The notes under the pieces are model-generated. The model was not told the DNA's origin, did no database searches, and worked only from the letters and a program-made list of their open reading frames with translations. The position numbers were made by a program, and so were the translations under genes. Of a stretch of 32,251 bases of DNA, positions 1 to 32,251 are shown piece by piece (the first letter of the stretch is position 1; every line of letters starts with the position of its first letter). This DNA is from Desulfomonilaceae bacterium (GTDB taxonomy: Bacteria; Desulfobacterota; Desulfomonilia; Desulfomonilales; Desulfomonilaceae): assembly GCA_031082285.1 (NCBI GenBank), contig JAVHLK010000053.1:1051-33301 (forward strand), read 5' to 3'.

Positions 1-942
1 CGGGAAACGGACGTGTACCTTTCCCAGCTTCCGCTTTTCCATTCGGGAGGTCTCTTTATTTCCGCGACTCCCACGCTCTGCAGGGGAGCCACGCTCATCA
101 TGCGCCAGGGCTTCGATCCCGACAAATTCGCCACGGACATCGAGCGGCACAGGGCCACGATCATTCTCGCGCTCACCACCATGTGGAAGTTCGTTCTCGA
201 CACGGGGCGACTCGACCGGGTGGATCTCGCCGGCGTGAGAGTGGTTCTTGGCGGCGGCGAGCGGACTCCTCCGTCCATGTTGGACGCGCTGGCCGCCAAG
301 GGATTGTACATGCAGCAGGGGCTGGGACTCACCGAGAACTCCGCCATGATCCTTCTGCCCCGCGGCGATCTGGAAAGGAAGCGGGGCTCGGTGGGTTTGC
401 CCGGCTTTTTCACTCACGCGTGGATCGAGGCTGTGAACCGGAAAGAAGCGGCGCCGGGTGAAATCGGCGAGATCGTGGCGACAGGGCCTACGGTCATGTC
501 CGGATACTGGAACATGCCGGAAAAGACCTCGGAAGCAATCGTCAACGGGGTGCTCCACACGGGAGACCTGGGGTATCGGGACGAGGAGGGGTACTTCTAC
601 ATCGTCGATCGGGCGAAGGACATGTACAGGAGCGGCGGTGAGAACGTCTATCCGGCCGAGATCGAGAAGGTGCTGGCCGGTCATCCCGGAATCTCCAATG
701 TGGCCGTAATCGGCGTCCCCGACGACAAGTGGGGCGAAACCGGCATGGCCTTTGTCGTTCCCGTAAAAGGGGCCCCAGTGACCAAAGACGAAGTTCTGAA
801 GTTCCTTGACGGCAAGGTCGCTCGGTACAAGTATCCGCGTCACGTGGAATTCATTGACGCGCTTCCCATGACGGCAAGCGGCAAGGTCAAAAAGGTGGAC
901 CTAAAAAAACGATTCGGTGCCTCGTTACGGAGTGAGCCATGA
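1..942 (+). CDS. Acyl-CoA synthetase, AMP-forming (5' truncated)
   Basis: This is the C-terminal ~313 residues of an ANL-superfamily ligase that activates a carboxylic acid to its CoA thioester via an acyl-adenylate. The frame is open to base 1, so the start lies outside the window. Family motifs in order are PLFHSGG, GLTEN (aromatic/adenine motif), SGYWNMPEKT, HTGDLG with the ribose-binding Asp, the hinge region VDRAKDMYRSGGENVYPAEIE, and the C-terminal catalytic Lys in TASGKVKK. The substrate cannot be read from this part. Its stop overlaps the next start by four bases (ATGA), so it heads or continues the 1-7248 operon. Inference: it may activate an alkyl- or arylsuccinate or a downstream acid, but family alone does not show this. 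Confidence 0.9.
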   Translation, partial: RETDVYLSQLPLFHSGGLFISATPTLCRGATLIMRQGFDPDKFATDIERHRATIILALTTMWKFVLDTGRLDRVDLAGVRVVLGGGERTPPSMLDALAAKGLYMQQGLGLTENSAMILLPRGDLERKRGSVGLPGFFTHAWIEAVNRKEAAPGEIGEIVATGPTVMSGYWNMPEKTSEAIVNGVLHTGDLGYRDEEGYFYIVDRAKDMYRSGGENVYPAEIEKVLAGHPGISNVAVIGVPDDKWGETGMAFVVPVKGAPVTKDEVLKFLDGKVARYKYPRHVEFIDALPMTASGKVKKVDLKKRFGASLRSEP

Positions 943-1886
943 AGAACCGCGTCACTGAAATCCTTGGGGGGTCTTTCCCCGTGATTCTGGGAGCCATGCG
1001 GCTGATCACGTTGGGCACCATGGCCGGCGAAGTTTCCAGGCTCGGCGCGTTTGGCCAGATTGCCGCTTCCGGGCTCTCCGGGGACCGGCTGAGGTCCGAG
1101 TTGGAACTGGCTCGCCGGATAACCGATCGGCCCGTTGGGGTGAATATTCCCCTGTATCGCCCCAACGCGACCGAAGCAATAGAGATTGCGATTGAGGCCG
1201 GTGTGAAAGCCGTCACCACATCGGCAGGCAACCCGATGAAGTTCATGGATCGCATCAAGGGAGCCGGACTGAAGGTCCTGCACAAGGTGTCATCCGTCGA
1301 GACCGCCCTTAAGGCCGCGGAAGCAGGCGTGGACGGCGTGATCGCCACCGGGTTCGAGGCAGGCGGACATATTGGGAGACAGCAGACGACCACCTTCTGT
1401 CTCATCCCGCAGCTGGCTGACGCTCTGGACATCCCGGTGGTTGCCGCCGGCGGTATCGCGGACGCACGGGGTGTCCTGGCCGCGTTCGCTCTTGGAGCCG
1501 AGGGAGTCGAGATGGGAACGCGTTTCATTGCGACACGGCAGTGCGGCGTCCCGGATTTTTTCAAGGAACGGGTCCTTAACGCAGACTCGGATGCCACCGT
1601 CCTGCTTGGAAAAGAGGCCATGCCGATCCGGGTCTTGAAGAACAAGGCTTCCCTGGGGATCAAGAATTCCGACAAAGCCAAAGAAGACGCCAAATTGGAG
1701 TCCACGGGCGACAAGAGCTATGTGCAATCCGGCGGAAACCCGGATACCGCGATCATGCCGTGCGGCCAGGTCGCGGGCCTCGTGAGCGACCTGAAGGGCG
1801 TCGAGGAACTGTTGTCCGAGCTGTCCCAGGGATGCCGGTCCCTTTCACGGGGGCTCTTCTCTGTTTTCAACGAGGAATGTCAATGA
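939..1886 (+). CDS. Nitronate monooxygenase / FabK-like FMN TIM-barrel protein
   Basis: The 315-residue protein belongs to the nitronate monooxygenase (2-nitropropane dioxygenase) family of FMN-binding TIM barrels. Supporting segments are the N-terminal PVILGAM, VNIPLY, TSAGNP, the phosphate/FMN-binding EAGGHIG, AAGGIADARG and the GTRFIAT segment. Members of this family in acyl-CoA operons are often misnamed; some are enoyl reductases or act on CoA thioesters, and nitronate oxidation is unlikely in an anaerobe. It is coupled to both neighbours by four-base ATGA overlaps, which implies a role in the same CoA pathway. The exact reaction is unknown. Confidence 0.8.
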   Translation: MKNRVTEILGGSFPVILGAMRLITLGTMAGEVSRLGAFGQIAASGLSGDRLRSELELARRITDRPVGVNIPLYRPNATEAIEIAIEAGVKAVTTSAGNPMKFMDRIKGAGLKVLHKVSSVETALKAAEAGVDGVIATGFEAGGHIGRQQTTTFCLIPQLADALDIPVVAAGGIADARGVLAAFALGAEGVEMGTRFIATRQCGVPDFFKERVLNADSDATVLLGKEAMPIRVLKNKASLGIKNSDKAKEDAKLESTGDKSYVQSGGNPDTAIMPCGQVAGLVSDLKGVEELLSELSQGCRSLSRGLFSVFNEECQ

Positions 1887-2674
1887 GCTGGAACCATATT
1901 CTGTTCGAAAAAAAGGATAACGTGGCAACGTTGACGCTCAACAGGCCCGAGAAGTACAACGCCTTCGGAGGCCGCATGCGGGAAGAAATCCGCGAGGCGG
2001 TGGATGACTTTTCCTGCGACGGGGATGCCCGCGTTCTCGTGATTACCGGAGCCGGTAAGGCTTTCTGTTCCGGCGGCGATGTGGATGAATTCGTTTCGGG
2101 TGAGACGCAGGCGCTGTCCGAGGTCGCATCCAATGTTCGTCACACCATGTGTCGAGCGGTTCTTGCCATCCATTCCGTAGAGAAACCGGTCATCGCGGCG
2201 GTGAACGGCGTTGCCGCGGGGGGAGGCTGCAATCTGGCGCTGTCGTGCGACATACGTATCGCCGGCGATCGCGCCCGATTTGGGCAGGTTTTCACCCGTA
2301 TCGGGGCCCACCCCGATTGGGGAGGAATCTACTTTCTGCCTCGGCTCGTCGGGTATGCGAAAGCCGCGGAGCTCATTTGGTCCGCGGAGATCATCGACGC
2401 ACGTGAAGCGCTCCGGTTGGGCATGGTCAACCGGGTCGTGCCCCAGGAACAGCTCATGGAAGCCGTCTATGAGCTCGCGGGGCGAATAGCCAAGAATGCT
2501 CCCCTTCCCATCGCCTTTTCCAAGAGGGGGCTTCGAAACTTCCACCGGTGGGACCTGGAGGCCGCACTGGATTACGAGGCGTACGTTCTGGAAGTGATCA
2601 GGAGCAGCCACGACATGATGGAAGGCTTCAAGTCGTTTCTCGAGAAGCGAGAGCCGCATTTCAAGGGCTGCTGA
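1883..2674 (+). CDS. Crotonase (enoyl-CoA hydratase/isomerase family)
   Basis: A 263-residue crotonase. I chose the ATG at 1883 because it overlaps the preceding stop (ATGA) and gives the usual N-terminus with LTLNRPEKYNAF. The two oxyanion-hole segments are clear: GAGKAFCSGGDVDEF and NGVAAGGGCNLALSCD. The two catalytic glutamates of classical enoyl-CoA hydratase are absent: the first position is Asn (GGCN) and the second falls in QVFTRIG. A PDWGG segment carries an acidic residue at a place used by isomerase-type crotonases. It is therefore more likely an isomerase, hydrolase, decarboxylase or lyase on a CoA thioester than a standard hydratase. It sits between the flavoprotein and the mutase. 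Confidence 0.88.
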   Translation: MSWNHILFEKKDNVATLTLNRPEKYNAFGGRMREEIREAVDDFSCDGDARVLVITGAGKAFCSGGDVDEFVSGETQALSEVASNVRHTMCRAVLAIHSVEKPVIAAVNGVAAGGGCNLALSCDIRIAGDRARFGQVFTRIGAHPDWGGIYFLPRLVGYAKAAELIWSAEIIDAREALRLGMVNRVVPQEQLMEAVYELAGRIAKNAPLPIAFSKRGLRNFHRWDLEAALDYEAYVLEVIRSSHDMMEGFKSFLEKREPHFKGC

Positions 2675-2688
2675 AGGGAGCCGAGACG

Positions 2689-4434
2689 ATGAAGACCGAT
2701 CTTGAGGCCGTATCCCGGGCCGCATCGGAATGGCAAGAAGAAGTTGTCGGCCCGAAATTGGGCAAACTAAAGGTACCCGAAAGCCCCACCCGATTCTACT
2801 CACCGCAGGATCTCCAGGATTTCGACTTCCTGGAGAGTGTCGGATTTCCGGGCCAATACCCGTTTACCGCGGGCAATGACCCGATTCCTACATGGCAGGC
2901 CAAGGCACGACAAATGGCAATGGCCGGGTACAGGTACGAGTGGGGTGCGAGCGGGTCGGGGAAGTACGGCGGCTTTGGCGCGCCTGAGGACTATCGAGAC
3001 TACCTGCTCCGCATGCATGGTCTCGGCAGGAAAGGCGGCCCTAACATTGCCTTCGACTTGCCGACCCAGTGCGGCTACGACTCGGACAGCCCGTGGGCCG
3101 AAGGGGAAGTCGGCCGTGTGGGAGTGGCTCTGGACACCTTCCGGGACTTCGAGGTGATCTACGAGGCGTATACCGGCGGCCTGGACATCGACAAGGTTCC
3201 GTCCAATTTCACCATCAATGCTCCGGCAGCTGTAATCATCGCGATGTATGTAGCTCTCGCGGAAAAACGCGGCGTTCCGCTCGACAAGCTGAGGGGAACT
3301 CCCCAAAACGACATTCTCAAGGAATTTGTGAGTCGCGGCGCGTACATCCTGCCGCCCGAGCCTTCCATGAGGCTGTTCCGGGACACGTTGGTTTTCTGCA
3401 CCGAGCATCTTCCGAACTTCAACATCACCAGCATCGGGGGATACCACATGCGAGAGGCCGGCGCCTCCAGGGAACAGGACCTGGCCTTCAGTATGGCGAA
3501 CGGCGCGGCTTACCTCCAGGCGGGAGTGGATGCAGGGCTCCCCGTCGACTCCTTTGCTCATCGCTTCACCTTCAATGCATTCGGCGGGAGCATGGAGATT
3601 TTCCAGGAGGTGGCCTTCCAGCGAGCAGCTCGCAGGATGTGGGCCGGCATGCTCCGGGAGCGTTTCGGGGCAAAGAACCCGAGGAGCATGATGATCAGAC
3701 AGATCGCGACCGCTCACGTCGGATGCACGAGCACCACGCTCCAGAGACCGCTCAATAACCTTATCAGGGCGGTAGTAGGTGCGCTGGCGGGGGCCATGTC
3801 GGGCGGGGTGCCGCTGGCGTTCCCTCCGTACGACGAACCCCTGGGATTGGGACACAGCCTGGAAGCACAGCAACTGGCTCACGACGCAACCCGGATCCTC
3901 ATCTATGAAGCCAAGGTCGGTGAAGTGGTGGACCCATGGTGCGGTTCGTACTTCATGGAATCATTGACGAACGAGATCGAGGAAGCCGCTCGCCTGGAGC
4001 TCGAGAAGATCGAAAAAATGGGCGGCGCGGTCGCGGCCGTTGACAATGGGTATATGCACCGGGCCATCGCGAAGAGCGCGTACGAGAGGCAGAAGCGGCT
4101 TGAGACCAGGGAAGAGTTCCAGGTGGGCGTGAACTGCTTCGACGGGCCCCATGAACTTGAGCTTTCTACCGGCAGGACCGTTCCGGAGGTGTATGACGCG
4201 GAACTCCTGAACTCAGCCGAAGAGAGGCAGAAAGCGACACTGAAACAGGTGAAGAGAGAGCGTCACGAAAGAGAAACGGCCCGGGCGCTCAACGAACTGC
4301 ACCGGCGGGCACGTGACGGCTACGCCAACCTGCTTCCCGAAATTCTCGACTGCGTCAAGAGCTACGCGACGCTTCAGGAGATCTGCGACGTGTTGAGGGA
4401 GGTCTTCGGCGAAGCCAAACCGGCAACCGGCTGA
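2689..4434 (+). CDS. Divergent methylmalonyl-CoA-mutase-like large (substrate-binding) subunit
   Basis: A 581-residue acyl-CoA mutase TIM-barrel subunit. The start at 2689 follows a GGGAG ribosome site; the frame is open further upstream but overlaps the crotonase gene. Family landmarks are AFDLPTQCGYDSD, GTPQNDILKEF, PPEPSMR, GGYHMREAGAS (His253, the B12-contacting His region) and VDPWCGSY. By hand alignment Tyr81 and Arg216 sit where methylmalonyl-CoA mutase has its Tyr89/Arg207 carboxylate-binding pair, which favours a malonyl/succinyl-type substrate over isobutyryl-CoA. The normally invariant RxWTxRQYAGF segment is replaced by a different Gly-rich stretch (residues 81-97). There is no C-terminal B12 domain (no DxHxxG), so a separate small subunit is expected, and none is seen here. 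MeaB follows directly. Confidence 0.88.
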   Translation: MKTDLEAVSRAASEWQEEVVGPKLGKLKVPESPTRFYSPQDLQDFDFLESVGFPGQYPFTAGNDPIPTWQAKARQMAMAGYRYEWGASGSGKYGGFGAPEDYRDYLLRMHGLGRKGGPNIAFDLPTQCGYDSDSPWAEGEVGRVGVALDTFRDFEVIYEAYTGGLDIDKVPSNFTINAPAAVIIAMYVALAEKRGVPLDKLRGTPQNDILKEFVSRGAYILPPEPSMRLFRDTLVFCTEHLPNFNITSIGGYHMREAGASREQDLAFSMANGAAYLQAGVDAGLPVDSFAHRFTFNAFGGSMEIFQEVAFQRAARRMWAGMLRERFGAKNPRSMMIRQIATAHVGCTSTTLQRPLNNLIRAVVGALAGAMSGGVPLAFPPYDEPLGLGHSLEAQQLAHDATRILIYEAKVGEVVDPWCGSYFMESLTNEIEEAARLELEKIEKMGGAVAAVDNGYMHRAIAKSAYERQKRLETREEFQVGVNCFDGPHELELSTGRTVPEVYDAELLNSAEERQKATLKQVKRERHERETARALNELHRRARDGYANLLPEILDCVKSYATLQEICDVLREVFGEAKPATG

Positions 4435-4456
4435 TCTGTAGGAGGAGACGCGGTTC

Positions 4457-5410
4457 ATGGCGGAATCGTGGGACGATCTCATTGCAGGGCTGAAACAGGG
4501 CTCCGTCCGTTCCTTGGCCAGGATGATCACCGCGGTGGAGAACCGAGCTTCCGGATGGATGGAGGCCATGAAGCGTGTTCACTCGGACGGGCGGAAAGCC
4601 GGCGTGATCGGCGTTACCGGGCCTCCCGGCTCGGGGAAGAGCAGCCTGACCGACAAGATCACGTGGGAGCTGGTGCAGGCGGGCCGATCGGTCGGCATCA
4701 TCGCGGTGGATCCTTCCAGTCCTTACTCGGGGGGAGCGCTCCTGGGGGATCGGGTTCGCATGAGGGACGTCAGTATTCTACCCGGCGTGTTCGTACGGTC
4801 CATGGCCACGAGAGGCGCCCTAGGGGGACTCACCTGGGCTGCCCACGATGTGGTCAAGATAATGGCCGCGTTCGGCAAGGACGTTATCCTGATCGAAACC
4901 GTAGGGGTAGGGCAGGACGAGATAGAGGTCGTGAAGACTGCCGACCTGGTGATGCTCGTGTGCGTGCCCGGACAGGGAGACGCAATTCAGGCCATCAAGG
5001 CCGGTGTGATGGAAATCGCGGATCTGTTTGTGGTCAACAAAGCCGACCTGGACGGTGCCGACCGGGTCGTTGCAGATGTGGAGGCAATGTTGGACCTCTG
5101 TTCGAACTCGGTTCGTGCCCGGCCCCCCGTGCTGAAGACTGCCGCCTGCACCGGAGGCGGTGTCCCGGAACTCGTCGCGGCGGTACAAAGCATGCTCGAG
5201 CTGCGCTCCGAAGACCGTTCACGACGAAAGGTGCGGGCGAAAGAGGAACTGGTACGGCTCCTCTCGACGGAAATCGCCCGTCTCGTTCATGAAAAGTGGA
5301 ATCAGGACGGATCGATGGCGTCAGCCGTCGAGGACATCCTGAGTTCAAGAAAAGATCCCTATTCCATTACGCAAGAGATGCTCGCTCCGGTTGCCGCGTA
5401 CCTTAAGTGA
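4457..5410 (+). CDS. meaB: MeaB/ArgK-type GTPase, B12-mutase chaperone
   Basis: A 317-residue G3E-family GTPase that guards adenosylcobalamin loading and reactivation of acyl-CoA mutases. Visible motifs are the P-loop GPPGSGKSS (about residues 55-63), VDPSSPYSGGALLGDR (switch I region), SMATRGALGGL, the ETVGVGQDE Walker B/switch II segment and NKAD for guanine recognition. Length and order are typical. It begins 22 bases after the mutase gene, after a GGAGGAG ribosome site, so it is almost certainly dedicated to that mutase. Confidence 0.95.
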   Translation: MAESWDDLIAGLKQGSVRSLARMITAVENRASGWMEAMKRVHSDGRKAGVIGVTGPPGSGKSSLTDKITWELVQAGRSVGIIAVDPSSPYSGGALLGDRVRMRDVSILPGVFVRSMATRGALGGLTWAAHDVVKIMAAFGKDVILIETVGVGQDEIEVVKTADLVMLVCVPGQGDAIQAIKAGVMEIADLFVVNKADLDGADRVVADVEAMLDLCSNSVRARPPVLKTAACTGGGVPELVAAVQSMLELRSEDRSRRKVRAKEELVRLLSTEIARLVHEKWNQDGSMASAVEDILSSRKDPYSITQEMLAPVAAYLK

Positions 5411-5499
5411 ATCCGGAAGACTCATCGACCCTCGTCTCATGAGAAGAAGGGTCGGAGGCGACCGAGCAAGGTCGATGCGATGGAGAAAGGAGGCGACCA

Positions 5500-5805
5500 A
5501 TGGATCAACTCGCGGCGGCATTCTTCGCCGGTGCTTTTCTGTTCAATGCGATTCCCCATCTGGTACGGGGAATATGCGGAAAACGTCATATGACCCCGTT
5601 CAACGTGAGCTCCGGCCCTGCAACGAACGTGGTGTGGGCATGGATCAACCTGGCGGCGGGGGGGGTGATCTGGAAGTCCTTTGTGCACGGAACGCCGACC
5701 CTCTCGATCTGGGTAGCCATGGGGATCGGCGGGTTCATAACTTCCCTGGGTCTGGCGATCTTTTGGACGAATCCCAAGGCACGGCTCCCTTGGCACAAGG
5801 GCTAG
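5500..5805 (+). CDS. Small multi-pass membrane protein, unknown
   Basis: A 101-residue hydrophobic protein with about three predicted membrane spans: residues ~5-25, ~45-62 and ~70-90. It ends in a short basic tail (KARLPWHKG). A good AAAGGAGG ribosome site precedes the ATG. I do not recognise the family. It lies between the mutase/MeaB pair and the PrpD-like gene in the same direction with short gaps, so it is probably co-transcribed. A role in transport or membrane association of the pathway is only a guess. Confidence 0.6.
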   Translation: MDQLAAAFFAGAFLFNAIPHLVRGICGKRHMTPFNVSSGPATNVVWAWINLAAGGVIWKSFVHGTPTLSIWVAMGIGGFITSLGLAIFWTNPKARLPWHKG

Positions 5806-5901
5806 CTCGGCCGTGCAGCAAGATCGTGCTTTCGAGTCCGGATCCCGGCTTTCCATAGTCCGCCCAAGAACATTACCGGGACAATCGGGAGGTACCGTGC
5901 C

Positions 5902-7248
5902 ATGCAGGAGAAAACAGTACAATTCACTCGAACCATTGCAGGGTTTGTGGCCGCCACGGACGCTGCAGAAATACCTTACGCAGCCTATGAACATGCCAAA
6001 ATCGCATTCATGGACTGGTTCGCGGTTACCATTGCCGGGAAGGACGACCCGCTGGTGGACAAGTTGATCCGCTATGCGGAACTCATGGGGGGAAACGAGC
6101 AGGCAACCATACTCGGGCACGGGATCAGGAAGACGGTGAGTCAGGCGGCCCTCATAAACGGCTCTGCATCTCATGCCCTGGATTATGACGACACTTTGAG
6201 GACCTTCCTGGGGCACCCGTCGGTAACCCTGTTTCCGGGGCTGCTGGCCCTCGCCGAATGGCGGGAAGCGTCGGGTAAGGACCTCCTGTCCGCCTATCTC
6301 ATCGGGCTCAAAGTCGGCGCGGTCGTCGGCGCGGCCGCGGGTCTGGAGCACTACAAGGCCGGTTGGCATGCCACATCCACCATCGGATACCTCGCTTCTG
6401 CCGGAGGGTGTGCCCGTCTCCTGGGATTGGACGAGCAGCAAACGATCCACTGCCTTGGAATTGCAGGTACGCAGGCCTCGGGACTGAAGCGGGTCTTCGG
6501 AAGCATGTGCAAGCCCTTTCACGCGGGACGGTGCTCGCAGGGAGGGGTTATGGCCGCTCTTCTCGCCCGGGAAGGTTTTACAAGCGCTGAAGACATTCTG
6601 GAAGGATCTCACGGCTTCTTTCACGTGCTGAGGGGTACGGGGAACGAAAAGGCTCTTGCAAGTCTCGGCAAGTCCTGGGAAGCTGAGAATTTGGCTCAGA
6701 AATACCATGCGTCCTGTCATGCGACCCACTCACCCATTGAGGCCGCCCTGGAAATCGTGCACAACCAAGGGATCGATCCCGGACACATCACATCCATCGA
6801 AGTCCGTTCCTCGCAGATATCACTCGACGCGGCGGGAAAGCTCGCACCGAACACGGGCTTGGAGGGGAAGTTCAGCATACCGTACTGCGTGTCCAACGCA
6901 ATCTTGAGAGGAGCTACGGGTATGCAGGCCTTTACGGATGGAAAGGTCGGCGATCCGGCCGTTCGAGAGTTCATGAACAAGGTCACGGTTTCTCTTGACG
7001 AGAGTATGGAAGCATTGGAAGCCAAGGTGACCGTGCGCACCGACGACGGGAAGACTTATTCCGCGTTTTCCGACATCCTCGAGCAGATCCCGGCCCTGGA
7101 AACAAAGAAGGTTAAGATCGCGGACAAGTATGCCGACTTGTGCGGGCCGGTGCTTGGAGATGAGAAAACGAAAGATATTGCCGAAACAATACTCGCTCTG
7201 GACGAGCTGGCCAATGTGAGAGATCTGACCGAGCGAATCACCGAATGA
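5902..7248 (+). CDS. MmgE/PrpD family protein (2-methylcitrate dehydratase-like)
   Basis: A 448-residue MmgE/PrpD fold protein. Recognisable segments are the N-terminal AKIAFMDWFAVTIAG, the central NGSASHALDYDDT (around residue 95, typical of the family's active site), GWHATSTIGYLASA, GTQASGLKRVFGSMCKPFHAGR and KYHASCHATHSPIEA. Characterised members dehydrate 2-methylcitrate or isomerise/decarboxylate small dicarboxylates such as cis-aconitate. Here it closes an operon of CoA-ligase and mutase genes, so the likely substrate is a branched di- or tricarboxylic acid; the actual one is not deducible. No methylcitrate synthase or PrpB is in the window, which argues against an ordinary methylcitrate cycle locus. 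Confidence 0.88.
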   Translation: MQEKTVQFTRTIAGFVAATDAAEIPYAAYEHAKIAFMDWFAVTIAGKDDPLVDKLIRYAELMGGNEQATILGHGIRKTVSQAALINGSASHALDYDDTLRTFLGHPSVTLFPGLLALAEWREASGKDLLSAYLIGLKVGAVVGAAAGLEHYKAGWHATSTIGYLASAGGCARLLGLDEQQTIHCLGIAGTQASGLKRVFGSMCKPFHAGRCSQGGVMAALLAREGFTSAEDILEGSHGFFHVLRGTGNEKALASLGKSWEAENLAQKYHASCHATHSPIEAALEIVHNQGIDPGHITSIEVRSSQISLDAAGKLAPNTGLEGKFSIPYCVSNAILRGATGMQAFTDGKVGDPAVREFMNKVTVSLDESMEALEAKVTVRTDDGKTYSAFSDILEQIPALETKKVKIADKYADLCGPVLGDEKTKDIAETILALDELANVRDLTERITE

Positions 7249-7651
7249 GATCGACGACGTATGACAGGGAGATATGAGCCGCGGGTCGAATCGACAATGT
7301 CATTGGGTGGAGCCGAGCGAGGCGGCAATCTCCTCCTCCCCGCGCACACGAGATTTCCTCGCTCCGCTCGCAATCTCCGATCCGAGAAGGCGGTTCCGGC
7401 TGCGCGACTCAAAGGATTGCACCGCGTTCCAGCTGATTCTTTTCGATACCGACGGGCTGTGGTATAGTTTTTTCCGGACACATCGGACTTGCTTTCACCA
7501 GATATGGTAACGATGCGCGTCTCTCGCAAAACGGATGCGGAAACGACGGCACACGCTTTGAGGCGTTCTCGACCCACCCGATAAGACTCCCTGCGTGCCG
7601 CGGCCGGACCTTCGCCCGGCAAGGGAGCCGATACAGCCGTGAGGAAAAGCC
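7249..7651. other. Intergenic region between the mutase operon and the two-component genes
   Basis: No convincing gene lies in these 403 bases. It contains an inverted repeat (GAGCGAGG at 7315-7322 and CCTCGCTC at 7357-7364), with the octamer CAATCTCC present twice (7326-7333, 7371-7378), and a probable extended -10 promoter at about 7460-7468. The inverted repeat has no T-run, so I do not call it a terminator. Confidence 0.6.
7435..7468 (+). promoter_or_regulatory. Candidate extended -10 sigma-70 promoter for the sensor kinase
   Basis: TGGTATAGT at 7460-7468 matches the extended -10 form (TGnTATAaT). The -35 region is poor (no TTGACA), as is allowed for extended -10 promoters. It lies about 180 bases upstream of the histidine kinase start, in the gap after the mutase operon. 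Confidence 0.4.
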
Positions 7652-10030
7652 ATGCGGACCGGCAACAAAGGATTCGACCCGGATACGTGCCCGCCTGAAA
7701 TCCTCAAGATGATCGCCCGTGCGTTTGACCAGATGGACACCATGGCGGGAATCGTAGGCACGGACCGGCGGTTGATATTCGCGAACGAATCGGGACTGAG
7801 GCACGTTGGGGCAAAGCTGGAAGAGGTTCAGGGGATGTTGTTTCCCGATTCTCCGTGGAGGAATCACTCGGCCGAGGCACGGGAGATTACTCATCGAATG
7901 ACCACCGAAGCGCTCAACGGCAAGAGAGTCATCGTGGAAGACGGATTCCGAGACCGAGACGGGCAGATCCTTCCCGCGATCTTTTCCGTTTCGCCGCTGT
8001 TTGACGTTTCCGGCGCGGTCGTGGGTATCGTGCCGGAAGGCAAGGTGATTACCGACCTCAAGCGTCTCCAAGCCAGGCTCGAAAAGGAACGCCTGAAGAC
8101 GCAGCAGTGGCTCGATTCCATGGGAACGTACGTCGCCCTTTGCGACCTGAAGGGAAAGGTGCTCATCTGCAATCGTCCCCTCGAGGAGGCGGTGGGAAAT
8201 GCAGTGGGGAGCAAGATATTCGACTTTCCCATGTTGAGATCGTCCCCTGAGGCGCGGAATCGCATCAGACAATCCATAGCCGAAGCGGTCAAAGGCAGGA
8301 AAGAAACTCTTGAGATTCGTCAGGCGCCGGACAACGAGAAGCAACTCGCATTCATTTTCAGTGCGAGTCCCATATACAACAGTCATGGACAAATAACGTA
8401 TCTGGCGGTGGAGGCCAAAGACATTTCCGAGCAGATTCGGCTGCAGGAGCTCATCCTGCAGAAAGAAAAAGAGTACTCCACTCGACTGAGAAAGGAGGTG
8501 GATGAGGCCACGAGGGCACTCAAGGAGACGGAACTCCTCAACAAGAATCTGGTGGACTCGGCTCCGATGGGTATCATCCACTTGGACCAACGAGGCGGGC
8601 TGGTGTTTGCCAATCCTGCCATTCGGGAGAAGCTGGCCGCCGCCGGATTCGATCTTGACCAAATCCAAGGCAAGAGACTCTCCGATCTCAACATATTCCC
8701 CGCGAACAAATCCTGGGAACAAATGCGGGAACTTCACAAGCAAGGCTACGAGTTCAGACATGAAAGAATGATCCTTCGCTCGGAAGGTAGGGATCTTTTT
8801 CTGTTCGCCGCGGACACGGCTCCCCTGAAGGATTACGCAAACCGGGTCAAGGGGACGATCGTCATCATGAGCGACGTCACCGAGCGAACCCGGCTTGAAA
8901 CCGAGCTGTACCAGACCCGAATGCAATCGGAGAAGCTTGCGTCCCTTGGGAGACTCATTTCAGGCGTGACTCACGAGATCAACAATCCGTTGACCGCGGT
9001 GATCGGATGCGCGGAGTTTCTGGTGGAGGATTGTGAGCTCGGGGAAGATGCTCGTGAGGCGGCTCGGATCATTGCCGAAGAGGCAAGGCGGTCGGGGCGA
9101 ATTGTGAAGAGCCTTCTCGCCTTCGCTCGTCAATCCGCTCCTCAAAAGACTCGTGCGGACCTGAACAAGATCGTGGAGACGGTCATGAACATCAGCGTCT
9201 TCGGCCTCCAGATCAGGAATATCGGGGTGATCTTTCAGCTGAGCGACAACCTGCCTTTGGGCGAGATGGACGTCAATCAAATCCAGCAGGTCATCGTCAA
9301 TTTGATCAACAACTCGGCCGATGCCATCGAAGAGTCGGGGATCGGCAATCGTGTGATCGTCAGGACGTACGGGCACGGCAACGGGCTGTTCCTTGAAGTG
9401 GAAGACAACGGGCCGGGGATCCCGGAGGAGATAAGGGCAAAGGTTTTCGATCCGTTTTTCACAACCAAGGATCCCGGCAGCGGCACGGGGCTGGGGCTGT
9501 CCATCTCCTACGGAATCGTCAAGGAGCACGGCGGAGAGATCCAACTCGAGGCGGTCGAGCCCCACGGCAGCCGGTTTGTGGTGGGCCTGCCGGCGCCCAA
9601 ATCGGAACCGTTGCCTCCGACGGAGCCCGCGATCGTCACGTGGATCCCCCGAAAGACCCTCGTGGTCGAAGATGAAACAAACATCCGCCTGACCTTGTCC
9701 AACTGCCTGAGGGATCTGGGAAGTCAGGTGCACACTGCTCCAGACGGCGTTTCCGGGCTGGAGAAGATACGGAAGGAATCGTACGACCTGGTACTGGTCG
9801 ATTTCAAAATGCCCAAAATGGACGGCTTGAAGTTCTACCAGGCACTCCTGATAGAGCGTCCCGAATTGGCCGATCGATTCGTTCTGATGACGGGAGCACA
9901 GGAAAAGGAGGTCGAGCAGTTTCGGGAGAAGACCGGAAATCCGATACTGGCGAAGCCTTTCGGAAGAGACGACATTTTCCGCATGCTCTCTTTGATGGCG
10001 AATCCCCGAGATATGCGTACCCATTCCTGA
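7652..10030 (+). CDS. Hybrid PAS sensor histidine kinase with C-terminal receiver
   Basis: A 792-residue soluble hybrid kinase with no membrane segment, so it should sense a cytoplasmic signal. In order there are three PAS-like domains (about residues 25-145, 155-270 and 305-420, linked by coiled coil around 275-305), a dimerisation/H-box with THEINNP (phosphoacceptor His441), an HATPase_c domain with N-box [19 protein letters not shown] and GTGLGLS, and a receiver domain (about 668-785) with VEDE, phospho-acceptor Asp717 and the conserved Lys in LAKPF. The response regulator begins 14 bases after the stop. By position it is the likely sensor for the fumarate-addition block, comparable in role to the TdiS/TutC kinases of toluene degraders, though the regulator partner is of another family. 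Confidence 0.93.
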
Positions 10031-10044
10031 ACGGAGCCGGGGAT

Positions 10045-11433
10045 ATGAGAATTCTGGTTATCGACGACGAACAATCCATCCTCAGAACATTCAAGCTCCG
10101 TTTGACCAAGTGGGGCCACCGGGTGCTCTTGGCATCCGACGGAAGCTCGGGACTGGACATACTCAACAGTGAGCCGTGTGACGTCGTGATTACCGACTTG
10201 AAAATGGGGGAGATGCAGGGAGAAGAGGTAGTACGGAGGATCGGCCGCGAAAACTCCGCTACGGACGTTGTCGTCATTACCGGTTTTGCCACGGTGGAAT
10301 CCGCAGTGGAGGTCATGAAGTCGGGAGCCACGGACTTTTTGGTGAAACCGTTGAACTTTGACCAGGTCCGGCTGGTTCTCGACAAGATAGAAAAGCAAAG
10401 GACCCTGAGAGAGGAAAACCAGCAGTTGCGGGACCGCGTCCACGAACTGAGGCTCCGGTTGGCCGAACAGCACAGCCTGCGGAATCTCGTGGGCAAGAGC
10501 AAGCCCATGCAGGAAGTCTTGGATCTTATCGTCTCGGTCGCTCCGCTTGATTGCACCGTGGCCATTTATGGGGAAACCGGCACGGGAAAAGAGATGGTGG
10601 CCAGGGAGATCCATCAGTTGAGCCCACGCTCGTCGGAGAATATGGTCACCGTGGACTGCGGCACGCTGACCGAAACTCTGCTCGAATCGGAATTGTTCGG
10701 GTACGAGAAGGGGGCCTTCACCGGTGCCGTACGGACGAGAAGAGGCAGATTCGAGCTGGCCGATCGGGGAACCATTTTCCTCGATGAAGTGGCCAACGCG
10801 TCTCCCCGGGTTCAGAAGAGACTCCTGAGAGTAGTCCAGGAGAAGACCTTTGAGCGGCTTGGAGGGGAATCGTCCATTCACACCGACGTGCGGATAATCG
10901 CGGCGAGCAATCGGAATCTGGCCGCCATGGTGAGAGAAGGCACCTTTAGGGAGGATCTCTACTATCGCCTCAATGTCGTTCCCATCCATTTACCTCCGTT
11001 GCGTGATCGCAAGGAAGACTTACCCTTGCTCGCAAGGCACTTCCTGGATCTGTACGCACGAGGGATGGGACGAGAGCCGCCAAATCTCTCTCCGGAAGCG
11101 ATCGAGCAAATTATGCAATACTCGTGGCCCGGGAACGTGCGAGAGTTGGCCCACGTCATGGAACGTCTGGTCGTAACGTCCTCCGAGAACGTCATTCAGC
11201 ACATACCGTTCCTCGTGTCCGTTGAAGCCGCGCCCGTCCGGAGCCCCGCCTCTGTACGCCTCGACCCTCCCCTGAAAGATCAAATCTCGGCTTTGGAGAT
11301 CGACTACCTGACGCGCGCTCTCGAAACATTCCGCGGGCGCATCAACGAAGTGTCCCGGCGATCGGGGCTTGACGAGAGGACCATTCGCAGAAAGATGAAA
11401 CTGTATGATTTGCATAAGGAGGACTTCAAATAA
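10045..11433 (+). CDS. NtrC-family sigma-54-dependent response regulator
   Basis: A 462-residue regulator with an N-terminal receiver (IDDEQS, phosphorylation Asp51 in ITDLKMG, Lys in LVKPL). The central AAA+ domain has Walker A GETGTGKE, the sigma-54-contacting GAFTGA motif, Walker B IFLDEV and the R-finger region. A Fis-type helix-turn-helix follows at the C-terminus (about 435-455, [17 protein letters not shown]). All three parts look intact. It follows the kinase by 14 bases and precedes a region with a near-consensus -24/-12 promoter, so the likely target is the glycyl radical operon immediately downstream. Confidence 0.95.
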
Positions 11434-11649
11434 ACCGGGCGTACGTGCACCATTCGGTCATCATGTCCGGAATGGGTTTCTTTAATGATGGTAATGTGTT
11501 ATGCGACCGCTCCGGGCAAATTGACCGAAATGTGAAGAACCCTTGTCCACATCATTTCATTCCTCATTCCCAAGTCGACTCTTTCCCTTATAACCAGTTG
11601 TAATATTGATTGATATTTATCTGAACCAAGTGATCTTTTTTGTGCGATC

Positions 11650-11665
11650 CGGCACGCATTTTGCT
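11650..11665 (+). promoter_or_regulatory. Sigma-54 (-24/-12) promoter
   Basis: GGCACGCATTTTGC at 11651-11664 matches the sigma-54 consensus: GG at -24, CACG following, TTGC at -12, with the required 12-base step between the two invariant dinucleotides. Transcription should start near 11676. It lies downstream of an NtrC-type regulator gene and upstream of the first small subunit and the activases. Confidence 0.8.
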
Positions 11666-11724
11666 CTTCAATTACCCGGCGGGCTACATGGAAAGACAAC
11701 GGGATACATACTTTGCGTTCAACA

Positions 11725-11769
11725 GGAGACGATCCGCGTACATGGACCGACCGCAACCGGACCGTCTCC
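11725..11769 (+). promoter_or_regulatory. Leader stem-loop 1
   Basis: GGAGACGATCCG (11725-11736) pairs with CGGACCGTCTCC (11758-11769): twelve positions, one mismatch, 21-base loop. It lies about 50 bases after the predicted start of transcription. There is no T-run, so it is not an intrinsic terminator. Possible roles are transcript stabilisation or a protein- or RNA-binding site. Confidence 0.5.
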
Positions 11770-11813
11770 TCCCACTTGGTACAGGATTTCACAAGTACGG
11801 TTAGGTATTCCTA

Positions 11814-11842
11814 AACGCCCGACAGCGTCCCTGCTGGGCGTT
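11814..11842 (+). promoter_or_regulatory. Leader stem-loop 2
   Basis: AACGCCC (11814-11820) pairs perfectly with GGGCGTT (11836-11842), and an inner CAG/CTG extends the stem across one G-U pair and one mismatch. It lies in the same untranslated leader as stem-loop 1. No T-run follows. Confidence 0.45.
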
Positions 11843-12030
11843 CGCGGAGAATAGACAGGCTCGGAGGGGAAGAATTTGACGGGAATCGCACGCAGAACGC
11901 AGGTGGGCGGGCCCTTCCGAAGATGGGCGACATGGCTAAGCGGGTTCCGGCAAGGAGATCGCAAAGAACGCGGTCGACGTGGGGCCGAGTCCCTGCGGAC
12001 CAGGCTGTGGGAAGGAAGAGAGCGTAGGGA

Positions 12031-12273
12031 ATGGGACTGAAATGCCGACACTGCGGCCTCGAAGGAACGAGGGCCGACTTCAGGCTTCTCCAACGCGTAG
12101 ACGGCGCAGGCCCCGATACGTATCGGCTGTGCCCGAAATGTCACGCCGCGGTCTACTGCGAGGAGCTGGAAGTGATCGATTCAGTTGAAGTCCCCTGGGG
12201 AGCGGGGCGCCTCAGAGGTCATGTGTTTCGCCGCACCGACAAGTCCGACGAACGCGGTTTACAAGAAAAGTGA
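12031..12273 (+). CDS. Small CxxC/CPxC protein, X-succinate synthase beta-like (copy 1)
   Basis: An 80-residue protein with paired cysteines Cys5/Cys8 and Cys34/Cys37 (CPKC) plus Cys43, able to bind a metal or a 4Fe-4S cluster. It aligns with the protein at 17364 and the UGA-containing one at 18100: CxxCG near the N-terminus, an F-x-x-L segment, CPxC, then an acidic stretch; with the 17364 copy it also shares a PWG segment. The small beta subunit of benzylsuccinate synthase is a Cys-rich protein of this size that binds a 4Fe-4S cluster and covers the alpha subunit, so I assign it to that group tentatively. It is the first gene after the sigma-54 promoter, ahead of the activases. A simple zinc ribbon of other function remains possible. 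Confidence 0.65.
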   Translation: MGLKCRHCGLEGTRADFRLLQRVDGAGPDTYRLCPKCHAAVYCEELEVIDSVEVPWGAGRLRGHVFRRTDKSDERGLQEK

Positions 12274-12587
12274 CTCAACCGACATGAAAATCCGCGCGAC
12301 CCCCGGGCAGTAGACCATGTGGGACGCGAGATGGACAGGCATTCCCTGCCTGTAGTGGTCCCGCGCAGAACGCGGGCCGGCCGCCCGGGCACGGGGGCCT
12401 ACCCCTACGGGAACGAGAACGAAAAGTGCGGTGCCTCAAACCTCTTTCGTGGTGAACGCAACCGTATTTATGCCACAGAGTACTTCGTCGAAAGAAGCCG
12501 GCGTGACTTGCCGGTGCACTACGGGGACATCTGCGTTTCAAACAACGCTCTTGGCAACTCCAAAAGTTGGAGAGATTGGCGGGTATC
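12274..12587. other. Intergenic region with two short hairpins before the first activase
   Basis: Here are two perfect six-base inverted repeats: CAGGCA/TGCCTG at 12336-12352 and CCCGCG/CGCGGG at 12360-12376. No gene with recognisable features lies in the 314 bases. The reading frame of the preceding small gene stays open past its TGA across the whole gap, but the translation shows no family motif. The hairpins may set a processing or stability boundary between the small-subunit gene and the activases. Confidence 0.45.
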
Positions 12588-13577
12588 ATGCAACCAGGGG
12601 CTCTGGTAACCGAGATTCAGAGATTTGCCGTGAACGACGGACCCGGCTTCCGGACAAATGTGTTTCTCAAAGGATGTCCGCTCAGCTGCCGCTGGTGCCA
12701 TAACCCGGAAACCATAGCGCCCTATCCCGAAATCTACTGGAAACGGCGTTCATGCGTGCAGTGTGGCGCTTGCCTGGACGCATGTCCCAGGGACGCGGTC
12801 AATGCGCCTATCCACCCCGTCGAAGCGCAAAAGGAAGAATCAACCTACCACAAGATCTTCAGGGAGCGTTGCGACCTCTGCATGAAGTGTGTGGATGCCT
12901 GCAGGTACGGCGCATTGGAGATCGTCGGCACCGAGTTGACCGTCAACGAGATCCTCGACGAGGTGGAACGGGATAGACCGTTCTATGACAACTCGGGTGG
13001 AGGCATGACCGTCAGCGGAGGCGAGCCCACGGCGCACCCCGAGTTTCTCGCGCAGTTGATCGAGGGTGCACGAAGCAGAGGAATCCACATCTGTCTGGAC
13101 ACAAACGGGTATTGTCAATGGGATGTCCTGGGACCGCTCGTGCAGAGCGTCGATATGGTGCTGTACGACCTGAAGCATCTCGATTCGGCCAGGCATGCCG
13201 AGATGGTGGGGGCAGGCAACGAACTCATTCTCGAGAACCTCGCCGGGATCCTCCGTGCCGGCAAGGAGATTTGGCTCCGACAGCCGATCGTTCCCGACTA
13301 CAACGACTCCTGGGAATATCACGTGAAAGCGGCCGAATTCCTCGGGCAGCTTCCCGGCCGGATTCAACGAATCGACCTTCTGCCGTTCCACACCTGGTGC
13401 GAGGACAAGTACTCCTGGCTCGGTCTCGACTGGTCCCTGAGGGCCGCGGAGCCCATGGATCCTTCAATGGTCGAGATTCTTGCGGAGGCGTATCAGGCCC
13501 GCGGATTCGCGGTTACGGCCGGTGGATCCGGATTCGAAGACAACGCCGTGCGAGGAGGTTGCCGGCATGCACCCTGA
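12588..13577 (+). CDS. Glycyl-radical-enzyme activase 1 (radical SAM, BssD-like)
   Basis: A 329-residue radical SAM activase that would use SAM and a 4Fe-4S cluster to install the glycyl radical on the synthase. I chose the ATG at 12588, which places the DGPGFRT activase signature at the usual distance from the N-terminus; the ribosome site is weak and a TTG at 12567 is an alternative. Motifs are DGPGFRT, the cluster CPLSCRWC (Cx3Cx2C), a ferredoxin-like insert with two four-Cys motifs (CVQCGACLDAC and CDLCMKCVDAC) and SGGEP. The insert is typical of activases of benzylsuccinate-synthase-type enzymes. It overlaps activase 2 by 11 bases and is clearly its paralogue. Confidence 0.92.
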   Translation: MQPGALVTEIQRFAVNDGPGFRTNVFLKGCPLSCRWCHNPETIAPYPEIYWKRRSCVQCGACLDACPRDAVNAPIHPVEAQKEESTYHKIFRERCDLCMKCVDACRYGALEIVGTELTVNEILDEVERDRPFYDNSGGGMTVSGGEPTAHPEFLAQLIEGARSRGIHICLDTNGYCQWDVLGPLVQSVDMVLYDLKHLDSARHAEMVGAGNELILENLAGILRAGKEIWLRQPIVPDYNDSWEYHVKAAEFLGQLPGRIQRIDLLPFHTWCEDKYSWLGLDWSLRAAEPMDPSMVEILAEAYQARGFAVTAGGSGFEDNAVRGGCRHAP

Positions 13578-14490
13578 AACCGCGTTCGGAGTGGTCAACG
13601 ACATCCAGAGGATGTGTACGTGCGACGGCCCCGGATTCAGGACCGTGGTTTTCCTCAAGGGTTGTTATCTCAACTGCCGATGGTGTCACAATCCCGAAGG
13701 GAAGAGGCGTTATCCGGAAGTGATCCCCTTTGTGGGAAACTGCGTGAGGTGCGGAGAGTGCTTGAGCGTATGTCCCACGGCCGCGGTGGCCGTTGATGAC
13801 GAGCTCGGGCCTCGGATCGACCGCAGCCTGTGTTCGACATGTCTTCAATGTGTCCGTGCCTGCACACACGACGCTCTTGTGCTGTGGGGACGCATCATGT
13901 CGGTTGAGCAGGTGGTTGCGGAAGTCGAGCAGGACAAGACGCTGTACGTGAATTCAGGCGGCGGCGTAACCATATCCGGGGGTGAGCCCATGGCTCAGCC
14001 CGACTTCGTCAGGGCCGTCATGGAAGCATGCAGGAAGCAAGGCATCGGCACCGCCCTGGATACGTGCGGGCACGCTCCATGGGAAGACATGGAACAGGTG
14101 CTCCGCTTCACGGATCTGGTGATGTTTGACATCAAACAGATGGATACACACGAGCACCGGCAATATTCCGGAGTCGGCAACGAGCTCATTCTGGAGAACG
14201 CGCGACGGATAGCCGCGCTGGGCGTGCCGATACGGTTCCGCATCCCGATTATTCCCGGAAGCAATGACTCAAGGAGAAACTGGGAACGCGCGGCCGGGTT
14301 CATCGGACGCCTCGGGAATGCCGTGTTGGGAGTAGACCTGCTGCCGTACCATCCGTTTGCAGGCGGAAAGTACCAGGCCTTCGGCATGGACTACCCGTAC
14401 CCCGGAGGAGAGGGGCTATCAGACGACGATGTGGCTCCGGTGATCGATCTGTTCCTGGAGCACGTACCAGAAGTTACGGTAGGCGGTTAG
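13567..14490 (+). CDS. bssD-like: Glycyl-radical-enzyme activase 2 (radical SAM, BssD-like)
   Basis: A 307-residue radical SAM activase. The ATG at 13567 has a strong GAGGAGG ribosome site. It has DGPGFRT, the CYLNCRWC cluster motif, two four-Cys ferredoxin-like motifs (CVRCGECLSVC, CSTCLQCVRAC), SGGEP and an LLPYHP segment. It lies directly upstream of the gamma and alpha genes in the order activase-gamma-alpha-beta, as in bssDCAB of toluene degraders, so it is the better candidate for activating the alpha subunit here. Activase 1 may be redundant, specialised, or serve an enzyme encoded elsewhere. Confidence 0.93.
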   Translation: MHPETAFGVVNDIQRMCTCDGPGFRTVVFLKGCYLNCRWCHNPEGKRRYPEVIPFVGNCVRCGECLSVCPTAAVAVDDELGPRIDRSLCSTCLQCVRACTHDALVLWGRIMSVEQVVAEVEQDKTLYVNSGGGVTISGGEPMAQPDFVRAVMEACRKQGIGTALDTCGHAPWEDMEQVLRFTDLVMFDIKQMDTHEHRQYSGVGNELILENARRIAALGVPIRFRIPIIPGSNDSRRNWERAAGFIGRLGNAVLGVDLLPYHPFAGGKYQAFGMDYPYPGGEGLSDDDVAPVIDLFLEHVPEVTVGG

Positions 14491-14528
14491 CCGTTATAAC
14501 AAGTCCAAACGTTCAAGGAGGTGACACG

Positions 14529-14693
14529 ATGGCGACTTGCAAGGATTGCAAGGGCTTTTTTGCCAGGGAGGACGACCAGGATCGGGGCGACTGCGTGATG
14601 AGAGTGACGGACCCGCGGCAAGCCTACTACAAGGCCGTCCCGGTGGAGGCCGACAAGGATGCCTCAAAATGCTCGTCGTTCCGTAAGAGATAG
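14529..14693 (+). CDS. bssC-like: X-succinate synthase gamma-like small subunit
   Basis: A 54-residue protein too short for most gene callers, with a strong AAGGAGGTGAC ribosome site. Its four cysteines, Cys4, Cys7, Cys22 and Cys48, occur as CKDCKGFF, GDC and KCSSF, the pattern of the gamma subunit of benzylsuccinate synthase, which binds a HiPIP-like 4Fe-4S cluster and stays with the alpha subunit. Position between activase 2 and alpha matches bssC in bssDCAB. The same Cys pattern recurs in the longer protein at 17610. Confidence 0.82.
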   Translation: MATCKDCKGFFAREDDQDRGDCVMRVTDPRQAYYKAVPVEADKDASKCSSFRKR

Positions 14694-14768
14694 AATCCGA
14701 CCCCGCATTCATGCCGTCGGCGACGGGAAATGCAATGAGCCTTGTCGCCGGCACCAAGGAGGAGGAAC

Positions 14769-17273
14769 ATGGGGCAGAGCACAGCCCGGACCGAGAAGGA
14801 ATCAAGTGTCGAGGAACTGAAAAATCGAAGGGAATGGTGGTTTGTTGCGGAGAAGACCAGATCCAAACGGTTGGACTATCTTCGCAAGGGCGTCTGGAAA
14901 AAAGGGGCGATCGGAGGCAACTATGCTCCCGGAATCAAGATTGACCTTACCTTTCCCCAACTCTTCATAGACAAATGGCAGGAGCACGAGGGCGAAGCGA
15001 TTATGCTGCAAAAGGCTCATGCCCTGGCCCACGTCTTGGACAACATCCCCATATTCATTACCGATAATTCTCAGATCATGGGTTACATCGGGAGCGCCCC
15101 GCACAACATCGTTTGGCATTGGCAGGGCATCAGTATGGTCAACGAGGAGATCTACAACGAGGAGGGAATCATACCCGAACCGGAGGAAGAATCTCTCGAG
15201 ATCCTCGCCAATCTGAACGACTACTGGGGCGGCCGCACCGCGGTGGACAAGCTTGCGCGAGTCCTCGATCCCGAAGACGCGGTGAAGTTCATGAGCGGAG
15301 CCATCGGATGGGGAACCCCAACGTCTGCGGCGACCTACTCCACCAAGGATTTCGACTATATCTTCAAGGGATTCGAGGCCATACTCGCCGAGGTCGAAGA
15401 GCGTATGGAAGAGACGGAGGAGAAGCTTCAGGGGAATCCGTCACCGGAAATTCTTCCGCTTTACGACAAGCTCCCCCGGTGGGAAGCCATGCAGATCGTC
15501 CTCGAGGCGGGCATTCGGTATGCCGAACGCTATGCGAGACTTGCCCGAACCTTGGCCGAGCACTTTGAAAGCGATCCCGAGCGAAGAGAAGAACTATTGC
15601 GCATCGCGGAGACCTGCGAACGGGTCCCTGCAAAACCGCCGCGAAACCTTCAGGAATCGCTGCAATTCGACCATTTCGTCCAGGTCCTGTCACGGTACGA
15701 GACCTTTGAGGGAGCATGGCCGCACAGGCCGGATTACATTCACGGACCGTACTACGATAAGGACGTGAACCAGGACAAACGGTTGAGCAAAGAGGAAGCC
15801 CTCGATCTCGTCGGAGAGCATTTGATCCGGACCCACGAGGTGGGCATATTTGCTCCCAAGTGGGCCCGAGAAGGGCTCCAGGGGATCACCGGAACCTGGG
15901 TATGGACCATGGGCGGCGTCAAGCCCGACGGATCCGACGCGTGCAACGATATGACCGTCGCGTACATGCAGGCGGCTCGATTGGTTCGAGTATCCAACCC
16001 TACGTTCGGGTTCCGTTGGCATCCCAAGGTGAAGGATGAGGTCATGCGGGAATGCTTTGAATGCATCCGGCACGGGCTCGGATATCCCTCCATGCGCAAC
16101 GACCCGGTACTGGTGGCGAACACGGTGCACTGGTACGGGCACCCGGTGGAAGAAGCACGAACATGGGTACATCAGGCGTGCATGTCCCCCTGTCCCACTA
16201 CCAAGTACGGCTGCCAGCCCATGCGAATGGCTTCGGCCACGGCCAATTGCGCAAAGATGATCGAGTACGCTCTCCACGACGGGTACGATCCCGTCGTGAA
16301 CATGCAAATGGGGCCCAAGACCGGGGACCCCCGCGAGTTCAAGGACTTCGAGGATCTCTTCGGCGCATGGGTCAAGCAGATGGAGTGGCTCAGGAACATC
16401 CTGGTCCGCACGGTGAATCTAGGCCGAGTCAAAGACCCCGAGTTTTTCGGCAGGCCGTTCCTCTCAGCCATCTATGAACGTGCGGTCGAAACCGGGACCG
16501 ACGCGTGCGATCCGTCCAACGGGGATCGCGGCAACGCGTGGGTGACGGGATTCACATGGGTGGAGAACGCGGACAGCCTGGCTGCGATCAAGAAGTTCGT
16601 CTACGACGAAAAGAAGTACACCATGGATGAAGTCCTGGATGCGCTCAACGCAAACTGGGTTGGTTACGAGGAGATGCGTCTCGACTTTGTCAAGAATGCG
16701 CCGAAGTGGGGCAATGACGACGATTACGTCGACGACCTCATGGTCCGCTGTCTCAGGGAAGTGTCGAGGCATTCCAAAGAGAACCGATGCCCGAGCAACA
16801 ATACGTGGCCGTTGCTGCCGGAAAACGTGAGCGGCAACATTCATTACGCAAACCTGGTGGGAGCTCTCCCCAACGGACGACGGCTTGGAGACGCCTTATA
16901 TGACGGAGGAATCTCGCCGGGTCCGGGACTGGACAAGAAGGGACCCACGGCGGTGCTTAAGTCGTGCGGCAAGTTTGACCATGTCACGGACGGCAGGGCT
17001 TTTCTCCTTAACCAGCGGCTTTCCCCGACACAGCTCTCCGGAGAAAAGGGCTACCAGTTGTGGAAGGCCTACATGAAGACATGGGCCGACCTGGGCCTGG
17101 ACCACGTGCAGTTCAACATGGTCGATGATGCGACCTTGCGGGCCGCTCAAAAGGACCCGGAAAAGTACCAGGAGGTCATCGTCCGGGTCGCGGGTTACAG
17201 TGCCCACTTTGTGGACATCAGTCGAAAGACCCAGGACAACATAATCCAAAGAACAGTTCAAGGACTGGGCTGA
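14769..17273 (+). CDS. bssA-like: Glycyl radical X-succinate synthase, alpha (catalytic) subunit
   Basis: An 834-residue pyruvate-formate-lyase-superfamily enzyme that should add an alkyl or arylmethyl C-H compound across fumarate. The start at 14769 follows AAGGAGGAGGAAC. The active-site Cys is Cys471 in QACMSPCPTTK and the glycyl radical site is Gly809 in RVAGYSA near the C-terminus; their spacing (338) is close to that of benzylsuccinate synthase. Arg486 in QPMRMASA is the likely counterpart of the fumarate-binding arginine. These segments, the small Cys subunits and the gene order point to the benzylsuccinate/alkylsuccinate synthase group rather than formate acetyltransferase, diol dehydratase or choline lyase. 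I cannot distinguish toluene, cresol, methylnaphthalene or n-alkane as substrate from motifs alone. Confidence 0.92.
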   Translation: MGQSTARTEKESSVEELKNRREWWFVAEKTRSKRLDYLRKGVWKKGAIGGNYAPGIKIDLTFPQLFIDKWQEHEGEAIMLQKAHALAHVLDNIPIFITDNSQIMGYIGSAPHNIVWHWQGISMVNEEIYNEEGIIPEPEEESLEILANLNDYWGGRTAVDKLARVLDPEDAVKFMSGAIGWGTPTSAATYSTKDFDYIFKGFEAILAEVEERMEETEEKLQGNPSPEILPLYDKLPRWEAMQIVLEAGIRYAERYARLARTLAEHFESDPERREELLRIAETCERVPAKPPRNLQESLQFDHFVQVLSRYETFEGAWPHRPDYIHGPYYDKDVNQDKRLSKEEALDLVGEHLIRTHEVGIFAPKWAREGLQGITGTWVWTMGGVKPDGSDACNDMTVAYMQAARLVRVSNPTFGFRWHPKVKDEVMRECFECIRHGLGYPSMRNDPVLVANTVHWYGHPVEEARTWVHQACMSPCPTTKYGCQPMRMASATANCAKMIEYALHDGYDPVVNMQMGPKTGDPREFKDFEDLFGAWVKQMEWLRNILVRTVNLGRVKDPEFFGRPFLSAIYERAVETGTDACDPSNGDRGNAWVTGFTWVENADSLAAIKKFVYDEKKYTMDEVLDALNANWVGYEEMRLDFVKNAPKWGNDDDYVDDLMVRCLREVSRHSKENRCPSNNTWPLLPENVSGNIHYANLVGALPNGRRLGDALYDGGISPGPGLDKKGPTAVLKSCGKFDHVTDGRAFLLNQRLSPTQLSGEKGYQLWKAYMKTWADLGLDHVQFNMVDDATLRAAQKDPEKYQEVIVRVAGYSAHFVDISRKTQDNIIQRTVQGLG

Positions 17274-17279
17274 CCTCAC

Positions 17280-17311
17280 ACGGCCGGTCCCTTCGTTCCG
17301 CGGCCGGCCGT
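17280..17311 (+). promoter_or_regulatory. Stem-loop between alpha and beta-like genes
   Basis: ACGGCCGG (17280-17287) pairs perfectly with CCGGCCGT (17304-17311) around a 16-base loop, just after the alpha stop codon. No T-run follows and genes continue in the same direction, so it is more likely a 3'-end stabiliser or processing signal within the operon transcript than a full terminator. Confidence 0.45.
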
Positions 17312-17363
17312 ACGCCTTCACCCTCAAGAAAACGATCTCTCCATTCATTGAGGAGGAAATACC

Positions 17364-17588
17364 ATGAAGTGCAGTGCATGCGCCTTCGAAGCGCCGATCG
17401 GCAAATTCCGTTATCTGTACAACGCTCGAATCGATTCTTCAATCACCATGAGACAATGTCCCCAGTGCGAGCAATGGCTCGCGGTCGACGAATTGCTGGG
17501 AGAGGCCAAAGATGTGGTGAATCCGGGCGAGGCCCCGTGGGGAAAGTCCGCGGGCATCGAGGGGTTGGCTGAGGACGTCCAGGTATGA
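17364..17588 (+). CDS. bssB-like: X-succinate synthase beta-like small subunit (copy 2)
   Basis: A 74-residue protein with Cys3/Cys6 and Cys32/Cys35 (CPQC), an intervening FRYL segment and a C-terminal APWGKSAG stretch. It follows a GAGGAGG ribosome site and lies directly downstream of the alpha gene, the position of bssB in bssDCAB, so it is the best candidate for the true beta subunit with a 4Fe-4S cluster. Copy 1 (12031) and the UGA-containing copy (18100) share its layout. Confidence 0.78.
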   Translation: MKCSACAFEAPIGKFRYLYNARIDSSITMRQCPQCEQWLAVDELLGEAKDVVNPGEAPWGKSAGIEGLAEDVQV

Positions 17589-17609
17589 GAACGGTCCGGG
17601 AGGTAGATC

Positions 17610-17978
17610 ATGTCCAGGCGCGATAAGTGGAAGAGCGCGAGAGATGCCATGATGGCTCCGCTGGGAAAAACCAAAGGGGTCAAGACCAGGGAAAGCGTGC
17701 CCGAAGTGTGCTGTGGCAAGTGTGAGATGTGGTTTGAAAACGCATACTCGTCCGAGGGCAGAGGCACGTGCCGAGTGCTGAAAATGGGCTCGGAGATCCA
17801 TTCCGATAAGCCGACCTACGTGCTGGAGGGCGACGCGGGACTCATATCATATTTCAACATGGACGCTTCTCATTGCAGCTATTTCTCGAAAATGGAACTC
17901 ATCGACACCGACGGAACGGAATGTTCGGATCCCCTTTTTCGAAGGGCGTTGAGGCAAATGAAGAAATTCAACGAATAG
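17610..17978 (+). CDS. Extended gamma-like Cys-motif small protein
   Basis: A 122-residue protein with a GGAGG ribosome site. Its middle carries CGKCEMWF, then GTC and later HCSYF, the same spacing logic as the 54-residue gamma-like protein (CKDCKGFF, GDC, KCSSF). A basic N-terminal extension of about 35 residues and a C-terminal tail are added. An extra Cys precedes the CxxC (CCGKC). I infer a second gamma-type 4Fe-4S subunit, possibly swapped into the complex under other conditions or binding a different partner. It has no other domain I recognise. Confidence 0.65.
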   Translation: MSRRDKWKSARDAMMAPLGKTKGVKTRESVPEVCCGKCEMWFENAYSSEGRGTCRVLKMGSEIHSDKPTYVLEGDAGLISYFNMDASHCSYFSKMELIDTDGTECSDPLFRRALRQMKKFNE

Positions 17979-18099
17979 GCCCGGGCTTCCGTTCCCGTCC
18001 GGCACACGACATCGCGGAAAGGGAGGCCGGTTGCCGCTGTTTTGCGAGGGCAATCGCGTCCCTTCCGGCGGACCGTGCGCAAAGGACCGAAAAGTGGAA

Positions 18100-18438
18100 A
18101 TGACATGCAGGCAGTGCGGGTTCACCGGATCGCATGCAGAGTTCACGTACCTGTGTAAGTCCGGTTGACCTGCGTGCGGAGAAGCCGATCTCCGCCAATG
18201 CCCCAGGTGTGGGGCACGGAACCTGTTTTCGCGGGCCGAATCTCTTGAAAACGAGCAGGTCGAAATGAGAGATCTCGCCGAGAGGCTTGCAGGCATCTCG
18301 GTACACGCAGGCGCCGAAGACCTGGCAGAGGCCCGACGGATCATTGCGAAACTGAGGAACATGAACCTTAGATGGAACGTTCCCGAGCTGTCGACATTCA
18401 TCAAAGAGCGGCAGCGGGAACTTTTTCTCAGGCGGTAA
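18100..18438 (+). CDS. Candidate selenoprotein: beta-like small protein with in-frame UGA (copy 3)
   Basis: Reading from ATG 18100, codon 23 is TGA (18166-18168) and the same frame stays open to TAA at 18436-18438, giving 112 residues if UGA is decoded. Sequence on both sides aligns with the two beta-like paralogues: before the UGA is Cys3/Cys6 and FTYL, after it is LRQCPRCG (Cys34/Cys37). The UGA lies in C-KSG-U-PAC, a UxxC redox- or metal-type motif in a two-residue insertion absent from the paralogues. A hairpin fitting a bacterial SECIS follows at once. Residues 45-112 form a charged, helix-like extension. The alternative is a Cys codon mutated to TGA, i.e. a pseudogene with a 22-residue product. 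The ribosome site is weak (GGA five bases upstream). Confidence 0.6.
18172..18201 (+). promoter_or_regulatory. Candidate bacterial SECIS hairpin
   Basis: GCGGAGA (18176-18182) pairs perfectly with TCTCCGC (18189-18195) around the loop AGCCGA, which has a G in its first two bases as bacterial SECIS loops require. A lower stem GCGT/ATGC (18172-18175, 18198-18201) extends it across a two-base bulge. The loop begins 14 bases after the UGA, slightly nearer than in E. coli fdhF (about 17). A second hairpin, TGCCCC/GGGGCA at 18199-18216, is an alternative. Confidence 0.5.
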
Positions 18439-18495
18439 TGTTCCGAATACGCAGGATGACTCTTGCTCGTCCGCGGCTTCGGAGAAAGGGCGGAA

Positions 18496-19344
18496 ATGGC
18501 CGAATTCGACTTGGCAGCTGCGATCCCCTCGCCGGAAAGTCATTTCTTTCTCGAGGAGAGGGAAATCGTCAACCTGGAGCGAATCAACGAGCTCTCAAAG
18601 CGTCATCCCGTCAATCTATTGGTTGCCGGTAAGCAAGGGTGCGGAAAATCGACGCTCGTGCGTCAGTTCGCCGCGCGCAACAGAAGACCGTTGGCCACGT
18701 TTCAGATCGGCATCCTCTCCGAGCCGGGTCAGCTCTTCGGGGAGCACGGACTCAAGGCTGGAGAAACCTACTACCGGAAATTCCTTTTTCCTCAAGCCAT
18801 TCAGACACCCGGTTGCGTCATTCACCTGGAGGAGATCAATCGGCCCGAGCACCCTAAGGCGCTTAACATGCTGTTCTCCGTCCTTGCCGAAGATCGACGG
18901 GTCTGGACGGATGAACTGGGGCTGTTGCAGGTCGCTCCGGAAGTGGTGTTCATCGCTACGCTCAACGAAGGGGATGAGTTCATCGGCACGGAGATGCTGG
19001 ATGCCGCTCTCAGGGATCGCTTCTATGTGACGTTGCTCGGGTACCTGCCTGCGGAAATAGAGGCCAGGGTCCTCGAGCTCAAGACTGGGATTCACAGCTC
19101 CGACGCGTTGACCGTGGTCAACGTCGCAAATCAGCTTCGAGGAAACGCTCAGGAGCCGATGACCGTTTCCACGCGGCATACTCTGATGATCGCGGAATTG
19201 ATCTCGGTGGGAGCATCGGTGAAGGAAGCATTCATCAACAGTCTCTCCATGAGCAAAGATACGCTGGAATCGATTCTCCTCTCCCTGCATATCCAGCTGG
19301 GCCAAACGGGAAAAGATAATGGATTGCGGTATCGGTCCTATTAA
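18496..19344 (+). CDS. bssE-like: MoxR-type AAA+ ATPase 1 (CbbQ/NorQ/BssE-like)
   Basis: A 282-residue AAA+ ATPase. ATG 18496 is preferred over the upstream TTG at 18463 because the paralogue at 23083 has a similar N-terminal length. Motifs are Walker A GKQGCGKST (about 50-58), Walker B VIHLEEINR, the sensor-1 segment ATLNEGDEF and the arginine-finger ALRDRF. It overlaps the VWA gene by 26 bases, the standard MoxR-VWA pairing (CbbQ-CbbO, NorQ-NorD). BssE of toluene degraders is in this family and is thought to act as a chaperone or activase of benzylsuccinate synthase, so a remodelling role on the glycyl radical complex is the natural inference. Confidence 0.9.
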   Translation: MAEFDLAAAIPSPESHFFLEEREIVNLERINELSKRHPVNLLVAGKQGCGKSTLVRQFAARNRRPLATFQIGILSEPGQLFGEHGLKAGETYYRKFLFPQAIQTPGCVIHLEEINRPEHPKALNMLFSVLAEDRRVWTDELGLLQVAPEVVFIATLNEGDEFIGTEMLDAALRDRFYVTLLGYLPAEIEARVLELKTGIHSSDALTVVNVANQLRGNAQEPMTVSTRHTLMIAELISVGASVKEAFINSLSMSKDTLESILLSLHIQLGQTGKDNGLRYRSY

Positions 19345-21130
19345 AATCCGTTCGTCGTCACGAGGACAAACCGCGGATTCAGCCGCAGGCGGTGCAAACC
19401 GGGACAGAGGGCCGGAGCCGGCATTCTGCGAGGAGGCCGTGGTCGATGGAGAAGGTCTTTCGACATATTGGCGCATGAACACCTCGCCGGTGGCCTCCAC
19501 GGAGCTGGCCAATCTATTGAGGGCTCTTCGCAAGGCGGCCGGATACCTTGGCCCGAACGTCGGCCGCATCGAATGGGCCGGTATGTCTCAGGGAGATGCC
19601 GGAGCCATCGTTCTGGACCCGTCGTTTGTCCTTGGCCGCTACCCGATTCCCGGCGAAAAAGTGGACCGTGTGATCGGCGTTCTCGTTCATGAGGCGGTCT
19701 CCAGGATCGAGTGGAGCGACCTGGTCTGGAGGAAGCTGGAGCCGTATCTGGAAGGTATGAAGATTCTGCACAACGTGAAGTTCCAAAAAATTGTGGAAAA
19801 GGGAGAGCAAATCTACTGCGACATGGTCCTGGACCGTTGCATGTTGGGACTGTACGCGGCTCGGGCACGGCGGGCGGCTATGAGCAAGGCTCGCCTGCGC
19901 CTCCCCCCGAACAAGGCCACCCTGGACGAACTCTTGCATCTCTGGTGGGAGAGCACTTGGGGGGAGGAGGACACGCCGGCGGGAGTCCGTTATGACGGCA
20001 CTCTGGAGTCTTTGCGGGAGCTGACCCGCCGGTTGAAAGAGACGAGCGAGTCGTCGGTCCGGGTGGATCGACGCTGCGAGCAACGGAAATCACTCTACAT
20101 CGAGGCATGGGAGAACACCAAGGAGGCCGTTGTCCCTTTGGATGTGGTCGACAAGGTGCTCGTGTGGCATCCGGAACCGCGCTCGACGGAGTCCGGCCCG
20201 CGGCGGAGCACGCGAACGTGCCGCTCGGGAACGGAACTGACGAGCCCTATGGCGGGAAGAGTCGAGATGGAATTGGCCGCACACTCCACCGACCTCACGC
20301 CCATCATACGGTCCGTCGCAGGATACGACAATGAAGATGTGGTGCCCATGTCTCGGTGGGACTTCACCATCGCGGCCCGACCGGTGGTCGACGGACGGCA
20401 GGTGACGAGGCTTCGAGCCTTATTCCGCACGTACGCGGAGAGATCGAAGCTGGTCAGTCGGGGGCTCATAAGCGGGAAGATCGATCAGAAGCGATTGTAT
20501 CGCGCCCCTATCTCCGGCCGTTGCTTCATGGAGGCGCACACCATACCGAACATGAACTGGAACATTTGCCTGCTTGTCGACGCTTCCGGATCCATGAGGG
20601 GAGGCAAATGGCGACTGGTCGAGAATTCCGTCGCCACCATTCACAAGGCTTTTCTCGGGTTTGAGAACTCGTTCCGGGCATGGGCCTACTTCGAGGCCAA
20701 CGGTATCTCGATGCTGAGCAATCTCGTACAGGGGAAAAACCTTCTCTCCATCCCGCCGGCCGGACAGACCACGTCGGGCCAATCCATCATCGCCGCGGCC
20801 TATTTCATGCCGCAGGACAGCCGCAGAAGACTCCTCATACACATAACCGATGGAGAGTCCAATCTTGGCTGCCGCGTGCAGTACGGAATCGATTTCTGTC
20901 GCGAAAGAGGCATACATCTTGTGACTTTGGGGTGCGGCCACACCGATCGCAAGGCACTTCAGGAACAATACGGGAGGAGCATAGAGTTCCTCAACAGCTT
21001 CAGTCGGTTGCCTTCCGTACTGGAGAAACTGCTCAAGTGGACGCTCGTGTACGGCCGCGCGGACAATCACTCGTCATCGCGGCACAGCCGGGCTTTGAGC
21101 CCGTTCGACGGCCGGGGAGGAGCCATGTGA
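19319..21130 (+). CDS. VWA-domain partner protein 1 (CoxE/CbbO/NorD-like)
   Basis: A 603-residue protein with a C-terminal von Willebrand A domain (about residues 415-590) carrying the MIDAS motif DASGSM (metal binding), a TTSGQS segment and ITDGES. The N-terminal region (about 60-200) aligns with the second VWA protein at 24051 (LRALRKAAGYLG, VLGRYPIPG), so they are paralogues. The first ~40 residues are low in recognisable features and a later start is possible. It overlaps the MoxR gene upstream and is coupled to the SCP2-like gene downstream (TGATG). It is expected to link the ATPase ring to the target enzyme. Confidence 0.85.
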   Translation: MDCGIGPIKIRSSSRGQTADSAAGGANRDRGPEPAFCEEAVVDGEGLSTYWRMNTSPVASTELANLLRALRKAAGYLGPNVGRIEWAGMSQGDAGAIVLDPSFVLGRYPIPGEKVDRVIGVLVHEAVSRIEWSDLVWRKLEPYLEGMKILHNVKFQKIVEKGEQIYCDMVLDRCMLGLYAARARRAAMSKARLRLPPNKATLDELLHLWWESTWGEEDTPAGVRYDGTLESLRELTRRLKETSESSVRVDRRCEQRKSLYIEAWENTKEAVVPLDVVDKVLVWHPEPRSTESGPRRSTRTCRSGTELTSPMAGRVEMELAAHSTDLTPIIRSVAGYDNEDVVPMSRWDFTIAARPVVDGRQVTRLRALFRTYAERSKLVSRGLISGKIDQKRLYRAPISGRCFMEAHTIPNMNWNICLLVDASGSMRGGKWRLVENSVATIHKAFLGFENSFRAWAYFEANGISMLSNLVQGKNLLSIPPAGQTTSGQSIIAAAYFMPQDSRRRLLIHITDGESNLGCRVQYGIDFCRERGIHLVTLGCGHTDRKALQEQYGRSIEFLNSFSRLPSVLEKLLKWTLVYGRADNHSSSRHSRALSPFDGRGGAM

Positions 21131-21522
21131 TGAAAATGTTTTCCGAGGAATGGGCAAAGATGTTGGCCGACAAGCTGAAAACGGACGAGTCGTTTCAGAG
21201 GAAGGCCGAGAACTTCGACAGCAATCTCCATTTTCACGTGCTCAAGGACCCCAAGGCGGGCCTGAAAGAAGACGTAAGCTTCGGGATGTGGGTGCCCTCG
21301 ATCGAGACCTTCTGGTACGAGCCCAAGAAGGCGAATGAAGTGGATATCTTTCTGGAGGGCAAGGCAGGAGTGTACGAGGCGGTCTTCAAAGGAAAGAAGA
21401 ACGTGGTCATCGCCCTGACCATGGGCTCGATCAAACTGAAAAAAGGCCAGGTCACAAAGCTTACCGGAAACTTGGGCGCAGTCAGCCGCTTCATTGAGGT
21501 GGCGGGCACCATTTCCGCCTGA
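21130..21522 (+). CDS. SCP2-like sterol/lipid-carrier fold protein
   Basis: A 130-residue protein of the SCP-2 type. The C-terminal half (YEAVFKGKKNVVIALTMGSIKLKKGQ, shown here by its key parts KGKKN and GSIKLKKG) has the strand pattern and small 'kG' turn seen in SCP2 domains, ending LTGNLGAVSRFIEVAG. SCP2 domains bind hydrophobic ligands such as fatty acyl chains. Its start overlaps the VWA stop by one base (TGATG), so it is translationally coupled. In this setting it could hold a hydrophobic hydrocarbon or acyl-CoA near the synthase; that is inference. Confidence 0.7.
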   Translation: MKMFSEEWAKMLADKLKTDESFQRKAENFDSNLHFHVLKDPKAGLKEDVSFGMWVPSIETFWYEPKKANEVDIFLEGKAGVYEAVFKGKKNVVIALTMGSIKLKKGQVTKLTGNLGAVSRFIEVAGTISA

Positions 21523-21680
21523 ACCACCGCTTGATTCCGTGGGACCGTGCTCTTGTAGCGCTTTCCGGAGCCGAAAGTCGCGATCTGGACGACCGTGTGC
21601 CGTTGTGTCGTGCATCCGGCCGGCCCATGAGCGAGGGTTCTCACGGACTGCTGCGGACCTAAGACGAAGGAGATCCGACG

Positions 21681-22091
21681 ATGATCGTCAGTGACACGGT
21701 GAAAGGCTATCTGGCCCGGTCGCCCAGGATTAACGTACTGAGCACGTCAAGTAACGGCGGTGAAGCAAACGTCGCAATGTTCGGCTCGCCGGTTCTCGTC
21801 GACGACTCCACGGTGATGATCATGTTGTCGGAGAATCGGACCTATGCGAATTTGCTGGAAAACCCCCAGGCGGCTCTCCTAGTGGTTATGCCGGGTACGT
21901 CCGGCATGCAGACGGAAGGCTGTCGTCTGTATCTGAAAGTCAGGACCATCGAGAACAACGGTCCCGCGTTCGATACGATGAAGGCGGCAATCAAGGCGAG
22001 AGTTGGAGATTCCGCGGACATACTCAAGCATCTGGTGGTCTTCAACGTTGAGGAAACCAGACCCGTGGTGGACATGGGACAGGGTATTTGA
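21681..22091 (+). CDS. PPOX-like FMN-binding split-barrel protein
   Basis: A 136-residue protein resembling the pyridoxamine 5'-phosphate oxidase fold: INVLSTSS..EANVAMFGSPVLVDDSTVMIM followed by TYANLLENPQAALLVV, the usual strand-helix order of small flavin reductase or F420/FMN-binding split barrels. The ribosome site is GAAGGAGA. Its cofactor and reaction are unknown. It is part of a four-gene block between the two MoxR/VWA pairs. Confidence 0.78.
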   Translation: MIVSDTVKGYLARSPRINVLSTSSNGGEANVAMFGSPVLVDDSTVMIMLSENRTYANLLENPQAALLVVMPGTSGMQTEGCRLYLKVRTIENNGPAFDTMKAAIKARVGDSADILKHLVVFNVEETRPVVDMGQGI

Positions 22092-22103
22092 GGTCGGAAA
22101 GAG

Positions 22104-22379
22104 ATGGGCGTCACCATAATGCTCCCCGGATCGTTGAAGTCCCTCACCGGCGGCTCGGAAGAAGTCATCTGCGAGTGTGGAACCGTCGGGGAGTGCATCG
22201 ACTGCTTGAGCGCAGCCCACCCCGACTCGAAGAGCCTTTGGTTCAACGAGCAAGGGCAGGTGAGCCCGCTGCTGATGATCTTTCTCAACGGCGAGAACGT
22301 TCGTCATCTTGAGGGACTGGGCACGCAGGTCAAGGACGGGGATCGTTTGGCAATCATCCCGCTCGCGGCGGGAGGCTAG
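22104..22379 (+). CDS. MoaD/ThiS-like ubiquitin-fold sulfur carrier
   Basis: A 91-residue beta-grasp protein ending in the exposed Gly-Gly (AAGG) that family members use for thiocarboxylate formation. The fold is visible from VTIMLPGSLKSLTGG, the central LMIFLNGENVRHLEG and KDGDRLAIIPLAAGG. Two Cys pairs (CECG, CIDC) in residues ~20-35 are unusual for MoaD and could bind a metal. No MoaE, MoeB or ThiF partner is nearby. It may donate sulfur to a cofactor or enzyme of this block, such as a tungstopterin or Fe-S step. Confidence 0.82.
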   Translation: MGVTIMLPGSLKSLTGGSEEVICECGTVGECIDCLSAAHPDSKSLWFNEQGQVSPLLMIFLNGENVRHLEGLGTQVKDGDRLAIIPLAAGG

Positions 22380-22383
22380 GGTA

Positions 22384-22905
22384 ATGATCGTCGACAACCC
22401 TGCATCCCACTTTGTATTTGTCTATCACCCCGGGATTTTTCACGGCAAGGCGTACACCGTGTATGACGGCCGCCCCATGACGAACGGGGAAGTGCTCGAA
22501 AACTGGGGTAAATGGCTGGTACTTGGTGAACCGGCCCGACTCGAGAAGCTTGCCCGGGACCTGGATCCGTACGTGGAACGGGAGCGCATACCGGTCATCA
22601 AGTACGATCGCGAACCCTCTCGGAATCTCGGCATCGATGAGTCCGTGATGATGGTGTACTGCGACAAGCGCTGCCGGGAGGCCGTGTGGGAAATTCTGGA
22701 GGATCACGGGATCAAGCTCAAGGCATGGGTCTCGGAGAGAGAAACCATGGAGATGTGGTTACCGGGCGGCCTCCTTCTCGAGCGATGGATCGAGTCGAAA
22801 GGATTCGATGAAGACCTGGCGCGGGCGGTGAGGGAAGATGCCCGAGCCGCGATGGGAAGGGTATTTGAGATGCCCGATGAGATATTTTCGCCCTGGGCCC
22901 AGTGA
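22384..22905 (+). CDS. Conserved-looking protein, unknown function
   Basis: A 173-residue soluble protein, starting four bases after the MoaD-like stop and so almost surely co-translated with it. I do not recognise the family. Visible features are a His/Tyr/Gly-rich N-terminus (YHPGIFHGK, VYDGRPM), a YCDKRCREA segment with two Cys, and a largely helical, acidic C-terminal half ending FSPWAQ. No signal peptide or membrane segment. Its conserved neighbours suggest a role with the sulfur carrier or the synthase accessory proteins. Confidence 0.6.
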   Translation: MIVDNPASHFVFVYHPGIFHGKAYTVYDGRPMTNGEVLENWGKWLVLGEPARLEKLARDLDPYVERERIPVIKYDREPSRNLGIDESVMMVYCDKRCREAVWEILEDHGIKLKAWVSERETMEMWLPGGLLLERWIESKGFDEDLARAVREDARAAMGRVFEMPDEIFSPWAQ

Positions 22906-23082
22906 TCCGTGAGCACGAGCGCAGGCGGCTCGCGTAAAGATCCCTTCGAGATCAGGACCTCTTCTGCAGCAACCGTGTCTTGGCACACGTGCCGTGGACA
23001 AGACCAGCTCTTCGCCGAAACCGATTCCTTTTGTCATTCGTAGCGGCACGCTGGTCGTGTACGCGGGTATCGAGAGTACCTC

Positions 23083-23934
23083 ATGAGCGATGGAGACAAA
23101 CAATTGAAGGTTCCTTTGCCGGATGCGAGCTTCTATGCCAGGCAAGAAGACATGTCGAATCTCGACCGGCTGGAGAAGCTTTCCCACGATCACCCGGTGA
23201 ACATACTTGTCACCGGCGGCCAAGGTTGCGGCAAGTCTTCGTTGGTCAGGCAGTTTGCGGCCTTTTACGGAAGGCCCATGGCGACTTTTCAAGTCGGACT
23301 GCTCGTAGAGTCGGGCCAGCTTTTTGGACAACAGAGACTGAAGAACGGGGACACGTACTACCACAGTTTTCTGTTTCCCCGAGCAATCCGGACTGCAGGT
23401 TGCGTGGTCCATCTGGAAGAGATCAACAGATCGGAGACGCCGCACGCGTTGAACGAGCTGTTTTCCGTGCTTTCCGAAGACAGAAACATCTGGATCGACG
23501 AATTGGGTCTGGTGGAAACGGCACCGCAGGTGATCTTCTTCGCGACAATGAACGAGGGCGAGGAGTTTTCGGGAACCGACAGATTGGACGCGGCTCTCAG
23601 GGACAGGTTCTATCGTGTCCATTTGGATGGGCTGCCCGCGGTGGTGGAAAGAAAGGTGCTGATCCAAAAGGCGGGGATTGATGAAGATGCTGCAGGCCGG
23701 CTCATGAGAGTCATAAGCGTTTTGCGGAACAACAAACAAATGGGGATCAAGGTCTCCATACGCCACAGTCTCATGATGGCAAAACTCATGGCGCAGAGTG
23801 CGTCATTGAGGGAAGCGCTCATCTACAGTCTCCAGGTTTCCAAAGACACGTTGGAGTCGCTCCTTCTGACGGCCCATGTCGAGACCGGCGAATGGGAGAC
23901 CGATTCCAACGGTTACAGGCCGTATTTGGCGTAG
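23083..23934 (+). CDS. MoxR-type AAA+ ATPase 2 (paralogue of the one at 18496)
   Basis: A 283-residue AAA+ ATPase with Walker A GGQGCGKSS, Walker B VVHLEEINR, sensor ATMNEGEEF and arginine finger ALRDRF. It aligns nearly end to end with MoxR 1 (for example HPVNIL, VRQFAA, TFQVG, GQLFG, SKDTLES in both), so the pair arose by duplication. The VWA partner follows after a 116-base gap filled by a palindromic repeat, whereas in the first pair the two genes overlap. It probably forms a second remodelling complex with that partner. Confidence 0.9.
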   Translation: MSDGDKQLKVPLPDASFYARQEDMSNLDRLEKLSHDHPVNILVTGGQGCGKSSLVRQFAAFYGRPMATFQVGLLVESGQLFGQQRLKNGDTYYHSFLFPRAIRTAGCVVHLEEINRSETPHALNELFSVLSEDRNIWIDELGLVETAPQVIFFATMNEGEEFSGTDRLDAALRDRFYRVHLDGLPAVVERKVLIQKAGIDEDAAGRLMRVISVLRNNKQMGIKVSIRHSLMMAKLMAQSASLREALIYSLQVSKDTLESLLLTAHVETGEWETDSNGYRPYLA

Positions 23935-23970
23935 TGCGCCGTTTCCCAAATACGTTCACGTTCATCAGCA

Positions 23971-24037
23971 CCGTCTCCCCGGCGAAGGCCGGGGCCAAGT
24001 CTTCCTTCTTTGACCCCGGCCTTCACCGGGGAGACGG
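23971..24037. repeat. REP/MITE-like palindromic element
   Basis: Two 24-base arms (23971-23994 and 24014-24037) are inverted repeats with a single mismatch, separated by 19 bases. The arm core CCCCGG-CGAAGG-CCGGGG is itself a short palindrome. This resembles the dispersed GC-rich palindromes (CCCCGGCcttcGCCGGGG type) found between genes in many proteobacteria. It lies between MoxR 2 and VWA 2, ending 14 bases before the VWA start. Confidence 0.75.
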
Positions 24038-24050
24038 GCAGGTTTCGCCC

Positions 24051-25820
24051 ATGAGTTTTAACATCCTGGACGGCAAGGCCCTTTCCACCCGATACATCGC
24101 CGCGGATCGATCGGGAAAGGCCATATCGCGGTACTGGCGCAGGTTGCGGGCGGAAGATGAGGCGACGGAACTTGCTCTCGTGTTGCGAGCGCTCCGCAAG
24201 GTGGCCGAACACATTGGGTCCGCGGTAAGACCGGTATACTGGCTCGGTATGACCCCTTCATCGGGTTCTTGCATCATAGTCGATCCTCATGAGTTTGTCG
24301 GTCGATATCCTATGCCTCCGAGGTCCGTCGACGTTCTTGTGGGACTCGTCGTGAAAGAAGCGTACTACGACCTTGAGTGGAGTCACTGGGTGAGGACGAA
24401 GACTGTGGACCTGTGCAGCGAAAGGCTTCGGGACGCCTCGGATTATCTCATCGGCGTCTTGGCTGCAGGGGAGGATATCTTCGTGGATGCCGCGCTGCCG
24501 GACCATAGCGTGCTCTCCCTCTACCTCAGTAAGTACTGGAGACATTCACTTTCGGGCAACGATCGCGATCCGTCGCTTCCGCCCAATCCCGAGTCTCTTG
24601 CGGATGTGTGGAGGGCAATCGTGCTCACCGGTCACTCACCCAAGAAGCTCCATCAAGGGTACGACAGGCCTCTTCAAGTGCTCCTGAATCACACCGACCT
24701 TCTCAGGGATCTACGACTCTTGGCGACCGTTTCTGAGCGACGAGTCGCACGAGTGGACCTGTACGAGCGCTTGTGGACCTGCCTTAGTCCCCACCTCTCA
24801 AGAATCGAAGGCGATGAAACTCCGCCGCGGGGTGTGCTTATAAGGGAATCGGGTGCTCCCCGGAAGGCGCCTCCGGAAAAGGAGCGGCCCAAGAAAGAAG
24901 AGTCGGAAGACCGAGCCGACGTGCAGGAACCGTCAAAGGGCTTGGAACGTGAGGTCGGGGAAGAAGTGGCTTCCATACTGGACAATGACCGACCCGATGT
25001 GGACAACTGGGTTCGTACCGTGGTGAAAGACGAAGACGAGAAGGTGATGCCCACGGCCGTGTCCGCGGGTTCGGCGCTCTGCAGCGTGAAGCCCGATCCT
25101 GACCTGGTACACAGGCTGAAGAAAATCTTCCAAGCTCAGCACGCGGGGGAGCGGAGATTCGCCCGAAGGCGAACCAGAAGAGGCTTGACGGAAGGAAAGG
25201 TTGATTCTCGAAGACTCTATCGCTGGTCTATTGACGAGAAGATATTCAAGATGCGACAGAAACTTGAACCGGATCAACAGTGGTCAATAAGCCTCGTAGT
25301 CGATGCCTCGGCATCCATGGCCCGCAAGAATCGCGGAGAGTTCCCCTGGACCGCGACTGAGAAGACACTTGTTTCCCTGGCGGAAGCCGCAAAACAATCA
25401 AGAACCAAGCTCCAAGTTTACGCGTATTACGAGCAGGGTCGGTGTTGTCAAATAGTCTCTCTCTTATCGGGCGACAATGTCTTTACCCTCTGCCCGACGG
25501 GAGAAACCCCATCCGGGCAGGCACTCCTGGCCGCAGCTCTCCTCAGTTCCGGGAAAGCCGGAAAGACCCTGATTCTCCATGTGACCGATGGGGGAGCCAA
25601 TTGCGGCATTGATGTTTCGCACGCCACGGCGTACTGCGTGAAGAACGGGATCGATCTGGTAACGCTGGGGTGCGGCTACACCGCACAAACGCGACGGATG
25701 CTGACGGAACAGTACGAAAACCGGCTTCGTCTCATGGAAGGCATGTACCATCTACCCGAATGCTTAGAGGGTCTCATACGCGAGCGACTCCTCACGGACC
25801 GCCGCACATGCACGTCCTGA
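24051..25820 (+). CDS. VWA-domain partner protein 2
   Basis: A 589-residue protein. I chose ATG 24051; an in-frame start at 23892 would put the palindromic repeat inside the coding region and overlap MoxR 2. The N-terminal region aligns with VWA 1 (LRALRKVAEHIG, VGRYPMPP). A charged, Lys/Glu/Pro-rich linker follows around residues 265-310. The C-terminal VWA domain carries MIDAS DASASM, a TPSGQA segment and VTDGGA. It would be the adaptor of MoxR 2. Its linker and MIDAS surroundings differ from VWA 1, so the two complexes may recognise different targets. Confidence 0.85.
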   Translation: MSFNILDGKALSTRYIAADRSGKAISRYWRRLRAEDEATELALVLRALRKVAEHIGSAVRPVYWLGMTPSSGSCIIVDPHEFVGRYPMPPRSVDVLVGLVVKEAYYDLEWSHWVRTKTVDLCSERLRDASDYLIGVLAAGEDIFVDAALPDHSVLSLYLSKYWRHSLSGNDRDPSLPPNPESLADVWRAIVLTGHSPKKLHQGYDRPLQVLLNHTDLLRDLRLLATVSERRVARVDLYERLWTCLSPHLSRIEGDETPPRGVLIRESGAPRKAPPEKERPKKEESEDRADVQEPSKGLEREVGEEVASILDNDRPDVDNWVRTVVKDEDEKVMPTAVSAGSALCSVKPDPDLVHRLKKIFQAQHAGERRFARRRTRRGLTEGKVDSRRLYRWSIDEKIFKMRQKLEPDQQWSISLVVDASASMARKNRGEFPWTATEKTLVSLAEAAKQSRTKLQVYAYYEQGRCCQIVSLLSGDNVFTLCPTGETPSGQALLAAALLSSGKAGKTLILHVTDGGANCGIDVSHATAYCVKNGIDLVTLGCGYTAQTRRMLTEQYENRLRLMEGMYHLPECLEGLIRERLLTDRRTCTS

Positions 25821-25980
25821 CCTGTTCCACGGCCACCTCGCGGTGCGTGCTCGAGGAGCGCCGAGTATACGGAACGCCAAAGGAAATCACCAAGCCGACC
25901 GGCATCACTGCGAGCCGCTGGGCAGTCTGTAGTGTCCGGCTCTGTACGCCGACGCCGGCTAAGAGCGCAAGAAGGTCTGA

Positions 25981-27744
25981 ATGGGACTTGTCCGGAAAAT
26001 GACCGATCCATCCAACGAAAACGAACGACTCTCACGAGGCACGGCACTGCTGGAGCGCATCCCGGCCCTCGCCATTTCCGGGGAGGATGAAGCAGTGGAC
26101 CTGATCCTCTACGAGGTACTGCACTTCCTCGTGGATGAGGTCGAGGCCGACATCGGCCAGATCAACCTCTTGCCGAGGGGCGGAAGAGTGGAAAAGGTCT
26201 GTGTCGTGAAGGACGGACGGCCCTGGTTGAAAAAGGGCATGGAGATGCACCCGTTCAATCCGCATCAAGGGTTTACCGGCAGGGTGGTTTCAGCGGGAGA
26301 GAGCATTCTTGTGGAAGACATTTGGCAGCCCGGGACGGATGAAGAGCCCAATCCTTTTCTGGAAATGCCGGACAAGATGAACCGACGATATGTGGAGGAA
26401 ATAAAGGTACCGGTTGCCGGCACCATCATCGCACCCATCAAGAGAGGCCGGGACATCTTCTGTACCCTGGAACTGGCTCGTTACCGCGATCGTGTCCCCT
26501 TCGAGTCGTCCCACAAGAGGTGCGTGGATGCCTTCGCGCGGCGATACGGTGCTTTGATCATGGACTATATCCTGGACGTCAAGAATAGAATAGCCGTCAA
26601 TACCGCTCATAAGAAGCTCCTCTCACTCAACAGAATGATCGCGTCCGACAGTCCCGTGGACTACACCGATGCGGTAGAAGCATACATCAGGCTTTCAGCC
26701 GCGGACATCGGTCTCGTCTTTTTCAAGACACCGGAACCGGGAGTGTCCAACTACCGTGTCGTGGTCTGGAAGAACGAAGAGATCAGACAAGTCTACTTGC
26801 AGGACTTCCAACCCTCGGAAGACAGCATACTCCTCGATGGGCCGGCAGTATCCTTCCCGGTGGAAGGAGGGGAGGGGGATCTCCGGCTGGAGCGTTTTCG
26901 CCGGCGAATCATTGGGATGGATCTGAGCGACACGGACCGCGGGAATTTGCTGGAGTGCGTTGATGCGGTCAGATCTTACGTGGCGTATCCACTCCATATG
27001 TTGGGACAGGACCTTGGCGCGGTCGTCCTGGGATCGCGCCGGCCGTGCTTCGGGAAATTCCTGCATATGAACCCTTTTCTCTCGTTGTACAACTCTCTGC
27101 TCAGATCGTTCCTTCTAAACGAACGAGTCATCCACAACCTGGCCGGCATCCGCATGAAGATTCACAATCCGGGATTCTACTGTCTCGTTGCCCTCAAGGG
27201 CACACTGGCAAGCCGTCACAGCCAAGCATACAACGATCCGGACGTCATGCGGGCAGTCGACGGCCTTGAGCGGCTTATGGAAGAACTTCACGACTGCGGT
27301 AAGGATCTCAGGTGTCGCGAGAAGAAGATTGACCTGTTCAAGTGGCTCAACGCGTTTATCGATCAAAAAAGCGCCCAACTGCCCGGCCTGATTATTCAAC
27401 TCGATTCTCGGGCTTCTCCACACGATAACGGGCTCATACGGGCAAGTGAAGAACAACTGGAAACCATCTTTGAAAACCTGTTCTCGAACAGTCTGCGGGC
27501 AATAGGGAGTCGGCTTCGGAAGGACTTCGGGCTCATTGGAAGAATCGAACTGGTCCTTCGACTGGACGACGGAAACGTGAAGCTCCGGTTCGCCGACAAC
27601 GGTTCGTCCTACGCCACCGTCTCGGGCCGAGGAACGGCTCAGATTAACTCGGCGGTGAGGATGCTGGGAGGATCCATGACACGGCGGCACAATCCATACC
27701 GTGTGTTCCTCGAGTTTCCGGCTGTTGGCAACGAACTATCGTGA
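25981..27744 (+). CDS. GAF-domain sensor with degenerate histidine kinase core
   Basis: A 587-residue soluble protein. The N-terminal half holds one GAF-like domain (about 25-195, with GFTGRVV and APIKRGRD) and a second GAF-like region (about 215-375). The C-terminal half has a kinase-type ATPase core: N-box ENLFSNSLRAI, the DNG of the G1 box and a weak G2 segment GRGTAQINSAVRMLGG. The H-box is not canonical: His395 in KIHNPG is adjacent to the NP rather than in HExxNP. It may bind ATP and sense a ligand without normal autophosphorylation. A receiver protein follows at 27859. ATG 25981 has an AGAAGG ribosome site; 25999 is an alternative start. Confidence 0.78.
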   Translation: MGLVRKMTDPSNENERLSRGTALLERIPALAISGEDEAVDLILYEVLHFLVDEVEADIGQINLLPRGGRVEKVCVVKDGRPWLKKGMEMHPFNPHQGFTGRVVSAGESILVEDIWQPGTDEEPNPFLEMPDKMNRRYVEEIKVPVAGTIIAPIKRGRDIFCTLELARYRDRVPFESSHKRCVDAFARRYGALIMDYILDVKNRIAVNTAHKKLLSLNRMIASDSPVDYTDAVEAYIRLSAADIGLVFFKTPEPGVSNYRVVVWKNEEIRQVYLQDFQPSEDSILLDGPAVSFPVEGGEGDLRLERFRRRIIGMDLSDTDRGNLLECVDAVRSYVAYPLHMLGQDLGAVVLGSRRPCFGKFLHMNPFLSLYNSLLRSFLLNERVIHNLAGIRMKIHNPGFYCLVALKGTLASRHSQAYNDPDVMRAVDGLERLMEELHDCGKDLRCREKKIDLFKWLNAFIDQKSAQLPGLIIQLDSRASPHDNGLIRASEEQLETIFENLFSNSLRAIGSRLRKDFGLIGRIELVLRLDDGNVKLRFADNGSSYATVSGRGTAQINSAVRMLGGSMTRRHNPYRVFLEFPAVGNELS

Positions 27745-27858
27745 CGGACCTAACCTCTTGGCGGAGATCTGCGTACGAAAAATGCGGGATTCCCGCGGGC
27801 TAAAGAAGTCCTTCACCGGCCGGACGCCCCATGGATACTGATGAAAAGAGGTCTTAAG

Positions 27859-28362
27859 ATGAGTACAAAGATCCTGTTTCTCGACGACATTTTCAGCGAT
27901 CAGTTCCGAAGAAAGCTCTCTTCGGAGCACCTGGCATTCGACGACGGCTGGGTGAGCGCCGTGACCAAAACGCTGACCAACGGCTCAGACGATACTGGAC
28001 GGGCCTTCCAGGTCATCAAGAGCGGGGATCTGGTCAACTGGCGGGCTTTGGTGGAGAAGGAAAAGCCCGACGTAGTGCTTCTGGATTGCTTCTGGCCGGA
28101 GCTTGCGCTCGCAAAATTTGGAGACACGAAACGCGAGGCGGAAGTAGGACTCAGCATCATTCCGGAGATGCGCAAGACGTTTCCCGAATTGCCCATAATC
28201 TGCTATACGGTGAAACCCAACGAGGATCTCATCGACCGAGCGTATCGACTCGGTGCGTCGTTCTTTCTGGAAAAAGTTCCCCTGGCGATGCCCGAGGTCC
28301 AGAGTCCGCTCAAGTATGTGGTCATATACCTCTTGCGGCAACGGAACGCGGCCCGTGAATAG
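27859..28362 (+). CDS. Stand-alone receiver-domain (CheY-like) protein
   Basis: A 167-residue single receiver domain without an output domain. Key residues are the acidic pocket FLDD, the phosphorylation Asp in VVLLDCFWPE, the switch Thr in CYTVKP and the conserved Lys in FLEKV. An insertion of about 30 residues between the first strand and the Asp is longer than usual. I prefer ATG 27859 (AGAGG ribosome site) over 27841. It is the presumed partner of the GAF protein upstream and may feed a phosphorelay or allosteric switch. Confidence 0.75.
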   Translation: MSTKILFLDDIFSDQFRRKLSSEHLAFDDGWVSAVTKTLTNGSDDTGRAFQVIKSGDLVNWRALVEKEKPDVVLLDCFWPELALAKFGDTKREAEVGLSIIPEMRKTFPELPIICYTVKPNEDLIDRAYRLGASFFLEKVPLAMPEVQSPLKYVVIYLLRQRNAARE

Positions 28363-28389
28363 AGTTTGGTCCGTCCACGCGGGCTTTTT
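28351..28389 (+). terminator. Possible rho-independent terminator
   Basis: GCCCG (28351-28355) can pair with CGGGC (28380-28384), extended by TG/CA across a two-base bulge, and is followed by TTTTT (28385-28389). The 5' arm overlaps the end of the receiver gene. The loop is long (about 24 bases), so the call is moderate. It would separate the signalling genes from the bbs-like genes. Confidence 0.4.
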
Positions 28390-28562
28390 GATACGGCTTG
28401 CGTTCGCGTGATCGACCGAGAGGTTCGGTCCGAGACGTCGAACGATCCCTTCGGGGGATGATTTGGTGATGCCGCCGCGATGGTATGCACGAATCCGCGC
28501 ACCGGCTGCACACAATGCGGCCGACTCGGCCATGCGGCCATGTCCGGTCTTGGGGATTGTCT

Positions 28563-29363
28563 ATGACCCATGATTCAATTGTTGTTACCACTGACGGTCC
28601 AATAGGTACACTGTGCATCAATAACCCGCACAAGAAGAATGCAGTTTCAAACGACATGCTCAAGGCCATGGACCAAGGCCTGCAGCGAATGGAAGCGGAT
28701 GGAATCCGGGCCGTCATCATAAAGGGAGCCGGTGACCGGGTCTTTTGCTCCGGGTACGACGTCACCACCTTTTCCAGTGCCCTGTCGGAACTTGAAGAAC
28801 ACGCGGAGACCGGAGAGACGCGCGATTACTTGAGACTTGCACTGCGACGCATAGAAAATGTGGGAATGCCCGTCATATCAATGATCAACGGGCACTGCAT
28901 CGGTGCCGGGGTGGACATATCACTGGCCTGCGATCTGAGGTACGCCGCGACAGAGGTGAAATTCCAGGTACCCCCGGCCAAGCTCGGTATTGTGTACAAT
29001 CCGGACGGTATTGCAAGGGCGATCAGGGTTCTGGGAGTCGCACGGGCAAAGGAGTTATTTTTCCTGGGAGCCGGCGTGTCTTCCGAGGAAGCCTATGAGA
29101 TGGGCCTTGTAAACAGGGTGCTCCCGGCCGAGCAGCTCGCAGACTTTACCCGGACTGTTGCAGCTACCCTCGCCGAGAACGCGCCGTTGTCTCTGAGGGG
29201 AATGAAAGCCATTTTCCGTTTCTCAATGGAACATCAACGATTGAGTGAGGAGCGGGAAAGGGAAGCCGAACACCTGATCATAGAGGCTATGAAGAGTCGT
29301 GACGCAGCCGAGGCCATGAAAGCTTTCTCGGAACGGAGAAAGCCCGTATTCACAGGGAAGTGA
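28563..29363 (+). CDS. Crotonase (enoyl-CoA hydratase family, BbsH-like position)
   Basis: A 266-residue crotonase; ATG 28563 was chosen because it gives the normal N-terminus before LCINNPHKKNA. The oxyanion-hole segments are GAGDRVFCSGYDV and NGHCIGAGVDISLACD. As in the crotonase at 1883, the two classical catalytic Glu positions are not Glu here: Asp in GVDIS and Ala in PPAKLG. It is first in a group with an acyl-CoA dehydrogenase, a thiolase-like protein and DUF35, matching the enzyme set for benzylsuccinyl-CoA oxidation, in which BbsH hydrates phenylitaconyl-CoA. Hydration with altered catalytic residues, or another crotonase reaction, are both possible. Confidence 0.87.
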   Translation: MTHDSIVVTTDGPIGTLCINNPHKKNAVSNDMLKAMDQGLQRMEADGIRAVIIKGAGDRVFCSGYDVTTFSSALSELEEHAETGETRDYLRLALRRIENVGMPVISMINGHCIGAGVDISLACDLRYAATEVKFQVPPAKLGIVYNPDGIARAIRVLGVARAKELFFLGAGVSSEEAYEMGLVNRVLPAEQLADFTRTVAATLAENAPLSLRGMKAIFRFSMEHQRLSEEREREAEHLIIEAMKSRDAAEAMKAFSERRKPVFTGK

Positions 29364-29439
29364 CAAGTCGCGTCCGGGCAGTCAAACCCAAGGATCCCGA
29401 ACCGAGTCTGAACAGAGCCCTCGGAGGAGATTCTCCGGA

Positions 29440-29456
29440 CACGGCTGCATAAGGGT
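29440..29456. repeat. Short perfect inverted repeat upstream of the acyl-CoA dehydrogenase
   Basis: AAGGGTTGAACCCTT is a 15-base near-palindrome (seven-base arms around one base) in the gap between the crotonase and the dehydrogenase. It could be an operator half-site pair. No regulator that would bind it is identified in the window. Confidence 0.35.
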
Positions 29457-29524
29457 TGAACCCTTGATGCGGTCCCTCGGCGGGGAATGGTCATGAACTG
29501 CGTGCACGTTTCGAGGTGAGATGA

Positions 29525-30694
29525 ATGCACTTTGAACTGACGGAAGAACAGAGAATGCTCTCCGACACGGTGTACAAATGGGCGCTCAATGAGTTGGGTC
29601 CCGTGCAGGAGAAGATCGACGAAGAAGACTGGATGCCGCCGAACTTCTTTCGCGATCTGGGGCGGCTGGGAGTGTTGGGCATCACGGTGGAGGAGCGGTA
29701 CGGCGGCCTGGGCATGGACGTGCTCACCGAGGTACTCGTAACCGAGCAGTTGGCCCGCATATGTCCGGGGCCTGCCATGTCCATGGTGGCTCATGTGGAA
29801 CTCTGCGCAAGCAACATTCAGCGAAACGCGAGCGATTACCTCAAGGAGAAGTACCTGCCGCCTCTTATCCGCGGTGAAAAGGTGGGGGCCATGGGCCTGA
29901 CGGAGCCCAACGCAGGATCCGATGCAATGGCGTTGAGGTGCCGCGCGGTCAGGAACGGTAACTCGTTCATTCTCAACGGTTCCAAGATGTTCATCACCAA
30001 CGGCCCCATCGCGGATATCGTGCTGGTTTACGCCAAGACTGCTCCGGATCTCGGTCCCAAGGGTATTTCCGCGTTTATCGTAGAAAAAGGCGCTCCAGGC
30101 TTTTCCGTTTCGTCGAAGATCAAGAAAGCGGGCATGCGAGGCAGCCCGACAGCCGAGCTCAACTTCGACGACTGCGAGGTGCCGGCGGAAAACCTTGTCG
30201 GTGACCTGAACGGTGGAGTGGCCGTCATGACCAAGGGGCTCGACGTTGAACGTGTGGTGGTCGCCGGATTGTCCCTGGGAATCTCGCGGCAGACCCTTGA
30301 TTACTCCATCAAGTACTCTCGGGAGCGGGAACAGTTCGGAGTGCCCATCTGCGAATTCCAGATGATACAGGCCAAACTCGCGGAGATGTACGCGCGGTAC
30401 GAGGCTTCGCGCAACATGATCTATCGCGCGGCGTGTCTGGCCCAAGGTGCGGGTCGCGGCGGAAAAGGTACGCAGATCACCCAATTGGCGGCCGCGGCAA
30501 TACTCTATGCCGCGGAAGCGGCGACTCGGAACGGCTCCGACGCGGTGCAGATTCATGGAGGATATGGCTATTGTCTTGAGTTTCCTGTACAGAAACTCTG
30601 GAGGGATGCAAAACTTCTTGAGATCGGTGCCGGAACCACGGAGATCAGAAAGATGATCATTGCCCGAGAACTCTTGCGCAAAGGGAGCATATGA
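29525..30694 (+). CDS. Acyl-CoA dehydrogenase, isovaleryl-type (BbsG-like position)
   Basis: A 389-residue FAD-dependent acyl-CoA dehydrogenase. FAD/substrate motifs are MGLTEPNAGSDA, KMFITNG, REQFGVPI, FQMIQAKLA, QIHGGYGY and the C-terminal IGAGTTEIRKM. The usual catalytic Glu of the YEGT motif is Ala369 here, while Glu242 sits in GLDVER, the helix-G position used as catalytic base by isovaleryl-CoA dehydrogenase. This arrangement fits alpha,beta-oxidation of branched CoA thioesters, as needed for an alkyl- or arylsuccinyl-CoA. Electrons would pass to ETF. (R)-benzylsuccinyl-CoA dehydrogenase is the leading functional analogue; the exact substrate is inferred from context. Confidence 0.92.
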   Translation: MHFELTEEQRMLSDTVYKWALNELGPVQEKIDEEDWMPPNFFRDLGRLGVLGITVEERYGGLGMDVLTEVLVTEQLARICPGPAMSMVAHVELCASNIQRNASDYLKEKYLPPLIRGEKVGAMGLTEPNAGSDAMALRCRAVRNGNSFILNGSKMFITNGPIADIVLVYAKTAPDLGPKGISAFIVEKGAPGFSVSSKIKKAGMRGSPTAELNFDDCEVPAENLVGDLNGGVAVMTKGLDVERVVVAGLSLGISRQTLDYSIKYSREREQFGVPICEFQMIQAKLAEMYARYEASRNMIYRAACLAQGAGRGGKGTQITQLAAAAILYAAEAATRNGSDAVQIHGGYGYCLEFPVQKLWRDAKLLEIGAGTTEIRKMIIARELLRKGSI

Positions 30695-30791
30695 ATCGCG
30701 ACGGTTGTTCACTACTCGAGCCGGCATGAAATCATACTTGAACCGGCGTGTTGATTGAACTTGAATCACGGGAAAGGAGGCATGGCCGACC

Positions 30792-31988
30792 ATGTCAAAA
30801 AAAGTAGGTATTATTGGAGCCGCAGTGACCCCATTCAAAGGGACCTGGCGCGAAAAGACCTATTATGAACTTGCACAGATGGCCGTCCGAGAAGCGGTCA
30901 AGGACGCACAGATTCCCATCGGGGAAGTCGATTCCGCATTCTACGGTATTTACAACGACATCTTTGAGCGAGCGGCTATTCCGGAGCATGCCATTCATGG
31001 ACTGCTCGGGATGCAAAACAAGTTTGGGATCCGCATCACCACCGGGGGCGCAACCGGCGCTTACACGATGTCCGCGGCTCACGCCTATTTGGCGGCGGGC
31101 CGTTTCAAGACGGCTCTTGTGCTGGGCGTGGAAAAAGCCACGGACTGCTTCGACTTTTCATCCATGTCCGCCACACCGGAGGTCATCAAGTCCATCGGCT
31201 GGTCCGGAGACAGTTTCTTCGAACAATCCATCGGGTGGTCGGCTTCGGACAGTTATGCGGAAGTGGTTCTGGCCTATATGGACGAGCATCCCGGAGACCT
31301 CAAGCCCGAGATCACCGCCCAGATCTCCGCGCAACTTAGCCAACAGGTTGCGGACAATTCCATCGCTCAGCGCCGGTACGATCAGGTGACCCCCGAGGAG
31401 GTGCTGAACTCCCGGATGGTCGCCTACCCGTTCCGGGAGCTTGAGATTTGCGTGTACTCGGAAGGCGCGGCCGCGCTCATCCTTGCCGAAGAGGAGACCG
31501 CGTTGGCAATCTCCCGTAACAGCGGCAAACCCGTGGTGTGGATCACCGGACTGGGCGAGTCCAACGAACACTCGTTTGTGGGCAAGAACCAGAAGGACTT
31601 GTCTCGTATCATGTCCGACTATGACGCTTCCCGGCGGGCGTACGAAATGGCGGGCATAAAGGATCCCACCGAGAGTATCCAGATCGTGGAATTGCACGAT
31701 GCATTCGTTCATCAGCTCGAGATCACCATGGCTGAATTCGGTCTCGTACCGCTGGGCAGAGCGGACGCGCTCATCGAGGAAGAGCTGATGACTCCGGGCG
31801 GAAAGTACCTGGTCAATCCCTGTGGAGGTCTCATCTATTGCGGTCATGCAGTGGGCGCCAGCAATATTATGTCTGCATGGTCGGCTCGAAACGAACTCGT
31901 CAAGCGAGGCCTGAACACCGCGTTGGTTCACGGAACCGGGAGCACGATCGCCCAATTCACCGCCTGCATGATCCTGGAGCACGAATAA
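30792..31988 (+). CDS. SCPx-type thiolase-like protein lacking the nucleophilic Cys
   Basis: A 398-residue thiolase-superfamily protein of the SCP-x group. I chose ATG 30792; an ATG at 30782 is nearer the AAAGGAGG site but opens a different frame of 27 codons. The fold is clear from LAQMAVREAVKDA, ALVLGVEKATD, VELHDAFVHQLE and the GGLIYCGHAVGAS loop with the catalytic His. At the position of the nucleophilic Cys (family NxCxTG), residue 86 is Gly in TTGGATGA. The next gene is a DUF35 OB-fold partner, as in BbsAB (benzoylsuccinyl-CoA thiolase) and the Ltp2-ChsH2 aldolases of steroid degradation. Cleavage releasing succinyl-CoA by a thiolase or retro-aldol route is the expected role. Confidence 0.88.
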   Translation: MSKKVGIIGAAVTPFKGTWREKTYYELAQMAVREAVKDAQIPIGEVDSAFYGIYNDIFERAAIPEHAIHGLLGMQNKFGIRITTGGATGAYTMSAAHAYLAAGRFKTALVLGVEKATDCFDFSSMSATPEVIKSIGWSGDSFFEQSIGWSASDSYAEVVLAYMDEHPGDLKPEITAQISAQLSQQVADNSIAQRRYDQVTPEEVLNSRMVAYPFRELEICVYSEGAAALILAEEETALAISRNSGKPVVWITGLGESNEHSFVGKNQKDLSRIMSDYDASRRAYEMAGIKDPTESIQIVELHDAFVHQLEITMAEFGLVPLGRADALIEEELMTPGGKYLVNPCGGLIYCGHAVGASNIMSAWSARNELVKRGLNTALVHGTGSTIAQFTACMILEHE

Positions 31989-32006
31989 GAGGAGGTACCA
32001 TCTATT

Positions 32007-32251
32007 ATGACAAGACCGAAAAAGGTTATCCCCGAGGAATATATTCCCGATGTCGGCTCGCATGTTGAGACCATCGACGGCCAACGCTATCTGATCGCCA
32101 ATGACGCCATGTATACCTTCTACCAAAGGACCAAGGGAGAGTTCTCGTCTTTCTTCCTTGCCTTGCGGGACGAGAAAAGATTGCTCGGCTGCAAATGCAC
32201 AGAATGCGGACTGGTTCGCGTACCGCCGTTCCTGACCCATTGTCCCGACTG
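32007..32251 (+). CDS. DUF35 Zn-ribbon/OB-fold acyl-CoA-associated protein (3' truncated)
   Basis: The first 81 residues are present; the gene runs off the window. The Zn-ribbon is visible in LLGCKCTECGLVRVPPFLTHCPD (key Cys in CxC, CxxCG and HCP), which in this family precedes an OB-fold. A GAGGAGG ribosome site lies 18 bases after the thiolase-like stop. It resembles BbsA and the ChsH2 C-domain, which form complexes with thiolase-fold partners and are needed for their activity. It should assemble with the protein at 30792. Confidence 0.85.
   Translation, partial: MTRPKKVIPEEYIPDVGSHVETIDGQRYLIANDAMYTFYQRTKGEFSSFFLALRDEKRLLGCKCTECGLVRVPPFLTHCPD

Follow-up and report, generated by a model that had tools for sequence, protein, structure and literature searches.

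The window, by which we mean the whole stretch of 32,251 nucleotides analysed here, holds a complete mas cluster, and the genes and elements whose coordinates are given below with two dots lie on its plus strand. The gene masD (14742..17273, limits of the open reading frame, with the exact start not fixed) encodes the alpha subunit of (1-methylalkyl)succinate synthase (MASS), a glycyl radical enzyme with PF02901 and PF01228 domains that matches the alpha chain of the MASS structure (PDB 9o8u_A) at 1397 bits, against 493 bits for the alpha subunit of benzylsuccinate synthase (BSS). The enzyme is therefore an alkylsuccinate synthase, and not of the benzylsuccinate synthase type to which the original prediction had assigned it. 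Downstream lie masE (17364..17588; PDB 9o8u_D, E 2.9e-22), which encodes the delta subunit and rubredoxin-like paralogue of the protein considered here, and masB (17610..17978; PDB 9o8u_B, E 4.5e-31), which encodes the beta subunit. A small Cys-rich ORF of 54 amino acids between the activase genes and masD (14529..14693), conserved in loci L033, L034, L040 and L105, is probably masC, encoding the gamma subunit, judging from its size, place and Cys pattern only.

Two radical SAM glycyl-radical-enzyme activases are encoded further upstream (12567..13577 and 13567..14490; TIGR02494 at 329.5 and 315.6 bits), so that a single MasD has two different activases encoded next to each other; in several relatives the second is missing. 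Just upstream of both, 12031..12273 encodes a second MasE-like small protein without selenocysteine (Sec), with a CxxC...CPxC pattern (hhalign, 98.1% against the MasE family). It is conserved at this place in the mas clusters of L033, L102, L104, L107 and L113, and its product is possibly another accessory of MASS activation. This ORF was also considered as masC and rejected, since it is MasE-like and the 54-amino-acid ORF at 14529 fits better. Downstream of masB, a MoxR/NorQ-type AAA ATPase (18496..19344; PF07728, PF08406) is followed by its VWA-domain partner (19319..21130; PF00092), and the cluster contains two mutually related pairs of this kind (18496-21130 and 23083-25820). Pathway genes, named from their ORF sequences, include an MCM-like mutase, a MeaB-like gene, an MmgE/PrpD-like gene and acyl-CoA genes.

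Between masB and the MoxR ATPase gene, and directly 5′ of the latter, lies the putative selenoprotein gene (18094..18438), whose product would be 114 amino acids long with Sec. Its start is probably GTG 18094 rather than the next possible start, ATG 18100, because homologues begin two residues upstream of the position of that ATG (MDxTC, or VELxC with a non-ATG start) and because a Shine-Dalgarno-like AAGGA (18082-18086) stands 7 nucleotides upstream of the GTG. Residue numbers such as Sec23 nevertheless count codons from ATG 18100 throughout. An in-frame TGA (18166..18168) forms codon 23 on this count, and codon 25 from the GTG, and the frame is open on both sides of it, as had been predicted, running through to the TAA at 18436-18438. 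The predicted C-x3-U-x2-C motif is likewise present, as C19-x3-U23-P-A-C26, and is located between the CxxC knuckles C3/C6 and C34/C37. Elsewhere UGA serves as a normal stop; masE of the same operon terminates in TGA, and so does the Desulfomonile homologue of the selenoprotein gene itself.

Profile searches of the class and of the host's phylum, the one covered in depth, found the readthrough gene family in 21 genomes. The column in question holds UGA in 14 genomes from 8 families and Cys at exactly the same position in nine genes from two further families, and no codon other than UGA or those for Cys occurs there, neither of the other two stops included. In all members the alignment past the UGA runs to the end of the gene without other stops, so that the UGA/Cys column and the conservation beyond it, for which a homologue search had been proposed, do exist, with no random stops. 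One homologue, found by scanning genome contigs, is a gene in a Desulfomonile MAG with 78% identity, the same length and TGA at the identical codon. Between it and the window gene, dN is 0.143 and dS 0.478 in the region after the UGA; purifying selection thus continues downstream of the UGA. Taken together, the 78% identical homologue with TGA, the 14 genomes with TGA and the aligned Cys homologues make the UGA pattern more than chance. The best topology of a tree built from 23 proteins has three switches between Sec and Cys, but its well-supported branches require only one, so that repeated switching within the family is no more than suggested. Most of the Cys-type genomes still carry Sec machinery, and Cys is therefore not simply a consequence of its loss.

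Other searches added no members. Matches in G036 and G004 from an early search were rejected, being MasE and a chance match, respectively, and order-wide searches around G042 and G246 found no further family members. Searches of plasmids by tblastn with the selenoprotein and with MasD gave chance matches or none, a scan of viral contigs gave a single match to an unrelated phage-type zinc-ribbon protein, and Pfam and NCBIfam contain no family that the selenoprotein matches above cut-off. A partial copy of the family gene, covering residues 41-90, occurs at G024:C10:34790-34939 (L031/L061) and is apparently a decayed duplicate.

A shorter relative of about 66 amino acids (...GTGGU-HTVG...RKCPRCG) is present in three genomes (G168, G341 and G375; L062, L063 and L064). 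An in-frame TGA occupies the corresponding codon, and a comparable hairpin shows compensating changes. The gene is not part of the mas cluster, and at the G341 and G375 loci it stands beside a glycosyltransferase and a radical SAM gene. This is probably another undescribed small selenoprotein.

The UGA of the window gene is followed by a SECIS-like hairpin (18176..18195), supported by covariation and a synonymous-codon test, in which a stem of 7 bp (GCGGAGA/TCTCCGC; 18176-18182/18189-18195) begins 7 nucleotides 3′ of the UGA and closes a loop of six nucleotides (AGCCGA, 18183-18188). The original prediction had described this element correctly, including the perfect seven-pair stem, the six-base loop with G at its second position, the start seven nucleotides past the UGA, and the short UGA-to-loop distance of 14 nucleotides, which is 2 nucleotides under the published bacterial SECIS minimum. 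Across 16 distinct UGA sequences, comprising 14 genes of the main family and 2 shorter relatives, 87.5% of stem cells are paired, with 12 double-sided changes. The covariation score of this stem was matched by none of 500 shuffles, and sliding the stem partners along the alignment abolishes the pairing signal. In contrast, the same columns in the nine Cys sequences are 61.9% paired with zero double-sided changes, and RNAalifold found no structure in these nine sequences. Randomising synonymous codons, with the codon usage of the window applied to all genes as a simplification, gave a mean of 4.29 ± 0.29 pairs for the Sec genes against an observed 6.12 of 7, a value that none of 5000 replicates reached, whereas 959 of 5000 did so for the Cys genes, which are thus ordinary in this regard; for the window gene alone the proportion was 2.2%. 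The hairpin is therefore maintained in the UGA genes by paired changes beyond the constraint of the protein sequence, and in the Cys genes it is not.

The bSECIS model calls for a loop of 3-9 nucleotides, a stem of 4-16 bp, an MFE of ≤ −7.5, a G within the first two loop positions and a UGA-to-loop distance of 16-37 nucleotides (PMC13188914). The window hairpin agrees with the model in its loop, stem, G and energy, the 45 nucleotides following the UGA having an MFE of −19.1 kcal/mol, and the G rule holds for 14 of the 16 sequences. However, the spacing of 14 nucleotides falls outside the modelled 16-37 (the alignment of the Sec members is gapless). Some true selenoprotein genes lie outside the bSECIS model (PMC13188914), and the short spacing therefore lowers the fit to the model but not the weight of the other evidence. 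The Sec-containing SelD of the same genomes has a hairpin with the usual, greater spacing of about 20 nucleotides, and acceptance of the short spacing by SelB is therefore an assumption. An Rfam scan of the window returned zero matches.

The host assembly (5.6 Mb, 99.9% complete) belongs to the same family as the Desulfomonile MAG and carries a tRNA-Sec (71.4 bits, TCA anticodon), SelB (393.9 bits) and a Sec-containing SelD (366 bits). The original prediction had singled out a host without selB or selC as a finding that would count against it, and the opposite was found. Among the other Sec genomes, counted from draft assemblies, only G224 (85% complete) has no SelB match and only G393 has no tRNA-Sec above threshold, both with Sec-SelD present, while the tRNA-Sec of G116 is marginal (47.2 bits vs. 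a cut-off of 47). We propose that SelB and tRNA-Sec would insert Sec at UGA 18166, directed by the hairpin just 3′ of it.

Two other explanations of the UGA may be considered. It could be a true stop, with the downstream part made by reinitiation, for example at the in-frame ATG of Met56, or by nonspecific readthrough that inserts Trp or some other amino acid. However, any conserved start lies beyond residues 24-47, which rank with the best-conserved of the family, and neither the restriction of the column to UGA or Cys nor the selection on the hairpin would be expected, which makes this explanation very improbable. A nonsense mutation of a Cys codon producing a pseudogene, which the original prediction had allowed for, or an assembly error, might be suspected from the Cys in the nine homologous genes, but 14 independent genomes from 8 families share the TGA at this codon, selection persists past it and the covarying hairpin occurs only in UGA genes, so that the chance of this is practically negligible. 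On sequence evidence, UGA 18166 is almost certainly decoded as Sec. The central claim of the original prediction, a new selenoprotein linked to a fumarate-adding glycyl radical enzyme, is thus supported by the conserved UGA, the Cys column, selection, the hairpin and the host machinery, the SECIS spacing being the one computational test that it does not pass.

The selenoprotein and MasE, the rubredoxin-like delta subunit of MASS, are paralogues. Aligned with hhalign, its first 41 residues match MasE at 94.9% (E 4.8e-8) with all four Cys aligned, and the family matches the MasE-like gene at 12031 at 96.3%. The first metal knuckle (C3-x2-C6; 18106..18117) aligns with Cys3/Cys6 of MASS delta and the second (C34-P-x-C37; 18199..18210) with Cys32/Cys35, both being invariant in 15 aligned members. 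In MASS delta these four residues bind a single Fe in a rubredoxin-like fold, and the tail of the protein contacts and lies on the glycyl radical domain (PMC12358834). This tail, APWGKSAGIE, is invariant in MasE and missing in the selenoprotein, where it is replaced by a C-terminal three-helix bundle (residues 44-112; 18229..18435) that is predicted by AlphaFold2 and absent from MasE. Given the lack of the tail and the presence of a separate masE, the selenoprotein is a paralogue and not MasE itself. The AlphaFold2 model has a pLDDT of about 90 over residues 51-110, whereas the N-terminal domain is of low confidence and its fold is not confidently modelled, because only two sequences were submitted; a Foldseek search of the model against the PDB gave no significant match. 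The label "beta-like" in the original prediction was wrong, since MasB is encoded by a separate neighbouring gene and no sequence relation was found between it and the selenoprotein.

It had also been proposed that the UGA motif lies in an insertion absent from the paralogues. This is right for the Cys and Sec residues of the linker between the knuckles, which are missing in MasE, but the linker as such exceeds that of MasE by no more than two residues. Most members have C19, Sec23 and C26 all in this loop, with C19 replaced by Ser in G246 and G218 and C26 by Thr in G042, G081, G116, G224 and G218. The resolving Cys near Sec23 is usually C26 and sometimes C19, C22 or C28, and where C26 is Thr, C22 or C28 appears.

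In all loci of relatives but that of G218, the selenoprotein gene adjoins a MoxR ATPase gene if the contig is long enough to show it, and masE is just upstream in most, with intervening genes in G122. In G218 (L109, G218:C11), the gene is unlinked to mas and stands beside genes for a 2-hydroxyacyl-CoA dehydratase-like protein, an SDR and an aminotransferase. In the 395 genomes of the phylum that were compared, MasD and the selenoprotein gene occur together in 16, MasD alone in 3 (G036, G267 and G306), the gene alone in 2 and neither of them in 374 (Fisher p about 1e-23, a value inflated by shared ancestry); in the two gene-only genomes the mas clusters are cut by contig ends or have no strong MasD match. 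One locus (L107, G414:C88:24069-29712) contains a tandem pair of masD-masE units within one mas cluster. The seven-gene mas cluster of strain HxN1 (masA-masG) is without such a gene, and HxN1 MASS was produced in E. coli without it (PMC12358834). Since the gene is absent from the HxN1 cluster and from the mas cluster of G036, it would be an accessory and not part of catalysis, and an accessory role for MASS is very likely.

Pairs of MoxR and VWA proteins are known as chaperones that remodel metalloenzymes. We consider the protein most likely a Sec-based redox accessory of MASS that acts with the adjacent MoxR and VWA proteins, with the chemistry and the partner being what we infer. The N-terminal rubredoxin-like domain (C3-x2-C6...C34-x2-C37) would bind probably one Fe or Zn, while in the loop between the knuckles Sec23 and the resolving Cys may form a selenenylsulfide redox pair. 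Through a selenenylsulfide cycle, the selenol could maintain or restore a reduced thiol or metal site for the assembly or activation of MASS, with the delta subunit, the activase or the glycyl radical domain as possible targets of reduction, and the MoxR ATPase and VWA protein might remodel the complex so that the activase reaches the glycyl radical domain. In MASS, delta occupies the binding site of the activase and must move or leave, and how it moves and whether it reduces the activase were left open (PMC12358834). It is plausible that a Sec-bearing delta paralogue, together with MoxR/VWA, is a factor for the displacement of delta or for reductive repair. A redox role of Sec is favoured on balance, whereas the specific partner and step of its action can be named only tentatively. 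The combination of a Sec-decoded protein, an accessory role for MASS and a redox-type role in general appears fairly likely. In the fullest version, no glycyl radical enzyme system before this one would have had a Sec protein, and here it would be a redox partner which, helped by a MoxR/VWA motor, activated or repaired the enzyme that attacks alkanes through displacement or reduction of delta or the activase; this version has in our estimate appreciably less than an even chance.

Alternatively, the protein might be a competing delta, whose rubredoxin-like domain docks at the MasE site on MASS alpha and displaces MasE while Sec tunes or senses redox state. The profile homology to MasE, the need for the activase-blocking delta to move (PMC12358834) and the MoxR ATPase adjacent in nearly all loci all speak for it, but a helical bundle stands in place of the tail that in MASS delta contacts the glycyl radical domain, and we regard this as rather unlikely. 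Still less probably, Sec23 would not be a redox catalyst but would bind metal, either at an additional site or in a modified rubredoxin centre. The presence of C19, Sec23 and C26 in the loop of most members and the replacement of Sec by Cys would suit such a role, but with the losses of C19 and C26 listed above only position 23 is fixed, which leaves no constant ligand set besides the four knuckle Cys. A redox pair, by comparison, fits better than a second fixed metal site, because the knuckle Cys are invariant and the Cys partners of Sec23 shift.

A 2026 review of prokaryotic selenoproteins lists no rubredoxin-, glycyl- or alkane-related family (PMC13188914), and the paper on the MASS structure does not mention selenium (PMC12358834). 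In the open-access literature, covered in part, we found nothing joining a selenoprotein with alkylsuccinate synthase, and the papers that name both selenocysteine and benzylsuccinate synthase are, by their titles, about other matters; an earlier mention elsewhere is possible given this partial coverage. The present family thus adds one that is missing from the 2026 catalogue (PMC13188914) and connects selenium with the activation of alkanes under anaerobic conditions, an important step in the biodegradation of oil. It also gives a handle on the questions raised by the 2025 MASS structure, namely what this enzyme needs its rubredoxin-like subunit for and how access of the activase is made possible (PMC12358834). 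Ordinary gene callers would cut or miss the selenoprotein gene, and if MASS of Sec-type bacteria were rebuilt in a host that has no compatible Sec system, this protein would therefore be missing.

Among known proteins, MasE (PDB 9o8u chain D) shares with the selenoprotein the CX2C...CX2C N-terminal domain, the cluster and profile homology, but the linker of the selenoprotein holds a Sec/Cys pair, and its C-terminus is a helical bundle where MasE has the APWGKSAGIE tail. The beta and gamma subunits of BSS and the gamma subunit of HPAD are likewise small Cys-rich accessory proteins encoded with a glycyl radical enzyme, but unlike the selenoprotein they are HiPIP-like [4Fe-4S] proteins without Sec (PMC12358834). 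The predicted UxxC/UxxT selenoproteins of prokaryotes share with it a UGA that has Cys homologues and a redox-typical UxxC or UxxT motif, whereas the present protein would place this motif on a rubredoxin-like scaffold associated with an enzyme of the glycyl radical type, unlike those catalogued (PMC13188914).
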